Shown here: piece after piece, positions 1 to 64,000 of the stretch | Numbering within the stretch: position 1 is the stretch's first letter | Layout: every line of letters begins with the position of its first letter | Source: Gloeomargaritales cyanobacterium VI4D9 | GTDB taxonomy: Bacteria > Cyanobacteriota > Cyanobacteriia > Gloeomargaritales > Gloeomargaritaceae | Assembly (NCBI GenBank): GCA_927797885.1 | Contig: OV696605.1 | Location: 1,587,157 to 1,651,156 of the forward strand | Direction of reading: 5' to 3' | DNA length: 64,000 nucleotides | Notes under the pieces: generated by a model | Seen by the model: the letters and a program-made list of their open reading frames with translations, nothing else | The model's database searches: none | Told to the model about the DNA's origin: nothing | Position numbers and translations under genes: made by a program

Positions 1-440
1 CCAAATTGGAGACTGTGACCGAGGAAGGGGAAGTGTCGCCGAGTTTCATGATGCCGGGGGGTGGCATTCCCATTTCCTTCCCGCCGGAAGCCCCCTATAT
101 GTACCCCGCCTTCCTAAACTACGAATCTGGCACCTTTATCCTGGGGGTCAATCAAAATACCAACATTCGCACCAACAGCGTTTTGACGGATAAGTTCAAG
201 ATTGCCCCTTTCCGGGATTACACTGGGGATGGGGTACAAAACCTGGATGATATTCCCGCCCATCAAAAGCAGTACAATCAAGCCTTGGCCGCCTGGATTA
301 GCCGAATCCAGAGCTGTTTGGCGGATCGTCCCAATATGTTCCGGGTCGTGGGAGAAGATACCAAAGTGCCCATCAAAGTTAACGGCCAAGCTGGGAAAAT
401 TTTCTTGAATGCCAACAAAAAACCAGTTTGCCCCGGTTAA
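1..440 (+). CDS. C-terminal part of an unrecognised protein (5' end outside window)
   Basis: The reading frame is open from the first complete codon (position 3) to a TAA at 438-440, so the gene probably begins upstream. A TTG at 6 is in frame but has no visible ribosome-binding site. About 145 residues are visible. They are rich in Pro and Gly near the start (a PGGGIPISFPP segment) and hydrophilic later, with two Cys near the end. No membrane segment or known motif is visible in this part, and I do not recognise the family. Codon use matches the neighbouring genes, so it is likely real. It is followed by about 560 bp of non-coding, repeat-containing DNA before clpC. Confidence 0.55.
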   Translation, partial: KLETVTEEGEVSPSFMMPGGGIPISFPPEAPYMYPAFLNYESGTFILGVNQNTNIRTNSVLTDKFKIAPFRDYTGDGVQNLDDIPAHQKQYNQALAAWISRIQSCLADRPNMFRVVGEDTKVPIKVNGQAGKIFLNANKKPVCPG

Positions 441-534
441 ACCTCGATTAAAACCCTAATGATTCCTTCCGTAACTCCCCCTGGGTTGCGGATTTTTTTG
501 TGATTTGATCAACGGGGGTGCTCTAGGACTTTGA

Positions 535-571
535 TAGGGCACCTCTAAAAATAGGTTGTAGGGGCATTCTA
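535..571 (-). repeat. Family E repeat end (truncated)
   Basis: The sequence starts with TAGGGCACCTCTAAAAATAG, the same terminal motif seen at 29906 and, in reverse complement, at the right end of the copy at 57845-57952. Only this end is present, because a family A copy begins immediately at 572. The stretch 441-1004 holds no gene that I can see. Confidence 0.4.
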
Positions 572-691
572 GATAGCAATCCTTAATGAGTATGGCTAGG
601 CCAGGCTATCCCTATGAAAGGGTCGCAGGGGCACCGCCCCCCTCCTTAGTTCTAGGGAATTTCTGCCCTTATAATCAAGTAGGACGGCTAT
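572..691 (+). repeat. Family A MITE-like repeat, degenerate copy
   Basis: This divergent copy starts at GATAGCAATCCTTAATGAG, has the conserved core GTCGCAGGGGCACCGCCCCC, and ends with AGGACGGCTAT. It is about 20 bp longer than the intact copies because of an extra segment around 600-615. Consensus ends elsewhere are TATAGCAATCCTA and its reverse complement. Confidence 0.6.
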
Positions 692-709
692 GGCATGACC
701 CATTCATGA

Positions 710-775
710 TATAGCAATCCGAAATGAGAATGGAATAGGGGTCGCAGGGGCACCGCCGCCGTCCTTGTTCCCCTG
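710..775 (+). repeat. Family A MITE-like repeat, 3'-truncated copy
   Basis: The left end (TATAGCAATCC) and core (GTCGCAGGGGCACCGCC) are intact. The right inverted terminus is missing: the sequence diverges after about 765 and no GGATTGCTATA follows. Confidence 0.6.
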
Positions 776-1004
776 TATGTTTTTTTGCATCTCTGCATTT
801 TAGCCTGCAGAACTCCCCGGTTCTGGAAAAGTAGCGAGTAACCATTCATACCGGGGGATGGTTCGGCCGAATGGTCACACTGGTAACAAAAAAATCTTTT
901 ATCTCATGTCGTCCTAAATCCTGGGCGGTTATCCCCCACCATTCCCCCTGTGGACAGGCTACGATATTACTATCTGCACAACCGGCTCAGGGCGGGGAAG
1001 GATT

Positions 1005-3479
1005 ATGTTTGAACGTTTCACGGAAAAGGCCATCAAGGTAATCATGCTTGCCCAGGAGGAGGCTCGTCGCCTGGGGCATAACTTTGTGGGCACCGAACAA
1101 ATTCTACTGGGGCTGATCGGCGAAGGCACCGGGGTCGCCGCCAAAGTACTGAAATCCATGGGGGTCAACCTCAAGGATGCCCGGATTGAGGTGGAAAAAA
1201 TTATTGGACGGGGTTCGGGCTTCGTAGCGGTGGAAATCCCCTTCACGCCCCGGGCAAAACGGGTCTTGGAGCTTTCTTTGGAAGAGGCACGGCAGTTGGG
1301 GCACAACTACATCGGCACGGAACACCTGCTGTTGGGGCTGATCCGGGAAGGGGAAGGGGTGGCCGCCCGGGTGTTGGAAAATCTAGGGGTTGACCTGTCC
1401 AAAGTCCGTACCCAAGTAATTCGGATGCTGGGGGAAACGGCGGAAGTGACCGCTGGCGGTGGGGGTGGGCGCACCAAAACCCCAACCCTGGACGAATTTG
1501 GCACCAATTTGACCCAGATGGCTGCCGAAGGCAAGCTCGACCCGGTGGTGGGGCGGCAAACGGAAATTGAACGGGTGATTCAGATTCTGGGGCGGCGCAC
1601 CAAGAATAACCCGGTGTTGATTGGGGAACCGGGGGTGGGCAAGACCGCCATTGCCGAGGGTTTGGCGCAGCGGATTGCCAACCGGGATGTGCCGGATATT
1701 TTGGAAGACAAGCGGGTGGTGACCCTGGACATTGGCTTGCTGGTGGCGGGCACCAAGTACCGGGGGGAATTTGAGGAACGGTTGAAAAAAATCATGGATG
1801 AGATTCGCCAGGCGGGGAATGTGATCCTGGTGATTGATGAAGTCCATACCCTGATTGGGGCGGGGGCTGCTGAGGGGGCGATTGATGCCGCCAACATTCT
1901 CAAACCGGCGTTGGCGCGGGGGGAATTGCAGTGCATCGGGGCGACCACCTTGGATGAATACCGCAAGCACATCGAACGGGATGCGGCGTTGGAGCGGCGG
2001 TTCCAGCCGGTGATGGTGGGTGAGCCGTCCGTGGAGGAAACGATTGAAATTCTGTTTGGTCTGCGGGAGCGGTACGAACAGCACCACAAGCTGAAGATTA
2101 CGGATGAGGCGTTGCGGGCGGCGGCAAAATTGGCGGATCGCTACATTTCTGACCGTTATTTGCCGGACAAAGCCATTGACCTGATGGATGAGGCGGGTTC
2201 CCGGGTGCGGTTGATCAACTCCCAACTGCCCCCGGCGGCGAAGGAATTGGATAAGGAACTGCGCCAAATTCTGCGCCAAAAGGACGATGCGGTGCGGAGC
2301 CAGGACTTTGAGCGAGCCGGGGAACTGCGGGACCGGGAGATCGAAATCAAAGCCCAGATTCGTGCCATTGCCCAAAGCAAGAAGAACGAGGCGCAAAACG
2401 GCAGTGGGGAAAGCCCGATGGTGACGGAGGAGGACATTGCCCAGATCGTGGCTTCCTGGACGGGTATCCCGGTGAGCAAGCTGACCGAAACCGAGTCCGA
2501 GCGGTTGCTCCAGATGGAGGACACCCTGCACCAGCGGATTGTGGGGCAAGAGGAGGCGGTGCGGGCGATTTCCCGGGCGGTGCGTCGGGCACGGGTGGGG
2601 CTGAAAAATCCCAATCGTCCGATTGCCAGTTTCGTCTTCTCTGGACCAACGGGGGTCGGGAAAACCGAGTTGACCAAGGCACTGGCGGCTTACTTCTTTG
2701 GTTCCGAAGATGCCATGATCCGCTTGGATATGTCCGAGTACATGGAGCGGCACACGGTTTCCAAGTTGATCGGTTCGCCGCCGGGGTATGTGGGGTACAA
2801 CGAGGGCGGGCAGTTGACGGAAGCGGTGCGCCGTCGTCCCTACACGGTGGTGTTGTTTGACGAAATCGAAAAAGCCCACCCGGATGTGTTTAACCTGCTG
2901 TTGCAAATCCTGGAGGATGGGCGGTTGACGGATGCCAAGGGGCGGACGGTGGATTTCAAAAACACCCTCTTGGTGATGACTTCTAACATCGGCTCCAAGG
3001 TGATCGAAAAAGGTGGGGGTGGTCTGGGGTTTGAATTCAGCGAAAACCAGGCGGATTCCCAGTACAACCGGATTCGTTCCCTGGTGAATGAGGAGTTGAA
3101 GCAGTACTTCCGCCCGGAATTTTTGAACCGGATTGATGAGATCATCGTCTTCCGGCAACTGACCAAGGAGGAGGTGAAGCAGATTGCCGACATTCTGCTC
3201 AAGGAGGTGTTTGGGCGCATGGCTGAGCAAGGGATTACCCTGCAGGTGACGGAGGCGTTCAAGGATCGTCTGGTGGAAGAGGGCTACAACCCCTCCTACG
3301 GGGCACGACCTCTGCGGCGGGCGATCATGCGGCTGTTGGAAGATTCCCTGGCGGAGGAAGTCCTGTCGGGACGGATTCGGGAGGGGGATACGGCGACGGT
3401 GGATGTGGACAGCGAAACCGGTCAGGTGCGGGTGATTGCGGAAACCCAACGGGAATTACTCCCCCAAGCTACTAATTAA
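1005..3479 (+). CDS. clpC: ClpC, HSP100 AAA+ unfoldase of the Clp protease
   Basis: ATP-dependent unfoldase that feeds substrates to the ClpP/ClpR peptidase in the cytosol. At 824 residues it has the full family length. Two Clp-N repeats fill residues 1 to about 145. The first AAA+ module has Walker A GEPGVGKT at 207-214 and Walker B VILVIDE at 273-279. A UVR-type coiled segment at about 413-448 marks ClpC rather than ClpA or ClpB. The second module has GPTGVGKT at 547-554 and VVLFDE at 615-620. The ATG at 1005 follows a GGGGAAGG ribosome-binding site at 994-1001. The gene is monocistronic, with a strong terminator 25 bp after the stop. In cyanobacteria and plastids this family is essential and also handles protein import and quality control. 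Confidence 0.97.
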
Positions 3480-3504
3480 CTGAAAAAATTTCCTCACCTT
3501 TTGA

Positions 3505-3539
3505 CCCTGCCCAAGCTCTTTGGGCGGGGTTATTTTTTG
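3505..3539 (+). terminator. Rho-independent terminator of clpC
   Basis: CCCTGCCCAA at 3505-3514 pairs with TTGGGCGGGG at 3520-3529 around a GCTCT loop, giving a 10-bp stem with one T-G pair. A T-rich tract (TTATTTTTTG) follows at once. It lies 25 bp after the clpC stop codon. Confidence 0.85.
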
Positions 3540-3632
3540 TGACCAACTGCACCTGTCCTAAGTTTTCCAAAATCTAGGGATTTGGGTAGTGAACTTTTGG
3601 GCTGATTCAAATAATCAAAAAATATAGCGGTT

Positions 3633-3811
3633 CCCAGAAGTGTTGAATCTTAAGATTTTGAGGGTTTGTGCCAAAATGTGCGTCTCGCCTCATGATACAA
3701 AGCATTGTCATTTAGGAGCTGCATTCTCATTTATAAGCAAAAATTTTCTCATTAAGGATTTTGCCTGACTTGAATTTATGAACTTTTGTTGCAGAGTTCA
3801 ACACTACTGAG
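3633..3811 (+). repeat. Family B MITE-like element, 179 bp, copy 1
   Basis: It begins CCCAGAAGTGTTGAA and ends TTCAACACTACTGAG, giving inverted termini of about 15 bp. A second 179-bp copy lies in opposite orientation at 31597-31775. CGGTT flanks both sides of this copy (3628-3632 and 3812-3816), a possible 5-bp target duplication. No reading frame of note lies inside. Its interior is AT-rich, unlike the surrounding genes. Confidence 0.75.
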
Positions 3812-3990
3812 CGGTTCCAGAGGATGGATGCGAATGATAAAGCCATTGCGCCCTGCGGCTCTTGACTCTCTAAGTATAAAATTTCAACTCACAATTCCGG
3901 TGAAATTACTATGCCCCTGCGACTGCTGTTTTGAATTGTATCAGGACTGCCCTAGCACTATTGGTAAATTAAAGGCTTCACCACGCAAGC

Positions 3991-4091
3991 TATAGCAGTC
4001 CTAAATGAGAATAGAACAAGGGTCGCAGGGGCACCGCCCCCGTTCTTGGTTTTGGGAAATTTTTGTTGGTTAATCAAATAGGATTGCTATA
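3991..4091 (+). repeat. Family A MITE-like repeat
   Basis: This 101-bp copy is bounded by TATAGCAGTCCTAAATGAG and AAATAGGATTGCTATA, with core GTCGCAGGGGCACCGCCCCC. It is the first of three copies standing head to tail. The rest of 3540-4480 outside the repeats holds no gene that I can see. Confidence 0.85.
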
Positions 4092-4341
4092 TCAGTAATT
4101 GGAATCACCTCACCTATAGCAATCCTAAATGAGAATGGAAAAAGGGGTCGCAGGGGCACCGCCCCCGTCCTTGGTTCTGGGAAATTTTTGTTGGTTAATC
4201 AAATAGGATTGCTATATCAGTAATTGGAATCACCTCACCTATAGCAATCCTAAATGAGAATGGAAAAAGGGGTCGCAGGGGCACCGCCCCCGTCCTTGGT
4301 TCTGGGAAATTTTTGTTGGTTAATCAAATAGGATTGCTATA
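4092..4341 (+). repeat. Perfect tandem duplication of a 125-bp unit containing family A
   Basis: Positions 4092-4216 and 4217-4341 read the same base for base. Each unit is a 23-bp spacer starting TCAGTAATTGG, followed by a 102-bp family A copy (4115-4216 and 4240-4341). The lack of any difference implies a very recent duplication or gene conversion. Confidence 0.85.
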
Positions 4342-4507
4342 GTTCCTTCAGTAAATATACGTTAATTGAGGAAAATGGTTTATTTTCTACGAAAAAATAC
4401 TTACTTTTTAGAGATTAAGGATTTTTTGTGATTTTTATCACTGGCAAACCTTATCCCTTACTACAAGGATGGAATTACTGTGATTGACCCCGCTCCTGGT
4501 TTGTCCT

Positions 4508-6055
4508 ATGACGCACACCAACCCCGACCTTTCCCCGTCACGGCAGAAGCAGTCTCAGCGATTGCAGGCGGTGGCACTCCAGGCGGAGGGTTTTTACCAC
4601 CAGGGCTTAAAGAAGGTGGAGCAGGGGGATTTGCAACGGGCGATCCAGTTTTTTACCCAGGCGTTGCAATGCTATCCGCAGTACAGTTCGGCGTATTATC
4701 AGCGGGGATTGGCTAAGTTACACACCCAGGACTACCGGGGGGCGCGGGCGGATTTTGACCGGGCACTGACCCTGGAGCCGGATCATGCCATGACTTATTA
4801 CCACCGAGGGTTAGCTCGTTATCGGTTGGGTGACCGCCAGGGGGCAATCGGGGATTATACGCAAGCGATTCGTCTGCAACCAAATTTGGCAGAAGCGTAT
4901 TACAACCGCAGTATTGCCCGTCGCCGGGAAGGGGATTTCCAAGGGGCGTTGGCTGACCATGCCCAGGCGTTGAAACTGAATCCCAACTACACCCACATTC
5001 ACGGGACGGCGCAGGGTGTGGCGCACAACACTGCGGGGCAATTTTATCAAAAGGGGTTGGCGCAGGCGGAGCTAAAAAATTGGGCGGCGGCGATTGAGGC
5101 GTACAATCAATGTCTGCGGGTGAAACCGGATTTTGCCCCAGCCTATTTTCAGCGGGGGTTGGCACGGCAGGCGGCGGCGGACTTGCGGGGGGCGATTGCG
5201 GATTACACCCGGGCGTTACTGCTTGACCCGAACATGACCCAGGTGTATTACCATCGGGCGGAGGCAAGGGCGGCGTTGGGAGACCAGCGGGGGGCAATGG
5301 AGGATTTTAACCGGGTACAGCCGGAACCCCGCCGTTATCCACCCCCGGTCACGGAACCCCCCGCAGCGGCGGAGCAACATTTCCAGGCGGCTTTAACCCA
5401 CATGCGGGAGGGACAAACGGAGCAGGCGATTGCCCGGCTCACCGAGGCGTTGCGGCTTTTTCCCCAGCACGGGGAAGCCTATTTCCGGCGGGGATGGCTG
5501 CGGTTTTATCTGGGCGACAATCGGGGGGCGTTGGAGGATTACCACCAGGCATTGCAGTGGTTGCCTAAGCGGGCGGATATTTACTACCAACGGGGCTTGA
5601 CCCGCTATCGGTTGGGGGATAAGCAGGGGGCGGTGCAGGACTATACCCAGGCGATTGCCCTGCAACCGGATTTTGCCGATGCCTATTACAATCGCAGTAT
5701 TGCGTACCGGCGTATGGGGTACTATACCGAAGCAGTTAAAGACCACAACCAAGCCCTGCGTTTGAATCCCAATTTTGCCTATGTGCATGGTACGGCGCTC
5801 AATCCCACCAGTCAGGATGCTCAGGATTTTTATGAGGTGGGCAATAGCAAGGCACAAAAGGGGGATTTTCAGGGAGCCATTAGCGATTACAATCAGAGTT
5901 TGAGACTTGATCCCAATTTTGCCCTAGCCTATTACCGGCGGGGTTTATTGCGCTACGAATTGCGGGATCAGCGGGGGGCGATTGGGGATATTCGCCGGGC
6001 GTTGGAACTTGACCCCACCTTAGAAATTCCCGTATTTATGTTGCCCCAGGGGTAG
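4508..6055 (+). CDS. Tetratricopeptide repeat protein with 13 TPRs
   Basis: The protein is 515 residues and almost wholly built from TPR units, about 13 in all, with typical YY.RG and DY..A...P positions. It has no signal peptide and no catalytic domain, so it is probably a cytosolic protein-interaction scaffold. The units fall into two similar halves. Each half has a run ending in LNPN followed by a non-TPR linker with HGTA, and then further TPRs, which points to an internal duplication. I chose the ATG at 4508. A TTG at 4484, with AAGGA at 4465-4469, would add 8 residues and is also possible. The 3' end overlaps the convergent phosphoribosyltransferase gene by 20 bp. The partner is unknown. 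Confidence 0.88.
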   Translation: MTHTNPDLSPSRQKQSQRLQAVALQAEGFYHQGLKKVEQGDLQRAIQFFTQALQCYPQYSSAYYQRGLAKLHTQDYRGARADFDRALTLEPDHAMTYYHRGLARYRLGDRQGAIGDYTQAIRLQPNLAEAYYNRSIARRREGDFQGALADHAQALKLNPNYTHIHGTAQGVAHNTAGQFYQKGLAQAELKNWAAAIEAYNQCLRVKPDFAPAYFQRGLARQAAADLRGAIADYTRALLLDPNMTQVYYHRAEARAALGDQRGAMEDFNRVQPEPRRYPPPVTEPPAAAEQHFQAALTHMREGQTEQAIARLTEALRLFPQHGEAYFRRGWLRFYLGDNRGALEDYHQALQWLPKRADIYYQRGLTRYRLGDKQGAVQDYTQAIALQPDFADAYYNRSIAYRRMGYYTEAVKDHNQALRLNPNFAYVHGTALNPTSQDAQDFYEVGNSKAQKGDFQGAISDYNQSLRLDPNFALAYYRRGLLRYELRDQRGAIGDIRRALELDPTLEIPVFMLPQG

Positions 6056-6533
6056 GGGAAAATTGCCAGTGGTCATAGGGTTCAAAGGGTTGATGAATCC
6101 AGGGATTATGGGGGAGACATTCCACATAGTAATCGGGTTGAAATTGGGCGTGCCCTTTTACCCAAATTACGGCAGTTTTTAGCTCTATAATCTGGGGATT
6201 TTCCTGGAATAAACGGGAGACAATTGCCGCTAACGTTTTGCCCGAATCTACTAAATCATCCACCACCAAAAGCCGGGCACTGAGATGGGCTTGGGTCATG
6301 GTGATGTGCGGGGCAATGTGTAAAGAACCTTGCTGTTGACCGGTGTAGGATTGGGCAATCAGAATCGCCAGGGGTTTTTGAAACATTCGTGAGCAAATAT
6401 CCCCTACCCGCAACCCACCCCGGGCAATTGCTAAAATTTGGTCAAATTCCCACCCAGAATCGTAAATTTTTTGGGCGAGTTGTTCGATTTTTTGGTGATA
6501 TTGTTCCCAACTTAGGTGGTAATCCTGGGGCAA
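6036..6533 (-). CDS. Phosphoribosyltransferase family protein (purine type)
   Basis: This 165-residue type I phosphoribosyltransferase has the PRPP-binding motif LLVVDDLVDSGKTL at about 89-102 and the early IARGGLRVG loop. The layout resembles xanthine/hypoxanthine-guanine enzymes of the Gpt type, which salvage purine bases with PRPP. The exact base is not certain from sequence. The start is TTG at 6533, supported by AGGGGG about 9 nt upstream. The nearby ATG at 6540 is out of frame. The gene is transcribed towards the TPR gene and overlaps its 3' end. Confidence 0.8.
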   Translation of the reverse strand: MPQDYHLSWEQYHQKIEQLAQKIYDSGWEFDQILAIARGGLRVGDICSRMFQKPLAILIAQSYTGQQQGSLHIAPHITMTQAHLSARLLVVDDLVDSGKTLAAIVSRLFQENPQIIELKTAVIWVKGHAQFQPDYYVECLPHNPWIHQPFEPYDHWQFSPTPGAT

Positions 6534-6760
6534 GTTGCATTCCCCCTACAGGTAATTTTTCTGTAATTATAGCCGTTCTCCATCCATTGCCAACACTCCC
6601 CTTGATCAATCGGTGAGAATTGTTAAATAAATCTAAAAAATCGCTTAGTTTGATCTGATTTGGTTATGTGAACCCCACAACTATGGAAACTAGAGAGTGA
6701 CACCCCCAATTATGGTAAGATTAATAACAATCTATTTCTGTACATTTGTGCGGTCATTTT

Positions 6761-8449
6761 ATGAACAATTCCCGCCGTAGTCAGGTGATTACCGCCGGTG
6801 TCCACCGTTCCCCGAACCGTGCCATGTTGCGGGCGGTGGGATTCACCGACGAAGATTTTGCCAAACCGATTGTGGGAATTGCCAATGCGTACAGTACCAT
6901 TACCCCCTGTAATGCCGGAATCAATGATTTAGCATTACAAGCGGAAGCGGCGATGCGGCAAGCCAATGCCATGCCCCAAATGTTTGGCACGATTACGATC
7001 AGCGATGGGATTTCCATGGGCACGGAGGGGATGAAATGCTCGTTGGTGTCCCGGGAAGTGATTGCGGATGCGATTGAAACGGTGTGCTTAGGGCAAAGTT
7101 TGGATGGGGTTTTGGCGATTGGCGGTTGTGATAAGAATATGCCGGGGGCGTTGATGGCGATGGCACGCCTGAATATCCCGGCGATTTTTGTCTATGGCGG
7201 GACGATCAAACCGGGGCATTATCAGGGGCAGGATTTGACGATTGTGAGTGCGTTTGAGGCGGTGGGTGCCTACAGTGCTGGAAAACTGAGTGAGGCAGAT
7301 TTATTGGAAATTGAACGGCGGGCCTGTCCGGGGGTGGGTTCCTGCGGCGGGATGTACACTGCCAATACGATGTCCTCGGTGGCAGAGGTGTTGGGGTTGA
7401 GCCTAATGTATTCTTCGACGATGGCGGCGGAGGATCGGGAGAAACTGGACAGTGCGGCGGAATCAGCCAAGGTGTTGGTGGAAGCAATTGAAAAGCAGAT
7501 TTTGCCCCGGCAGTTGATTACCCGTAAGTCGTTGGAGAATGCGATAGCAACGGTGATGGCGGTGGGGGGTTCGACCAATGCGGTACTGCATTTGTTGGCA
7601 ATTGCCCAGGCGGCGGCGGTGCCCTTGACGTTGGATGATTTTGCCGCCATGCGGGAGCGGGTGCCGGTGTTGTGCGATTTGAAGCCGTCCGGGCGGTATG
7701 TGACGGTGGATTTTCACCGGGCGGGGGGGATTCCCCAGGTGTTGAAAATTTTGCTCAATCACGGGGTACTGCACGGGGATTGTCTGACGATTACGGGGCG
7801 CACGTGGGCGGAGCAGTTGGCGACGGTGCCGGATGACCCCCCGGCGGGGCAGGATGTGATTCATCCTTGGGACAACCCGGTGTATCCCCAGGGGCATTTG
7901 GCGATTTTGCGGGGGAATTTGGCAACGGACGGGGCGGTGGCGAAGATTTCGGGGATCAAACGCACCTCAATCACGGGGCCAGCCCGGGTGTTTGACTCGG
8001 AGGAAACCTGTTTGGCGGCGATTCTGGCTGGGCGCATTCAGGCGGGGGATGTGGTGGTGATCCGTTACGAGGGGCCCAAGGGTGGGCCGGGGATGCGGGA
8101 AATGTTGTCCCCCACGTCGGCAATCATTGGAGCGGGGCTAGGGGATCAGGTGGGGCTGATTACGGATGGGCGGTTTTCCGGCGGTACCTATGGGCTGGTG
8201 GTGGGTCATGTGGCTCCCGAAGCGGCGGTGGGCGGGGCGATTGCCTTGGTGCAGGAGGGGGATGTGATCACGATTGATGCCCAGGCATGCCGTTTACACT
8301 TGCACGTTTCGGATGAGGAATTGGCACAACGGCGGGCGCAATGGCAACCCCCGGCTCCCCGTTACACCCGTGGGGTGTTGGCGAAGTATGCCAAGTTGGT
8401 GGCGGGCAGTCATTTGGGGGCGGTGACGGATTTGGATTTGTGGGCGTGA
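6761..8449 (+). CDS. ilvD: Dihydroxy-acid dehydratase
   Basis: Third step of valine/isoleucine and pantothenate-precursor synthesis: it dehydrates dihydroxy acids to 2-keto acids using an iron-sulfur cluster. The 562 residues match the IlvD/Edd family. The conserved cysteines are C50 (TPCN), C123 (GGCDKNMPG) and C195 ([14 protein letters not shown]). The ATG at 6761 gives the usual N-terminus. An in-frame TTG at 6746 would add 5 unusual residues. No strong ribosome-binding site is visible. The cobalamin methyltransferase gene starts 1 nt after the stop, so the two are probably co-transcribed although their pathways differ. Confidence 0.96.
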
Positions 8450-8450
8450 T

Positions 8451-9698
8451 TTGGCGGCGGTCATTCATGTCATTGGCTTGGGCTGGGAAGGGGCGGACTC
8501 GCTGAGTCAAGATGCCCAAATTGCCCTGAATCAAGCGCAAATTTTATGCGGCACTCCCCGGCATTTAGCCCATTTTGCGACACATCCAGCTCTGCATCTG
8601 CCTTGGGAGCATCTTAATCAGGGTATTCAGGACTTAAAAAACCATTTGGCGCAGGGGTATGAACAGGCGGTGGTGTTGGCATCCGGTGACCCTTTGTTTT
8701 TTGGGATTGGGCGGTTATTGCTCAGCCATTTTCCGCCGGAATCGCTCCGGTTTTATCCCCACGTCAGTGCTATCCAGTTGGCGTTTAGTCGCTTAAAAAT
8801 TCCTTGGCAGGATGCCCAAATCATTAGCATTCATGGTCGTTCCTGGGAGAATTTAATCCCCCCGCTCAAACAAGGGGTGGCTAAAATTGCTGTACTCACT
8901 GACCCTACCCACAACGTCCGCACCATTGCCCAAGTAATTCAAGAATTAAAGTTACCTATTACTTATCACATTTGGGTGTGTGAGCAGTTGGGCAGTTCGG
9001 ATGAAAAAATTGAATTACTTTCCCTCAATGAAGCGTTAAATGATCAGAGAAATACACTTAATATCGTGGTACTTTTGCGGGAAGTATCCCGATTATTAAA
9101 TACTAATTCTTTACCAGTATTAGGATTAGCTGATGATGTATTTCATGGGTTTCCCGACCAGCCAGGTTTGATGACCAAAAAGGAAATTCGCAGTTTAATT
9201 CTGGGGGAATTACAGTTACGAGATGGGCAAACGATTTGGGATGTGGGAGCGGGTACGGGAACGGTAGCCATTGAAATCGCCCGTTTACTACCTGCAAGTT
9301 CGGTCTATGCCATTGAAAAAAATGCAATGGGGGTGCAATTAATTCACCAAAACTGTCAGCAATTGGGGGTTAAAAATGTTGCAATCATTGCCGGAAATGC
9401 CCCAGAAGCTTTTACCGATTTACCCGATCCAGATCGAGTGTTTATTGGTGGCAGTGGTGGCAATTTAAGGGCAATTTTAGAGGCATTAGATACCCGTTTA
9501 CCGCCAGATGGGATCGTGGTTTTGGCTCTTGCTACCCAAGAACATCAAGCGTTGGTTTTAAGCTGGGCGAAACAACAGGGCTGGGGGTATCACGCCCTGG
9601 ATATTCGCCTTTCCCGTTCCCTGTCCGTTGGGGATTTGACCCGCTGGCAACCCCTCAACCCGATTACCCTGATTCAATTAGCTAAACCCCATAACTGA
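8451..9698 (+). CDS. cobL: Precorrin-6Y C5,15-methyltransferase (decarboxylating), CbiE-CbiT fusion
   Basis: Bifunctional corrin-ring enzyme of B12 synthesis: it methylates C5 and C15 and decarboxylates the acetate side chain using SAM. At 415 residues it has the usual fused length. The N-terminal CbiE domain opens with VIGLGWEGADSLS and contains ASGDPLFFGIGR at about 76-87. The CbiT domain has the SAM loop DVGAGTGTVAIEIAR near 264-278. The start is TTG at 8451, one base after the ilvD stop. No ATG fits better. Translational coupling to ilvD is likely. Expression of a B12 gene behind ilvD is odd but plausible. Confidence 0.92.
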   Translation: MAAVIHVIGLGWEGADSLSQDAQIALNQAQILCGTPRHLAHFATHPALHLPWEHLNQGIQDLKNHLAQGYEQAVVLASGDPLFFGIGRLLLSHFPPESLRFYPHVSAIQLAFSRLKIPWQDAQIISIHGRSWENLIPPLKQGVAKIAVLTDPTHNVRTIAQVIQELKLPITYHIWVCEQLGSSDEKIELLSLNEALNDQRNTLNIVVLLREVSRLLNTNSLPVLGLADDVFHGFPDQPGLMTKKEIRSLILGELQLRDGQTIWDVGAGTGTVAIEIARLLPASSVYAIEKNAMGVQLIHQNCQQLGVKNVAIIAGNAPEAFTDLPDPDRVFIGGSGGNLRAILEALDTRLPPDGIVVLALATQEHQALVLSWAKQQGWGYHALDIRLSRSLSVGDLTRWQPLNPITLIQLAKPHN

Positions 9699-9713
9699 TC
9701 ATTCCTTAAGATA

Positions 9714-9809
9714 TATGGCAATCCTAAATGAGAATGGAATAGGGGTCGCAGGGGCACCGTCCCCGTCCTTGGTTCTGGGGAATTTTTGTCTCCTATTCAA
9801 AATAGATTT
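9714..9809 (+). repeat. Family A MITE-like repeat, right end decayed
   Basis: The left end TATGGCAATCCTAAATGAG and core GTCGCAGGGGCACCGTCCCC are clear. The right end is eroded, with only a TCAAAATAGATT remnant. It lies just after the ilvD-cobL unit. The remaining 230 bp before 10040 shows nothing I can name. Confidence 0.65.
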
Positions 9810-10039
9810 AGAGCGTCCTACTCCAGTTAACAATAAGAATTGCAATTGCCCTCATCCCTAATCCCCACGTTAATTTGTACGAGATGATTCGGCTCTGAGA
9901 CCACACCATTCTGACAGGAAATAAACCATATCTACCCCAAAGGATTCACCAATTTTTGGCAAAATCAACACTAATCCGATAAATTTACTGTAGAATAGAA
10001 TATACTTAATCAATTTGGTGTATTGACGAGGAAATCACG

Positions 10040-10402
10040 TTGCTGGGGCAGTTATTGACGGTGGGGCTGGTTGCCGGTTTGGCGGGGGGAATGTTTGGCA
10101 TCGGGGGTGGGGCGATCATGGTGCCTGCCCTGGTGCTGTGGTTGGGCTTGGATCAAAAGGTGGCGACGGGGACTTCTTTGGCGGCTCAGGTGTTGCCCAT
10201 TGGTCTGTTGGGGGCTTGGATTTATCACCGGAGCGGCAATTTGCAGATGAATTACGCTGTGATTATGGTGGTGGGCTTACTGCTGGGGAATGGGCTGGGG
10301 GCGGTGTTTGCCAACCAACCTTATATCAGTAGTGAATTGATGAAAAAACTCTACGGTGGCTTTTTGTTGGTATTGGGTCTGCGGTATTTGGTGTGGCGTT
10401 GA
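10040..10402 (+). CDS. Half-size TauE/SafE family membrane permease
   Basis: A 120-residue, strongly hydrophobic protein with about four membrane segments. It carries the TauE/SafE signature near the N-terminus (GLAGGMFGIGGGAIMVPALV, about 12-31). Full-length TauE/SafE anion exporters are about 250 residues with two such halves, so this is a single half that may act as a dimer. The family moves sulfite, sulfonates or related anions across the inner membrane. The start is TTG at 10040 with GAGGAA at 10028-10033. It is followed 8 nt later by the double-NIL gene and then cysA, so a sulfur-related role is likely. The substrate is inferred only. Confidence 0.8.
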   Translation: MLGQLLTVGLVAGLAGGMFGIGGGAIMVPALVLWLGLDQKVATGTSLAAQVLPIGLLGAWIYHRSGNLQMNYAVIMVVGLLLGNGLGAVFANQPYISSELMKKLYGGFLLVLGLRYLVWR

Positions 10403-10410
10403 GGTTGATA

Positions 10411-11001
10411 ATGAAGCTGATACAGCACAAGGAAATGCCCAGAATGGAAGGAACCAATTGCGTAACGGTGCGGGTGCGGGTACCGGGGGGGGGACAGGAG
10501 GAGCCGGTCTTGTCCCAGTTGATTACCCAGTATGGGGTGACGATCAATATCCAGGCGGCTTTGTTTGACCCCCAAAATCAGGCGGAAGCCTGGCTTGACC
10601 TGGAACTGTACGGTACCCCGGCGGCCTTGGAGGATTGCTTGGCGGTGATGCGCTCTCGGCAGTGGGAATTAGTTTCCCTGTCGGCCATAACGGAGGTAAC
10701 GGGTGTGGTTGCCCCAGTGCCAGTGAAAACCGTACCGGATGGAAAGGTGCAACGCAGTCACATCCATGTGCGGATTCCCAAGGCGGCCTGTGATGTGCCG
10801 ATTTTGTCCGGGCTGGTGTCGGGGCACGGGTTGGTGGTGAATTTGCGGGGTGGTTTGCTCAGCCCCAACCATGAGGGGGACGGTTGGTTTGACCTGGAGG
10901 TGCAGGGGACGCTGGCGCAAATTGAGAGTGGGTTGGACTACTTGCGGCAACGGGGGTTACAGGTGTGGCAACAGGAGCAACGGGCGGATTGGTCGGTGTA
11001 A
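10411..11001 (+). CDS. Protein with two NIL domains
   Basis: A 196-residue soluble protein. Each half reads like a NIL domain, the ferredoxin-like fold usually found at the C-terminus of the methionine ABC ATPase MetN, where it binds the amino acid. Domain 1 spans about 15-90 ([19 protein letters not shown]) and domain 2 about 115-185 ([19 protein letters not shown]). The halves align with each other, which suggests duplication. The start ATG at 10411 has GAGG 7 nt upstream. A GTG at 10393 inside the TauE gene is a weaker alternative. It lies 16 bp before cysA. A sulfur-amino-acid sensing role for the transporter is an inference. Confidence 0.75.
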
Positions 11002-11017
11002 TGGGAGGAGGCTGAGG

Positions 11018-12034
11018 ATGGGGATTGTGGTGGAGCGGGTTTCCAAACGCTTCGGCAATTTTCAGGCGGTGGATGATGTCAGTTTAGAAATTGCCAGCGG
11101 CTCCCTGGTGGCGTTGTTGGGGCCATCGGGTTCGGGGAAATCCACCCTTTTGCGCTTGATTGCTGGTCTGGAAACCCCGGATACGGGCAAAATTTGGTTA
11201 ACCGGGGAAGATGCCACCCATCGCCAGGTGCAGGAGCGGAATATCGGTTTTGTATTTCAGCATTACGCCCTATTCAAACACATGACCGTGCGGCAGAATG
11301 TGGCATTTGGGCTAGAAGTTCGCAAGGTGCCCCGCCAGAAGATTCAGCAACGGGTGGACACCCTGCTGGAATTGGTGCAACTCCAGGGGTTGGGGAATCG
11401 TTATCCGGCGCAGCTCTCCGGGGGACAACGGCAACGGGTGGCGCTGGCGCGGGCTTTGGCGGTGGAACCTCAGGTACTGCTTTTGGATGAACCCTTTGGG
11501 GCGTTGGATGCCCGGGTGCGTCAGGAATTACGCAGTTGGTTGCGGCGATTGCACGATGAGGTTCATGTCACCACCGTATTTGTCACCCATGACCAGGAAG
11601 AGGCGATGGAACTTTCCGACCAGATTGTGGTGATCCACAAGGGGCGGGTGGAGCAGGTGGGTACCCCAGCGGAAATCTACGACCATCCGGCCACTCCCTT
11701 TGTCATGAGTTTCGTCGGCCTCGTGAATGTCCTGCCCGGGGATGCCGGGTTTCTCCAGCGCCAAGGGATGGGGGTGCTGAATGGACAGGCGTTTTTGCGT
11801 CCCCACGATATTCTCATCCGTACCGAACCCCACGAAACCTATACCCCCGCCCGCATTCAGCGAATGTTGCATTTAGGTCGGGAAATTCGAGTGGAACTGA
11901 TATTAGATGATGGTCAATCCCTCACGGCGCAAGTGGATCGGGAACGTTTTTTACAGTTAGAACTTCAGCCCCACCAACGGGTCTATGTACGACCCCGGGA
12001 AGCTCGTTCGTTTCCTTTGAATTATTCAATTTGA
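11018..12034 (+). CDS. cysA: Sulfate/thiosulfate ABC transporter ATPase CysA
   Basis: The 338-residue ATP-binding subunit that powers sulfate/thiosulfate import by CysT/CysW with a periplasmic binding protein. It has Walker [10 protein letters not shown] at 35-43, signature LSGGQ at 133-137, and Walker B LLLDEP at 154-159 followed by the D-loop. A regulatory TOBE-like tail occupies about 240-338. The start [13 protein letters not shown] is typical of CysA. GGAGGAGG lies about 10 nt upstream. The open frame extends back into the NIL gene, but that extension looks like a shadow. The permease and binding-protein genes are not adjacent, so they must lie elsewhere. Confidence 0.9.
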
Positions 12035-12105
12035 TTGAATGAAAAACGTTAAGCATATCCCAGAGTACTGCCCTGCTCTAGTTTTTAGGAAATTTTGCAA
12101 CGACT

Positions 12106-12240
12106 CTAAATTGCCCTGTGTTTCCCTTGGGGCATGACCTTCCTGAAAATGCGACCATGAACATACTCCAAACGAGGTTTTGTTTCTGGCTGTTGGAGAA
12201 ATTCTTCTAGGGTTAGTGCCCTCGCTAGGATTTCTGGCAT
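12106..12240 (-). pseudogene. 5' remnant of an Uma2 (DUF820) family gene
   Basis: A 44-codon frame starts MPEILARALTLEEFLQQPET and continues through LEYVHGRI to MPQGKH, then stops. This is the usual opening of cyanobacterial Uma2 proteins, which are about 180-230 residues long. No continuation of the Uma2 core (PDAV, VEIA) follows in any frame up to the cysA stop. A short stretch in a shifted frame (ESLQNFLKTR) may be further debris. The gene is therefore truncated and presumably dead. The intact Uma2 gene at 58123 is not a close match. Confidence 0.65.
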
Positions 12241-12292
12241 GGGTGTTGAACAGTAGGGACATGGATTTTTTCCCAGTCATAACTTAGATTGC

Positions 12293-12330
12293 TAGGGCAC
12301 ATCCCCAAAAATAAGTTACAAGGGTACCTG
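12293..12330. repeat. Possible family E repeat end fragment
   Basis: TAGGGCACATCCCCAAAAATAAG resembles the family E terminus at 535 and 29906 (GGGCACCTCTAAAAATAG) but is diverged. It lies just upstream of the squalene-hopene cyclase gene. Confidence 0.3.
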
Positions 12331-12372
12331 CTCCTGATATAACTAGAAATGGCTTGTCGCACTGGGAACCCT

Positions 12373-14280
12373 ATGACCACCGTTGATTTGGCAAAACTCA
12401 AACAAAGCATCAGCCGCAGTCACGATTATTTACTGTCCCTACAACATCCTGATGGGTATTGGTGGGCAACCCTAGAATCCAATGTGACCATGACGGCGGA
12501 ATTGGTGCTTTTATACTTTATTTGGGGAATTTCTGAGCGGTTACCACTAGAGAAAATTAAAACCTATATTCTTAACCAACAACGGGAACATGGGGGCTGG
12601 GAATTATATTACGATGACGGGGGGGATTTGAATTGCACCATTGAAGCCTACATGGCGTTGCGTTTATTGGGTTGTAGTGCGAATGAACCCGCTTTAGAAA
12701 AAGCCAAAACCCTGATTATTTCCCGAGGCGGTGTGACCCGTGCCCGCATTTTTACCAAACTAAATCTTGCTTTAATTGGCTGTTATGGCTGGGAAGGTTT
12801 ACCCTCATTGCCCCCTTGGTTGATGCTGTTACCCGGTGGGGGTTTATTTAGCATTTATGAAATGTCCAGTTGGGCAAGAAGTAGCACTGTGCCGTTGATT
12901 ATTGTCTTTGATAAAAAACCCATTTATCCCCAGGGATTTAATTTAGATGAACTGTATGTTGAATCCCCCAGTCAACGCCGTTATGAATTACCGCAAAAAG
13001 GAGATTGGACAGATATTTTTGTCTGGTTGGATCAGGGGTTCAAATTCGCAGAAACTTGGAACCTTACCCCATTCAGACAGGAGGGTTTAATCGAGGCGGA
13101 AAAATGGATTTTGCAACGGCAGGAAGAAACCGGGGATTGGGGGGGCATTCAACCGGCGATGGTCAATTCGCTCTTGGCGTTACGTTGTCTGGACTATGAC
13201 TTGGCGGAACCGGCGGTGGTACGGGGGTTTCAAGCGGTTGAGAAGTTCTGTGTTGAGAGTGAACGTGAATACTGGATGCAACCCTGTGTCTCGCCGGTGT
13301 GGGATACGGCTTTGACGGTGCGCGCGTTGGTGGAGAGCGGTTTGGCTCCCGACCATCCAGCCCTGGTGCGAGCGGGGCAATGGTTATTACACAAGCAGAT
13401 TCTCAATACCTACGGGGATTGGGCGGTGAAAAATCCCCATGCCCGTCCGGGGGGTTGGGCGTTTGAGTTTGATAACCGCTATTACCCGGATGTGGACGAT
13501 ACGGCGGTGGTGGTAATGGCTTTGGCACAAATCCGTCTGCCCAATGAACGGGAGAAACACCAGGCGATCCGGCGGGCGGTGGATTGGATGGTGTCTATGC
13601 AATGTGCTAATGGTTCCTGGGGGGCTTTTGACAAGGATAATAACCAGGAATGGCTAAATGCGGTGCCCTATGGGGATTTGCGGGCGATGATTGACCCCGG
13701 CACGGCGGATGTGACGGCACGGGTGTTGGAAATGGCGCATTACCCAGGGGTGAGCTTGCCGATCTCGGTGTACCAACGGGCGGTGAATTATTTACTCCAG
13801 GTTCAAGAGCCGACGGGGAGTTGGTTTGGGCGGTGGGGGGTGAATTACATTTATGGGACAAGTGGGGTGTTGGCGGCGTTGCGGGGGGAACCGATTGCCG
13901 AACGGGCGTGCCAGCGGGGGCGGACGTGGTTGTTGGCGCACCAAAATCCTGACGGGGGATGGGGGGAAACCTGCCGCAGTTACCAAGACCCGTCTTTGCA
14001 GGGGCAGGGCGTGAGTACGGTGTCCCAAACCGCCTGGGGGGTATTGGGGTTACTCGCCGCCGGGGGTACGGCTGAACCGGCGGTTGAACGGGGGATTGAT
14101 TACCTATTGGCGCAACAGAAGGCGGATGGTTCCTGGTCGGAAACCCTGTTTACCGGCACGGGCTTTCCTCAGCATTTTTACCTACGCTATAACTTGTATT
14201 ATCAACACTTCCCGTTAATGGCTCTGGGACGCTATTACCAGCAGGTTGCCCAGCCCTTGGCGATAGCACCCGATGGCTGA
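12373..14280 (+). CDS. shc: Squalene-hopene cyclase
   Basis: Membrane-associated triterpene cyclase that turns squalene into hopene/diplopterol, the core of hopanoids. The protein is 635 residues. The catalytic acidic motif DVDD is at 373-376, the usual position when the ATG at 12373 is used. An ATG at 12349 would add 8 residues. Repeated QW motifs (for example QEETGDWGG, QCANGSWGAF, QNPDGGWGE, QKADGSWSE) line the alpha/alpha barrel. The next gene, 110 bp downstream, is a squalene/phytoene-synthase relative, which fits a hopanoid locus. It is preceded by an Uma2 remnant and a repeat fragment. Confidence 0.95.
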   Translation: MTTVDLAKLKQSISRSHDYLLSLQHPDGYWWATLESNVTMTAELVLLYFIWGISERLPLEKIKTYILNQQREHGGWELYYDDGGDLNCTIEAYMALRLLGCSANEPALEKAKTLIISRGGVTRARIFTKLNLALIGCYGWEGLPSLPPWLMLLPGGGLFSIYEMSSWARSSTVPLIIVFDKKPIYPQGFNLDELYVESPSQRRYELPQKGDWTDIFVWLDQGFKFAETWNLTPFRQEGLIEAEKWILQRQEETGDWGGIQPAMVNSLLALRCLDYDLAEPAVVRGFQAVEKFCVESEREYWMQPCVSPVWDTALTVRALVESGLAPDHPALVRAGQWLLHKQILNTYGDWAVKNPHARPGGWAFEFDNRYYPDVDDTAVVVMALAQIRLPNEREKHQAIRRAVDWMVSMQCANGSWGAFDKDNNQEWLNAVPYGDLRAMIDPGTADVTARVLEMAHYPGVSLPISVYQRAVNYLLQVQEPTGSWFGRWGVNYIYGTSGVLAALRGEPIAERACQRGRTWLLAHQNPDGGWGETCRSYQDPSLQGQGVSTVSQTAWGVLGLLAAGGTAEPAVERGIDYLLAQQKADGSWSETLFTGTGFPQHFYLRYNLYYQHFPLMALGRYYQQVAQPLAIAPDG

Positions 14281-14390
14281 ATCGGTGGTTTTACCGGCAA
14301 ATTTGGCGGATGGGTATGAGAACTGAGTTTTTTCCGCTATACTTTGCGCTAATGGTATGGTGTGTGTAGTGGTGGAAAGGAGTTGAGCGG

Positions 14391-15212
14391 ATGGATCTGC
14401 GCCGGGGTGCTTTAGAGTTGCTCAAGGAAACGAGCCGCACGTTTTTCATTCCCATCAGTGGCCTGCCGTCAGGTCTCCAGGAAGCGGTGACTTCCGCCTA
14501 CCTCTGTATGCGGGCGATTGACGAAATCGAGGATCACCCGGATTTGGACAATGCCACCAAGGTAAAATTGCTCCGCTCGGTGAGCTTGACCCTGGAGGCG
14601 GCGACGGATACGTTTGCGGTGAATGATTTATCCCTGGCGTTGGCGGTGCATCAAACCCCCCTGCCGGAGGTGACGGTGCGGATTGGGGAATGGGCGCTTT
14701 TGGCTCCCCCGACGATTGCCCCCCGGGTGTGGGATGCGACGGCGGCAATGGCGGATCGGATGGCGTACTGGGCTTCCTGCAATTGGCGGATTCAGACCGA
14801 GGCGGATTTGGATCGCTATACCTTTGGGGTGGCGGGGGCTGTGGGATTATTGCTCTCGGATTTATGGGCGTGGTACGACGGGACGCAGACCAACCGTTCC
14901 CTCGCCATTGGGTTTGGCCGGGGCTTGCAGGCGGTGAATATCCTGCGAAATCACGGGGAAGACCAACGGCGGGGGGTAAGTTTTTTCCCGGATGGTTGGG
15001 GCAAGGAGGAAATGCACGCCTATGCCCGCCGGAATCTCGCCTTAGCGGATGCCTATAATGCTTCCCTGGGGGATGGCCCGGCTCTGAGTTTTTGCCAAAT
15101 TCCTTTAGCCTTGGCTCATGCGACTTTGGGGGCTTTGGCGCAGGGACAAACGAAACTTACCCGCAGCGCGGTGATGGCTCTGGTGGCGCAGGTGACCGGG
15201 GGCAGGCGTTAG
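14391..15212 (+). CDS. Squalene/phytoene synthase family protein
   Basis: A 273-residue trans-isoprenyl diphosphate synthase of the head-to-head type. These enzymes join two prenyl diphosphates, as in squalene, dehydrosqualene or phytoene synthesis. The first acidic motif is present (DEIED, about 44-48). The second, normally D-x-x-x-D, reads NHGED within NILRNHGEDQRRGVSFFP, so the first Asp is Asn. The ATG at 14391 has AAAGGAG at 14377-14383. Position just after shc suggests it supplies or modifies squalene. A catalytic change or a different product cannot be excluded because of the motif substitution. Confidence 0.82.
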   Translation: MDLRRGALELLKETSRTFFIPISGLPSGLQEAVTSAYLCMRAIDEIEDHPDLDNATKVKLLRSVSLTLEAATDTFAVNDLSLALAVHQTPLPEVTVRIGEWALLAPPTIAPRVWDATAAMADRMAYWASCNWRIQTEADLDRYTFGVAGAVGLLLSDLWAWYDGTQTNRSLAIGFGRGLQAVNILRNHGEDQRRGVSFFPDGWGKEEMHAYARRNLALADAYNASLGDGPALSFCQIPLALAHATLGALAQGQTKLTRSAVMALVAQVTGGRR

Positions 15213-15270
15213 AGATAGGTGCAAGTATCACCCTATGCCTCAACACTAAGTAAAGCCTTTGTACTAAAAA

Positions 15271-15423
15271 TCAGGTTAGTTCCAGGCGTTGCTGAATCTG
15301 GGCAGAATTGTCCAAGGGTTCAGTTTGGGAACGTGCGACTAAGCCAGACATTCCATCCATTGCCAAAGTAAATTTCACGTTGTTGCTCAGCAACGCCCAA
15401 GCACCCATCAAAGTATGGTTCAC
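15271..15423 (-). pseudogene. Downstream fragment of a gene split by a repeat
   Basis: A 50-codon frame starts near VNHTLMGAWALLSNNVKF and ends SAQIQQRLELT before TGA. The composition looks coding rather than random. Together with the frame at 15500-15610 on the same strand it may be one gene interrupted by a family A repeat at 15428-15503. I do not recognise the protein. Confidence 0.4.
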
Positions 15424-15427
15424 AGGG

Positions 15428-15503
15428 AATCAGTGGTCGCAGGGCACCGCCCCCGTACTTGGTTCTTCTGAATATCCGTTCGCCAATCGAGTGGGATTGC
15501 TAT
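15428..15503 (+). repeat. Family A MITE-like repeat, degenerate copy inside a broken gene
   Basis: It contains GTCGCAGGGCACCGCCCCCG, TTGGTTCT, and the right end GGGATTGCTAT. The left end is missing. It sits exactly between two minus-strand coding fragments (15271-15423 and 15500-15610). Confidence 0.6.
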
Positions 15504-15610
15504 CGCAGTATGGGATATAAGCAAATTAAATAAATATCGGCAGTTTCTGACCAATCCTGGGGCTTGACTGGTTCGTAGGTATAACGTTGGACATTAAAAT
15601 TACGGGTCAA
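15500..15610 (-). pseudogene. Upstream fragment of a gene split by a repeat
   Basis: A 36-codon frame reads LTRNFNVQRYTYEPVKPQDW and then SETADIYLICLYP before running into a TAG created by the repeat terminus (TAGCAATCC). It has no clear start: a TGA lies a few codons upstream of the TTG. Its 5' end faces the ribosome-binding site of the plus-strand gene at 15628. The family is unrecognised. Confidence 0.4.
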
Positions 15611-15627
15611 CTCAGGAGGTCACGGTT

Positions 15628-16068
15628 ATGCTCATCATGGCGGCGGATCAGGTGCAATTAACGGCGATGGACTATGCCCAAATCTTGGGGAAGTGGTTTG
15701 TCCGGGGTCAAGCCTTTGCCTTAGCTCAAGAGGCTACTGCCAAAAAAGCCTGCCAAAAGATTCTGGATGCGGAGGGACAGGAACCGTTTTGTGTGTTGGT
15801 GAAATCGGCAACTGAGATTACCCTATGGCATGAAACCCAGGCGGTGCCCTCTTTCCCTACTAGCGATGAAGCCCAAGGTTCGATGTCTGCCGCCACCCAA
15901 GAAATCCGCAAATTTCGGGGTCAGGTGGTCAATGCCAGTCCTGTGGCGTGCGAGTCTGCTACTACCCAAGAAACCCGTAAATTTCGGGGTCAGGTGGTTC
16001 ACACCCCTACCAGCCCGGTCACGCCTGCATCCTCAGCCCCCAAAACCTATCGAGGTCGCTCCTATTAA
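15628..16068 (+). CDS. Unrecognised protein with repeated K-F-R-G / Y-R-G motifs
   Basis: A 146-residue soluble protein. The N-terminal 60 residues look globular (AMDYAQILGKWFVRGQ). The C-terminal part is low-complexity, Ser/Thr/Pro/Ala-rich, and contains the same heptad twice (RKFRGQVV at about 93-100 and 112-119) plus a final TYRGRSY. The Y-R-G pattern recalls the small cyanobacterial DUF4278 proteins, but this is a loose resemblance. AGGAGGT at 15613-15619 gives an excellent ribosome-binding site for the ATG at 15628. A second ATG lies at 15637. The strong translation signal argues that the gene is real and well expressed. Function is unknown. Confidence 0.7.
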   Translation: MLIMAADQVQLTAMDYAQILGKWFVRGQAFALAQEATAKKACQKILDAEGQEPFCVLVKSATEITLWHETQAVPSFPTSDEAQGSMSAATQEIRKFRGQVVNASPVACESATTQETRKFRGQVVHTPTSPVTPASSAPKTYRGRSY

Positions 16069-16140
16069 TTAAATAAATTCCCCAAAAGGTTCCCCCTGGT
16101 TTATCCTAGGGGCAACAACGACGAGTGCCTTGCTTTGCCC

Positions 16141-17625
16141 ATGAAGTTGGGGGATTTATTAAATGCCATCACGCCCTATCTACCGCCCCTCGCTGGGCAG
16201 AACCCCCTCTGGCAGGCATCGGTGACCGGGATTACCTGCGATTCCCGCCAATGCCAACCGGGGATGGTGTTTGTGGGTTTGCCCGGAACCCAGGTGGATG
16301 GGGGGGACTTTTGGCCGCAAGCCCTGGCCAATGGTGCGATTGTTGCCTTGGTCACACCCCGCCCGGATTTGCCCCCCCAGGTACTGCCGGTGTCGGACAT
16401 TGCCCAAGCCTGTGGGGAATTGGCCGCCGCCTTTTATGGCTATCCTCGCCGGTGTTTGCAAATGGTGGGGGTCACGGGCACCAACGGCAAAACCACCACC
16501 ACCCACATTCTGGAATTTTTATTACAAAATACTTTGGGAACTACAGCTTTACTCGGCACATTGTACAATCGCTGGCCGGGTTATACCCAAACGGCGAGCC
16601 ACACTACTCCCTTAGCGGTGGATTTGCAACGGGATTTGGCGCAGGCGGTGCAAGCGGGCTGTCGGGTGGCGGTGATGGAGGTGAGTTCCCATGCCCTGGC
16701 GCAGGGACGGGTGGCGGGTTGTGCCTACGATGGGGCGGTTTTTACCAACCTCACCCAGGATCATCTGGATTTTCACCGGACGATGGAAAACTATTTCCGG
16801 GCAAAGGCGCGGTTATTTGAACCCAACCTGTTGCGGGGGCGGGCGATTGTCAACCAGGATGACCCCTACGGCCAACGGTTGTTACAGGAATTAGAGCAAC
16901 GCCATACGCCCCGGTGGAGCTACAGTGCGCTGGGGCAACCGGCGGATATTACCGTCCGGCAGGTGGACTATACGCCAGCGGGCATCACTGCGGATGTGGT
17001 CACCCCGATGGGGGGCGGCACCCTGAAGATTCCCCTGATGGGGCAATTTAATTTGAGCAATACCTTGGGGGCGGTGGGGGCGGCTTTGCATTTGGGTGTT
17101 GGGTTTGGGCAAATTCAGGAGATTCTACCCGAATTTCCAGGGGTACCGGGGCGGATGGAGCAGGTGCGGGTGTGCCCGGAGCAGGAGATTACCGTAGTGG
17201 TGGATTATGCCCATACCCCGGACGGGCTGGCGAATGGTCTGCGGGCGTTGCGTCCCTTTGTGGGCGGGCGGTTGATCTGCGTGTTTGGCTGTGGTGGCGA
17301 CCGGGATCGCACCAAGCGACCGGTGATGGGGAAAATTGCCGCCGCATTGAGCGATCTGGTCGTCGTCACCTCGGACAATCCCCGCACGGAAGACCCCCAG
17401 CGGATCATCCAGGATATTTTGCAAGGCATCTCCGGCACGCCCTTGGTGGTCCCCGACCGACAGGAGGCAATCCACCAAGCGATTCAGATGGCGCAAGCTG
17501 GGGATGGGGTGATGATCGCCGGGAAAGGGCACGAGGATTACCAAATTTTAGGCACGACCAAAATCCATTTTGACGACCGGGAACAGGCGACCCTTGCGCT
17601 GAATCGCCGTTATAGTCGGGGTTGA
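16141..17625 (+). CDS. murE: UDP-N-acetylmuramoyl-tripeptide synthetase MurE (meso-DAP adding)
   Basis: Cytosolic peptidoglycan ligase that adds meso-diaminopimelate to UDP-MurNAc-L-Ala-D-Glu using ATP. The 494 residues show the Mur ligase ATP loop GVTGTNGKTTTTH from 110. The motif DNPR at 412-415 is the known specificity mark for meso-DAP rather than lysine. The ATG at 16141 is used. A TTG two codons upstream is possible. The 3' end overlaps the convergent FAH-family gene by 16 bp. mraY, acting later in the same pathway, lies at 46.8 kb. Confidence 0.96.
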   Translation: MKLGDLLNAITPYLPPLAGQNPLWQASVTGITCDSRQCQPGMVFVGLPGTQVDGGDFWPQALANGAIVALVTPRPDLPPQVLPVSDIAQACGELAAAFYGYPRRCLQMVGVTGTNGKTTTTHILEFLLQNTLGTTALLGTLYNRWPGYTQTASHTTPLAVDLQRDLAQAVQAGCRVAVMEVSSHALAQGRVAGCAYDGAVFTNLTQDHLDFHRTMENYFRAKARLFEPNLLRGRAIVNQDDPYGQRLLQELEQRHTPRWSYSALGQPADITVRQVDYTPAGITADVVTPMGGGTLKIPLMGQFNLSNTLGAVGAALHLGVGFGQIQEILPEFPGVPGRMEQVRVCPEQEITVVVDYAHTPDGLANGLRALRPFVGGRLICVFGCGGDRDRTKRPVMGKIAAALSDLVVVTSDNPRTEDPQRIIQDILQGISGTPLVVPDRQEAIHQAIQMAQAGDGVMIAGKGHEDYQILGTTKIHFDDREQATLALNRRYSRG

Positions 17626-18374
17626 GCCACTACCCGATTGCGGAGGGTACCCAGTCCCGTAATGCGTACGTGCACTTCATCCCCCGGTTGCAGTGGTCCA
17701 ATCCCCGCAGGCGTGCCCGTCAGTACCACATCCCCCGGCAGGAGGGTCATCACCTGGCTAATGTAGCTCACCAACACCGGCGGTTTGAACACCATTTCCT
17801 GCAACTTGGCGGACTGTTTCCGTTCCCCATTCACCCAGGTTTCCAGGGTCGCTTCCAGGGACAATGCCCGCACCATCCCCGGCCCCAAGGGACAAAACGT
17901 ATCAAATCCCTTACTGCGGGTCCACTGCTCATCCCGTTTTTGCAAATCCCGCGCCGTCACATCGTTGGCAATGGTATAGCCCCAAATCGCCGCCACCGCC
18001 GCTTCCGGGGTGAGATGGCGAGCCTTCTGCCCGATCACCACCGCCAATTCCCCCTCGTAGTCCACCCGCCGGGACTGGGCAGGATAAACAATGTCCCCCC
18101 CCGGCGCCAACAGGGTGGTGGGGGGTTTGAGAAAAATCACCGGCTCCACCGGCACCGTCGCCTGCATCTCGGCGGCGTGGTCAATGTAATTGCGACCAAC
18201 GGCAACGATTTTGCTGGGCAGGGTGGGTGCCAAAAGCTGATAAGTGCCCGGTGCCAACCTTTCCCCGGTTTCTCTCCCCCCCAACCAGGGCGCATCCGTC
18301 CACACCTGAATGGTCTCATCCGCCGCCCATGTGCCATACACCACCCGCTCTGCCGTCCGCACCCGCACGTGCAT
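17610..18374 (-). CDS. Fumarylacetoacetate hydrolase (FAH) family protein
   Basis: A 254-residue protein of the FAH superfamily, which includes metal-dependent hydrolases, isomerases and decarboxylases of 2-oxo/dicarbonyl acids. The fold starts around residue 55 (SKIVAVGRNYIDHAAE). Acidic metal ligands lie in VDYEGELAVVIG and in NDVTARDLQ, and the loop SKGFDTFCPLGP is typical. The substrate cannot be read from sequence. Oxaloacetate- or acylpyruvate-type activity is common for such short members. It is transcribed towards murE and overlaps its end. Its start lies 68 bp from rpsF, in divergent orientation. Confidence 0.88.
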   Translation of the reverse strand: MHVRVRTAERVVYGTWAADETIQVWTDAPWLGGRETGERLAPGTYQLLAPTLPSKIVAVGRNYIDHAAEMQATVPVEPVIFLKPPTTLLAPGGDIVYPAQSRRVDYEGELAVVIGQKARHLTPEAAVAAIWGYTIANDVTARDLQKRDEQWTRSKGFDTFCPLGPGMVRALSLEATLETWVNGERKQSAKLQEMVFKPPVLVSYISQVMTLLPGDVVLTGTPAGIGPLQPGDEVHVRITGLGTLRNRVVAQPRL

Positions 18375-18394
18375 ACACTACCTACCAATTGTTT

Positions 18395-18402
18395 GCTATA
18401 AT
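18395..18402 (+). promoter_or_regulatory. Candidate extended -10 promoter for rpsF
   Basis: The sequence TGCTATAAT at 18394-18402 is an exact extended -10 element (TGn plus TATAAT), 41 bp before the rpsF ATG, in the short gap after the divergent FAH gene. No good -35 hexamer is visible, which is usual for extended -10 promoters. Confidence 0.5.
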
Positions 18403-18442
18403 CCTAGATCGTTTCGTTCATGCAGGAGCCATTTGACCCCCT

Positions 18443-18793
18443 ATGCCCGTTGCCCCCAAACCCTTTTATGAGACCATGTATATTCTGCGCCCGGACTTGG
18501 GGGATGAGTTGACCCAGCAGGCGATTGAGAAATTCAAAACCACCTTGAGCGAAGTGGGGGGCGAGGAAATTCAGGTGTTGAACCGGGGACGGCGGCGGTT
18601 AGCCTACCCGATCCAAAAATTTTCCGATGGCATTTATATCCAGGTAAACTACTACGGCAACAGTGGTACGGTAGCCGCCTTTGAGCGAGCCATGCGTCTC
18701 AGCGAAGAGGTGATTCGGTTTTTGACCATTGCCCAAACGCCCCCCCAACCCGCACCAGCCGCAGAACCGACCGCCGTTGCCACCCCGGAGTAA
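18443..18793 (+). CDS. rpsF: Ribosomal protein bS6
   Basis: A small-subunit ribosomal protein that binds 16S rRNA together with bS18. The 116 residues include the typical opening [12 protein letters not shown], the [15 protein letters not shown] segment and the IRFLT end of the fold at about 95. A Pro/Ala-rich tail of about 20 residues follows, as often seen in cyanobacteria. AGGAG lies at 18424-18428, somewhat far from the ATG at 18443. It is not next to rpsR or rplI, unlike in many bacteria. Confidence 0.95.
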
Positions 18794-18920
18794 GCATTGG
18801 CAAGCAAAAATTAGCAGTAAAATGCCCTAACATAGTTTTCTATAGATCGTATGGCAAACTCCTCGCCCCGGTGTTAGACTGAAGCCAGGTCAGTTGGATT
18901 TTGGTGAGGAGTTAGTTCCC

Positions 18921-19559
18921 GTGACTGCCAGTTCCCTACAGGAGAATGTTGCGACCCTGCAACAACAGCTTGACCAGAGAAACCAGCTTGTCCACCAACT
19001 CTCCCAGGAGTTATTCCACCGGGTAGTGCCCCAGCGGGGACGGCAACAGGTTTTGGAATATGCTCTGAGTGCCCAAGCCCAAGAACTGAGACGGTTGAAA
19101 TTCCAACTTCACCAGTACAGCCATCTGGTCAACCAGCTATCGGCGGAATTGTTTCACCGTCTGCACCAGGAACGGCGGGTGGATGCGGGAACCGTAGTGG
19201 CACTGCAAGGGCAGATCGAAAAATTGCAAGGGGAATTGCGCCAGGTTCAGCAGGATGTGCAACGGCGGGAACAGGAATTAGTCCAGGTGCATGGGTCGTT
19301 GGTGTCGGCGCAGGAACGCAACCAAAATTTAGAAACCATCCTGCGGGATTTGCCGGAGGTCTATCGCCGTCGGTTCAATGCCCGACTCGCCCCGGTGAAA
19401 GAGCAACTGGCGAAGCTCCAGGAGGAAAATCGCCGTCTCCAAGGGGAACTCCAACGCTATGGAGCCTTGACCCAAACTACCCCCAAACGGGAACCTGCTA
19501 GCAGTATTGACCTGCCCAAATTCCCGCCCCTACAGGCTGTATCCCGGGTGATGTCCTGA
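18921..19559 (+). CDS. Coiled-coil protein of unknown function
   Basis: 212 residues, very rich in Gln, Glu, Leu and Arg, almost entirely predicted coiled coil by heptad pattern. A motif of the form LV-x-QLS-x-ELFHR occurs twice (around residues 25-37 and 73-85), which suggests an ancient duplication of an N-terminal unit. GTG at 18921, with GAGGAG at 18905-18910, is the best start. A TTG at 18894 has no ribosome-binding site. The TGA overlaps the ATG of the next gene (TGATG), so the two are translationally coupled. There is no signal peptide or enzyme motif. A structural or scaffolding role is possible. Confidence 0.75.
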   Translation: MTASSLQENVATLQQQLDQRNQLVHQLSQELFHRVVPQRGRQQVLEYALSAQAQELRRLKFQLHQYSHLVNQLSAELFHRLHQERRVDAGTVVALQGQIEKLQGELRQVQQDVQRREQELVQVHGSLVSAQERNQNLETILRDLPEVYRRRFNARLAPVKEQLAKLQEENRRLQGELQRYGALTQTTPKREPASSIDLPKFPPLQAVSRVMS

Positions 19560-19798
19560 TGCCACCCCGTTGGCCGCGCCGACCTGACCCCGCAGACCCG
19601 GCTTACCGGCGGTTGGCTGACGTTATCAATTTGGCAGTACATATTGCTTTTTTTGCCGCCACCAATTCTACTTTGTGGTTTTTCCATGAATTGAATGGAG
19701 CCTTTCCCCGCTTGCCCTGGGTGACGGGGTTGTGGGGGTTGGGACTCCTGGTTCATGGGTTTTATGTGGTGAAATTGAGCAGTGCTGAGAATCAATAA
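19559..19798 (+). CDS. 2TM domain membrane protein
   Basis: 79 residues with two hydrophobic segments (VINLAVHIAFFAATNSTLWFF and a second around VTGLWGLGLLVHGFYVV). The pattern matches the 2TM domain found alone or on bacterial sensor proteins. The start ATG shares one base with the stop of the coiled-coil gene, so they are one translational unit. It may anchor or partner the coiled-coil protein. Function is unknown. Confidence 0.8.
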   Translation: MPPRWPRRPDPADPAYRRLADVINLAVHIAFFAATNSTLWFFHELNGAFPRLPWVTGLWGLGLLVHGFYVVKLSSAENQ

Positions 19799-19811
19799 AT
19801 TTACCATATCT

Positions 19812-20798
19812 TCACCAATAACATCCCCCTTCTACCACCTGAAAATTGCCTGGAACTTCCGTCGGATTAGGACGCACCCAATGGTCATTAAATAATTTTT
19901 GAAAAAAGGGGTCATCATCCCAACGTTTGCCCCGAATGCCAAATAAAATTTGGGTGGCTCCCCCCAAATGTATCCCTTTTTTCCCCAAGCGTTTTACCTG
20001 GGCGGCTAAGGGCAATCCATACGCCCCGGCACCAATAATCGCAATATCAAATTCGATTTGGGCAACTTGTTCCTTCATCCATTCAAAAGCGGCAAACCAA
20101 TCAGGAAAACCACAATCGTTCCCGGCAATAGATTGCACCGACTTAAAGGTTTTTAGGGTAAATTCAGGTAAGATATTAGAGTTAGGAAATAATAATTCTC
20201 GTTTTTGATATTGTTTTTGAATTGTCTCCGCAAACGGGTGAATCACCAATACAGTTTTGCCCGTTAGTGCTACCGACCAAGGGAGTTCATGATAATAGGG
20301 TTCCAAATCCTGCAATTTAACGGTAATGACTCTAGGCATCCGTTCCCTTAAAAATTGTTCCTCCGGCAACCATGAACCTAAAATATCAATTTCTTGTATA
20401 TCTCGTAACATCTGTTCGCAAAAACGTTCTAAATACTCAGGTTCAACTGGAAAAAATCCCGCATTGTAGCGCATCTTTTTTTGGATATTTTCATCCCACC
20501 AAAACGGACGTTTTTCTCCTTGGATATAGGCTAAACTTTTGTGTAACAAAAACTGGGATTTTTGGTGGATACTGTGATAGTACATCAAAGCCGCCATTTC
20601 CACACCCCCAAATCTGGCAATCATACAGGGTTCCGGGGCAGAAATTTTGGTTTGAATCATATCACTCGCCCCTTGCCCAGAGTAATCTACCGCTGGTAAG
20701 GATGGGGTAGTTTGCTTACGGGTCAATCGCTTTCCCCACCCATAAATGCGGCGGCTGGTATTCAAAATAGAAATTACGGCAGGGTGTACCATTGTCAT
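19812..20798 (-). CDS. Unrecognised GT-D-like protein, paralogue 2
   Basis: A 328-residue soluble protein closely related to the upstream neighbour (20801-21841). Shared blocks include VDYSGQ, ARFGGVEM, FWWDE, DAGFFP/NAGFFP, LQDLEPYYHE, KTFKSVQSIAGNDCGFPDWF, and a C-terminal IIGAGAYGLPLA followed by HLGG.TQILFG. The RFG-x-x-E motif recalls the DxE region of GT-D fold glycosyltransferases, but the Asp is missing, so this is only a resemblance. ATG at 20798 follows the upstream stop by 2 nt. A TTG at 20807 would overlap it. It is the last gene of a four-gene minus-strand unit. Confidence 0.7.
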   Translation of the reverse strand: MTMVHPAVISILNTSRRIYGWGKRLTRKQTTPSLPAVDYSGQGASDMIQTKISAPEPCMIARFGGVEMAALMYYHSIHQKSQFLLHKSLAYIQGEKRPFWWDENIQKKMRYNAGFFPVEPEYLERFCEQMLRDIQEIDILGSWLPEEQFLRERMPRVITVKLQDLEPYYHELPWSVALTGKTVLVIHPFAETIQKQYQKRELLFPNSNILPEFTLKTFKSVQSIAGNDCGFPDWFAAFEWMKEQVAQIEFDIAIIGAGAYGLPLAAQVKRLGKKGIHLGGATQILFGIRGKRWDDDPFFQKLFNDHWVRPNPTEVPGNFQVVEGGCYW

Positions 20799-20800
20799 AG

Positions 20801-21841
20801 CTACCAATAGGCTTTTACACGGTCAATTTTCGGTGGCACTTCCTGGGGAGCCGGTCGCACCCAATGCTCATTATATAACTGTTGAAAAAATGGCATTTCA
20901 TCCCAACGTCCGCCCTTAATGCCAAATAAAATCTGGGTGGGACCTCCTAAATGAACTCCCTTTTTACCCAACCGTTTTACATGGGCGGCTAAGGGCAATC
21001 CATACGCCCCGGCACCGATAATGGCAATATCAAATTCGATTTGAGCAATTTCACCACACATCCATTCAAAAGCGGCAAACCAATCAGGAAAGCCACAATC
21101 ATTCCCGGCAATGGACTGCACCGACTTAAACGTTGTTAGGGTAAATTCGGGTAAAATTTTGGGGTTTTGAAAGAGCAATTCCCGTTTTTGATATTGCTGT
21201 TTAATCGTTTCCACAAAGGGATGCACCACCAATACGGTTTTGCCTGCTAATGCTTCTGACCAGGGATGTTCATGATAATAGGGTTCCAAATCCTGAAAAC
21301 TGACGAATTTGGCTTGGGTTAACAAATGCTGAATTTGCCGCACATAACCATCCTGTTTCCCTTCCCAAAAAGCCAGAATATCAATAATTTGCATATCCTG
21401 GATCATCCGTTCAGAAAAACGTTCCAAATACTCAGGGGTATCTGGGAAAAAACCCGCATCAATCCGCATAGATTCCTGGGCACTTTGATCCCACCAAAAA
21501 TGCAGAATTTCTCCCTGAATATAACGCCAGGATTTTTCCCCCCAATATTCGGAAGCCCGCCGTCGGTGATAGGCACGCAGGGTGGCATTTAATTCTACAT
21601 TGCCAAAGCGACAAATCAGACAGGGGGCAGGGGATTCCAGAGTTTTTTTGATCCAATCGCTCCCGGCTTGACCGGAATAATCTACCTGAATCGGTGCTGG
21701 GGACGGCAGGGGCAAAACCCCGTACAGCCGCCGCAGTAGTTTTAATAATTTGATCGTGAACGGTGCTGACAAGGATGTATTTCCTTCTAGGGAGATTTCG
21801 CTAACCCATTGTGCCTGATTATAACTTGGTTTTCTGCTCAT
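20801..21841 (-). CDS. Unrecognised GT-D-like protein, paralogue 1
   Basis: 346 residues, the tandem paralogue of the downstream gene, with long identical stretches such as TFKSVQSIAGNDCGFPDWF and GAGAYGLPLAA. The first 45 residues differ between the two and may be membrane-associating (Leu/Ile/Lys-rich). CRFGNVEL takes the place of ARFGGVEM. The last third, with a Gly-rich loop, looks nucleotide-binding. A role in glycan assembly is suggested by similar proteins near sugar genes elsewhere, but is not shown here. The start ATG lies inside the end of the MEKHLA gene (23-nt overlap), so translation is probably coupled. Confidence 0.7.
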   Translation of the reverse strand: MSRKPSYNQAQWVSEISLEGNTSLSAPFTIKLLKLLRRLYGVLPLPSPAPIQVDYSGQAGSDWIKKTLESPAPCLICRFGNVELNATLRAYHRRRASEYWGEKSWRYIQGEILHFWWDQSAQESMRIDAGFFPDTPEYLERFSERMIQDMQIIDILAFWEGKQDGYVRQIQHLLTQAKFVSFQDLEPYYHEHPWSEALAGKTVLVVHPFVETIKQQYQKRELLFQNPKILPEFTLTTFKSVQSIAGNDCGFPDWFAAFEWMCGEIAQIEFDIAIIGAGAYGLPLAAHVKRLGKKGVHLGGPTQILFGIKGGRWDEMPFFQQLYNEHWVRPAPQEVPPKIDRVKAYW

Positions 21842-22304
21842 CTAACCAATCCCATTCGGTAAACATCGCCGCCTGTCCATAAAGGTTACCGACTACATCC
21901 ACCACATTCCATAAAATGGCATTGCGAATCAAAAATTTGCGCCCTTGGCGGGTGATGCGGATGCCCTGATAATTTTTCGCCCAACCCTGTTGTTGCACCT
22001 GGTGTAAAAAATGTTGGCGTTCTGGTTGCACTTCTGGTTCCGCCGATAATCGGGACGGCAGACCGATCAATTGATCCCAGGTGGTTTCCCATAAATCCAA
22101 AGCCCTTTGATTGGCATAATTAAACCGGGGGTCGGGTTGGGTGTCGTGGGATAAAACCACCCTTGGGCTGTGAAATAAAGCCGCTTCTAATGACCCAAAT
22201 TTACCTGTTTCAACAACCAACTTTTCCCCTGTCCAATGATAAAAACTCTCGCACAAAAGCGCACTATGCTGTTCCACCCATACCGTCTGCCAAGGGAAGG
22301 TCAT
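21819..22304 (-). CDS. MEKHLA domain protein (PAS-like)
   Basis: 161 residues forming a single MEKHLA domain, a PAS-related sensor fold common in cyanobacteria and at the C-terminus of plant HD-ZIP III factors. Typical blocks are VVLSHDTQPDPRFNYANQRA, LDLWE, LPSRLSAEP and GIRITRQGRKFLI. The ATG at 22304 has AGGA 7 nt upstream. An ATG at 22328 would overlap the previous gene and lacks a ribosome-binding site. The ligand is unknown. It sits between a DNA-repair gene and the paralogue pair in one minus-strand unit. Confidence 0.88.
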   Translation of the reverse strand: MTFPWQTVWVEQHSALLCESFYHWTGEKLVVETGKFGSLEAALFHSPRVVLSHDTQPDPRFNYANQRALDLWETTWDQLIGLPSRLSAEPEVQPERQHFLHQVQQQGWAKNYQGIRITRQGRKFLIRNAILWNVVDVVGNLYGQAAMFTEWDWLDEQKTKL

Positions 22305-22308
22305 TTTT

Positions 22309-22953
22309 TCATCCTGCTGTGAGGGCATCCAATTTCGCCCGCACCGCTTGAATGTCCTGCCACATCAGCCATTTGGGGCTACCCACCTCCCGGGACGGAT
22401 TCCGCAGGAGATAGGCGGGATGCAACACGGGCATACAATCATACCCCTGCCAGGTGAACCACTGCCCCCGGATTTTGGTAATGCCCCGCTTTTCGCCCAA
22501 AATGGCTTGCACCGCCACTGCGCCCGTGAGGAGAATGATCTTCGGGTTCACCAACCGGATTTGCTCCAAAAGATAGGGCTTACAAGCATCCACCTCCTGG
22601 GGTTCCGGGTTGCGATTGCCCGGTGGACGGCATTTGACCACATTGCAAATATACACATCCCGTTCGGAATCCAAATTGACCGAAGCCAGGATTTTGTCCA
22701 GCAGTTGCCCCGCCCGTCCCACAAATGGCAAGCCGGTTTCGTCCTCCTGTTGCCCTGGACCCTCGCCGATGATCATCAGGGGTGCCTGGGGATTGCCCCG
22801 GCTGACGACCACATGGGTGCGGGTGGCGGCTAATTCACACTTTTGACAGGTGAGGCAGGTGGCGGTTAATTCTTCCAAATTGGCATAGGTAGCGCTCGGA
22901 GCGGGTGGATCAGGGGGAGCCGCCAATTGAAATAAGTCCATCTGCTCAGACAT
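22309..22953 (-). CDS. Uracil-DNA glycosylase, family 4 (Fe-S)
   Basis: Base-excision repair enzyme that removes uracil from DNA. The 214 residues carry the family 4 signature GEGPGQQEDETGLPFVGRAG at about 63-82. Four cysteines have the spacing of the [4Fe-4S] ligands: C36, C39, C108 and C124. The catalytic C-terminal loop is HPAYLLRNPSR. The stop lies 4 nt before the ATG of the MEKHLA gene. An N-terminal Pro/Ala-rich extension of about 25 residues is common in cyanobacterial members. Confidence 0.93.
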   Translation of the reverse strand: MSEQMDLFQLAAPPDPPAPSATYANLEELTATCLTCQKCELAATRTHVVVSRGNPQAPLMIIGEGPGQQEDETGLPFVGRAGQLLDKILASVNLDSERDVYICNVVKCRPPGNRNPEPQEVDACKPYLLEQIRLVNPKIILLTGAVAVQAILGEKRGITKIRGQWFTWQGYDCMPVLHPAYLLRNPSREVGSPKWLMWQDIQAVRAKLDALTAG

Positions 22954-22987
22954 AAATTAGCCCAGTTAAGCCAGATTATTCATAAGA

Positions 22988-24592
22988 TTATTCAATTTTA
23001 TTGGACTCGATTTGACCGTTGGCAGACCCGGCGACGGTTTGTGCCCAATGTTGCACCACCTGCTCCAAAGCGGGAATATGCACATCCCGTTGGGGAAAGG
23101 GAATAGTGATATTATATTTCGCCAAACTCTCCACCACCCGGTAATACAGGTCACTTTTGATGCGGTATTGCTCCCGGGGTTCACAAATCCACACCAGCAG
23201 GTCGAACATAATGGCACTGTCGCCGAAATTCACCAACCACACTTGGGGAGCGGGATTGGCTAACACATCCGTATGACGCCGCGCCGCCTCCAGCAAAGCC
23301 GTCCGCACCGTTTCCACCGGCGAACCGTAGGCGACCCCCACCGGCAGATGCAACCGGGACACGGGATTGCCCAAACTCCAATTGATCACCTGGTTATCCA
23401 CAAACCGGGAATTGGGCACAATAATGGACACTCGATCCAGGGTGCGAATTTCCGTCGTGCGGGTGCCGATCCGCTCCACCGTCCCCTGCAAATCCCCCAC
23501 ATTGATAAAATCCCCCACCTGAATCGGGCGTTCCAGGGTAATGATCAGACCGCTGACAAAATTATTCGCCGTATTTTGCAACCCAAAGCCGATCCCCACC
23601 CCCAGCACACTCGCCAGCAGGGTCAGGGAACTCACATCCAAGCCCCAAATTTGCAAAAGAATAATCGAACCCAGCAGTACCATCGCATAGCGGGTAAACA
23701 CCGCCACCAATTCCCGCACCCGCTGATCCGCCCCCGCCATCTGCAACACCCGGGATTTGAGTACCCCCGCCACCGTCCCGGATAAAATCCACAGCAGGAC
23801 AAACAAAGTCACCAACACCAGCAAATCCAACAGGGAATAGCCCCGGTTCCCCAGGGTGACAATCGAGGTGGTCAACCCCACCACCAACGCCCGCAACAGG
23901 GAATAGCGGACAGTCCGGCTCAGGGGGAATAAATCCGTGGTGTAGAGAAACACCGCCAGCCACAGCCCAGTTTGCATGCCGATAAACGCCATCTGGGTAA
24001 TCAAGCGCAGGGTGCCCTCCAAATGGGGAGCCGTTGTATGTACTGCCCGGGTGAGTGCCCGCACCGACCACCGCCGGAGCCAACCCAGACCCAAATGCCC
24101 CACCAAAGCCATCGCCAGGGTAATCGCCGTAAATGCCAACGCCTGGGAACGATAGCCGGGAGTGCGTTCCTGTTGCGCCTGGTTCAAGGCATTGTCAATC
24201 TCCCGTTTCCAAATTTCCGCCTGCACCTGAGGACTGCGCTCCCCCCCCACATCCGCACTGGTGACTGTCAACAAATGCTGGTCATTTAACCGCAGGGTGA
24301 TCTGCCCGCTGGTGGGGTCGGGCACAATCGTCACCGCCGATACCCGCTGGGGGTCTGCTTGCCGTCGCTCGATTTCCTGAGTGAGAACCCGATTGACCGT
24401 ATCCGCCCGCTCCACCCCGGTCAAATTGCCCGAATCCCGCACATCAAATAAAGGACGACCATCCACCACCACCGCCGAAGCCTTGCGGGAGAGCAACTGG
24501 GGTATAGGTCGTTGCTGTGCCCCCACCGGCAGACTCGTGAGCAACCACCACACCGCCACCAACGCCAGTAACCCAGCCCACCAGCAACGCAT
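22988..24592 (-). CDS. MscS-family mechanosensitive channel
   Basis: A 534-residue inner-membrane protein that releases osmolytes under tension. An N-terminal signal-like segment is followed by an extracytoplasmic domain of about 150 residues with a VVDGRPLFDVRDSGN start and a conserved TIVPDPTSG region. Several membrane segments and the MscS core come next (pore helix region LGVGIGFGLQNTANNFVSGL, then IQVGDFINVGD and VPNSRFVDNQVINWS). The ATG at 24592 has GGGGG directly upstream. A TTG at 24607 is less likely. The extra N-terminal domain is typical of larger cyanobacterial MscS proteins. Confidence 0.9.
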   Translation of the reverse strand: MRCWWAGLLALVAVWWLLTSLPVGAQQRPIPQLLSRKASAVVVDGRPLFDVRDSGNLTGVERADTVNRVLTQEIERRQADPQRVSAVTIVPDPTSGQITLRLNDQHLLTVTSADVGGERSPQVQAEIWKREIDNALNQAQQERTPGYRSQALAFTAITLAMALVGHLGLGWLRRWSVRALTRAVHTTAPHLEGTLRLITQMAFIGMQTGLWLAVFLYTTDLFPLSRTVRYSLLRALVVGLTTSIVTLGNRGYSLLDLLVLVTLFVLLWILSGTVAGVLKSRVLQMAGADQRVRELVAVFTRYAMVLLGSIILLQIWGLDVSSLTLLASVLGVGIGFGLQNTANNFVSGLIITLERPIQVGDFINVGDLQGTVERIGTRTTEIRTLDRVSIIVPNSRFVDNQVINWSLGNPVSRLHLPVGVAYGSPVETVRTALLEAARRHTDVLANPAPQVWLVNFGDSAIMFDLLVWICEPREQYRIKSDLYYRVVESLAKYNITIPFPQRDVHIPALEQVVQHWAQTVAGSANGQIESNKIE

Positions 24593-24642
24593 ATACCCCC
24601 GGTTCAATCCCTTTTGATACTTTTAGGTAATCCCAGTGTAAC

Positions 24643-25485
24643 CTACTCTGCCAGAGCCGCTGGTATTTCCACCGGGGCAATCGTATAGCTTCCGTAATTA
24701 CGCAAACAACTGGTTTCCTGCGCTAATGCCGCCAACGCCTGCGCAATCCGGGGCTGGCACTGGGCACCCTCCAAATCCACTGAGAAAAAATACTCCCCCA
24801 GGGAACGGCGGGTGGGACGGGATTCAATGCGGCTGAGATTGATCCCCGCCTGGGCAAAATGCGCCAACGCCCGAACCAACGCTCCCGGTGCGTTTTCCGG
24901 CACACTAAACGCCAACGTGGTATGGCTCCCCTGCCGATGGGCATTGGTTCCAATCACCCAAAAACGGGTGAGATTATCCGCCGCTAAATCCACTGCCAGG
25001 ATCGGTACATCCCCTGCCGCCCGGGGGGAAGCAATCGCCGCCGCCCCTGCTTCCTGTTGGACATACTGCACGGCTTCGCTCGTAGAACGGGTGGGTAGCC
25101 AGGGCACATGGGGTAAATGCTCCTCCAGCCAGTACTGACATTGTCCGAGGGCTTGGGGGTGGGAATACACCCGTTGCACCTGCTTGAGTTCGGTACAGTG
25201 GCTAATCAGTACATGGGCAATGGGCAGGATCAACCCCTGCTGAATGTACAAATCCGGCAACCGCCAGAGCAAATCCAACGTGGTCGTAACACTCCCTTCC
25301 AGGGAATTTTCCACCGGCACCACCCCGTAGTCCGCCTCCCCCTGCGCCACACTGTGCAACACCTGGGCAATCGTACTGGTGGGCAACCATTGCGGACGAT
25401 CCCAGCGCTCCCCAAACCGGTGGGCAACCGTCTCGCTGTTGGTGCCCGTGGGTCCGAGATAGGCAATGCGGGGATCAGCAAACAT
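24643..25485 (-). CDS. pheA: Prephenate dehydratase
   Basis: Makes phenylpyruvate from prephenate in phenylalanine synthesis. 280 residues: the catalytic domain opens with AYLGPTGTNSETVA and includes PVENSLEGSVTTTLDLL and the NLTRFWVIG motif. A C-terminal ACT domain (IESRPTRRSLGEYFFSVDLE) should bind phenylalanine for feedback control. No chorismate mutase domain is fused, as is usual in cyanobacteria. It lies 50 bp before the mscS-type gene on the same strand. Confidence 0.95.
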   Translation of the reverse strand: MFADPRIAYLGPTGTNSETVAHRFGERWDRPQWLPTSTIAQVLHSVAQGEADYGVVPVENSLEGSVTTTLDLLWRLPDLYIQQGLILPIAHVLISHCTELKQVQRVYSHPQALGQCQYWLEEHLPHVPWLPTRSTSEAVQYVQQEAGAAAIASPRAAGDVPILAVDLAADNLTRFWVIGTNAHRQGSHTTLAFSVPENAPGALVRALAHFAQAGINLSRIESRPTRRSLGEYFFSVDLEGAQCQPRIAQALAALAQETSCLRNYGSYTIAPVEIPAALAE

Positions 25486-25543
25486 ACGGAGTTGGGGGCA
25501 TTCAGTGTTAAGATAATTTACAGTATCAGTAATTAGGTGTTAT

Positions 25544-26119
25544 ATGTTGGTACATTTTGCGGCTCAGGAATCGGTGACCGTGCCCGTGCCGCGCCAACCT
25601 ATTCCTATTGAACACTACCTGCGCCAACCCCAGCGATTGGTCTATGCCATTGCCGACCCCCAGCAGGTGGAAGTGTTGGCTGACCAGGTGTACCGACTGA
25701 AAATGCGCCCCCGCAATTTTTTCTCATTTACGATCCAGCCGGTGGTAGATATGCGGGTGTGGACAGAGGCTTCCAATATTTTGCACATCCAGTCCGTCGG
25801 CTGTGAAATCCGGGGGGTGCCCTACATTGACCGCCGGTTTCGGTTGAATTTAACGGGTACGTTACAGGCGGTGCGTTCGTCCCGTGCCTCGTCTTTGGTG
25901 GGGCAAGCCCAGTTGCAGGTGGAGGTGGAAGTGCCCCCGCCTTTGAATATGATGCCTAAGATGATTGTGGAAGCCGCCGGGGATAGCCTGCTCAGCAGTG
26001 TATTGGGATTGATTAAACAGCAATTGACCCGGCAATTGATCACCGATTATCAGCAGTGGGTCGCCAGCACCACCCAGGCGAACGCTAACCCCCAGGGTCA
26101 TCTGGTTTGGGAAACCTGA
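25544..26119 (+). CDS. DUF1997 family protein
   Basis: 191 residues, soluble, of the cyanobacterial/plastid DUF1997 family, which resembles lipid-binding START-like folds. Conserved features are the PIEHYLRQPQRLVYA start, YRLKMRP, and the long amphipathic end with LLSSVLGLIKQQLTRQLITDYQQW. Function is not established. Its 3' end overlaps rnhB (opposite strand) by 22 bp. A second, divergent family member lies on the other side of rnhB at 26709. Confidence 0.82.
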   Translation: MLVHFAAQESVTVPVPRQPIPIEHYLRQPQRLVYAIADPQQVEVLADQVYRLKMRPRNFFSFTIQPVVDMRVWTEASNILHIQSVGCEIRGVPYIDRRFRLNLTGTLQAVRSSRASSLVGQAQLQVEVEVPPPLNMMPKMIVEAAGDSLLSSVLGLIKQQLTRQLITDYQQWVASTTQANANPQGHLVWET

Positions 26120-26703
26120 CAGGGGCGAAAGGAGAGGCGATGGATGCTACTGGGTCCGTACCGTTGCAGGGCGAGGCGGTGGGTGCGGGTGCCGTAGCCT
26201 TTATTGCGGGCTAAATCATAAACGGGGTAGGTCTGCGCCAGTTGGGTTAGATAGTTATCCCGCCAGACTTTCGCCAATACACTCGCAGCGGCAATACTGA
26301 TTTCCCTGGCATCCCCGTCAATAATAGTTTTCTGGGGGTAGGGCAAATCGGGAATGGCATGGCATCCGTCCACCAGGCATAGATCAGGGGTGATCGGCAG
26401 GGCGGTAATCGCTCGGTGCATGGAGCGCAAGGTGGCTTGGAGAATATTATAGGTATCAATTTCCCAGGGGTCTGCCCAGGCAATCTGCCACCCCAGAGCC
26501 ACTGCGTGAATGCGGGGCACCCAGGCTTGCCTCTGCCGGGGGGTCAATTGTTTGCTTTCACGGAGTCCCCAGTTTTGCAATTGGGCTTTGCCCGTTGCAT
26601 CCAGCACCACAGCGGCACTCACCACCGGACCACAGAGGGCACCCCGTCCCACTTCATCCACGCCCAATTCCCGGTGGGTTAGCATGGGCACAACCCGGTA
26701 CAT
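26098..26703 (-). CDS. rnhB: Ribonuclease HII
   Basis: Removes ribonucleotides and RNA primers from DNA. 201 residues with the catalytic acids in GVDEVGRGALCGP (D and E of DEVGRG), the Asp of CLVDG and the Asp of IDGDA. A basic end (KGYGTRTHRLAL) is typical. The start ATG is at 26703, with an ATG at 26685 as an alternative. Only 5 bp separate this start from the divergent DUF1997 start at 26709, so each promoter must lie inside the other gene. Confidence 0.95.
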   Translation of the reverse strand: MYRVVPMLTHRELGVDEVGRGALCGPVVSAAVVLDATGKAQLQNWGLRESKQLTPRQRQAWVPRIHAVALGWQIAWADPWEIDTYNILQATLRSMHRAITALPITPDLCLVDGCHAIPDLPYPQKTIIDGDAREISIAAASVLAKVWRDNYLTQLAQTYPVYDLARNKGYGTRTHRLALQRYGPSSIHRLSFRPCQVSQTR

Positions 26704-26708
26704 GGTTT

Positions 26709-27329
26709 ATGGCTGAGTTTACCCCGTTCCAGAGTAGCTTTAGCGACTGTATGCCCATGTACGCCCCGGCGCAACAGGTGGCGGACTATTTGGATGCCCA
26801 CCAGGGTTGGTTTCACCGCTGTGCCCAGCCGATGCAGGTGGAACCGATTGGGGAAACGGGCTACGCCCTGGGGTTGGGGCGGTTTGGTGCCCTGGGTTAT
26901 GAATTGGAACCCCGGATTGGCTTGGATTTGCTCCCCGCTGAGGGGCGAACCTACCGCATTCAAACCGTCCCTGTGCCGGGATTTACCCCGGAGGACTATC
27001 AGGTGGATTTTCAGGCGAGTTTAACCCTGGTGGAGGTGCCCTTATCCCCGGAACTTGCCCCGGAATTACCCGACCTGAGCGTGATGACCCAGGTGGAATG
27101 GCACTTGGACTTGGGGGTGGCGGTGCATTTTCCCCGGTTTATCAAGGTACTGCCGGAAACCCTGATCCAACGCACGGGGGATGGGCTACTGCGGCAGATT
27201 GTCCGGCAAGTGTCTCGCCGCTTGACCCGCCGGGTGCAGGAGGATTTTCACCACAGCCAGGGTTTGCCTATGCCCAAGCCGGTGCATCAGTTTCGCTGGT
27301 GGCGTCGCCAAGACCAACGCCAGTGCTGA
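26709..27329 (+). CDS. DUF1997 family protein (second copy)
   Basis: 206 residues. It is divergent from the member at 25544 but has the same architecture: PAQQVADYLDAHQGWF at the start, a beta-rich centre (YELEPRIGLDL, TQVEWHLDLGVAVHFP) and a C-terminal amphipathic helix (TGDGLLRQIVRQVSRRLTRR). I start it at the ATG at 26709, although the frame runs further upstream through antisense rnhB sequence. Its last 43 bp overlap the end of the copper ATPase gene on the other strand. Function unknown. Confidence 0.78.
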   Translation: MAEFTPFQSSFSDCMPMYAPAQQVADYLDAHQGWFHRCAQPMQVEPIGETGYALGLGRFGALGYELEPRIGLDLLPAEGRTYRIQTVPVPGFTPEDYQVDFQASLTLVEVPLSPELAPELPDLSVMTQVEWHLDLGVAVHFPRFIKVLPETLIQRTGDGLLRQIVRQVSRRLTRRVQEDFHHSQGLPMPKPVHQFRWWRRQDQRQC

Positions 27330-29812
27330 GCCGCTTGGTAAATTTCGGTGCGGGTGAAGGAACGACCCTGGTGGGTTTCCCGCTGGGCTAAATCCAGCAA
27401 CCACTGGGCATCACAGGCGGTCACCACATCCTGCCATTCCGGTCGGGTTAAGTCTGCCAAGGTTAAGCAGGTGCCCGTCGTCGCTCGTCCTTTACCAAAA
27501 CTGAGGCTGAGCAAGGGGTCCGTTTGCCAGTTCAAGCCAATTTCCACCGGTTCCCCGTCCGGCAATACCCCCTGCGCCAACCGAGTCGTGCCGTGGGGAT
27601 AGGGTGCAGGCGGACGCAGGGTGAGGGAGTTGAGAATCACCCCCAGGGAACTGCCCGCCATCAACGCCGCCGCCCAGGTGGGGGTCAACGCCCAACCCCA
27701 GGGGAGAAACACCCCCGTTGCCAGGGGAATGGCGACCGCATTGTAGAAAAACGCCCAAGCCAGGTTTTGGTAAATTTTTGCCAGGGTGCGTTGGCTCAAG
27801 GTCAAAGCCGCCAGCACATCCCGAAGGTCGTTGTGAGTTAAAACAATGCCCGCACTTTCCAGAGCCACCTGCGTCCCCTGCGCCATCGCAATGCCCACCT
27901 GCGCCGCCATCAACGCCGGAGCATCGTTACTGCCGTCCCCCACCACCGCCACCCGCAGACCTTGGGCTTGCCATTGGTTCACCCATTCCACCTTATCCGC
28001 CGGGAAGAGTCCCCCTTTGACCTGATCCGACCGTAACCCCAGGGTTTCTGCCAGGTATTGCACCACCTCCGGGCGGTCTCCGCTCAGCACCCGCACCTGC
28101 ATCCCCTGTTCCTGCAACGCCTGCACCACCTCGGCGGCTTCCGGGCGCACCTGATCCCGCAGTAGCAGTACCCCCACCGGTTCACCCGCCACCTGCAACG
28201 CCACTAGGGTTTGACCGGGTGCCAGTTCCAGCGGTAATGCTCGCTCCTGCGGCCAACGCCCCAGGGAAACCGGATAACCCGCCACCTCCGCCGTCACCCC
28301 CACCCCCGGCACAGGTTGCATGGCTGTAATCTGCCAAGTGCGGTTAACCGCCGGTGCCCCCTGGCGAATCCCCACCGCCAACGGATGGGTACTCCCCCAT
28401 TCCAACTGGGCGGCCAATTGCCAAAGTTCCGCCTCATTGCTCACCAACGGATGGGGAGTCAGTACTTTCACCTGCTCCACCCGGGGTTGCCCTTGGGTCA
28501 AGGTACCCGTTTTGTCAAACACCAGGCAATTGATCCCCGCCACCTGTTCCAAAATATCCCCGCCCCGGATCAACAGCCCCCGTTGCGCCCCCCGGGTCAA
28601 CCCCACCAAAATCCCCATCGGCGTTGCCAACCCCAGGGCACAGGGGCAAGCCACCACCAGCACCGCCGTCACCCGATGCACCGCCACCAGCCAAGGGTGG
28701 GCCAAATCCGACCAAAACCAGGGTGCCACCACCCCCCAAAACAGCAAGGTTAGCCCGGCGATCCCCATCACTGCGTAGGTAAACCATCCCGCCACCCGGT
28801 CAGCAATGCCTTGCACCGGTGCCTTGCGGGCTTGCGCCGTCAACACCAATTGAATGATCTGCCCCAGACGGGTCGCTCCCCCGGTTGCCGTGACCTCAAC
28901 GATCACCCCATCGCCCACATTCACCGTACCGCTGTACACCGGGTCTCCAGGGATGCGGGTCACCGGCAGGGATTCCCCCGTCAAGGTCGCCTGATCCACC
29001 AGGGTCATCCCCTCCTGAATGACCCCATCCACCGGAAACGTTTCCCCCGCTTCCACTCGCACCCGTTGACGCACCTGCACCTGGTTCAGCGGCACCATTT
29101 CCCACACCCCCTGGGGCGACAGCCAGCGTGCCAGCGGCGGTTGTAGCGCCACCAACCCCTGTAATGCCCGTCCCGCCCGTGCCCGTGCCCGCAGTTCCAA
29201 CGTCTGCCCCACCAACATCAGGGCAACTACCATCACCACCTCTACAAAAAACCGATCCCAGCCCAACTCTGGCAACAGCCACGCCACTGTACTGCCAATG
29301 TATGCAACTGAGACCCCCAATCCCACCAGGGTGTACATGGTCGGTGCCCCACTGCGCCAACTTTGCCACCCGGAAGTCAACATTCCCCGCCCCGGCACCA
29401 ACAGGGTCATCGTCGCCAACAGCCATTCCGTCAGCGGGTGATGGAGCCATGCCCAATGGTGATGCCCCCAGGGGAGATGCCCTAGCCCCGAAATCAACAA
29501 CAATCCCATTGCCAGCGCCAACTGCCAGCCCGACCGCTTGGCAGAAAACCCAGGGCTGTCCCACAGGTGATGGGGTTGACTGGGGAACCCCTGTTGGGTG
29601 AGAAATTGAGCCAATTTTTCTGGGATAACCTGGGTGACATCCGCAACCACCTGGGCTTGCCGGGTCGCCAAATTCACCGTCACCGCCAGCACTCCCGGAT
29701 AGGACTGGAGATGCTTTTCAATGGCACGCACACAGCCGCCGCACTTCATCCCCTCGACATCGAGGACAATGTGCTGGGTTGCCGGAAACGCCGGGGTGGA
29801 AGTCATTGCCAT
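27287..29812 (-). CDS. Copper-transporting P1B-type ATPase, CtaA-like
   Basis: An 841-residue P-type ATPase. An N-terminal HMA domain has GMKCGGC (C24, C27). The membrane metal site is CPC at 389-391, the phosphorylation motif DKTGT starts at 433, and the hinge is GDGSND at 625-630. GMKC-x-GCV resembles cyanobacterial CtaA, which imports copper for plastocyanin, more than PacS. The last membrane segment ends near 733. About 105 hydrophilic residues follow, which is unusual because most members stop there. The 3' end overlaps DUF1997 by 43 bp. There is an ATG at 29812 and another at 29806. Confidence 0.92.
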   Translation of the reverse strand: MAMTSTPAFPATQHIVLDVEGMKCGGCVRAIEKHLQSYPGVLAVTVNLATRQAQVVADVTQVIPEKLAQFLTQQGFPSQPHHLWDSPGFSAKRSGWQLALAMGLLLISGLGHLPWGHHHWAWLHHPLTEWLLATMTLLVPGRGMLTSGWQSWRSGAPTMYTLVGLGVSVAYIGSTVAWLLPELGWDRFFVEVVMVVALMLVGQTLELRARARAGRALQGLVALQPPLARWLSPQGVWEMVPLNQVQVRQRVRVEAGETFPVDGVIQEGMTLVDQATLTGESLPVTRIPGDPVYSGTVNVGDGVIVEVTATGGATRLGQIIQLVLTAQARKAPVQGIADRVAGWFTYAVMGIAGLTLLFWGVVAPWFWSDLAHPWLVAVHRVTAVLVVACPCALGLATPMGILVGLTRGAQRGLLIRGGDILEQVAGINCLVFDKTGTLTQGQPRVEQVKVLTPHPLVSNEAELWQLAAQLEWGSTHPLAVGIRQGAPAVNRTWQITAMQPVPGVGVTAEVAGYPVSLGRWPQERALPLELAPGQTLVALQVAGEPVGVLLLRDQVRPEAAEVVQALQEQGMQVRVLSGDRPEVVQYLAETLGLRSDQVKGGLFPADKVEWVNQWQAQGLRVAVVGDGSNDAPALMAAQVGIAMAQGTQVALESAGIVLTHNDLRDVLAALTLSQRTLAKIYQNLAWAFFYNAVAIPLATGVFLPWGWALTPTWAAALMAGSSLGVILNSLTLRPPAPYPHGTTRLAQGVLPDGEPVEIGLNWQTDPLLSLSFGKGRATTGTCLTLADLTRPEWQDVVTACDAQWLLDLAQRETHQGRSFTRTEIYQAAQHWRWSWRRHQRN

Positions 29813-29906
29813 CAGGAAAAATCCGCTCTTAGATTAAATGTACTTAAAGGCACTGGTACTAAATAGGTTACTAATACTTTATTTTAATAATATAGTAATT
29901 ACTACA

Positions 29907-30168
29907 GGGCACTTCTAAAAATAGGTCGCAGGGGCGTAGCCTCCGTCTTGATGCTTGATAGCCTGCGTGGCGTAGCCATTAGTATGGGGATTTTAGCGAA
30001 ATATCGTAGTTTCAAACAAGTTTGCGACATTCGCCTTTACCTACACCCCCTGTCTTAAAGGGAGGGAACCTTTATTGATTTGAACAATCATAAATCCCAT
30101 CGTGGGAATGCCCATATTAGCCAGAACCAAGGGCGGGAACCGCTAACTTTGAATTGATAGAGGTGCCC
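29907..30168. repeat. Family E repeat, 262 bp, composite
   Basis: The element is bounded by GGGCACTTCTA and TAGAGGTGCCC (10 of 11 bp inverted). It contains a Gln-like... none coding: inside are a GTCGCAGGGGC core, a TTCAAACAAGTTTGC segment shared with 44070-44100 in reverse, and from 30063 a GGGAACCTTTATTGATTTG block shared with 57611 and 57845. It looks like several repeats joined. The intergenic stretch 29813-30353 holds no gene I can see. Confidence 0.55.
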
Positions 30169-30258
30169 TATCGCCATCCTAAACGAGAATGGAACAAAGG
30201 TCGCAAGGACAGCAACCCCATACTTAGTTCTACAGAATTGTTGTTGGTTAATCACAGC
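30169..30258 (+). repeat. Family A MITE-like repeat, strongly degenerate
   Basis: TATCGCCATCCTAAACGAG, a GTCGCAAGGACAGCAACCCC core and GTTGGTTAATCA match family A at many positions but not exactly. It directly abuts the family E element. Confidence 0.5.
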
Positions 30259-30353
30259 GGATAGATACGCCCTATAATAATTAGGGGGTTAGAGAATCAA
30301 GCCACGAACAATTTAGTCCAGTTAATCCGAGTATATTTCCCCTGATTTTCCCT

Positions 30354-31511
30354 ATGACCCTTGGGAGTGCCCCCCGGATCAAATGTCCCCGTTGTAGTTA
30401 TGACCAGAACCCCGCCAGTGCGACCCACTGTGAAATTTGCAATGTTCCCCTCAAAAAACGCTCCCCCTCACCCTGGATACTCTTAGCTTTGGTCGCTGCA
30501 TTGGTGGGAGCCGGGGGTTACTGGTTGTTCACCCGCCGCCCTGCCCAGGTTGTAACCGAGTCCGTTGTTTCCCCACCGCCTCCAACGCCAGACATTCCCA
30601 ACCAAACGACTGCCCCTATCCCCAACAATTCACCGGGTCAACTGCGAGCCACCTTGGCGGGTCACACGGGCTACATCAATGCGGTGGTTTTTACTCCGGA
30701 TGGACGCTATTTGTTCAGTGCCAGCGAGGACAAGACGATCCGGGTTTGGGAGGTGGCGACGGGCAAAGCCTTGCGTACCCTGGTGGGGCATCGCCAGGAA
30801 GTGCTGGGGATGGCGGTCACCCCGGATGGGCGTACCCTGGTCAGCGGCGGCAAGGACAATCTCATCAAAATTTGGGATGTGGCGACGGGCGAGGAACGGC
30901 AAACCCTGCGGGGACATGGGTATTGGGTCACCTCCATTAGCATCCACCCCCAGGGCAAAACCTTTGCCAGCGCCAGCTACGACCGCACCGTGCGGCTGTG
31001 GGACATCAGCGGCAAACCCCTGAATACCCTCAAGGGGCATGGGGACATTGTACTCTACGTGACCTACAGCCCCGACGGTCAAACCCTGCTCAGTGCCAGC
31101 GTGGATCGTACCATTCGCATTTGGCAGGGGGGACAACTGCGCCACACCCTCACGGGTCATACCAGCGACGTGAACTGGTTGGCTTTTACCCCCGACGGTC
31201 AAGCTTTCGTCAGCGTCAGCCGGGATGCCACCCTCAAATACTGGAATCTCAACACCCGGCAAGCAGTGAAAACCCTCACCGGTCATGTGGGGGAAATCTT
31301 TACTGTCGCCGTACATCGTAATGAAAAATGGGTCGCCAGTGCCGGTCGGGATCAGGTCATTCGCCTCTGGGACTTGACCCAAGGGCAAGAAATCGCCCAA
31401 CTGCGGGGGCACACAGGCTGGATTTATGGGATCAATTTCAGCCCCGATGGTCGCCTGCTTGCCAGCGGTAGTGTGGATAAATTGGTCAAGTTGTGGAGCA
31501 TTAACCCCTAA
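30354..31511 (+). CDS. Zinc-ribbon / single-TM / WD40 repeat protein
   Basis: A 385-residue protein in three parts. Residues 10-30 form a zinc ribbon (CPRC ... CEIC). Residues 41-60 are a membrane helix (WILLALVAALVGAGGYWLF), followed by a Pro/Thr-rich linker. Seven WD40 repeats from about 95 to the end would form one complete beta-propeller (each unit GH ... D-x-T-[IV]-R-[LV]-W). The zinc ribbon would be cytoplasmic and the propeller probably periplasmic by the positive-inside rule, with basic residues KKR before the helix. It is likely a protein-interaction platform at the membrane. The partner is unknown, and no adjacent operon partner is evident. Confidence 0.9.
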   Translation: MTLGSAPRIKCPRCSYDQNPASATHCEICNVPLKKRSPSPWILLALVAALVGAGGYWLFTRRPAQVVTESVVSPPPPTPDIPNQTTAPIPNNSPGQLRATLAGHTGYINAVVFTPDGRYLFSASEDKTIRVWEVATGKALRTLVGHRQEVLGMAVTPDGRTLVSGGKDNLIKIWDVATGEERQTLRGHGYWVTSISIHPQGKTFASASYDRTVRLWDISGKPLNTLKGHGDIVLYVTYSPDGQTLLSASVDRTIRIWQGGQLRHTLTGHTSDVNWLAFTPDGQAFVSVSRDATLKYWNLNTRQAVKTLTGHVGEIFTVAVHRNEKWVASAGRDQVIRLWDLTQGQEIAQLRGHTGWIYGINFSPDGRLLASGSVDKLVKLWSINP

Positions 31512-31596
31512 GTGTGGGTGGGTATTTTTATCACAATCGCACTTGAATTGTAAGTACAAGTTTTATTCTTAAAAAGGCAAAGGTCTGATGGCATCG

Positions 31597-31775
31597 CCCA
31601 GTAGTGTTGAACCCTGCAACAAAAGTTCATAAATTCGAGTCAGGAAAAACACTTAATGAGAAGATTTTTCATTATAAATGAGAATTTAGCTCCTAAATAA
31701 CAATGTTTTGTATCATCAGGTCAGATGCACATTTTGGCACAAACCCTCAAAATCTTAAGATTCAACACTTCTGGG
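31597..31775 (-). repeat. Family B MITE-like element, 179 bp, copy 2
   Basis: It has the same length as the copy at 3633-3811 but is inverted. The ends are CCCAGTAGTGTTGAA and TTCAACACTTCTGGG. Most of the interior matches with scattered substitutions. No clear target duplication flanks it. It fills most of the gap after the WD40 gene. The rest of 31512-31812 shows nothing else. Confidence 0.75.
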
Positions 31776-31812
31776 CTATGACATATCACCCCATCTGATT
31801 TAACATTTCTTT

Positions 31813-32952
31813 TTACACAGTCTCTAAATGTTCTACCGCTTGTTGAAATTGCTTGAGATTGAGCACCGTATCATCCTGGGGTAAGGGGGGGAAATTGAGG
31901 GAAAGTAAATAATAATAATCCACACCAACCTGACTGGCCAACACCCAATAATAACTGGGAATGGACTCACTGGGAAATATCTCTAAAACCCTCGCTCCCG
32001 GTGGGCACCAAGCAATATTGGTCAACCCTGCACCATGCAGTCCAATTACCCGTTTGGCTTGAGAAAATAAACTCACTTGCTCTAAAAAACTCAAATCCTC
32101 TAGCCAACAAGGCACGTATCCCAAAGGCGTTAAATAGTCTAAAATTTCTGCCTCGTTTAACACACGTCTGCGACTGGCTTTGGAACGACTGATATAAATC
32201 TTTTCAATTTTAGTTGCTGTGGTATCTCGGTGGGGTAGAAATGTCTCCCTTAAAAAATCAATGCGCCAGCGGTACTGTGCCCGGGGAAATTGGGGCATGA
32301 CCACCAGCGGACTGGCTAAAGTGAAATAATGATAGGTGTAAATAATTTGGGATGGATTAATACCTAATATATCTAACGTGATGGCTAATTTTGGACTTGG
32401 TTCATCCACCAAAAAGGAGTCAATTTTCGACCAGATATGCCCATGTTTTAACAGATGAATCCGGGGTAGTACATCCGTCAACCAATGGTAATAATTCATA
32501 CCACCGCCGCCAATACCCAATACGGCAATCGTTTTTTCAGTAGGAATTGCCCTGGGGAATTTGTGATAGCAGGCTTCATTCTGTTCCGGCTGGTTTGCCC
32601 ATTGGCGAGAGGAATCATGAATCACCTTGCCATCGTGAGCAATGACACTGCCCACCGACTGCCGACCACTTAATACCGTAGCCTTGGGAAGACTAACCCA
32701 ATAACTTTCCGGCATGGTGACGGTTGTCCAGTAAAAAGCCCCGTGCGGTTGGGGATAAATGGAACGGGGAACCGGGTAATGTTCCTGATAGGTTGACCAG
32801 TAGGGGTAATAGCACAAACCTGGTAGCCCCTCCTGCTGGTAATGTTGATAATAATCCCAGGCACTTGACCAATACCCTTGCGCCGGAATGTTACCGACCA
32901 GGGGGGTTAGTAATTTACGCCAAGTGCGCTGAATTTTATCACCTAATTTCAT
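31813..32952 (-). CDS. Glycosyltransferase family 61 protein
   Basis: 379 residues with the GT61 (DUF563) core in the C-terminal half: KIYISRSKASRRRVLNEAEI, the conserved GLHGAGLTNIAWCPPG loop and VLEIFPSE. Family members transfer xylose, arabinose or GlcNAc to glycans. The donor here is not known, though the window encodes a UDP-xylose pathway (ugd, uxs). The ATG at 32952 is preceded in frame by a TTG. No signal peptide is visible, so a cytosolic or membrane-peripheral role in surface glycan synthesis is inferred. Confidence 0.85.
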   Translation of the reverse strand: MKLGDKIQRTWRKLLTPLVGNIPAQGYWSSAWDYYQHYQQEGLPGLCYYPYWSTYQEHYPVPRSIYPQPHGAFYWTTVTMPESYWVSLPKATVLSGRQSVGSVIAHDGKVIHDSSRQWANQPEQNEACYHKFPRAIPTEKTIAVLGIGGGGMNYYHWLTDVLPRIHLLKHGHIWSKIDSFLVDEPSPKLAITLDILGINPSQIIYTYHYFTLASPLVVMPQFPRAQYRWRIDFLRETFLPHRDTTATKIEKIYISRSKASRRRVLNEAEILDYLTPLGYVPCWLEDLSFLEQVSLFSQAKRVIGLHGAGLTNIAWCPPGARVLEIFPSESIPSYYWVLASQVGVDYYYLLSLNFPPLPQDDTVLNLKQFQQAVEHLETV

Positions 32953-33004
32953 CAAAGTTTGGGGAATGTTTTAATGTTTTACGGATATGCTACGGATAGA
33001 TTGA

Positions 33005-33670
33005 TCATTGATTTGCCAAATCCTTCGGTTGATTTTTTCCCAAAAAGTACGCTGTGCCAATTCCCAACATAAAACCGATAAGATGCCCCCACCAAGCCAC
33101 CCGGGGGTCTTGCGGTAATACCCCCCAAATGAACCCCCCATAATTCACCAAAACAAATACGGAAATCACCAGGGGAATGATCCGGCGTTCTTGCCAGCCA
33201 ATCCATAGTAAATAACCAAATAATGTATAAACAACGCCGCTTAAGCCATGCACGGGTTGTGGACCAAGCAACCAACAGCAAAAACCACCCCCTAACCAAC
33301 CCACCAAAAGCGTAATCCAATAGTCTCGAAAACTTTGGATTAAGATTAACCAACTAAAGATAATAAAAGGAATGCTATTGGCGATTAAATGGGCAAAATC
33401 CGCATGGGAAAAAGCAGAAAAGATAATACCAGGTACACCGATCATGTGCCGGGGAATGATGGGCAGGTTCCACCGTCCGGCAAAGGCAATTTGGTCAATG
33501 ATCTGTTGCCCCCAGGCAATGGCTAAAAAATAAAAAGGGATGGCGAACCGATTGGAAATGGGGCGTTCTTGTACCGGCGAAGCATCAGGACTGACACGGG
33601 CGGATTGGGATGAGAGTTCTCGCTCCAATTTACGAAGCTTGGCTTGAATTTTGGGGTCGGGTTCGCTCAT
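33005..33670 (-). CDS. Rhomboid family intramembrane serine protease
   Basis: A 221-residue membrane protein. A cytosolic, charged N-terminus of about 40 residues is followed by six hydrophobic segments. Catalytic features are GLSG with Ser144, His196 in WWGHLIG, and the oxyanion motif H94-x-x-x-N98. The family cleaves substrates inside the membrane. The substrate is unknown. It lies 52 bp upstream of the GT61 gene on the same strand, possibly in the same transcript. Confidence 0.92.
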   Translation of the reverse strand: MSEPDPKIQAKLRKLERELSSQSARVSPDASPVQERPISNRFAIPFYFLAIAWGQQIIDQIAFAGRWNLPIIPRHMIGVPGIIFSAFSHADFAHLIANSIPFIIFSWLILIQSFRDYWITLLVGWLGGGFCCWLLGPQPVHGLSGVVYTLFGYLLWIGWQERRIIPLVISVFVLVNYGGFIWGVLPQDPRVAWWGHLIGFMLGIGTAYFLGKNQPKDLANQ

Positions 33671-33797
33671 GAATTTTTAGCAATATCTGCCTGGGGGTTT
33701 ATTAATTTAAGTTAATGCTAATCCAGGAGCTAAGGAAACCGCAATCCCAAGGAAATTAAAATTAAATTACTATTTCCTCGCTGTAATCAGATACACC

Positions 33798-34211
33798 ATG
33801 CCCAAGGCGTTACTCTGGTCGTTAATTTCTGGAGGGGTATGTCTGATGTTGGGCATTCTGATTGCCTTGGTATGGGGACAGCGCCGCCCTGCCGCTGACC
33901 AGCGTTTGACCTTTTCCCCTAGCCCAACGCCGAGTCCAGTCGTGACCAACCCTACGGTGCCGGTGGCAGGCAGGGGTGGGGTTGTCGCTGGGGTGCCGCC
34001 ACAGCCGCCCGTCCAACCGCCGATTACCCGGGCAGGAGTCGCCTTGGTCTTTGACCCACCCTCCAATGTGCGAGCATCTCCCAATGGGCAAATTATCTGT
34101 GCGGTGCGGGAAAAAATGATGATTAACCTGTACGAACGCCAGGGGTTGTGGTACCAAACCGATGTGTGCGGGCGCATGGGTTGGATTCACCTCAGCCAGT
34201 TAAAGTTCTGA
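33798..34211 (+). CDS. Membrane-anchored bacterial SH3-type domain protein
   Basis: 137 residues. An N-terminal membrane anchor (LISGGVCLMLGILIALVWG) is followed by a Pro/Val-rich linker of about 45 residues. The C-terminal domain is SH3-like (SNVRASPNGQIICAVREK, then GLWYQTDVCGRMGWIHLSQL). Such domains bind peptidoglycan or partner proteins in the periplasm. The two Cys of the domain could form a disulfide. Its end overlaps the convergent ABC ATPase gene by 20 bp. Confidence 0.82.
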   Translation: MPKALLWSLISGGVCLMLGILIALVWGQRRPAADQRLTFSPSPTPSPVVTNPTVPVAGRGGVVAGVPPQPPVQPPITRAGVALVFDPPSNVRASPNGQIICAVREKMMINLYERQGLWYQTDVCGRMGWIHLSQLKF

Positions 34212-35211
34212 GTTCCAAGCGTTGCCCGGTCTGGGCGTGAAAGGTATAACAATGGCTGGTCGGTAACACCAACCCGACGCATTCCCCAACGGTAGGCAAG
34301 GTCTGGGTTTTGACCCACAGGCTGACGGCTTCGGATTGCACCTGTACCAGGGTGACATCCCCCAGGGGTTCGACGACGACCACTTGCCCTCGGAGCATCC
34401 CCGCGTCTGGGCTGGTGAGGTGAATGGCTTCGGGGCGGATGCCGATGGTTATATCCGGGGGCACATTGGGCAAGGAGCGGGCGGGTAGAAAGTTCATGGG
34501 GGGATTGCCCAGAAACGAGGCGACGATTTGGTTGGCGGGTTGCTGGTATAGGGTTTGGGGCGTGCCCACCTGCTGGATTTGCCCTTGGTGCATGATGACC
34601 AACTGCTCCGCCAGGGTCATGGCTTCGGTTTGGTCGTGGGTGACGTAGAGGGTGGTGATTTTTAACTGCTGGTGCAGGCGTTTCAGTTCCGCCCGGGTCT
34701 GGTCCCGCAGGCGACTGTCCAGATTCGACAGGGGTTCATCCATCAAAAATACCTGGGGAGAACGCACCATCGCCCGCCCCAAGGCCACCCGCTGTTGTTG
34801 ACCGCCGGAGAGTTGCCCCGGTTTTTGCCTCAGCAGGGGGGTTAATCCCAGCAATTCCGCCACCCACTGCACCCGCTGTTGCCGCACCGCCGGGGGCACC
34901 CCCCGCATTTTCAAGCCAAAGGCTAGATTCTCCGCCACGCTCAGGTGGGGGTAGAGGGCGTAGTTTTGAAACACCATCGCCACATCCCGTTCCCGCGCCG
35001 GCACTTGGTTCACACACCGTTCCCCCAGCCACAACCGCCCCTCCTGCACCGGCAATAACCCCGCCACCGTGCGGAGCAAGGTGGATTTGCCGCACCCGGA
35101 AGGCCCCATCAACACCCAAAATTCCCCGTCGGGAATCCGCAGGGACACCTCTGCCACCGCCACCTGCCGCCCAAACCGTTGCGTTACCTGCTCTAGCGTT
35201 ACCCCGGCCAT
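34192..35211 (-). CDS. Sugar-type ABC transporter ATPase (UgpC/MalK-like)
   Basis: 339-residue ATPase with Walker A GPSGCGKST at 36-44, the signature LSGGQQQRVALGRA, and LMDEPLSNLDSRLR. A C-terminal TOBE/regulatory region (GIRPEAIHL, then VEPLGDVTLVQV) is typical of MalK/UgpC ATPases serving sugar, glycerol-phosphate or polyol importers. No permease or binding protein is near, so it probably serves several distant permeases. The ATG at 35211 overlaps the kinase gene end by 13 nt. The frame upstream of 35211 is a shadow of that gene. Confidence 0.9.
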   Translation of the reverse strand: MAGVTLEQVTQRFGRQVAVAEVSLRIPDGEFWVLMGPSGCGKSTLLRTVAGLLPVQEGRLWLGERCVNQVPARERDVAMVFQNYALYPHLSVAENLAFGLKMRGVPPAVRQQRVQWVAELLGLTPLLRQKPGQLSGGQQQRVALGRAMVRSPQVFLMDEPLSNLDSRLRDQTRAELKRLHQQLKITTLYVTHDQTEAMTLAEQLVIMHQGQIQQVGTPQTLYQQPANQIVASFLGNPPMNFLPARSLPNVPPDITIGIRPEAIHLTSPDAGMLRGQVVVVEPLGDVTLVQVQSEAVSLWVKTQTLPTVGECVGLVLPTSHCYTFHAQTGQRLELRTLTG

Positions 35212-35855
35212 ACCTGTTGCCACCAAAACGCTACTGCCGCCGTCCCCACCGGTACCGTGAGATTGTCCAGTCCGTAGTAGGAAAAAATCTCCAGCACCGC
35301 CGCCACCCCCGCCACCACCAGCACCAGGGGCGTCCAGCCCAACACACAACCCGCCACCAGCCCCGCCACCCCCGCCATCGTCAGGGAACCCTCCCAGGTT
35401 TTGTGAATCCCCAACAGGGCGTAGGGGTGTTTGCCCCAGCGTTGCCCGACCACGGCGGCCAGACCATCCCCCCAGACCATGATTAAAATGCCCAGCACGG
35501 TGTACTGATAATGGGCGTGGGGCCAAAACCAGGCCATGAGCATGCCGATACTGACCGCATAAAAAAACGTCCCGGCACTGCGGCGGTTGACGCTATCAAT
35601 GCCCGGCAATAGGGGCACCCGGTAGGAAATTAACGTGACAATTGCCGCCAGAATTGCCGCCCCTACCCCCATCCAGGTGGGTACCCGCCACCACCAAGCC
35701 AGCAAAATCACATTCCCCGTGCCAATATGGACGATTTTGCGAATGGTCTCCGGGGCAACCGTGGTTCTCTGCGCCACCACGCCAGCTATCGTCAGCACCA
35801 GTGCCAACCAGGCCGTTACCCCCCCGACAGCCAGCAGGGTCGGGTCTAGGTGCAT
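35199..35855 (-). CDS. Phytol/dolichol/polyprenol-type kinase
   Basis: A 218-residue membrane protein with six or seven hydrophobic segments. It carries the family pattern [17 protein letters not shown] near 46-62 and the CTP-kinase-like [16 protein letters not shown], then [10 protein letters not shown]. Relatives phosphorylate phytol in the tocopherol/chlorophyll salvage pathway (VTE5 type). Other prenol kinases share the fold, so the substrate is not fixed. ATG at 35855 overlaps the ndhO end by 10 nt, and its own end overlaps the ABC ATPase by 13 nt, suggesting translational coupling of the three. Confidence 0.8.
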
Positions 35856-36058
35856 TCCTCGACCTGATCCAACCGCAACCACACGGGCGGGGTCGGCACC
35901 CGGAATTTCAGCTGCACATAGTCACCCCGGATGTCCAGCACTTCCGCCGGGGATGCAAAGACATAGTCCGACCAGCGGGTATCATTCGCCTGAGCCTCCA
36001 GACTGGCCTCTAGGCGTTCCCGTTGCACCCGCACCAACCCGCCTTTTTTAATTGCCAT
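35846..36058 (-). CDS. ndhO: NAD(P)H-quinone oxidoreductase subunit O
   Basis: A 70-residue peripheral subunit of cyanobacterial/plastid NDH-1, which drives cyclic electron flow and respiration at the thylakoid. The sequence matches NdhO end to end: [19 protein letters not shown], then [11 protein letters not shown], then [14 protein letters not shown]. This family exists only in oxygenic phototrophs, so it is strong evidence for a cyanobacterium. It is the first gene of a three-gene overlapping unit on the minus strand, divergent from the GGDEF/EAL gene, with 176 bp between starts. Confidence 0.95.
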
Positions 36059-36234
36059 TCGCCTTTCTCCTAGTTATCTTTCTAATTTTATTACAGCAAA
36101 CCCGGGTCAAACCGGCGAGAATCCCCGAACCGATTGGGTTAAGCTAGGATAAGTTTTGAGGTCACATCCCTAGCTTGACACATCTTGGCTATGCCTGAAG
36201 GCACCACCTATCCTCACGGTCACGGACATCTGCG

Positions 36235-39200
36235 ATGAATGGAAGAGAAGCAATTTGCCAACAAGCCTTGCAGGCGTTACCTTACCCACTGGTCTGGATC
36301 GAGCAGAAAACGGACGGTACCTATGATGTTCAGAGCCTGAATCCGGCTTGGGAAAAGATTAGCGGGCAGGAGGGGGCTCCCCTAGTGGCAATGGCGGCGG
36401 ACTGTCTGCGCTCCCAAACCCCCCAGGCGCAACCCTGTTTCTGGCAGGGGCAACCCTATTGGGTGGAATGTACCCCGGTATCGGCGACAACGGCGGTGGG
36501 GGTGTGGCTCCCGATGCTGCCGGGGGCGGTGGTGGATGAGGCACCGGTTTTGATCTGGTTGGCGGATACCCAGGGGCACGTCACCTATGTGAACCAGCAG
36601 TGGACGGTGATGACGGGTTGGCCGGTGGCGCGGGCGTTGGGGCACAACTGGTTTGACCTGGTGCATCCGGAGGAACGGGCGACGGTCACGGCGGTTTATC
36701 AGCAGGCAGTGCGGGATGGGGTGCCCTACCAGGTGGATTGTCGGGTGCGTTGTGCGGACAACACCGACCTCTGGCTGGGGTGTATGGGCTACCCCCAACG
36801 CCATCCCCAGGGGCAAGTCATGGGGTTGATTGGCGCCTGTGGGGACATTACCAAGCGCAAACAGGCGGAACAGTTAGCCCAACTACAGGGGGATGCCAAC
36901 CAATTTTTGGTGAAACTCAGCACGGAAATCCTGGAATCCCTGGAAGTAGAGCCGGTGATGCAATGTGCCGTGACCAAACTCCAGCAGTTGTTGGGGGCGG
37001 ATCGGGTGGCAATTACGCCGGTGCGCCCGGATGGGTCGGTCTATTTTGCCGTGGAAGCCCTGAGTGACCCCCAATTCCAGATGCTCCACACCCAAATTCA
37101 GGACCATTGTTTTACGGAACAATACCTGGAACTGTATCGCCGGGGGCGGGTGTTGGCCATTGCGGATGTGGCAACGGCACCGCTGGAAGCCTGTCACCGA
37201 GAGTTACTGCAACGGTTTAGCGTCCAGGCGAACTTGGTCTTGCCGCTCCGCCATCGGGAATCCCTCTGGGGTCTGCTCATCCTGCACCACTGCACCCGTC
37301 CCCATATTTGGCAACAGGGGGAAATTGACCTCGCCCAGCAGGTGGCCAATTACCTGGGGTTGGCGTTGCACCGGGCGGAATTGGTGGAACGGTTGCGCCA
37401 ACAGGAAGCCCGCTACCGGGAGATTGTGGATGCCCAAACCGAACTCATCTGCCGCCATGACCCCCAGGGGAAATTGACCTTTGTCAATCCCGCCCTCTGT
37501 CGTTATCTGGGACAGCCGGCCACGGAAGTGCTCCAACGCTCCCGACAGGAATTGGGCTTGGCGGTGCGGAAACAGCCCCTGCGCCGGGGGAACGGGGAAC
37601 TGGGCTGGGTGGAATGGCAAGCCCAGGAAATTTACAACGACCGGGGCGAACTGGTGGAAATGCAGTGGGTCGGTCGGGATGTCACCGAGGCGCACCAAGT
37701 CCAGCAACGGTTGCAGTTGATGGAAGCGGTGGTGGTCTGTGCCAACGATGGCATTGTCATTACCCAGGGAATGCAGATTGTGTACGCCAATCCTACCTTT
37801 TTGGCGATGACCGGCTATGGCTGGGAGGAAATTCAACGGTTGGGTTTGGGGGAATTGTGCGGTGAAAAAACCGACCTCACCCAGTGGGAATACCTGCAAC
37901 ATTCCCGCCAACAGGGGGCTTCGGTGCGTACCGAATTGGTGCTGTATAACAAACACCATCAGGATTTTTGGGTGGAATTGACGGTGTTATCCCTATCCCA
38001 GTCGGCGGCACAGCCAGATGAGTGGGTGTGGGTGTACCGGGACATCACGGCTCGCAAACGGATGGAAGCCCGTCTGCTCCACGATGCGCTACACGATGCC
38101 CTCACGGGTCTGCCCAACCGGAATTTTTTGATGGACCGCCTGCATCAGGCACACCAGCGGGCGTTGCAGACGGGGACGTACTACGCCGTGTTGTTCGCGG
38201 ATTTAGACCGGTTTAAGTTGGTCAATGACAGCCTGGGGCATACGGTGGGGGATGAAATGCTTCGGCAAGTGGCAGACCGGTTGCGCTCCCAAATGCGACC
38301 AGGGGATATGCTGGCACGGTTGGGGGGGGATGAATTTGTGGTTTTGCTTGAGCCGGTGACGGGGGTGGCGCAGGCGGTGGCGATGGCCGAGGAGTTGTTG
38401 CAACTGTTACGGCATCCCTTTGTGTTGCAGGGACAGGAGTTGGTGGTCAGCACCAGTATTGGCGTGTGTGTGAATGACGACCCGGACTATGACCCCGCCG
38501 ATATTCTCCGCAATGCGGATATTGCCATGTACCGGGTGAAACTGGTGGGACGCTGTGGGGTGGAGGTATTCCGCCCGGGGATGCACGCCCAGATCAAGGG
38601 ACAGTTGGAACTGGAAACGGCTCTACGGCAGGGTTTGGCGCAACGGGAATTGGTCTTGCATTACCAGCCAGTGGTGGATGTGCAACGGGGCAACATTGTT
38701 GGGTTTGAAGCCCTGGTGCGCTGGCAACGGCCAGGGGTGGGGTTGGTGTCGCCGGGGGTGTTTATCCCGGTGGCGGAGGAGTCGGAGTTGATTCACCCCT
38801 TGAGCCAGTGGGTACTGCAGACGGCCTGCGCCCAGTTAGCCCAATGGCGGCAGGTACAACCGGATTTGACCCTGGCGGTGAATGTGTCGGGTCGCTCGTT
38901 CCGCCGGGCCGAGGAATGGGTGGCACAGGTGCGGGAAGTCCTGCAGCAATGGCATTTGCCCCCCCAGGTGTTGGTGCTGGAAGTGACGGAGGGGGTGTTG
39001 ATGGCCGACCCGCAGACGGTGGGACAGGCGTTGAATGCCTTACGCCAGGAGGGGGTGCGGGTGAGTATTGATGATTTTGGCACCGGCTATTCCTCCCTGG
39101 CTCGGTTGCAGGGGTTGCCGGTGGATTGCCTGAAAATTGACCGCTCGTTTATCCAACAAATAACCCAGGGGGGGGATTTGGTGCGGGCGATTCTCACCCT

Positions 39201-39384
39201 GGCCGTGACCCTGGGAAAGGAGGTGGTGGCGGAGGGCATCGAAACCCAGGAACAATTGGCACTCCTACGCAGTTTCAGCCCCGATTCCACCCTTTACGGC
39301 CAGGGGTATTGGTTTGCACCCCCCTTACCCGCAGAGGCGGCTACGGCTCTCCTGCACCAACCCGGGCGTTGGCAACCGACCTGA
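36235..39384 (+). CDS. PAS/GAF sensor protein with GGDEF and EAL domains
   Basis: A 1049-residue c-di-GMP enzyme. In order: a degenerate PAS-like region (1-90), PAS (about 95-210), GAF (about 225-385), two PAS domains (about 388-610), GGDEF (motif at 697-701) and EAL (EAL at 825-827). The GGDEF motif is exact and is preceded by the inhibitory I-site RPGD at 688-691, five residues upstream. The EAL domain keeps EALVRW and DDFGTGYSSL. Both synthase and phosphodiesterase activities are thus possible, and their balance is not predictable. No membrane segment is seen, so the sensor is cytosolic. It lies 50 bp upstream of ugd. Confidence 0.95.
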   Translation: MNGREAICQQALQALPYPLVWIEQKTDGTYDVQSLNPAWEKISGQEGAPLVAMAADCLRSQTPQAQPCFWQGQPYWVECTPVSATTAVGVWLPMLPGAVVDEAPVLIWLADTQGHVTYVNQQWTVMTGWPVARALGHNWFDLVHPEERATVTAVYQQAVRDGVPYQVDCRVRCADNTDLWLGCMGYPQRHPQGQVMGLIGACGDITKRKQAEQLAQLQGDANQFLVKLSTEILESLEVEPVMQCAVTKLQQLLGADRVAITPVRPDGSVYFAVEALSDPQFQMLHTQIQDHCFTEQYLELYRRGRVLAIADVATAPLEACHRELLQRFSVQANLVLPLRHRESLWGLLILHHCTRPHIWQQGEIDLAQQVANYLGLALHRAELVERLRQQEARYREIVDAQTELICRHDPQGKLTFVNPALCRYLGQPATEVLQRSRQELGLAVRKQPLRRGNGELGWVEWQAQEIYNDRGELVEMQWVGRDVTEAHQVQQRLQLMEAVVVCANDGIVITQGMQIVYANPTFLAMTGYGWEEIQRLGLGELCGEKTDLTQWEYLQHSRQQGASVRTELVLYNKHHQDFWVELTVLSLSQSAAQPDEWVWVYRDITARKRMEARLLHDALHDALTGLPNRNFLMDRLHQAHQRALQTGTYYAVLFADLDRFKLVNDSLGHTVGDEMLRQVADRLRSQMRPGDMLARLGGDEFVVLLEPVTGVAQAVAMAEELLQLLRHPFVLQGQELVVSTSIGVCVNDDPDYDPADILRNADIAMYRVKLVGRCGVEVFRPGMHAQIKGQLELETALRQGLAQRELVLHYQPVVDVQRGNIVGFEALVRWQRPGVGLVSPGVFIPVAEESELIHPLSQWVLQTACAQLAQWRQVQPDLTLAVNVSGRSFRRAEEWVAQVREVLQQWHLPPQVLVLEVTEGVLMADPQTVGQALNALRQEGVRVSIDDFGTGYSSLARLQGLPVDCLKIDRSFIQQITQGGDLVRAILTLAVTLGKEVVAEGIETQEQLALLRSFSPDSTLYGQGYWFAPPLPAEAATALLHQPGRWQPT

Positions 39385-39434
39385 GCGTTCCATTGGCGAT
39401 TAAAATTAAAGAAATTCTTGGCGAGGAGTTTGGG

Positions 39435-40793
39435 GTGCAGGTTGCCATCATCGGTACGGGCTATGTGGGGTTGACCACGGGGGTGGCTCTAGCCTATTTA
39501 GGGCATCAGGTGGTGGGGCTGGATGTGGATGCCCAGAAAGTCGCCCGCCTGCAACAGGGGGAAATTCCCATCTATGAACCCCATCTGGCGGAATTACTGC
39601 AACTGACCCGCCCCAACATCACCTTTACCACCGACTATGCCACGGCCATTCCCCCGGCGCAGGTGGTGTTTATTGCCGTTGGTACCCCGTCCCTCCCAGA
39701 TGGCAATCCGGATTTGACCTATGTGCGCCAAGCCGCCCAGGGGGTGGGGTGGCATTTGGGGCAGGCGTTTACCGTGATTGTGAATAAGTCCACCGTGCCC
39801 ATCGGCAGTGGCAACTGGGTGGAAACCCTGATCGAAGAAGCCCTGAAAACCCGTGCCAATCCTGCCGTGCGGTTTGCGGTGGCTTCTAACCCGGAATTTT
39901 TGCGGGAAGGCTCTGCCCTGCACGACACCCTCTATCCTGACCGGGTGGTCCTCGGCACCCAAGACCCCCAAGCCCTGGAAGTGCTCTATACGTTGTACCA
40001 ACCGATTCTGGAACAAACCTTTACCCCGCCCAGTTTTTTGCCCCGACCGGCGGATGTGGCGGCGGTGCCCCTGATCACAGCGGATTTGACCTCGGCGGAA
40101 TTGATTAAATATGCGGCCAATGCGTTTTTGGCGTTGAAAATCAGTTTCATCAATGAAATGGCGCAGTTGGCGGAACGGGTGGGGGCGGATGTGACCCAAA
40201 TTGCCCGGGGGATTGGCTTGGATAAACGGATTGGCAGTCAGTTTTTGCAGGCGGGGATCGGCTGGGGGGGTTCCTGTTTTGGCAAGGATACGGCGGCGCT
40301 GATTGCCACGGCCCGGGATTACGGGTTGGGGATGGGGATCGTCCAGGCCAGCCGGTTGGTGAACGCCCAGCAACGGCAGTGGGTGGTGGAAAAACTCCTG
40401 CACACCCTGAAAATTCTCAAAGGCCGCCGGGTGGGTTTGTTGGGACTGGCGTTTAAGCCCCACACGGATGACCTGCGGGATGCCCCGGCTCTGGACATTG
40501 CCCAGCAGTTGTTAGAACGGGGGGTGGGGGTGCGGGTGCATGACCCGGTGGCCTTACCCCGGGCACAACGGGAATGGCCCAAGCTGGAAGTGCAGTACTG
40601 CGAAGCGGTGGAGACCCTCGCCCAGGACGGTGATGCCCTGGTGCTGGTGACCGATTGGCCCCAGTACCGGAATTTGCCCTGGGAGCATTTGGCAACCCTG
40701 ATGCGCTCCCCCCTGCTGTTGGATGGGCGGAATTTTTTGGACCGGGAACGCTTGCGGCGGGCGGGCTTTACCTACGTGGGGCTGGGACGCTGA
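39435..40793 (+). CDS. ugd: UDP-glucose 6-dehydrogenase
   Basis: Oxidises UDP-glucose to UDP-glucuronate with NAD. 452 residues, starting at GTG 39435 with GAGGAG at 39422-39427. This puts the Rossmann motif ([18 protein letters not shown]) at the N-terminus as in all family members. The longer frame from 39309 overlaps the EAL domain and is not needed. The catalytic Cys is C281 in GGSCFGKD. The C-terminal domain shows [17 protein letters not shown]. The stop overlaps the uxs start (TGATG), so UDP-glucuronate goes straight to the next enzyme in the set. Confidence 0.95.
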
Positions 40794-41728
40794 TGGGGGG
40801 CACGGTCCTGCTCACCGGGGCGGCGGGGTTTGTGGGCAGTCACCTCACGGATCGCCTGGTGCGGGAGGGCTATCGGGTGATTGCGGTGGACAATTGCAGT
40901 ACGGGTTCCTGGGACAATTTAGCCCATTGGGACAACCATCCCCAGGTGCAAAAAATTCAGCACGATGTCATTACCCCATTGGCGGTGACGGAACCCTTGG
41001 ATTGGGTCATGCACTTTGCCAGCCCGGCTTCTCCGCCTAAGTATCTGGGGTTGCCCTTGGCGACGCTACGGGTGAACAGTGAGGGCACCTATCACCTGCT
41101 GGAGTTGGCGCGGCAAAAGGGGGCGCAGTTTTTTTTAGCCAGCACCAGCGAAATCTATGGCGACCCGTTGGAGCATCCCCAGCGGGAGGACTACTGGGGT
41201 CATGTGAACTGTACTGGTCCCCGCAGTGTCTATGACGAGGCAAAACGCTATGCGGAAGCAATGACCTTGGCGTTTCATCGGCAGTACGGTTTATCTGTAC
41301 GGATTATTCGCATTTTCAATACGCATGGTCCCCGGATGGACCCTGATGACGGACGGGTGGTGACCAATTTTATCCAGCAGGCGTTGCGGGGGGAACCCCT
41401 GACGATTTATGGGGACGGCAGTCAGACCCGCAGTTTTCAATATATTGATGACTTGATCGAGGGCATTGTGCGCCTGATGGGGGTGAACTATCCCTACCCG
41501 GTGAATTTGGGCAACCCCGAGGAGTTGACCGTGTTGGCTTTGGCGCAGGTGATTCAGGAATTGACCGGCACCCAATCCCCAATTCACTTTTACCCCTTGC
41601 CCCAGGATGACCCGAAACAACGACGACCGGACATTACCCTCGCCCGCACCAAACTGGATTGGTACCCCCAGGTGGATTTGCGTACCGGCTTGCGGCACAC
41701 GATTGCGGATTTGCGGCGGCGATGTTGA
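40793..41728 (+). CDS. uxs: UDP-glucuronate decarboxylase (UDP-xylose synthase)
   Basis: An SDR-family enzyme that decarboxylates UDP-glucuronate to UDP-xylose. 311 residues, with [14 protein letters not shown] at the N-terminus, the catalytic YDEAK within [12 protein letters not shown], and [17 protein letters not shown] typical of the UXS group. It follows ugd, whose product is its substrate. The ATG at 40793 shares one base with the ugd stop. The last 7 bases overlap galE. The gene set implies that xylose-containing surface glycans are made. Confidence 0.93.
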
Positions 41729-42702
41729 TTCTTGTGACCGGCGGGGCGGGCTATATCGGTAGCCACACCTGCAAAGCCCTGGCGCAGGCGGGTCTAACGC
41801 CTATTGTGCTGGATAATTTTAGTACGGGACACCGTTGGGCAGTCCAGTGGGGGGAGGTGATCCCCGGGGATTTGGCGGATCGGGAATGGCTCCGGGAAGT
41901 GTTCCAAAACCATGACATTCATGCGGTAATCCATTTTGCCGCCAGCATCGAAGCCGGGGAATCCATGCACCGCCCCGATAAGTATTTTCGTAATAATTTT
42001 GTCAATACATTAAATCTGTTGGAAGCCATGGTTGCCAGCGGGGTGAAGACCTGCATTTTTTCCTCTACCTGTGCGATTTATGGGGAACCCCAGTGGTTGC
42101 CCTTGACGGAGAATCATCCCCAAAACCCGGTCAATCCCTATGGGGAATCGAAGCGGGCGATTGAACGGGCGCTCCATTGGTTCAGCCACGCCTATGGGTT
42201 GCGCTATGGGGCGTTGCGGTATTTCAATGCCGCTGGTGCGGATTTAGACGGCACTTTGGGGGAATGTCACGACCCGGAAACCCATTTGATCCCCCGGATT
42301 TTGTTTTCCCTGTTGGGGGGGGAACCGGTGCCGATTTTTGGTACGGATTACGATACGCCGGATGGGACGGCGGTGCGGGATTTTATCCATGTTACGGATT
42401 TGGCGAATGCCCATGTGCGGGCTTTGGATTATGTGCAACAGCAACAGACCAATCTCACGGTGAATTTAGGAACCGGGCGGGGCTATTCGGTGCGGCAGGT
42501 GATCCGCACGGTGGAGCAGGTGACGGGGCAACGGGTGCCGGTGCGGGAGATGGGGCGGCGACCGGGGGATGCCCCCATGCTGGTGGCGGATGTGAGCTTG
42601 GCAAAAGCGTTATTCAATTGGCAACCCCAGTATTCCGACCTGCCCACCATCGTGGCAACCGCCTGGCATTGGCACCGTAAGACCTATGCTAAGGTTGAAT
42701 GA
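41722..42702 (+). CDS. galE: UDP-glucose 4-epimerase
   Basis: Interconverts UDP-glucose and UDP-galactose through a bound NAD. 326 residues, with [14 protein letters not shown] at the start, the Ser/Thr of FSSTCAIYG, the YGESKRAIE catalytic tyrosine and lysine, and [14 protein letters not shown] typical of GalE. The ATG at 41722 lies within the end of uxs, so the three nucleotide-sugar genes form one translational series (ugd-uxs-galE). Confidence 0.95.
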
Positions 42703-42746
42703 TTGAGCCATGCCTGCCGTAACGATTCATTCCACCCTGGCAACCC

Positions 42747-43916
42747 ATGACCGAGATGTCCTATTCCCCGCCGGTTAAATCTTCCCGTTTCCCCTTTCGC
42801 AAATGGCTCAAAAAAGCCCAAGTTCCCCTCACCTTGGGGACGGTCGCCCTGCTGATGGTGGCGATTTTGGCGGGGTGGTATTGGTTGGCGGGCTTGGTGA
42901 CCCTATTGTCCGTGCTGTTGACCATCGAACTTTTTTGGGACTCGTTACGGGAGATTTTCCGAGTCGTCCATCCTGAGGAGTCTTCCTTTTTTCTGGGGGG
43001 CGTGACCCTGTTTACCGGGTTTGTGGGGTTCCTGGTGTGGCTTTGGGGGCGGGGGGGACTGCGGGTTGATTGGAATATCGCCTCGGCGTTGGGAGAAAGT
43101 TTGGGGGCGGTGGGACAAATTTTGGTGGCGTTGGTAGCCGCCGTGATTTCCTGGCAACAGTACGTGATTTCTAAAGTATTAACCGAGCAACAAAACCGCA
43201 TTACCCAACAACAGACGATTGATGCCTATTTCCAGGGCATTTCCGAATTGGCTCTGGATGAACAGGGGTTTTTGGAGGACTGGCCCCAGGAACGGATGAT
43301 TGCGGAGGGGCGGACGGCTGCCCTACTCAGCAGTGTGAATGCGGAAGGGAAAGCCAAGGTGGTGCGGTTTTTGTCCATGGCAAAGTTGCTCACCCCCCTC
43401 AAACGGGATCAACGGCTGGGGCGACCGATTTTGGACGGGAATGGTCTCTACCAGGAGGATCGGGAGTTTGGGGAACGGGTGATTGACCTGGAAAATATGC
43501 TGGCGGGGGCGGATTTGAGTGGTACGGATTTGCGCCGGGTGGACTTTAGTAACGCAGATTTGAGCGGCACCAATTTTAGCAATTGCAATCTCAGCCGCAC
43601 CAACTTCGCCATGAGCAACCTCCAGGGTGCCAAATTCACCGGTGCGAACCTCCAGGGGGCGGTTTTTTTCTACGGGGAACCGGAAAAATTGGATTACGCC
43701 AGCCCCTACCAGCCCTGGACGAATGGGGAACGCCCCAATTTCCAGACCGGCGAATTCACCGGAGCGATTGTGGAGGATGCGGATTTCAGCGGCGTTTACA
43801 ACCTATCGGCGGAACAACGGTTTTACCTCTGCTCCTGGGGGGGGGCACGCACCCGCAATACCATCCCCGGCGGTTGTCAGGGCATCCCCAGCAAATTGTA
43901 CCGGGCGGAGGGGTAA
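42747..43916 (+). CDS. Membrane protein with C-terminal pentapeptide repeats
   Basis: 389 residues. Four hydrophobic segments lie in the first 145 (PLTLGTVALLMVAILAGWYW, LVTLLSVLLTIELFW, GGVTLFTGFVGFLVWLWG, VGQILVALVAAVISW). A charged central domain follows. About nine pentapeptide repeats (A-D-L-S-G type) lie at 252-305. A YASPYQPW insert precedes one more repeat set, and the tail has two Cys (YLCSWGG, GGCQG). The pattern is a membrane-anchored beta-helix of unknown function. It lies 44 bp after galE and may be part of that transcript. Confidence 0.85.
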   Translation: MTEMSYSPPVKSSRFPFRKWLKKAQVPLTLGTVALLMVAILAGWYWLAGLVTLLSVLLTIELFWDSLREIFRVVHPEESSFFLGGVTLFTGFVGFLVWLWGRGGLRVDWNIASALGESLGAVGQILVALVAAVISWQQYVISKVLTEQQNRITQQQTIDAYFQGISELALDEQGFLEDWPQERMIAEGRTAALLSSVNAEGKAKVVRFLSMAKLLTPLKRDQRLGRPILDGNGLYQEDREFGERVIDLENMLAGADLSGTDLRRVDFSNADLSGTNFSNCNLSRTNFAMSNLQGAKFTGANLQGAVFFYGEPEKLDYASPYQPWTNGERPNFQTGEFTGAIVEDADFSGVYNLSAEQRFYLCSWGGARTRNTIPGGCQGIPSKLYRAEG

Positions 43917-43960
43917 CGGGGGCTAGGGGAAAATACCATCCTCAGCCGACTAAAATTCCC

Positions 43961-44265
43961 GAGAGTTTCAAGTATAGTTGTTCTGTTTTAGAATGCGACA
44001 CTTTTTAGGTATTTGCAATCGCTCTATCCCTTTCCAGGAGAGGGTTTGTAGGTGAAAGCGAATGTTGCAAACTTGTTTGAAATGACTATAAATGTCGTAT
44101 GGTGATCAACGCCCAAAATCCTTTCAGGGAGATATAGCAGTCCTAAATGAGAATGGAACAGGGGGTCGCAGGGGCACCGCCCCCGTCCTTGGTTCTGGAG
44201 CATTTCTGTTTGTAAGGATTGCTATATGTCCCATGCCAACATTAATAAAGTAAAGTGAAACTCTC
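43961..44265 (+). mobile_element. Family C MITE-like element with 8-bp target duplication; family A nested inside
   Basis: It is bounded by GAGAGTTTCA and TGAAACTCTC, a perfect 10-bp inverted repeat. AAATTCCC occurs immediately on both sides (43953-43960 and 44266-44273), a perfect 8-bp target duplication. A family A element occupies 44133-44226. No transposase frame is present. A shorter relative is at 57631-57743. The rest of 43917-44330 shows nothing else. Confidence 0.8.
44133..44226 (+). repeat. Family A MITE-like repeat nested in family C
   Basis: TATAGCAGTCCTAAATGAG to AAGGATTGCTATA, 94 bp, with core GTCGCAGGGGCACCGCCCCC. It lies between TTTCAGGGAGA and TGTCCCATGCC, where the related element at 57631-57743 has 19 other bases and no family A. 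Confidence 0.85.
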
Positions 44266-44330
44266 AAATTCCCAAGCCGGGAATCTGGGAATCATCATCT
44301 TGGCAACTGTCGGACTCAGTTGCTTAACCC

Positions 44331-44681
44331 CTAAACCGAAGCCACCTTGGGCAGGGTTAAAACCGTCTGTACGGCTTGGTGCAATTGCTGGTACAGTTGA
44401 TCCCGGGTTTGGAAGGTTTCCAAGCGGTGCTGGACTTGCCCATCCCGAATCACCAACAGCGTCGGCAACATCCGCAGGCGGTAACGGTTCGCCAAATGCA
44501 AGCTCTCATCCGCATTCACCGTAAAGACCTGCATTTGTGACCCGTACTGCTCTTGTAATTGAGCCAGCAGGGGTTCAATCAACCGGCACAAACCGCACCA
44601 AGGGGCGGAAAAATGCACAATCACCGGCACGGTCGCCTGCAAAACCTGGGGGGTAAAGTCAGCTTCTGAAATGAGTTTCAC
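44331..44681 (-). CDS. Thioredoxin-like protein with WCGLC active site
   Basis: 116 residues with a complete thioredoxin fold. The redox motif reads W28-C-G-L-C32, so the usual Pro is Leu, which should alter the redox potential. The cis-Pro loop is present (RMLPTLLVI). The N-terminus is the cytosolic type (MKLISEADF) with no signal peptide. Likely a thiol-disulfide reductase of the m/y-like cyanobacterial group. The electron donor is not evident. It stands alone between a repeat block and acs. Confidence 0.88.
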   Translation of the reverse strand: MKLISEADFTPQVLQATVPVIVHFSAPWCGLCRLIEPLLAQLQEQYGSQMQVFTVNADESLHLANRYRLRMLPTLLVIRDGQVQHRLETFQTRDQLYQQLHQAVQTVLTLPKVASV

Positions 44682-44869
44682 GGTAGGAATCCTAACGGGC
44701 GTTTGTAAAGTGTTTTTATGATAACAGGTCAGGGATCAGAGGGCTAGGGGTGGGGATCGCCGCAAATTAAAATTTTTCCTAATGGCAATGATGATTAAAT
44801 CTTTTGTACTAACGGAGCCTATCCCCAAAGTGCGATACCATATTACAAACATGGGCGAAACCGATAGCG

Positions 44870-46840
44870 ATGAGCGATATCCTGATTGAATCCGTATTAC
44901 ACGAACAGCGGCAATTTCCCCCCCCGGCTGGGTTCCGTGCCCAGGCGCGGATTGCATCTTTGGAACAATATCAGCAGTTGTGCGAGCAATTTCAGCGTGA
45001 TCCCCAGGGTTTTTGGGGAGGGCTGGCGGAGCGGGAATTGCACTGGTTTGGGCGGTGGGAACAGGTGTTGGACTGGCAACCGCCCCAGGTGCGCTGGTTT
45101 GTGGGCGGGCAAATTAATTTATCCTACAACTGTTTAGACCGGCATTTGGATACTCCCCGTCGCACGAAACCGGCAATCATCTGGCAGGGGGAACCGGGGG
45201 AGGTGCGGGTGATCACCTATGAACAACTGCATCACGATGTCTGTCAGATGGCGAATGCCCTGAAAGCCCTGGGGGTGCAACGGGGCGACCGGGTGGGGAT
45301 TTATTTGCCCATGATCCCGGAGGCGGCGATGGCGATGTTAGCCTGTGCCCGGATTGGGGCGGCGCATACGGTGGTGTTTGGGGGCTTTAGTGCCCAGGCG
45401 TTGCAGGAACGGCTCCGGGCGGCGCAGGCAAAGGTGGTGGTAACGGCGGACGGGGGATGGCGCAAGGGGGCGGTGGTGCCCCTCAAACCCCAGGTGGATC
45501 AGGCGTTGGCGGCTGGGCAGGTGCCTGCGGTACAGCGGGTGCTGGTGGTGCAGCGGGCGGGGGATTGCCCGATGACCGCCGGGCGGGATGTCTGGTGGCA
45601 TGAACTCCAACCCCAGATGTCCCCGGATTGTCCCGCCGTAGCCTTGGATAGCGAGGAGTTGCTTTTTATTCTCTATACTTCGGGAACGACCGGGAAACCC
45701 AAGGGTATTGTTCATACAACCGCCGGATATAATTTGTACACCCACATGACGACCCAATGGGTGTTTGACCTGCGGGAAGAGGATGTCTATTGGTGTACAG
45801 CGGATGTGGGTTGGATCACGGGGCATAGTTATGTGGTGTATGGTCCCCTGTCCAATGGGGCGACGACCCTGATGTACGAGGGGGCACCCCATGCGGGGAA
45901 TCCCGGCTGTTTTTGGGATGTGATCCAAACCCATCGGGTATCCATTTTTTACACGGCACCGACGGCGATCCGGGCGTTTATCAAGATGGGGGATGAGCAT
46001 CCCCAGGCGCGGGATTTATCCAGCCTGCGGTTGCTGGGCACGGTGGGGGAACCGATTAACCCGGAAGCCTGGATGTGGTACCACCGGGTGATTGGGGGCG
46101 AACGTTGTCCGATTGTGGATACCTGGTGGCAGACGGAGACCGGCGGGATCATGATTGCGCCTTTGCCGGGTGCCACGCCCACCAAACCGGGTTCCGTGAC
46201 TTTGCCTTTGCCGGGGATTCAGGCGCAGGTGGTGGACAGGCGGGGGGAACCGATGCCGGTCAACCAGGGGGGTTATTTGGTGGTCACCCACCCCTGGCCG
46301 GGAATGATGCGGACGGTTTATCAGGATGCGGAACGGTTTCGCCGCACCTACTGGGAGCAAATTCCCCCCCGAGATGGGCAGTATTTTTACTTTGCTGGGG
46401 ATGGGGCGCGCCGGGATGAGGATGGCTATTTTTGGGTGATGGGGCGGGTGGATGATGTGATCAACGTGGCGGGGCATCGGTTGGGGACGATGGAAGTCGA
46501 ATCCGCCCTGGTGTCCCATCCGGCGGTGGCGGAAGCGGCGGTGGTCGGGCGACCGGACGAGATCAAAGGGGAAGCGGTGGTGGCGTTTGTCACCCTAGAA
46601 AGCCATTACCAACCCAGCGATGCCCTCAAACAGGAATTGCTCGATCACGTGGTTAAAGAAATTGGCGCTATTGCCCGTCCCAGTAGTCTCCAGTTTACCG
46701 ATGCCTTGCCCAAAACCCGCTCCGGGAAAATTATGCGCCGGTTACTGCGGGCTTTGGCGGCGGGGGAATCTCCCACGGGCGACATTTCCACCCTGGAGGA
46801 TCAGGGAGTCCTGGAAGCCCTGCGGGATCAGCCCCAGTAG
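44870..46840 (+). CDS. acs: Acetyl-CoA synthetase
   Basis: An AMP-forming ligase making acetyl-CoA from acetate, ATP and CoA. 656 residues with the adenylation motif [19 protein letters not shown], the acetate-pocket region [11 protein letters not shown], and the C-terminal [11 protein letters not shown], whose Lys is a known acetylation control point in this family. The start MSDILIES is at ATG 44870. The 3' end overlaps mraY (opposite strand) by 13 bp. Confidence 0.96.
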
Positions 46841-47889
46841 CGTCCCCACAGCCAACCCGCCCACAGGAGGGCTTCAATCCCCCAAAAGCAGGCGACAATC
46901 TGGGTTTCCGACCAGCCGCTCAGTTCCAGGTGGTGGTGGTAGGGGGTCATTTTGAACAGCCGTTTGCCCACCCCATCGGCTCCCTTGGTGGCTTTGAAAT
47001 AAAAGACCTGCGCCATCACCGTCACCGTTTCCCACACAAACAGCAAACTCAGGATCAGCAGTAACCACAACTGTTGGGTGACAATGCCAATCCCCGCCAA
47101 CGCCCCCCCCAGCGCCAGGGAACCCGTATCCCCCATGAACACCCGGGCGGGGTGGTGGTTATGCACCAAAAACCCCAGACAGGCACCCGCCATCGCCACC
47201 GCAAACACACTCACATCCGGCTGGGTACCAGCACCAGCCACCCCCAACCCCGTCAGTGCCACCGCACAGGTGCCCGCCGCCAGCCCATCCAACCCATCGG
47301 TCAAATTCACCGCATTACTCTGCGCCACCGGCACAAACCCCGCCAGCACCCAAAACCCCAGCCCCAGATTGAGGGTAATCTGCCAGGGCAAGGCAATGGT
47401 CGTGGGCGTTGTCCCCTGCCACCACAGCCAAAGGGTAAACCCCACCGCCGCCAGGATTTGCAAAGCTAATTTCCCCTTGGGAGCCAAGCCCTGATTGGAC
47501 TGCGCCTGCAAAATTAACCAGTCATCCAACGCCCCAATCGCCCCGCAAGCCAAGGTCAAAGCCATCACCGCCCAAAGATGTGCCGATGGGATGTGCGGTT
47601 GGATAAATAACATTAACAGTGTTACCACCAGCGCCACCGGCAGGAAAAAAATGCCCCCCATCGTGGGCGTACCCGCCTTTTTGAGATGCGCCTGGGGACC
47701 TTCCCGGCGAATGATCTGCTCCATTTTCAACCGGCGCAACCAGGGCAAAACGATGGCACCCGCCCCCGCCGCCCCCCCCGTTGCCAGCCCCAGGGTTAAC
47801 AACAGTACAGGCGCATCCGGGGCAAACCAGCCCAGGGCGAGGACGAGACCCGCCGCCAATCCGACAACCAACCAGGCAGGGGCACTCAT
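46828..47889 (-). CDS. mraY: Phospho-N-acetylmuramoyl-pentapeptide transferase MraY
   Basis: An integral membrane enzyme that attaches the MurNAc-pentapeptide to undecaprenyl phosphate to make lipid I. 353 residues with about ten membrane segments. Conserved acidic loops are [32 protein letters not shown] and [12 protein letters not shown], and the histidine loop [19 protein letters not shown] is present. It lies convergent to acs with a 13-bp overlap. The DUF3134 gene lies 25 bp upstream on the same strand. Confidence 0.96.
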
Positions 47890-47914
47890 GGACAGGGATT
47901 AGGGGCGACACAAC

Positions 47915-48238
47915 CTAATAATCATCGCCCTCGTCCTCTGCCAACTCATCCCCCAATTCATCTTCCTCGTACAAATCCACCTCATCGGCGGCAAAGTCAT
48001 CAATCGCTTCCCCGTCCTCATCATAGAGGGAACGATAATCCTGCACCGGGTTGACATCCATCCGCCCGGTCGCCTCCAGCCAATTCACAATCGAAGCGTT
48101 GGCAGGGGTGGGGATCAAGCCTGCCGGTTCATCAATGGGCGTTTCTCTCAAGGTGGGAATCACAATCGGCGTATCCGCCAAGGGGTTCAATGCCCCAGAT
48201 TCGGGGTTGGTCATGGTTGGGAAGTTTACGAAAGCCAT
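47915..48238 (-). CDS. DUF3134 family acidic protein
   Basis: 107 residues. The core TLRETPIDEPAGLIPTPANA followed by SIVNWLEATGRM matches the small cyanobacterial DUF3134 family. The C-terminal 35 residues are almost all Asp, Glu and Ala/Leu, ending EDEGDDY, so the protein is very acidic and probably partly disordered. The ATG at 48238 is used, with one at 48214 as an alternative. It is upstream of mraY by 25 bp and may share its transcript. Function unknown. Confidence 0.78.
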   Translation of the reverse strand: MAFVNFPTMTNPESGALNPLADTPIVIPTLRETPIDEPAGLIPTPANASIVNWLEATGRMDVNPVQDYRSLYDEDGEAIDDFAADEVDLYEEDELGDELAEDEGDDY

Positions 48239-48419
48239 TGTTAATCATAGCAAAAAATTGATCAGGCAAATATCCCAACTCCACTTTGAGGGTCATGGAC
48301 AACTCTTAGTAATTCAAATGATTATATGGATTGGGCGGATAAGTAGGTGCATCCTTAATAGCCATAGGATACGGCATTACTTGACAAAACCTTAAATGCA
48401 ACAGAAGCTGTATTATTGG

Positions 48420-49322
48420 TTAATTGAATGATTTAACGACTTCGTTGAGTAGAGGGTCATATTTTTTTGCGATAGCTATCAATGTCTCATTTAGGTTGGC
48501 ATCGTAAGTGTATGTCAGCAATTCAGTAGCTTCAAATTGAGCATCATTCATAAGTGCAAAAATCTTTCCTTTGCACAAAAAATTGGTAGAATTACTGGTC
48601 GTGGGACACTTATCTTGCCAGTTTTTCCGCTTTACTTCCAATAAGCTAATCATTGCCGCTTTAGATTTTTTCAACCGAGCCTGAAATTCAGCTTCGGCGG
48701 CCTGATCAACCTCGCAAACAGTGAATTTTGCCTCGGTTTTACGATCTACAGAAAAGAAACCAGCATTCTTAAATTTAGTTACAGCGGCTTCCTGATGCCA
48801 GTATCGGCAAGAATCGAGATGCCAGACACGGCCACACAAATGTAACTCAAATAAAACGTTTGTGTTTGCGTTCACCTCCCAAGGGCCAAATGATGTATTT
48901 TTAGGTACGTTTACGTGATTAGAACTGACAACAGGGCAAGTAAACCGTGGTGCCAATCTATTGATCAATTTGCAAGGTATGTTTGGTGTTGGATTATTTT
49001 TATGGCAATAGGCCAGATCGGATTCATAGAGGCAATACCGAACATCTCCAGAAACATAGGTCACGTCCTTGTCCAGGACTACCCCACCCACTGCCTTGTA
49101 ATTGACAGTAAATTTACTTTTAATGGGACAGGTCATATCAACCTTTTTGGCAATCTGTGCCGGGGTCAACTCCTTCTCAGTAATTGGTTTCGTCTTACCA
49201 CCGGGCGGTGGGGGACTGCTTTGCGCTAATATAAGCCCCACATCCAACACAAGATGAAATAGAGCGGTGAGTAACCTTATCACTAGGTGTAAATACGAAA
49301 TTTTATAACGCATTATTATCAT
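48420..49322 (-). CDS. Secreted Cys-rich protein of unknown function
   Basis: About 300 residues. A hydrophobic N-terminal segment (LVIRLLTALFHLVLDVGLIL) followed by AQS resembles a signal peptide. The mature part has ten Cys, suggesting disulfides, with no known domain that I can see. The gene is clearly richer in A/T than its neighbours and uses codons such as AAA, TTT and ATT, so it may be acquired. Starts at 49322 and 49313 are both ATG, and neither has a strong ribosome-binding site. It is flanked by a family D repeat 58 bp upstream. The 180 bp between its stop and the DUF3134 start shows nothing definite. Confidence 0.6.
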   Translation of the reverse strand: MIIMRYKISYLHLVIRLLTALFHLVLDVGLILAQSSPPPPGGKTKPITEKELTPAQIAKKVDMTCPIKSKFTVNYKAVGGVVLDKDVTYVSGDVRYCLYESDLAYCHKNNPTPNIPCKLINRLAPRFTCPVVSSNHVNVPKNTSFGPWEVNANTNVLFELHLCGRVWHLDSCRYWHQEAAVTKFKNAGFFSVDRKTEAKFTVCEVDQAAEAEFQARLKKSKAAMISLLEVKRKNWQDKCPTTSNSTNFLCKGKIFALMNDAQFEATELLTYTYDANLNETLIAIAKKYDPLLNEVVKSFN

Positions 49323-49379
49323 GTACAAAGCCTGCCAAAATAGAACTTCGACACAAAAATTTAGTTTAGAAGAATAGTA

Positions 49380-49492
49380 AGTCTATTTATAAATTAAGGG
49401 ATACAAAAAAGCCTTGATTATTCTAAAAGCTCAACATGGTCAACCGACGGCAAGTAGGGTTTCAACTGTATCCCATAACTACTCAAAAGACT
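49380..49492 (+). repeat. Family D MITE-like element, 113 bp, copy 1
   Basis: Imperfect inverted termini of 26 bp start AGTCTATTTAT and include GGGATACA about 18 bp in, with the mirrored TGTATCCC on the right. The copy at 57388-57498 shares most positions and the same orientation. The right end lies 7 bp from the stop codon of the GT39 gene. Confidence 0.7.
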
Positions 49493-49498
49493 TTAAGT

Positions 49499-51097
49499 CT
49501 ATAATTTTGGTAGGGGACAGGTGGGTGGATTGTATTGGGTTGGTGGGGCTAGAACTGGTCCAACTAAGGTATAACGTTCTGTTTGACCATAGACCCGATG
49601 GTTCGGTAAATTCACTTGGTCTAATTCCTGGTTTTTTAATAATATAAATGTGCGTAAAGGCCGTTCTTGCCACAGACGTTCTAGGGTTTCTTGGCTATGG
49701 GCTTCCACCCGTCTGCCGCCGTAAAAATCTAAGGTTCTGCGGCTGTGATGGCGGGAGAGATAAACTTCGTATTCCGGGGGTACAAATTGCCGAATGAGTG
49801 CCGCTACAGGTTTCACGGCAAATTCCGAATTATTTAACTCCCAATTCCAATGGGGGGTCGCCATAAATGCGACCAAAGCCAGATAAAATCCCCCGGTTAA
49901 CATCACTAAAAATTGCTGCTTTTGTTTCCAGAAATAAAAGGTCGCTCCCCCAAAGGTGATTGCTAGGATAAATAACACTCCTGCTAAGTCCACTTGTTTT
50001 GCCATGAACCCATAGTAAATACCTGCCCCCGTTGCCCCAACGGTTAAAAACCCAAATAGATAAAGCCACCAGCGGGGCGGTATGGTTTTGTTCTGCCAAA
50101 TTTGGTCAATGGTTGCCCCAACCGTGAGGGCAAAAAAAGGATAAACGGGCATGACATACCAGGGGATTTTGGTGGTCATCAAGGAAATAATGCCTAAAAA
50201 TATCCCCGTGCCTAATAAACTGAGTTTTGCCCAGGATTCCTCACGTTTGCGCCAAGCCAAAAGTAATCCCCCCGGCCAAAAAAGCAACCAGGGCCAACTA
50301 TGAAAAAATAAATGTTGCACATAATACCAAGGCGGCCCCGGTTCCCCCCCCACCACTTCCCAGGTGCGGGCCAGACTTTGGTCGAGTAAATGCCCTTGCA
50401 AAAAGGTGGTGCCATAGTGAACCATTTGGGCGAGAAACCAACTCAAACCGGGGAGCATTCCCAGCAGTAAACCCACCCAAAACGATAGGTTTTGGAAGAT
50501 GCGGGGCTGTTCCCAAGCCAAAAACGCTAGGGCAATCACCCCCAAGGGCACGGCAATTAATCCCTTGGTCAGGGCTAACATTCCCAGCAGGCATCCCATC
50601 CCCCAACTCCAGCGGGGTTGATGACGGGTATAAGCGGTGGTGATGAGCAAAAATACCAAGCCCGTCACTACCGTGCCGTCCAACATCACCAGGCGACCAT
50701 GCCGCACCACCGGCAGGAGGGTTAAAAACACCAAAGCGGCCCAGCGGGCGGTGGCTTCTTTAGCAAACACCTGCCGCCCCAGCAGATACATCCCCGGCAC
50801 GGCCAAGCTACTCACCCCAGCGGCGGGAAACCGGCTCGTCCAGTCCGTAATCCCCCCCAGGTGATAGCTGAGGGCAGTCAGCCAATGGACTAACGGCGGT
50901 TTGTTCAGATAGGGTTCCCCCATGCGGGTGGGGAAGAGCCAATGGCCGGTGCAAAAAATATCCCGTGCCACCAACACCACTTGCCCTTCATCCACATCCC
51001 GGAGCGGTACATTGTCCAGACCAATCAGCCAGACCAGCAACGCCAGCCCGGTCAACCCCAACAGCCACTGCCAGCTTAAAGGGCGAGGGGTAGCCAT
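49499..51097 (-). CDS. Glycosyltransferase family 39 (ArnT/PMT-like) membrane protein
   Basis: 532 residues, about eleven or twelve membrane segments. The first outer loop carries the family acidic pair (PLRDVDEGQVVLVARDI) and a second conserved loop (RMGEPYLNKPPLVHWLTAL). Family members transfer a sugar from a polyprenyl phosphate to lipid A or protein on the outer face. The acceptor is not known. The ATG at 51097 lies inside the upstream GAF gene (22-nt overlap), so translation is coupled. The 3' end abuts a family D repeat. Confidence 0.88.
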   Translation of the reverse strand: MATPRPLSWQWLLGLTGLALLVWLIGLDNVPLRDVDEGQVVLVARDIFCTGHWLFPTRMGEPYLNKPPLVHWLTALSYHLGGITDWTSRFPAAGVSSLAVPGMYLLGRQVFAKEATARWAALVFLTLLPVVRHGRLVMLDGTVVTGLVFLLITTAYTRHQPRWSWGMGCLLGMLALTKGLIAVPLGVIALAFLAWEQPRIFQNLSFWVGLLLGMLPGLSWFLAQMVHYGTTFLQGHLLDQSLARTWEVVGGEPGPPWYYVQHLFFHSWPWLLFWPGGLLLAWRKREESWAKLSLLGTGIFLGIISLMTTKIPWYVMPVYPFFALTVGATIDQIWQNKTIPPRWWLYLFGFLTVGATGAGIYYGFMAKQVDLAGVLFILAITFGGATFYFWKQKQQFLVMLTGGFYLALVAFMATPHWNWELNNSEFAVKPVAALIRQFVPPEYEVYLSRHHSRRTLDFYGGRRVEAHSQETLERLWQERPLRTFILLKNQELDQVNLPNHRVYGQTERYTLVGPVLAPPTQYNPPTCPLPKL

Positions 51098-53751
51098 ATC
51101 CGGCTGGAAAAACGATTATCGGGCAATTTTTCGTAAAATACATCCCCGCCCATCTGTTGTATCTGGAACCGACACAGGAATAACTCCCGGGCCGGGGAAT
51201 GGTTTAATACGCCATTGCCCAGGGGGTCGGGTTGATTGGGGCGCAATAACTCCAAAAGATTTGCTGAAATCACGCCGTAGTCGGTAATCGCCACCTCCAC
51301 CACCCCGCCTTGCACCAATTGACACCAAATATCCACCCGCCCTTCCTGGGGGGAGCGTTGGCAGGCAAACCGCAGGAGTTCCGCCACAATCAACTCCAAG
51401 CGTTCCCCATCCCCTAAAATGTTTGCCTTTTCTAACCCGGATTGATGCACCCGAAACCAGACTTTATTTTGGCTGATCAGGTCGTTCATGCGGGCGGAGG
51501 CTCGGCGCAATAGACCGGACAGGGACAGGGGCTGGGTCTGCAGGGTGACATCGGGGCTGAGCCAATGGGTGGCCTGAGCCTGTTTCTCCGGCCATTGCTC
51601 TGAAAATTGCTCTGGGGTCAGACGGCCCACCGCCTCGGCCCACTCCTGCCAGCGCCATTGCCGTTGCCAGTTTTGACTCGCCAGGTGCAAATAGGCTCGC
51701 TCCAAGTGCTGTAGCCGTTGGTGCCAGGTCAGTCCCCGCCCCAAGGCTCCGACCAATGCCTGTACCACCTGGATCAAAGCGGGCGGCCAGGTTTGTTGCG
51801 CCGTATCCAACAGCACCAGCACCCCCTGGGCGGGTTCCCCCATCGGCAAGGCAAGCATCTGGTCAATCCCTTCCCCGGTCAACCAACGGCGGGTCTCCGG
51901 TTCCAACTCCACCCCGCTTTGTAACCAAGGTTCCGCCTGGGCAATCACCCGTTGCAGGAGGGGGTCGTTATGGACAGGAATGGGGTCATGGACATTGACG
52001 GCTAGGGAATCGTGATGGGGATTAGCGGCTACCACGTGTCCGTTCTGCGCCTCAGGAGTCCAGGTCACCAAGGCCACCTGCGGTAGGGACAAGGCGGCGC
52101 TGAGATGTTGCACCAACGCCAGGGGCTGATCCAGAAGTTCCAAGCCCCGCACCAACGCCCGATACCAACGGGTTTGGGATTCGTAGGACTGTTGTAAATA
52201 CCATTGGCGCACCACCGTCCCCAGTTGCCGCGCTAGCGCCTGGACAAACTGGCAATCCCGGGGACTCCAATAGTGGGGTTCACTTTGGGTCAAGACCAGG
52301 AGAATGTGGGGGTTGTGCTCCGGCACCCCATTGGCGGCCAACACCGCCTGTACCCCTTGGTTTTGCAGGGTTTGCCGCCAGGTCATCAGTTTCAGTTCCG
52401 TTTGCCAGTTGGGTACGGTGATGACTACTCCCCCCTGCCGGAGTAAATCCTGATCCAATTCGTGCAAAGGGGCCAGCGGCCCCACCAAAGGCCGTTTTTT
52501 ATAGCTTTGGTACACAATCTCGTAGTGGCGGCTGTCGGGATTTTGGTGCAGGAGTAACCACCGTTCCCCCGGCAAATGCTGATCCAAAATTTGACCGGCG
52601 GTTTTGAGCGCCTGTTGCCAGTCACTCCCCCCGTAAATCGCCTGCGCTACGCCCAAGTACACCTTTTGCTCTGTCTCCAACCGCGCTAGGGTTTGGCTCA
52701 ATTCCGCCAGGGGTGAGAGCATGGCCGCCAACTGAGCCACCCCTTGGAGCGCCGATTTATCAAAAGGCTCCCAATTCCGGGGCTGACGGCTCAGGCAACA
52801 ATAAAACCCCAGCAATTGTTTGGATTCGGGAGCCAGGACGGCGGCGGCTAACAACGCCTTGGCATTGTACTGTTGCCAAAACTGGAGACTGATGGGGATG
52901 CGCTCGGCTTGGCTGGCATCATGAATCACCACCAATTCCCCCAACATGAGATTTTGGTACAAGCCCTGGATCATCGCCAGGGGCACCACTTCCTCCCGCC
53001 GCAATCGGGGGGCGCTGGTTTTGAGGATAAAGTGATTCGCCCGTTCGTCGTAGGCATACACCAGGGTTTGATCCGCCCGCACCGCCTGGTGTACCTGTTC
53101 AGCCATGAGTGCCAACCGTTCCTCGTAACTGCTCTGGGGACGGCACTTGAGCATCACCTGGGTGAGAAATTCCCCCCCTTGGCGGGTCTGCTGGTGCTGT
53201 TGCCGTTCCGCCAACTGGTGCAACTGTTGCCCCATTTCGGCTAAAAATAGGCGCACCCGCAGTTTGCCATCCGAGCGCAGGGCGGCTCCCCAATCGGGAA
53301 TCCCCAACCAGGCCACCCCCGTTCCCCCCGGCAGTGGACAGAGGGTGACCCCCACCGGGCGCAGGCGTTTCATTTTGTTCGCCCATTCCCCCAGCTTCGG
53401 CTCCTTGCTCCAGTCGGGAATATCCAGGGGCGTTGGGGACTGCAATGCCCGTTGCCACACATCCCCCGCCGTGATCGCAAACCGTTGTCGCAGGAGGGTT
53501 CCCTCCTCCTGGGGGTTCGGCACCACCCCGTCTTTGCCCACCAGGGTATTGCGGACAGGATCGTAACTGGCTAACCACACCCAGACCGACCCGGTGCGCC
53601 CCTCGCTGGCCAGATGGGTCTGCAATTCCTGCCCCAGATAGGCGGCGGCTTGGCTCCAGACCTGTTCCGCTGTCGTGGCCGCCCGCAGTTGCTCCACCGC
53701 TTGTACCAGGGCGGTTAACTTGCTCTCTTCCGTGATGACTGCCGCTTTCAA
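51076..53751 (-). CDS. Multi-GAF protein with a degenerate histidine-kinase-like end
   Basis: 891 residues, soluble. At least three GAF-like blocks (about 10-180, 205-350, 365-510) and another near 540-680 can be seen. The C-terminus (about 740-891) has the outline of a kinase ATPase domain: ELIVAELLRFACQRSPQEGR in the N-box place, ITDYGVIS in the G1 place, and a final GGDVFYEKLPDNRFSSRIWLPL. The N-box Asn and the phospho-acceptor His box are not evident, so kinase activity is doubtful. Cyanobacteria hold many such GAF proteins. It overlaps the GT39 start, suggesting a shared role. Confidence 0.75.
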   Translation of the reverse strand: MKAAVITEESKLTALVQAVEQLRAATTAEQVWSQAAAYLGQELQTHLASEGRTGSVWVWLASYDPVRNTLVGKDGVVPNPQEEGTLLRQRFAITAGDVWQRALQSPTPLDIPDWSKEPKLGEWANKMKRLRPVGVTLCPLPGGTGVAWLGIPDWGAALRSDGKLRVRLFLAEMGQQLHQLAERQQHQQTRQGGEFLTQVMLKCRPQSSYEERLALMAEQVHQAVRADQTLVYAYDERANHFILKTSAPRLRREEVVPLAMIQGLYQNLMLGELVVIHDASQAERIPISLQFWQQYNAKALLAAAVLAPESKQLLGFYCCLSRQPRNWEPFDKSALQGVAQLAAMLSPLAELSQTLARLETEQKVYLGVAQAIYGGSDWQQALKTAGQILDQHLPGERWLLLHQNPDSRHYEIVYQSYKKRPLVGPLAPLHELDQDLLRQGGVVITVPNWQTELKLMTWRQTLQNQGVQAVLAANGVPEHNPHILLVLTQSEPHYWSPRDCQFVQALARQLGTVVRQWYLQQSYESQTRWYRALVRGLELLDQPLALVQHLSAALSLPQVALVTWTPEAQNGHVVAANPHHDSLAVNVHDPIPVHNDPLLQRVIAQAEPWLQSGVELEPETRRWLTGEGIDQMLALPMGEPAQGVLVLLDTAQQTWPPALIQVVQALVGALGRGLTWHQRLQHLERAYLHLASQNWQRQWRWQEWAEAVGRLTPEQFSEQWPEKQAQATHWLSPDVTLQTQPLSLSGLLRRASARMNDLISQNKVWFRVHQSGLEKANILGDGERLELIVAELLRFACQRSPQEGRVDIWCQLVQGGVVEVAITDYGVISANLLELLRPNQPDPLGNGVLNHSPARELFLCRFQIQQMGGDVFYEKLPDNRFSSRIWLPLAL

Positions 53752-53791
53752 AACCGCTCAAATTTTCGGGAATAGTACCAGCTTACCAGGG

Positions 53792-55579
53792 TCATCGGGA
53801 GGCTTCCAGCCGGTCAATCAACCCAGCCACCGTTTCCAGGGCGCAGTCAATCGTCGCCGGTTGGGTCAAATCCACCCCCACGTACTGCTGTAACGCTCCG
53901 ATTTGCTCCTGGGAACCGCCGCTGGCCAGCAGTTGCAAATACCCGGGGATAAACTCCCGCCCGTGCTGACGGTACTGCTGATAGCAAGCCAAACTCACCA
54001 CACTGGAAGCGGTGTATTGGTAGCAGTAATAGGGCTTGAAAAAAATATGCCCAATGCGTGCCCAGTCCACCCCATGTTCCGGCAGTACCTCCACCGCATC
54101 GCCACCCAATTCCTGATAAAGTTGCATCCAGGTTTGATTGACAAATTCCTGGTCAAAACTGCCCTGGGTCGCCCGCTCATGAATCGCTAATTCCAAGCGG
54201 CTGATGGTGCTCTGCCGGAAGATTAAATTCAACTGGTCCTCGATCAAACGCACCAACAACACCCGTTGCAATGCTGGTTGGTCGCTCGCCCGCTCCAGCA
54301 GATAATCCAGCAGTAACAATTCATTAAACACCGATGCCACCTCTGCCAAAACCATCGGCGGATTGCTATTGAAATAGGTCTGCGCCTCCCCAATCCAAGC
54401 AAAATGCAACCCATGCCCCATTTCGTGCGCCAACGTAAACAGGGAATGGTAATCCTCCGCATAGGAAAGCAGCAGATAACTGTGTTTGCCATACACATAG
54501 GAGCAAAACGCCCCCCCCTGCTTGCCAGGACGCATCTGGGCATCCACCCACCGCTTTTGGAAAAATTGCTCCGCCCGCTGGCGATAGGTGTCGCTAAATT
54601 CCCCCAACGCCCCCAGGAGCAGTTCAATCCCCCGGTCGTAGTCAATCCGAGTGTCCACCGGCGGTTGGCTCGGCCAGGGGGCCAGCACATCACAGGTGCG
54701 AATTTTTTGCCCCAGGGCTTCCCCCTTGCGCCGGTAATACCGTTGGAACAGGTCGTAGCGCGCCCGGGTACCGTCCATGACCGCCGTAAATACCGCCTCC
54801 GGCACCTCATCCGCCAGCAATTGCTTCGCCAGGGTCGAGGGATAGCCCCGCAGTTGGTTTTCCAGGTGATGATCCTGTGCCAATGTACTTAAAATGTACC
54901 CATAAAGTAAATTATGTTCCGCCAGCCGCTCCCGGATGCTGGTGTAGGCTTGGTAACGGGTGTCCGCATCCCCGTGAAACAGCAGAGCACCCAATTCCGC
55001 CTCCAACGTGGCTGTCGTACCCTCCGGGGTGGTCACCGGGCGGTAGGTCAAAGCCCCTTGGTGCAAAGAACGCAGTTGGATAAACGCCTGTCGTCCCGTC
55101 AAACTGGCCTGGTTGCGGGTTTGCTCCACCGCCTCCGGCAGTTGGTAGGGTTGGGTCAACTGGAGCCGTTCCAGATAGTGCCGGTAGCCCGCCAAGTCCG
55201 GTGCCTGGCTCAGGCTGGTTAACTGCGCCGCCGGTAATTGTTGCAATTCCAGGGAGAAAAACAACACCTGATTTTCAATCTCGGTCGCCGCTTGCATCAC
55301 CTGATCCAGCCGTTGCCGAGCCAGGGTATTTTGGGTATCTGCCGCAAACATTAACGCAGGGTAGGCATAGGCATAACCCACCCGTTCCCAGAGGGATTCC
55401 AGGGTTTGCAAGGCCGTACGCACCTCTAGGGGGGTCAACGTCGCCACCCTGCCCCGGTAAGTCTCCCGAAACCGCCCCGCCTGCGCCTGCAACGCCTGCA
55501 CATCCTGATCCAGCCGGGGGTCTGCCAGGCTGTGGTACAAATCCGATAAATCCCACTCTTGGGCGTAGGTGACGGTCAT
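53792..55579 (-). CDS. pepF: M3 family oligoendopeptidase F
   Basis: A 595-residue cytosolic zinc metallopeptidase that degrades peptides. The zinc motif HEMGH is at 385-389, and a downstream Glu helix (MVLAEVASVFNELLL) provides the third ligand. The start MTVTYAQEWDLSDLY is typical. It lies 12 bp after rsmE on the same strand and may be co-transcribed with it. Confidence 0.93.
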   Translation of the reverse strand: MTVTYAQEWDLSDLYHSLADPRLDQDVQALQAQAGRFRETYRGRVATLTPLEVRTALQTLESLWERVGYAYAYPALMFAADTQNTLARQRLDQVMQAATEIENQVLFFSLELQQLPAAQLTSLSQAPDLAGYRHYLERLQLTQPYQLPEAVEQTRNQASLTGRQAFIQLRSLHQGALTYRPVTTPEGTTATLEAELGALLFHGDADTRYQAYTSIRERLAEHNLLYGYILSTLAQDHHLENQLRGYPSTLAKQLLADEVPEAVFTAVMDGTRARYDLFQRYYRRKGEALGQKIRTCDVLAPWPSQPPVDTRIDYDRGIELLLGALGEFSDTYRQRAEQFFQKRWVDAQMRPGKQGGAFCSYVYGKHSYLLLSYAEDYHSLFTLAHEMGHGLHFAWIGEAQTYFNSNPPMVLAEVASVFNELLLLDYLLERASDQPALQRVLLVRLIEDQLNLIFRQSTISRLELAIHERATQGSFDQEFVNQTWMQLYQELGGDAVEVLPEHGVDWARIGHIFFKPYYCYQYTASSVVSLACYQQYRQHGREFIPGYLQLLASGGSQEQIGALQQYVGVDLTQPATIDCALETVAGLIDRLEASR

Positions 55580-55591
55580 GGCAGCTTCCTG

Positions 55592-56317
55592 CTAAGGGTA
55601 CTGTTCCCATGATGCCCCAATCAGCGCCAGCGCGACGACCGGTGCGGTGACGGTACGCAAAACCCGCCCCCCCAGGGACACCAACTGCCCCCCCTGGGCC
55701 TGTAACCAAGCCATTTCCGCCGGACTCCACCCCCCTTCCGGCCCGATGAGTACCGCCAAAGCCGCCGGTTCCCGGGGCAGTACGGTCAAAAGATGCGGGC
55801 ATTCCGGCGACGGGTCGCACACCAATTTGGGCATATCCCCCACCTGGTTTAGGGCTGTGACCAAAGGTTGAGCCGGAAACACCGCCGGTATCCATTGCCG
55901 CCAGGACTGTTCCGCCGCTTCTACCGCAATCCGCCGCCACCGTTCAACGCGCCCAGGGCCAGGATGCACCTGCGTCCGTTCCGTGAGCAACGGCCAAATC
56001 TGCCGCACCCCCAGTTCCGTCGCTTGCCGTACCACCTGATCCATCCCATCCCCCTTGGGAATTCCCATCAGCAGTGCGATAGGGGCAGGCAGTTCCCGCC
56101 AAATGGGTAATAATTCTCCTAGTTGTGCCGTCGTCGGGGTAAGTAACTGTGCCTGCCACCAATGCCCCTGCCCGTCCATCGCAATAAATTCATCCCCCAC
56201 CGCCAACCGCAACACCCGCCCCAGGTAATGGCTTTGCGCCGGGGTCAAATGCACCTGTTGCCCCTGAATTTGCTGGGGGTGAATGGTTAACCGCTGATAC
56301 CCCGCCAGGGCGTTCAT
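55592..56317 (-). CDS. rsmE: 16S rRNA (uracil-1498-N3)-methyltransferase
   Basis: A SPOUT-class enzyme methylating U1498 of 16S rRNA. 241 residues: the N-terminal RNA-binding part has HYLGRVLRLAVGD. The knot has LLMGIPKGDGMDQVVRQATELGV, IGPEGGW and LGGRVLRTVTAP. The last motif has V where many bacteria have E. I believe cyanobacterial members often differ here. The stop is 12 bp before pepF. Confidence 0.93.
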   Translation of the reverse strand: MNALAGYQRLTIHPQQIQGQQVHLTPAQSHYLGRVLRLAVGDEFIAMDGQGHWWQAQLLTPTTAQLGELLPIWRELPAPIALLMGIPKGDGMDQVVRQATELGVRQIWPLLTERTQVHPGPGRVERWRRIAVEAAEQSWRQWIPAVFPAQPLVTALNQVGDMPKLVCDPSPECPHLLTVLPREPAALAVLIGPEGGWSPAEMAWLQAQGGQLVSLGGRVLRTVTAPVVALALIGASWEQYP

Positions 56318-56494
56318 GGGCTGAGTAGCTACTGGGCAAGACTCATACAGTTTTGCATAAGGAAGAATTTTTATTTCTCATGTTGTGGCTTCCCTCCCTA
56401 CGATATTATTAAATGCGTGTAAAATTCTTAAAAATTTTAATTTGGAACAGCCTGCCGTAGCTAGCAATCCCGACCATCGTTACCGTGAATTTCA

Positions 56495-56594
56495 TATAGC
56501 AATCCTACTTGATTAACGAATGGGAATTACTTAGAACCAAATACGGGGACGGTGCCCTGCGACCCCTATTTTACTTCCATTTGGGATTGCTGTA
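56495..56594 (-). repeat. Family A MITE-like repeat
   Basis: 100 bp, in reverse orientation relative to those before 45 kb: TATAGCAATCCTACTTGATTA to TTTGGGATTGCTGTA, with core GGGGACGGTGCCCTGCGACCCC. The rest of 56318-56642 shows no gene. Confidence 0.8.
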
Positions 56595-56642
56595 GTATCC
56601 ATCAACCATTCTCACATTTACATTTCCCTACAGCCGTCACAT

Positions 56643-57080
56643 CTAACCTGGATTGTCCGGGGCGGGGGTTTGCTCCGCTTGTTGCCGATTGGCGCAATTT
56701 TCCTGCACTTTCGCATCTTTAGTCAGTTCCGCAGCCCGGCAGAGGTCGGCGGTTCCCTGTTCCGTGCGCCCTAGGGCGAAATAGGCAATGGCTCGATGGC
56801 GTAACAGCACAGGATTGTCCGCATTGGCCTCCAACACCTTGGTCAAATCCCGGACAGAGTCTTGATATTCCCCCAATTTCAGGTAGGCAATTCCTCGTTG
56901 TTCGTAGGCGGGTAGGTGATCGGGGCGCAGTTGCAATACCTGGTTCATTTTTTGCACCGCTTCAGCAGGGCGACCCTGTTTAAGCGCCAACACCCCTTCC
57001 TCATAGACTTTGTTGGTATCTGGGGCACAACCAGCTACCGCCAGTGCCAGCATCCACCCTAGCAATCTCCACCCTTTCAT
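56643..57080 (-). CDS. TPR-containing lipoprotein
   Basis: 145 residues. The N-terminus (KGWRLLGWMLALAVAGC) is a lipoprotein signal with lipobox VAGC, so the mature protein is anchored by lipid at the new Cys. Three TPR units follow (KVYEEGVLALKQGRPAEAVQ, PAYEQRGIAYLKLGEYQDSV, VLLRHRAIAYFALGRTEQG). It ends in a Pro/Gln-rich tail. The ATG at 57080 has GGGAG 8 nt upstream. It is probably an envelope scaffold. It lies 28 bp after a tsaD remnant on the same strand. Confidence 0.85.
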   Translation of the reverse strand: MKGWRLLGWMLALAVAGCAPDTNKVYEEGVLALKQGRPAEAVQKMNQVLQLRPDHLPAYEQRGIAYLKLGEYQDSVRDLTKVLEANADNPVLLRHRAIAYFALGRTEQGTADLCRAAELTKDAKVQENCANRQQAEQTPAPDNPG

Positions 57081-57107
57081 GTCCAACTCCCGGTCGCTCC
57101 TATTACT

Positions 57108-57197
57108 CTACCTCTGAACGGCCAACACCCGTTGATTTTGCACGACTGCCACCGCTGTTCCATCACAACTAGTTTCAATGGCTAAAAGAGTGGTCAT
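57108..57197 (-). pseudogene. 5' remnant of tsaD (tRNA threonylcarbamoyladenosine synthase)
   Basis: A 29-codon frame reads MTTLLAIETSCDGTAVAVV and then QNQRVLAVQR before TAG. AIETSCD-x-TAVA is the N-terminal signature of TsaD/Gcp/Kae1. Full TsaD is about 340-350 residues and nothing of the rest follows, because the TPR lipoprotein begins 28 bp downstream. The intact gene must be elsewhere, since TsaD is normally essential. The remnant may keep the original tsaD promoter, which could now drive the lipoprotein. Confidence 0.65.
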
Positions 57198-57223
57198 GGA
57201 ATTGCGTAAATTTTCTACGCTTC

Positions 57224-57345
57224 TATAGCAATCCTATTTAATTAACGTTAGCTTGCGTGCCGTAGGCATACAAAAATTTCCTAAAACCCAAGATGGGGGC
57301 GGTGCCCCTGCGACCCCTATTCCATTTTCATTTAGGATTGCTATA
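57224..57345 (-). repeat. Family A MITE-like repeat with an internal insertion
   Basis: 122 bp: TATAGCAATCCTATTTAATT to CATTTAGGATTGCTATA. About 22 extra bases containing TGCGTGCCGTAGGCAT lie after the left end. A similar string (TGCGTGGCGTAGCCAT) occurs in the family E block near 29960. Confidence 0.8.
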
Positions 57346-57387
57346 TACCAGTGTAATCCTCTTTTAATGTTGAGCAAACGATGATAC

Positions 57388-57498
57388 AGTCTATCTATCA
57401 ATTAAAGGATACAAAAAGCCTCGATTATCCTAAAGGCTTACCATAATTGACCTACGGCAAGTGGGGTTCAACTGTATCCCATAACCACTCAAAAGACT
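57388..57498 (+). repeat. Family D MITE-like element, 111 bp, copy 2
   Basis: It shares AGTCTATCTATCAATTAA, GGATACAAAAAGCCT, CGGCAAGT and ACTGTATCCCATAACCACTC with the copy at 49380-49492, in the same orientation. It lies inside the repeat-filled gap 57087-58122. Confidence 0.7.
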
Positions 57499-57504
57499 GT
57501 AATT

Positions 57505-57570
57505 CACTTGATTAACGAATAGAAATTTCCCAGAACTAAAGATGGACACGGTGCCCCTGCGACCCTTGAT
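57505..57570 (-). repeat. Family A MITE-like repeat, partial
   Basis: CTTGATTAACGAATAGAAATT, CCCAGAACTAAAGATGGACA and GGTGCCCCTGCGACCC match reverse-orientation family A. Both inverted termini are missing or eroded. Confidence 0.5.
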
Positions 57571-57611
57571 TGTTTAAGGATAAAAAAGTATAAAATTCAC
57601 TCATAATTCAA

Positions 57612-57840
57612 GGGAACCTCTATTTATTTGGAGAGTTTCAAGTAAATAATGATGTCGCATGGTGATCAGCGCCTAAAATCCTTTCAGGGAGAGAGGTTTG
57701 CTAAAATTATGTCCCATGCCGACATTAGTAAAATGAAACTCTCTTTATTTGAGCCAATCATAAACCTCTTCGTTGGCATACCCATATTATATTACCCAGA
57801 ACCAAGGGCGGGGGTGCCCCCTGCGACCGCTAACTTTGAA
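57612..57840 (+). repeat. Family E repeat interrupted by family C
   Basis: It starts GGGAACCTCTATTTATTTG, is interrupted at 57631-57743 by a family C element, then continues TTTATTTGAGCCAATCATAA. After that come an ACCAAGGGCGGGGGTGCC core and CGCTAACTTTGAATTTA, which match the block at 30063-30158. Confidence 0.55.
57631..57743 (+). mobile_element. Family C MITE-like element, 113 bp, with 8-bp target duplication
   Basis: Inverted ends GAGAGTTTCA and TGAAACTCTC are the same as at 43961-44265. TTTATTTG flanks both sides (57623-57630 and 57744-57751), a perfect 8-bp duplication of family E target sequence. It is shorter than the other copy because about 110 bp and the nested family A are absent. 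Non-coding. Confidence 0.8.
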
Positions 57841-57844
57841 TTTA

Positions 57845-57952
57845 GGGAACCTCTCTTTATTTGAACCAATCATAAATCCCATCGTGGGAATGCCCATATT
57901 AGTCAGAACCGAGGGCGGGGGTACCTCCTGCGACTTAATTTTTAGAAGTGCC
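57845..57952 (+). repeat. Family E repeat, uninterrupted copy
   Basis: It starts GGGAACCTCTCTTTATTTG and ends AGAAGTGCC, 108 bp. The 5' 60 bp match the copies at 57612 and 30063. It shows the uninterrupted state of the site occupied by family C in the copy at 57612. The remainder of the gap to 58122 shows only a possible faint repeat around 58010-58050. Confidence 0.6.
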
Positions 57953-58122
57953 TTTAATTTAATTGATGAATAGACTATAATTCAAGCGTAATTGCTCCGG
58001 TTATGCCAAATCATTTTCAGACATTCACCTTTACTCCTAACCCTTATGCTAAAAGGGAAAAGAGGAGTTAAGACTGCCTAAAAACTGTCGCCGTGCCACT
58101 TGAATACCCATGACATAACAAT

Positions 58123-58818
58123 ATGGTACTTCTGCCCACGCCCACCATTCCGCCATTAGAAAATGGGGATCATCTGTCCCAGGCGGAATTTGAACGCCGT
58201 TATCAGGCCATGCCCCCCGGCACCCATGCCCAACTCATCGAAGGAGTGGTTTATATGGCCTCCCCCCTGCGGATCAAAAGTCACGGCGAACCGCATGGGG
58301 ATATAATTGGCTGGCTGTGGAATTACAAGGTGGCGACACCGGGGGTGGTCTTGGGGATTGAACCCACCGTGCGGCTTGACCCGGACAATGAACCCCAACC
58401 GGATGCGGTGCTGTTTATCCCCGGTCGGCAGGCTACCATTAGCGAGGATGATTTCATTGTGGGGGCACCGGAATTGATTGTGGAAATTGCCGCCAGTAGT
58501 GCCGCCATTGATGTGCATGATAAAAAATCTGCCTACGCCCGCAATCGGGTGCAGGAATATCTGGTCTGGCGTACTTTGGAGCAAACCCTGGACTGGTTCC
58601 GCTGGGTGGACGGGGAGTATCAGGCGCAACGTCCCGATGGGGATGGCATTTTCCGCAGTCAGGTGTTTCCAGGGCTGTGGCTCGACCCGGTGGCATTGGT
58701 GCAGGGAGATTTAGCCCAGGTTTTATCGGTGCTGGCACAGGGCATCCATACCCCCGCCCACCAGGAGTTTGTGCAGAACCTTACCGTTCCTGCCGGTTCC
58801 AGCTTGGATCAGGGATAA
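58123..58818 (+). CDS. Uma2 family (DUF820) putative nuclease-fold protein
   Basis: 231 residues of the very abundant cyanobacterial Uma2 family, predicted to have a PD-(D/E)XK endonuclease-like fold. Visible parts are LSQAEFERRYQAMPPG, the acidic NEPQPDAVLFIPG, ELIVEIAASSAAIDVHDKKS and VQEYLVWR. Substrate and role are not known. A C-terminal tail of about 40 residues extends past the usual end. The ATG at 58123 follows a long repeat-rich gap, and no strong ribosome-binding site is seen. Confidence 0.85.
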   Translation: MVLLPTPTIPPLENGDHLSQAEFERRYQAMPPGTHAQLIEGVVYMASPLRIKSHGEPHGDIIGWLWNYKVATPGVVLGIEPTVRLDPDNEPQPDAVLFIPGRQATISEDDFIVGAPELIVEIAASSAAIDVHDKKSAYARNRVQEYLVWRTLEQTLDWFRWVDGEYQAQRPDGDGIFRSQVFPGLWLDPVALVQGDLAQVLSVLAQGIHTPAHQEFVQNLTVPAGSSLDQG

Positions 58819-58870
58819 CCCCTTGGGTTTTGCGGTACAATCCTAATGATTTTTGCGCTGGCAATGGGCG

Positions 58871-59512
58871 ATGCACCCCCAAACCCTCAGCCAACGGTAC
58901 GCCCAAGGGGAAAAGGATTTCAGCCGTCTGGATATGGCTGGGGCGGACTTGAGCGGGATTATTTTAGCGGGGGCAGACCTGCGGGGCAGTAACCTACAGG
59001 CGGCGAATTTGAATGGTGCCAATCTGAGCCGTTGTCGCTTGAGTGGTGCCAACCTGCGGGGAGCGTCCCTCCGCATGGCGAATTTGCGGCGAACCAATTT
59101 GCACCAGAGTAATCTCAGCCTTTGCTCCCTGGTCTGGTGTGACCTGAGCGGTGCCGATCTCCGGGAAGCAGACCTACGCAATGCCATTTTGGATCAGCCC
59201 CGCCCCCACCCCCCCCGCTGGCTGATGATATTGATCAACCTGCTGTTTTTGGTCGCCATTGGTGTCCTGGTGTTCTTGGGTCGCTGGGGCGCTGGTTTGG
59301 GATTCTTGGGCTTGGCAGTGTTGGTCAATCTGGCGGCGATTCTCTGGCGGAGTCCGACGGCGGCGAAGTTGCGGGGGGCAGACCTGCGGGGAGCAGATTT
59401 GACCGGTGCCCAACTCCAGGGAATGTACCTCCTACGTGCCCACTGCCAAGGGGCGACCTTACCCAATGGTTGGCGTTACCAGTTTTGGTTGAATTGGTTC
59501 CCCTGGGACTGA
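58871..59512 (+). CDS. Pentapeptide repeat protein with two membrane segments
   Basis: 213 residues. About 17 pentapeptide units (A-[DN]-L-x-G) fill residues 22-110. Then come two membrane helices (LMILINLLFLVAIGVLVFLG, LGFLGLAVLVNLAAILW), more pentapeptide units (KLRGADLRGADLTGAQLQG) and an aromatic end. Membrane helices splitting a pentapeptide helix are a recurrent cyanobacterial layout. Function unknown. The ATG of the methyltransferase gene follows 2 nt after its stop, suggesting an operon. Confidence 0.85.
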   Translation: MHPQTLSQRYAQGEKDFSRLDMAGADLSGIILAGADLRGSNLQAANLNGANLSRCRLSGANLRGASLRMANLRRTNLHQSNLSLCSLVWCDLSGADLREADLRNAILDQPRPHPPRWLMILINLLFLVAIGVLVFLGRWGAGLGFLGLAVLVNLAAILWRSPTAAKLRGADLRGADLTGAQLQGMYLLRAHCQGATLPNGWRYQFWLNWFPWD

Positions 59513-59514
59513 GC

Positions 59515-60711
59515 ATGGATCATACTAATAACATTACCAAAGCAGTACAAAATTTATACAATACCTATCCATTTCCCCCGGAACCACTCACGGATGGGAC
59601 ACCCCCAGGGTATAACTGGCGGTGGAGTGTCCCGGCTGCCCATCACTTTGCCTTGGGTTGGGTACCAGCCCAGTGGTCGGAACTGCATATCCTGGATGCG
59701 GGGTGTGGAACGGGGGTGGGAACGGACTATCTGGCGCATTTGAACCCGACGGCGCAGGTGACGGGAATTGACCTGAGTGATGCGGCTTTGGGGATCGCCC
59801 AGGAACGGGTGGCACGCTCTGGGGTAGGGCAACGGGTGGAATTTCGGCAATTAAATTTAACAGATGTTCAGCAGTTAGATAAACAATTTGAGTACATTAA
59901 CTGCGTGGGGGTACTGCACCACCTACCGGACCCCAAGGCGGGTTTGCGGGCACTGGCGGGCGTGTTGGCTCCCGGCGGACTGATGCACGTTTTTGTTTAT
60001 GCCCAGTGGGGGCGGTGGGAAATCCGGTTGATGCAAAAGGCGATCCGTTTGCTTCAGCCAGCGGGGGACTATCGGGCGGGGGTAACGCTGGGGCGGCAGT
60101 TGTTTGCCCATCTCCCGGCGGATAATCGGTTGGTGCGGCGGGAGCGGGAACGGTGGGCTTTGGATAACGTCCAGGATGCCACCTTTGCGGATATGTATGT
60201 CCACCCCCAGGAAATTGATTACACCGTACAAACATTGTTTGACTTAATTGCCGATTCGGGCTTAGAGTTTTTGGGGTTTTCCAATCCCCGTTATTGGCAG
60301 TTGGAACGGTTGCTGGCTCCCTTGCCGGAATGGTTAGAGACGGCTCGGAAGTTACCCATACAGCAACAGTACGAATTGATGGAAGCCCTCGACCCGGAGT
60401 TGACCCATTTTGAATTTTTTTTGGGACGACCGCCCCTGACCCGCCACGATTGGAGCAACCCGACTTTGCTCCGTCAGGCTCGACCTTTGCGCTCCCCTTG
60501 TATGATGGGTTGGCCGGGGCGTTCCCTGTTGGATTATGACTACCAGCCGGTGGATTTGACCCCGGTGCAGGAGCAAATTCTCGCCCAGAGTACGGGGGCG
60601 GTGACGGTGAATGATTTATTAGCCCAGAACCCAGAGGCGACCCCCGCCCAGGTGCTGGACTTACAACAACGGCAGTTGCTCTGGTTACAAATCAAATCTA
60701 AACAAATCTAA
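59515..60711 (+). CDS. Class I SAM-dependent methyltransferase
   Basis: 398 residues. The SAM loop is ILDAGCGTGVGTDYLA at about 60-75, with the acidic VTGIDLSDAAL and the post-motif NCVGVLHHLPDPKAGLR. An extra C-terminal region of about 150 residues includes FEFFLGRPPLTRHDWS and a winged-helix-like end (STGAVTVNDLLAQNP). The N-terminal VQNLYNTYPFPPEPLTDG is found in a cyanobacterial methyltransferase subgroup of unknown substrate. The ATG at 59515 follows the pentapeptide stop by 2 nt. Confidence 0.85.
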   Translation: MDHTNNITKAVQNLYNTYPFPPEPLTDGTPPGYNWRWSVPAAHHFALGWVPAQWSELHILDAGCGTGVGTDYLAHLNPTAQVTGIDLSDAALGIAQERVARSGVGQRVEFRQLNLTDVQQLDKQFEYINCVGVLHHLPDPKAGLRALAGVLAPGGLMHVFVYAQWGRWEIRLMQKAIRLLQPAGDYRAGVTLGRQLFAHLPADNRLVRRERERWALDNVQDATFADMYVHPQEIDYTVQTLFDLIADSGLEFLGFSNPRYWQLERLLAPLPEWLETARKLPIQQQYELMEALDPELTHFEFFLGRPPLTRHDWSNPTLLRQARPLRSPCMMGWPGRSLLDYDYQPVDLTPVQEQILAQSTGAVTVNDLLAQNPEATPAQVLDLQQRQLLWLQIKSKQI

Positions 60712-60809
60712 ATCAACTGGGAATTTGAAGAAACCTGAAGAAATGGGGCGGGGGAGGGGTTTCTGGTCTAAGCCTATAAGTAGTAATATATGCGGAGGCA
60801 GTTAACCCC

Positions 60810-61685
60810 ATGATTCGCAAAATATTGGTGGCGGTGTCCGGTACGGGTCACACGGAGGAAATGCTCAATGCCCTGATTGACCTGCCCTGCATTGCCCAAA
60901 CCCAGGTGACGGTACTCCATGTGGTCACCCCCCAGGCTTCCGCCCAGGATATGGTGGCCAAACAGGCGGAGGGGGTAGAAATCCTCAAAAATTCCCTCGC
61001 CAAAATCCATGTCTGTCGGCAGGAGGGGGATAGCACCGCTTATTTGAAACCCGCCCAGGTGACCACCATGCTCCGGGAGGGCGACCCCAAGGATGTGGTG
61101 CCCCGGGTGGCGGATGAATTGGCGGTGGATTTGCTCATCATGGGTTCCCGGGGGTTGGGGCGACTGCGGGCGATTTTGGAAAATTCCGTTAGTCAGTACG
61201 TGTTTCAACTGGCATCCCGCCCCATGCTCTTGGTCAAAGACGATACCTATGTGGAAAAAATCCAGCGCATTCTCGTCGCCTACGACGGCTCCCCCAGTGC
61301 CAAACAAAGTCTGGAACTGGCTCTCTTTTTGCTCACGGACCTGAAGGGGGGAGAATTGGTGCTGGCGGATGTGAACCCCAACCTGGAGGGAGTGACCCTG
61401 GCTGAATTGATGCAAAATCCGTCTGCCAGCCCTGTCCTGGCCGAAGCCATCCAAAAGGTGCGCCAACGGGGGCTGAAATACCGCTGTGTCGTGACGGAAG
61501 GGAATCCGGGGGTGAGCCTCTGTCGTTTGGCCAAGGAAGTGGCCGCCGACTTGGTGCTGTTGGGTTCCCCGGACCGCCGCCCCACGATTGCCCGCAGTTT
61601 GGTGGATTTGGATCGCCTGCTCGGCAATTCCCTATCGGACTATGTACGGGTGCATGCGGATAGCCCGGTGCTGTTGGTGCGTTAG
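60810..61685 (+). CDS. Tandem universal stress protein
   Basis: 291 residues made of two Usp domains (1-145 and 148-291). Each begins with KILVAVSG / RILVAYDGS. The ATP-binding loop of the first is [20 protein letters not shown], with N where the usual motif has G. The second has [15 protein letters not shown] and then [10 protein letters not shown], also atypical. GCGGAGG at 60793-60799 is a good ribosome-binding site. It is convergent with psbM, with stop codons overlapping. Confidence 0.9.
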
Positions 61686-61795
61686 CGTTGCCCTTCCCCC
61701 CGGCTGGCGGTCTGCACGTACAGGATGATCAAAAAGGCGGTGGGAATCAGCACCAGCAGGGCAGTGCCAATCAAAGCCAGGATGTTCACTTCCAT
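61682..61795 (-). CDS. psbM: Photosystem II reaction centre protein M
   Basis: A 37-residue single-pass thylakoid protein at the PSII dimer interface. The frame reads [20 protein letters not shown], then [17 protein letters not shown]. This matches PsbM (N-terminal M-x-VN, the central LVPT-like turn, and Y-[VI]-QT at the end). GAGG lies about 10 nt upstream of the ATG. The TAA overlaps the stop of the convergent stress-protein gene by about 3 bp. It is too short for usual gene cut-offs but fits the family along its whole length. Confidence 0.93.
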
Positions 61796-61866
61796 CGGTG
61801 GCGACCTCAAATGCTCCAGATTCTACTCTAGCGGAGAATGGGGGGCGGAATTTTTAAGGATTGTGG

Positions 61867-62175
61867 CTAGGGTTTGGTCTTGACCGTCACCGGGCCATGC
61901 ACCTGGGTTTGACAGGCCAAGCGACATTGGGGCTTTTTGCGGAGTTTTTTCTGCTCAAATTCGGTCGGGGGGGAACAATGCTCCATGCCGTCCAGGATTT
62001 CCACCACACAGGTGGCACATTGCCCCACGCCCCCACAGTTCATCAATTTGCCCGTAAAGGTGTACAGGTCAATCCCATTCGCCAAAGCCTGTTGCCGCAG
62101 ATTTGCCCCATTGGCGACAATCACCTCTTTACCCTCTTTTTGGAAACAAATGCTGGCCGTCGTTGTGGTCACCAT
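61867..62175 (-). CDS. 2Fe-2S ferredoxin
   Basis: 102 residues. The cluster ligands are C47, C53, C56 and C88, giving C-x5-C-x2-C ... C. This spacing is of the adrenodoxin/vertebrate type, unlike the photosynthetic plant type with C-x4-C-x2-C. The CRLACQ end also fits. The ATG at 62175 has GGGGG upstream. The frame extends to 62334 but that extension lacks ferredoxin features. The electron partner is unknown. It lies 71 bp upstream of psbM on the same strand. Confidence 0.88.
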
Positions 62176-62365
62176 ACTTTGACCCCCGCTTACAAAAAAA
62201 AACTTTACAGTTCTACATATTACTTTAGCATTAGTGGGCAGATTCGGGGCGCAGGAATCGGTGGTGAACTGGTAAGCCCTAGCACCCACGCAATGCCTGA
62301 AAAACCTGCGGGTTACTGGTGTAAATTGATACAAATCTAAAAACAGAACCCTAGTCTATGGCTTC

Positions 62366-62466
62366 TATAGCAATCCTATTTGATTAACGAACACAAATTT
62401 CCCAGAACCAGGGACGGGGGCGGTGCCCCTGCGACCCCCGTTCCATTCTTATTTAGGATTGCTATA
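62366..62466 (-). repeat. Family A MITE-like repeat, well-preserved copy
   Basis: 101 bp: TATAGCAATCCTATTTGATT to TTATTTAGGATTGCTATA, with core GGGGGCGGTGCCCCTGCGAC. The inverted termini agree for 13 bp without mismatch. Confidence 0.88.
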
Positions 62467-62587
62467 GTTTGCTGTACCGCTCATGGGGATGAATGCCTGA
62501 TCTTAACTTAACCTTAAACAAGCAGAACCTTGATCTTTATCCATTACGGTATTATTTTAAAGACAAATCGTCCTCGCCGAAAAAAAT

Positions 62588-64000
62588 ATGTTTCTCATAG
62601 TGCGCTTGTTCCTCAAGGCCTTTTGCGGTCTGAGCCGTCGCCTATCCTTGACCCTGGTGCTGATCATTGGGTTAGGAACGGTTTCCGCCAATGCCCAGAT
62701 TACCCCTAACGGGCTGGGGACGCAAGTCAATCGGGACGGTAATACGTTCAATATCCAGGGTGGGACGCAAGCAGGGCGCAATTTATTCCACAGTTTTTAT
62801 CAATTTGGTTTGAATCAAGGGCAAACTGCCAACTTCTGGAGTAACCCCGCAATCGCCAACATCCTCGCCAGGGTGAATGGGGGTTCGGCTTCCTATATCA
62901 ATGGTCTCATCCAGGTTTTGGGGGGCAGAAGTAATCTCTTTTTGATGAATCCATCGGGGATTGTATTTGGCTCGAATGCTTCTTTGAATGTCCCGGCGGC
63001 GTTCACGGCTACGACTGCGGATCGGATTTTATTCCCCGGCGGTAGTTTCCATGCCTATGGGGAGAATAATTTTGCCAATTTGGCGGGCGACCCGATTGGC
63101 TTTGCCTTTGACCGCAAAGACCCGGCGGCGATTGTGAACGAGGCAAATTTGACGGCGACCAGCGTGAGTTTGGTGGCGGGGCAGGTGATCAACACGGGCA
63201 GGGTGACGGCAAATCAGATTACCATTGCCGCCGTGCCAGGGGAAAATCTGGTGCGGTTGTCCCAGGCGGGGCAGATATTATCTTTGGAATTTAACCCGCA
63301 ACAGGCGGCCAGCGTAGCGGATGCCAGTGGGAATGTCCCGATTACCCGTTTGCCGGAATTGTTGACCGGGGGTGGAGTAACGACGGTGACGGCAAATCCT
63401 GACCAGACGGTGACCTTGGCGGGGGTGGCGGTGCCCATGTCGTCCGGGAGTGCCCTGATTGGCGGGGTATTGGATGCGTCAAGTGCTGTGGCGAATGGCG
63501 GGCAAGTGGGGGTATTTGGGACGAATATCTCTCTGGTGAATGCGGAAATTAATGCTTCAGGGTTCACCGGCGGCGGAGAAATTTTAATCGGGGGCGAATT
63601 TCAGGGAAAGGGGACGCAACCCAATGCGCTGAATACCTGGGTGAATGCCGGTTCGATTTTGCGGGCGGATGCGGTGCAAGTGGGGAATGGGGGGCGGATT
63701 ATTGTTTGGGCGGATGGGACGACGAAATTTGCGGGGGCAATCAGTGCCAAAGGTGGGGAACTCGGTGGGGATGGGGGCTTTGTAGAAATTTCGGGGAAAG
63801 AAACCCTGAATCTGGCTCCCGGTTGGTCAGGTCGGATCAACCTCAACGCTCCAGCCGGGAAGGGAGGCACATTACTCCTCGACCCCAATGACATTACCAT
63901 TTCTGGAACAGCGGCAAATAGTACCATTACCAATCCTGAAGATGCTACGGATTCAGCTAATCAATTGCTTGATGCTGACATTGTGGCATTTTTGGGGAGC
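62588..64000 (+). CDS. Filamentous-haemagglutinin-type TPS secreted protein (3' end outside window)
   Basis: The frame is open from ATG 62588 to the window edge (471 codons). A long signal peptide (LSLTLVLIIGLGTVSANAQ) is followed by the two-partner-secretion domain: GRNLFHSFYQFGLNQGQTAN, ARVNGGSASYINGLIQ, and NLFLMNPSGIVFGSNASL. Gly-rich beta-helix sequence then begins (GGRIIVWADGTTKFAGAISA, GGFVEISGKETLNL, LLLDPNDITISG). Such proteins are exported by a TpsB/Omp85-type partner and act as adhesins or surface structures. The gene is probably several kilobases long. No strong ribosome-binding site precedes the ATG, and a preserved family A repeat lies 120 bp upstream. Confidence 0.9.
   Translation, partial: MFLIVRLFLKAFCGLSRRLSLTLVLIIGLGTVSANAQITPNGLGTQVNRDGNTFNIQGGTQAGRNLFHSFYQFGLNQGQTANFWSNPAIANILARVNGGSASYINGLIQVLGGRSNLFLMNPSGIVFGSNASLNVPAAFTATTADRILFPGGSFHAYGENNFANLAGDPIGFAFDRKDPAAIVNEANLTATSVSLVAGQVINTGRVTANQITIAAVPGENLVRLSQAGQILSLEFNPQQAASVADASGNVPITRLPELLTGGGVTTVTANPDQTVTLAGVAVPMSSGSALIGGVLDASSAVANGGQVGVFGTNISLVNAEINASGFTGGGEILIGGEFQGKGTQPNALNTWVNAGSILRADAVQVGNGGRIIVWADGTTKFAGAISAKGGELGGDGGFVEISGKETLNLAPGWSGRINLNAPAGKGGTLLLDPNDITISGTAANSTITNPEDATDSANQLLDADIVAFLGS

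What the first reader, a model, noticed from the sequence alone, without database searches (positions are those of the whole stretch)
57612..57952. Second family C insertion, inside a family E repeat, with an uninterrupted E copy next to it
C at 57631-57743 is flanked by TTTATTTG on both sides, and the uninterrupted target (GGGAACCTCTCTTTATTTG) exists 100 bp downstream at 57845. This is an internal filled-site/empty-site comparison within one locus and good evidence that C moves.
Basis: seen in the sequence. Interest (0 to 1): 0.65.

Follow-up and report, generated by a model that had tools for sequence, protein, structure and literature searches.

The report
Transposon fragment nested inside another repeat
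A 113-base non-coding jumping element, which an IS1-type transposase would be expected to move, landed inside a different small repeat in a cyanobacterial genome and duplicated 8 bases of its target; this is ordinary MITE biology, unusually well documented, in a genome whose intergenic regions hold clusters of nested MITEs.

Summary
C (57631-57743) is a 113-bp element with inverted ends (GAGAGTTTCA/TGAAACTCTC) and a perfect 8-bp direct repeat, TTTATTTG, on both sides. Removing C and one repeat restores a continuous E repeat that matches more than 20 uninterrupted E copies. The interpretation (C moves) is supported and can be sharpened. C is a MITE whose first 23 bp are identical to the end of an intact 805-bp IS1-family insertion sequence in another cyanobacterium. 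IS1 copies and own-genome C copies share an 8-bp target duplication beyond chance. The congener G003 carries about nine C copies. One correction: the neighbouring E at 57845 is a tandem paralogue that differs by one base in the target, not a true empty site. A true orthologous empty site exists for the window's other C copy (43961-44265, duplication AAATTCCC): G003 has a single AAATTCCC and no C there. At 57.6 kb G003 has one unbroken E and no C, but other changes blur the comparison. New member of a known kind. Side finding: gene order differs between the congeners, and 7 of 9 breaks in the window overlap MITE copies.

The parts
57631..57743 (+). Element C: 113-bp MITE, terminal inverted repeats GAGAGTTTCA / TGAAACTCTC; IS1-type ends
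   Evidence: fold z-score -3.65 as single-stranded DNA
57623..57630 (.). Left copy of 8-bp target duplication TTTATTTG
57744..57751 (.). Right copy of 8-bp target duplication TTTATTTG
57612..57843 (+). E1: E-family repeat interrupted by C (E sequence at 57612-57630 and 57744-57843); its right terminal repeat is missing
   Evidence: alignment
57845..57953 (+). E2: uninterrupted E-family repeat, tandem neighbour of E1
30063..30168 (+). E3: uninterrupted E-family repeat
43961..44265 (+). Other C copy of the window, 305 bp, carrying two further repeats inside it (about 43973-44090 and 44133-44226)
   Evidence: orthologous empty site in G003
43953..43960 (.). Left target duplication AAATTCCC of the 44-kb C copy
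44266..44273 (.). Right target duplication AAATTCCC of the 44-kb C copy
57383..57505 (.). H: another small repeat in the same intergenic region, mostly absent from the G003 orthologue
57223..57348 (.). A-family repeat (TATAGCAATCC ends) in the same intergenic region

Best explanation
[quoted passage not shown] Shown: it has IS1-type terminal inverted repeats, encodes no transposase, and inserted into an existing E repeat with duplication of 8 bp (TTTATTTG). Inferred: the transposase binds the ends of C, makes staggered cuts at the AT-rich target and joins C there, and repair yields the 8-bp duplication. The likely source in this genome is one of several IS1-like remnants whose left end reads GAGAGTTTCAACTTYATAATG; the best of these looks broken, so the enzyme may since have been lost. 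E is an independent MITE family with its own ends (GGGCAYCTCTAT / ATAGAGGTGCCC) and a 4-bp duplication signal, and it was there before C arrived.
For: Perfect TTTATTTG duplication and restored E. Ten 113-bp C copies (2 own, 8 in G003) align without gaps at 88-97% identity. First 23 bp of C are identical to the end of an 805-bp element present 8 times in G012, whose second reading frame matches PF03400 DDE_Tnp_IS1 at 1.3e-13. Perfect 8-bp duplications flank four of the eight G012 IS1 copies and three G015 copies; permutation p=0.0005 at exactly 8 bp in both the IS1 set and the own-genome C set. Orthologous empty site in G003 for the 44-kb C copy: single AAATTCCC, no insert. Own-genome IS1-like genes with related ends. 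E copies elsewhere are uninterrupted at the C position.
Against: The interior of C (about 70 bp) has no detectable similarity to the IS1 elements examined, so C is tied to IS1 by its ends and duplication length only. The right end of C matches the IS1 end less well (81% over 21 bp). G003 C copies do not show the 8-bp signal (p=0.35). No IS1 transposase gene like the query was detected in G003 although it holds about nine C copies. No movement was observed directly.
Confidence: 0.9

Rival explanations
1. The arrangement is a recombination chimera: the right end of C (GAAACTCTC) resembles the start of E (GAACCTCTC), so a C copy and E copies were joined at this short similarity and the TTTATTTG repeat is just E sequence present twice.
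For: GAAACTCTCTTTATTTG (C end plus right flank) and GAACCTCTCTTTATTTG (E2 start) agree at 16 of 17 positions. Several E copies occur in tandem and lack an end, so recombination does occur among them.
Against: It would need an independent E fragment ending exactly at TTTATTTG next to the first base of C. The E consensus at this point is CTCTA, not CTCTC, so the 16/17 match depends on one base peculiar to E2. The 8-bp duplication recurs at unrelated sites, including AAATTCCC at 44 kb with an orthologous empty site.
Confidence: 0.05
2. C is mobilised by a transposase of another family that makes 8-bp duplications, and the match of its ends to IS1 is superficial.
For: Only the ends are shared with IS1. 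Other families also make 8-bp duplications; a 187-nt Microcystis MITE with 8-nt repeats was attributed to ISL3 (PMC11448079).
Against: 23 of 23 bases at the left end are identical to an intact, multi-copy IS1-family element with the same duplication length. The ISL3-linked MITE of Microcystis begins GGCTCTTCG, unlike C.
Confidence: 0.08

Closest known systems
IS1-family insertion sequences of cyanobacteria (805-bp element of genome G012; ISMae3 of Microcystis, PMC11448079, is IS1-like by the authors' naming)
   Same: 23-bp left end identical to the G012 element; 8-bp target duplication
   Different: C is 113 bp, has no transposase gene, and its interior is unrelated. ISMae3 itself was not compared by sequence.
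Cyanobacterial MITEs: Nezha of Anabaena/Nostoc (cited in PMC10969869; details from own memory) and the 187-nt Microcystis MITE with 8-nt repeats (PMC11448079)
   Same: Short, no transposase gene, inverted ends, foldable, direct target repeats, mainly intergenic
   Different: The Microcystis MITE has GGCTCTTCG ends and is assigned to ISL3. Nezha was attributed to ISNpu3-like elements (memory; not compared by sequence).

Membership tests
MITE | Short, no transposase gene, terminal inverted repeats | tested here: met
   113 bp; ends GAGAGTTTCA/TGAAACTCTC; 21-nt arms 81% complementary; no ORF of 80 aa or more over it
MITE | Multiple dispersed copies of defined length | tested here: met
   2 own plus 8 G003 copies of 113 bp, plus a 232-248 bp subfamily with a further repeat inside
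MITE | Target-site duplication of fixed length | tested here: met
   8 bp; permutation p=0.0005 in own genome. Not significant in the 8 G003 copies (p=0.35).
MITE | Matching autonomous element | tested here: met
   IS1-family element with identical 23-bp left end, in another cyanobacterial family. In the own genome only remnants with related ends were seen.
IS1-family element shortened by internal deletion | Interior derived from the IS1 element | tested here: not met
   No interior similarity to the G012, G015 or own IS1 sequences, so C is filed as a MITE with IS1-type ends, not as a deleted IS1
IS1-mobilised MITE | Mobilisation by an IS1 transposase | not testable with these tools
   Needs an in vivo or in vitro assay

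The most novel reading that the evidence does not exclude
Nested MITE clusters like this one, which share sequence modules across families, supply the short homologies that scramble gene order between two congeners whose genes are still about 92-95% identical. Seven of nine synteny breaks in this window overlap MITE copies, and at the C-bearing locus the G003 version looks like a deletion between a shared A/E core motif.
Probability: 0.35. Interest if true: 0.55.

Novelty: new member of a known kind. Interest (0 to 1): 0.33.

Why it matters
It adds a MITE family with IS1-type ends and a fixed 8-bp target duplication, with insertion of the family shown by an orthologous empty site in a congener. 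It also shows MITEs of different families stacked inside one another (C in E; F, A and another repeat inside C), giving a relative order of arrival. The same clusters sit at synteny breaks between two close genomes, so they are a concrete, testable candidate for what rearranges this lineage.

Tried and rejected
Distant search of plasmid records found nothing. Rfam found no RNA family in 56300-58200. L049/L050 and the 803-bp span in L029 were checked as possible parents and show no IS1 transposase. Clean empty sites in the own genome for G003 C copies, and in G003 for own C copies L022, L026 and L041, were not obtained because left and right flanks lie at different places in the other genome. 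My pasted flank query was shortened (2949 of 3840 nt), so absence of a hit there proves little. The organism name was not established; the one named match (uncultured cyanobacterium) indicates a cyanobacterium, and Gloeomargarita is only a guess.

Full report
Observation. The sequence shows GGGAACCTCTATTTATTTG, then a 113-bp block starting GAGAGTTTCAAGTAAATAATG and ending TAAAATGAAACTCTC, then TTTATTTGAGCCAATC. Taking out the block and one TTTATTTG gives GGGAACCTCTATTTATTTGAGCCAATCATAAA, which aligns along its length with E2 (57845), E3 (30063) and more than 20 further E copies of the same genome, all uninterrupted at this point.

E2 is not the empty site of E1. It is a tandem neighbour, differs by one base in the target (CTCTC against CTCTA), and E dimers of this kind exist elsewhere in the genus. 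The comparison is good evidence for insertion but is paralogous. Since the end of C (GAAACTCTC) happens to resemble the start of E2 (GAACCTCTC), a chimera had to be considered; the family-wide 8-bp rule and the congener's empty site make that unlikely.

Family-wide test. I collected C copies by their ends from the own genome, from the congener G003, and from genomes G012 and G015, and compared left and right flanks with permuted pairs. At exactly 8 bp the own-genome copies (0.49 vs 0.32) and the G012/G015 elements (0.65 vs 0.38) exceed permutation at p=0.0005; own copies also at 7 bp (p=0.0015), neither set at 9 or 10 bp. The G003 copies do not show it (p=0.35). At 57.6 kb the duplication is 8/8, which together with 95% identity to the nearest G003 copy, against 88% to the other 113-bp own copy, suggests a comparatively young insertion. 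That dating is inference.

Orthologous empty site. The other C of the window runs from 43961 to 44265 with AAATTCCC on both sides. In G003 the flanking sequence is continuous with a single AAATTCCC followed by the right flank, and no C (the aligned blocks end at G003 1913053 and 1913092). This C copy holds two other repeats, one bounded by TATAGT../..ACTATA and an A copy; since they lie inside C and the C duplication is perfect, they probably arrived after C. At 57.6 kb the G003 orthologue (371477 to 369625, reversed) holds one unbroken E, with CTCTATTTATTTGAGCC as in E1, and lacks C and most of H; the A-like and E sequences there look joined at a shared motif. C is absent there, but the site is not a clean single-event comparison.

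Source of the machinery. In G012, of another family of the same class, the first 23 bp of C are identical to the end of an 805-bp element present 8 times. It has two overlapping reading frames; the second matches PF03400 (IS1 transposase) at 1.3e-13. Four of its eight copies have perfect 8-bp duplications. G015 holds related elements. In the own genome, IS1-like genes sit next to ends reading GAGAGTTTCAACTTYATAATG; the best (L142) has a 139-aa first frame, a short second frame, and is followed by a different transposase-like frame where its right part should be. No matching transposase was detected in G003. C's interior matches none of these, so I call it a MITE with IS1-type ends.

Subfamily. 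Several own copies are 232-248 bp and contain, at the same position after GAGAGTYTCAAGTAAATAATGAT, a further repeat F beginning GGGCACC; their outer flanks differ. The simplest reading is that F entered C once and the composite then spread, but I did not test this on a tree.

E family. E copies with both ends show a 4-bp flank signal (0.77 vs 0.55, p=0.001) with ends GGGCAYCTCTAT/ATAGAGGTGCCC. E is thus a separate mobile family. From memory, IS5-type elements make 4-bp duplications; no parent of E was sought.

Mechanism. Shown: ends, duplication, empty site for the family, dispersed copies, a candidate transposase family. Inferred: that an IS1 transposase acts on C in trans, and that the own genome's or an earlier host's IS1 supplied it. 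The fold of C as single strand is stronger than 200 shuffles (z -3.65), as expected for a sequence with inverted ends and not evidence of a separate function.

Known context. A MITE review lists MITEs in cyanobacteria including Nezha (PMC10969869). A Microcystis study reports IS1-like ISMae3 elements and a 187-nt MITE with 8-nt repeats assigned to ISL3 (PMC11448079). My searches of the held open-access library found no paper describing a cyanobacterial MITE with IS1 ends; most subscription papers and ISfinder are not held, so this is weak evidence of novelty.

Side finding. Window and G003 are about 92-95% identical in large blocks but the blocks lie at many places in G003. Of nine breaks read, seven overlap MITE copies, which cover 2.7 kb of 64 kb. 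Both breaks and MITEs are intergenic, so this lacks a proper control.

Noticed in passing
window 5001-62705: Gene order is scrambled relative to congener G003 although large blocks are about 92-95% identical; 7 of 9 breaks overlap MITE copies. No intergenic control was done.
   Followed up: partly
L023, L026, L028, L030, L032, L041 (own genome): A 232-248 bp subfamily of C has another MITE (F, GGGCACC start) at one fixed position, with differing outer flanks: a composite MITE that seems to have spread as a unit.
   Followed up: partly
window 57508-57567 and 57796-57843; G003 L141: A and E families have different ends but share an interior motif (CCAGAACCAAGG..GGTGCCCC..TGCGACC); in G003 the two look joined at this motif with the DNA between them missing.
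   Followed up: partly
L052; G003:C1:360016-360337 and 625141-625468: E repeats occur as tandem dimers or longer arrays in which one unit lacks its right end.
   Followed up: no
L142 1190-1663: An IS1-like gene (526-945) is followed on the other strand by a DDE transposase-like frame of 157 aa where the IS1 right part should be; looks like one element broken by another.
   Followed up: no
window 4015-4389: Three A-family copies at 125-bp tandem spacing, two of them 97% identical.
   Followed up: no
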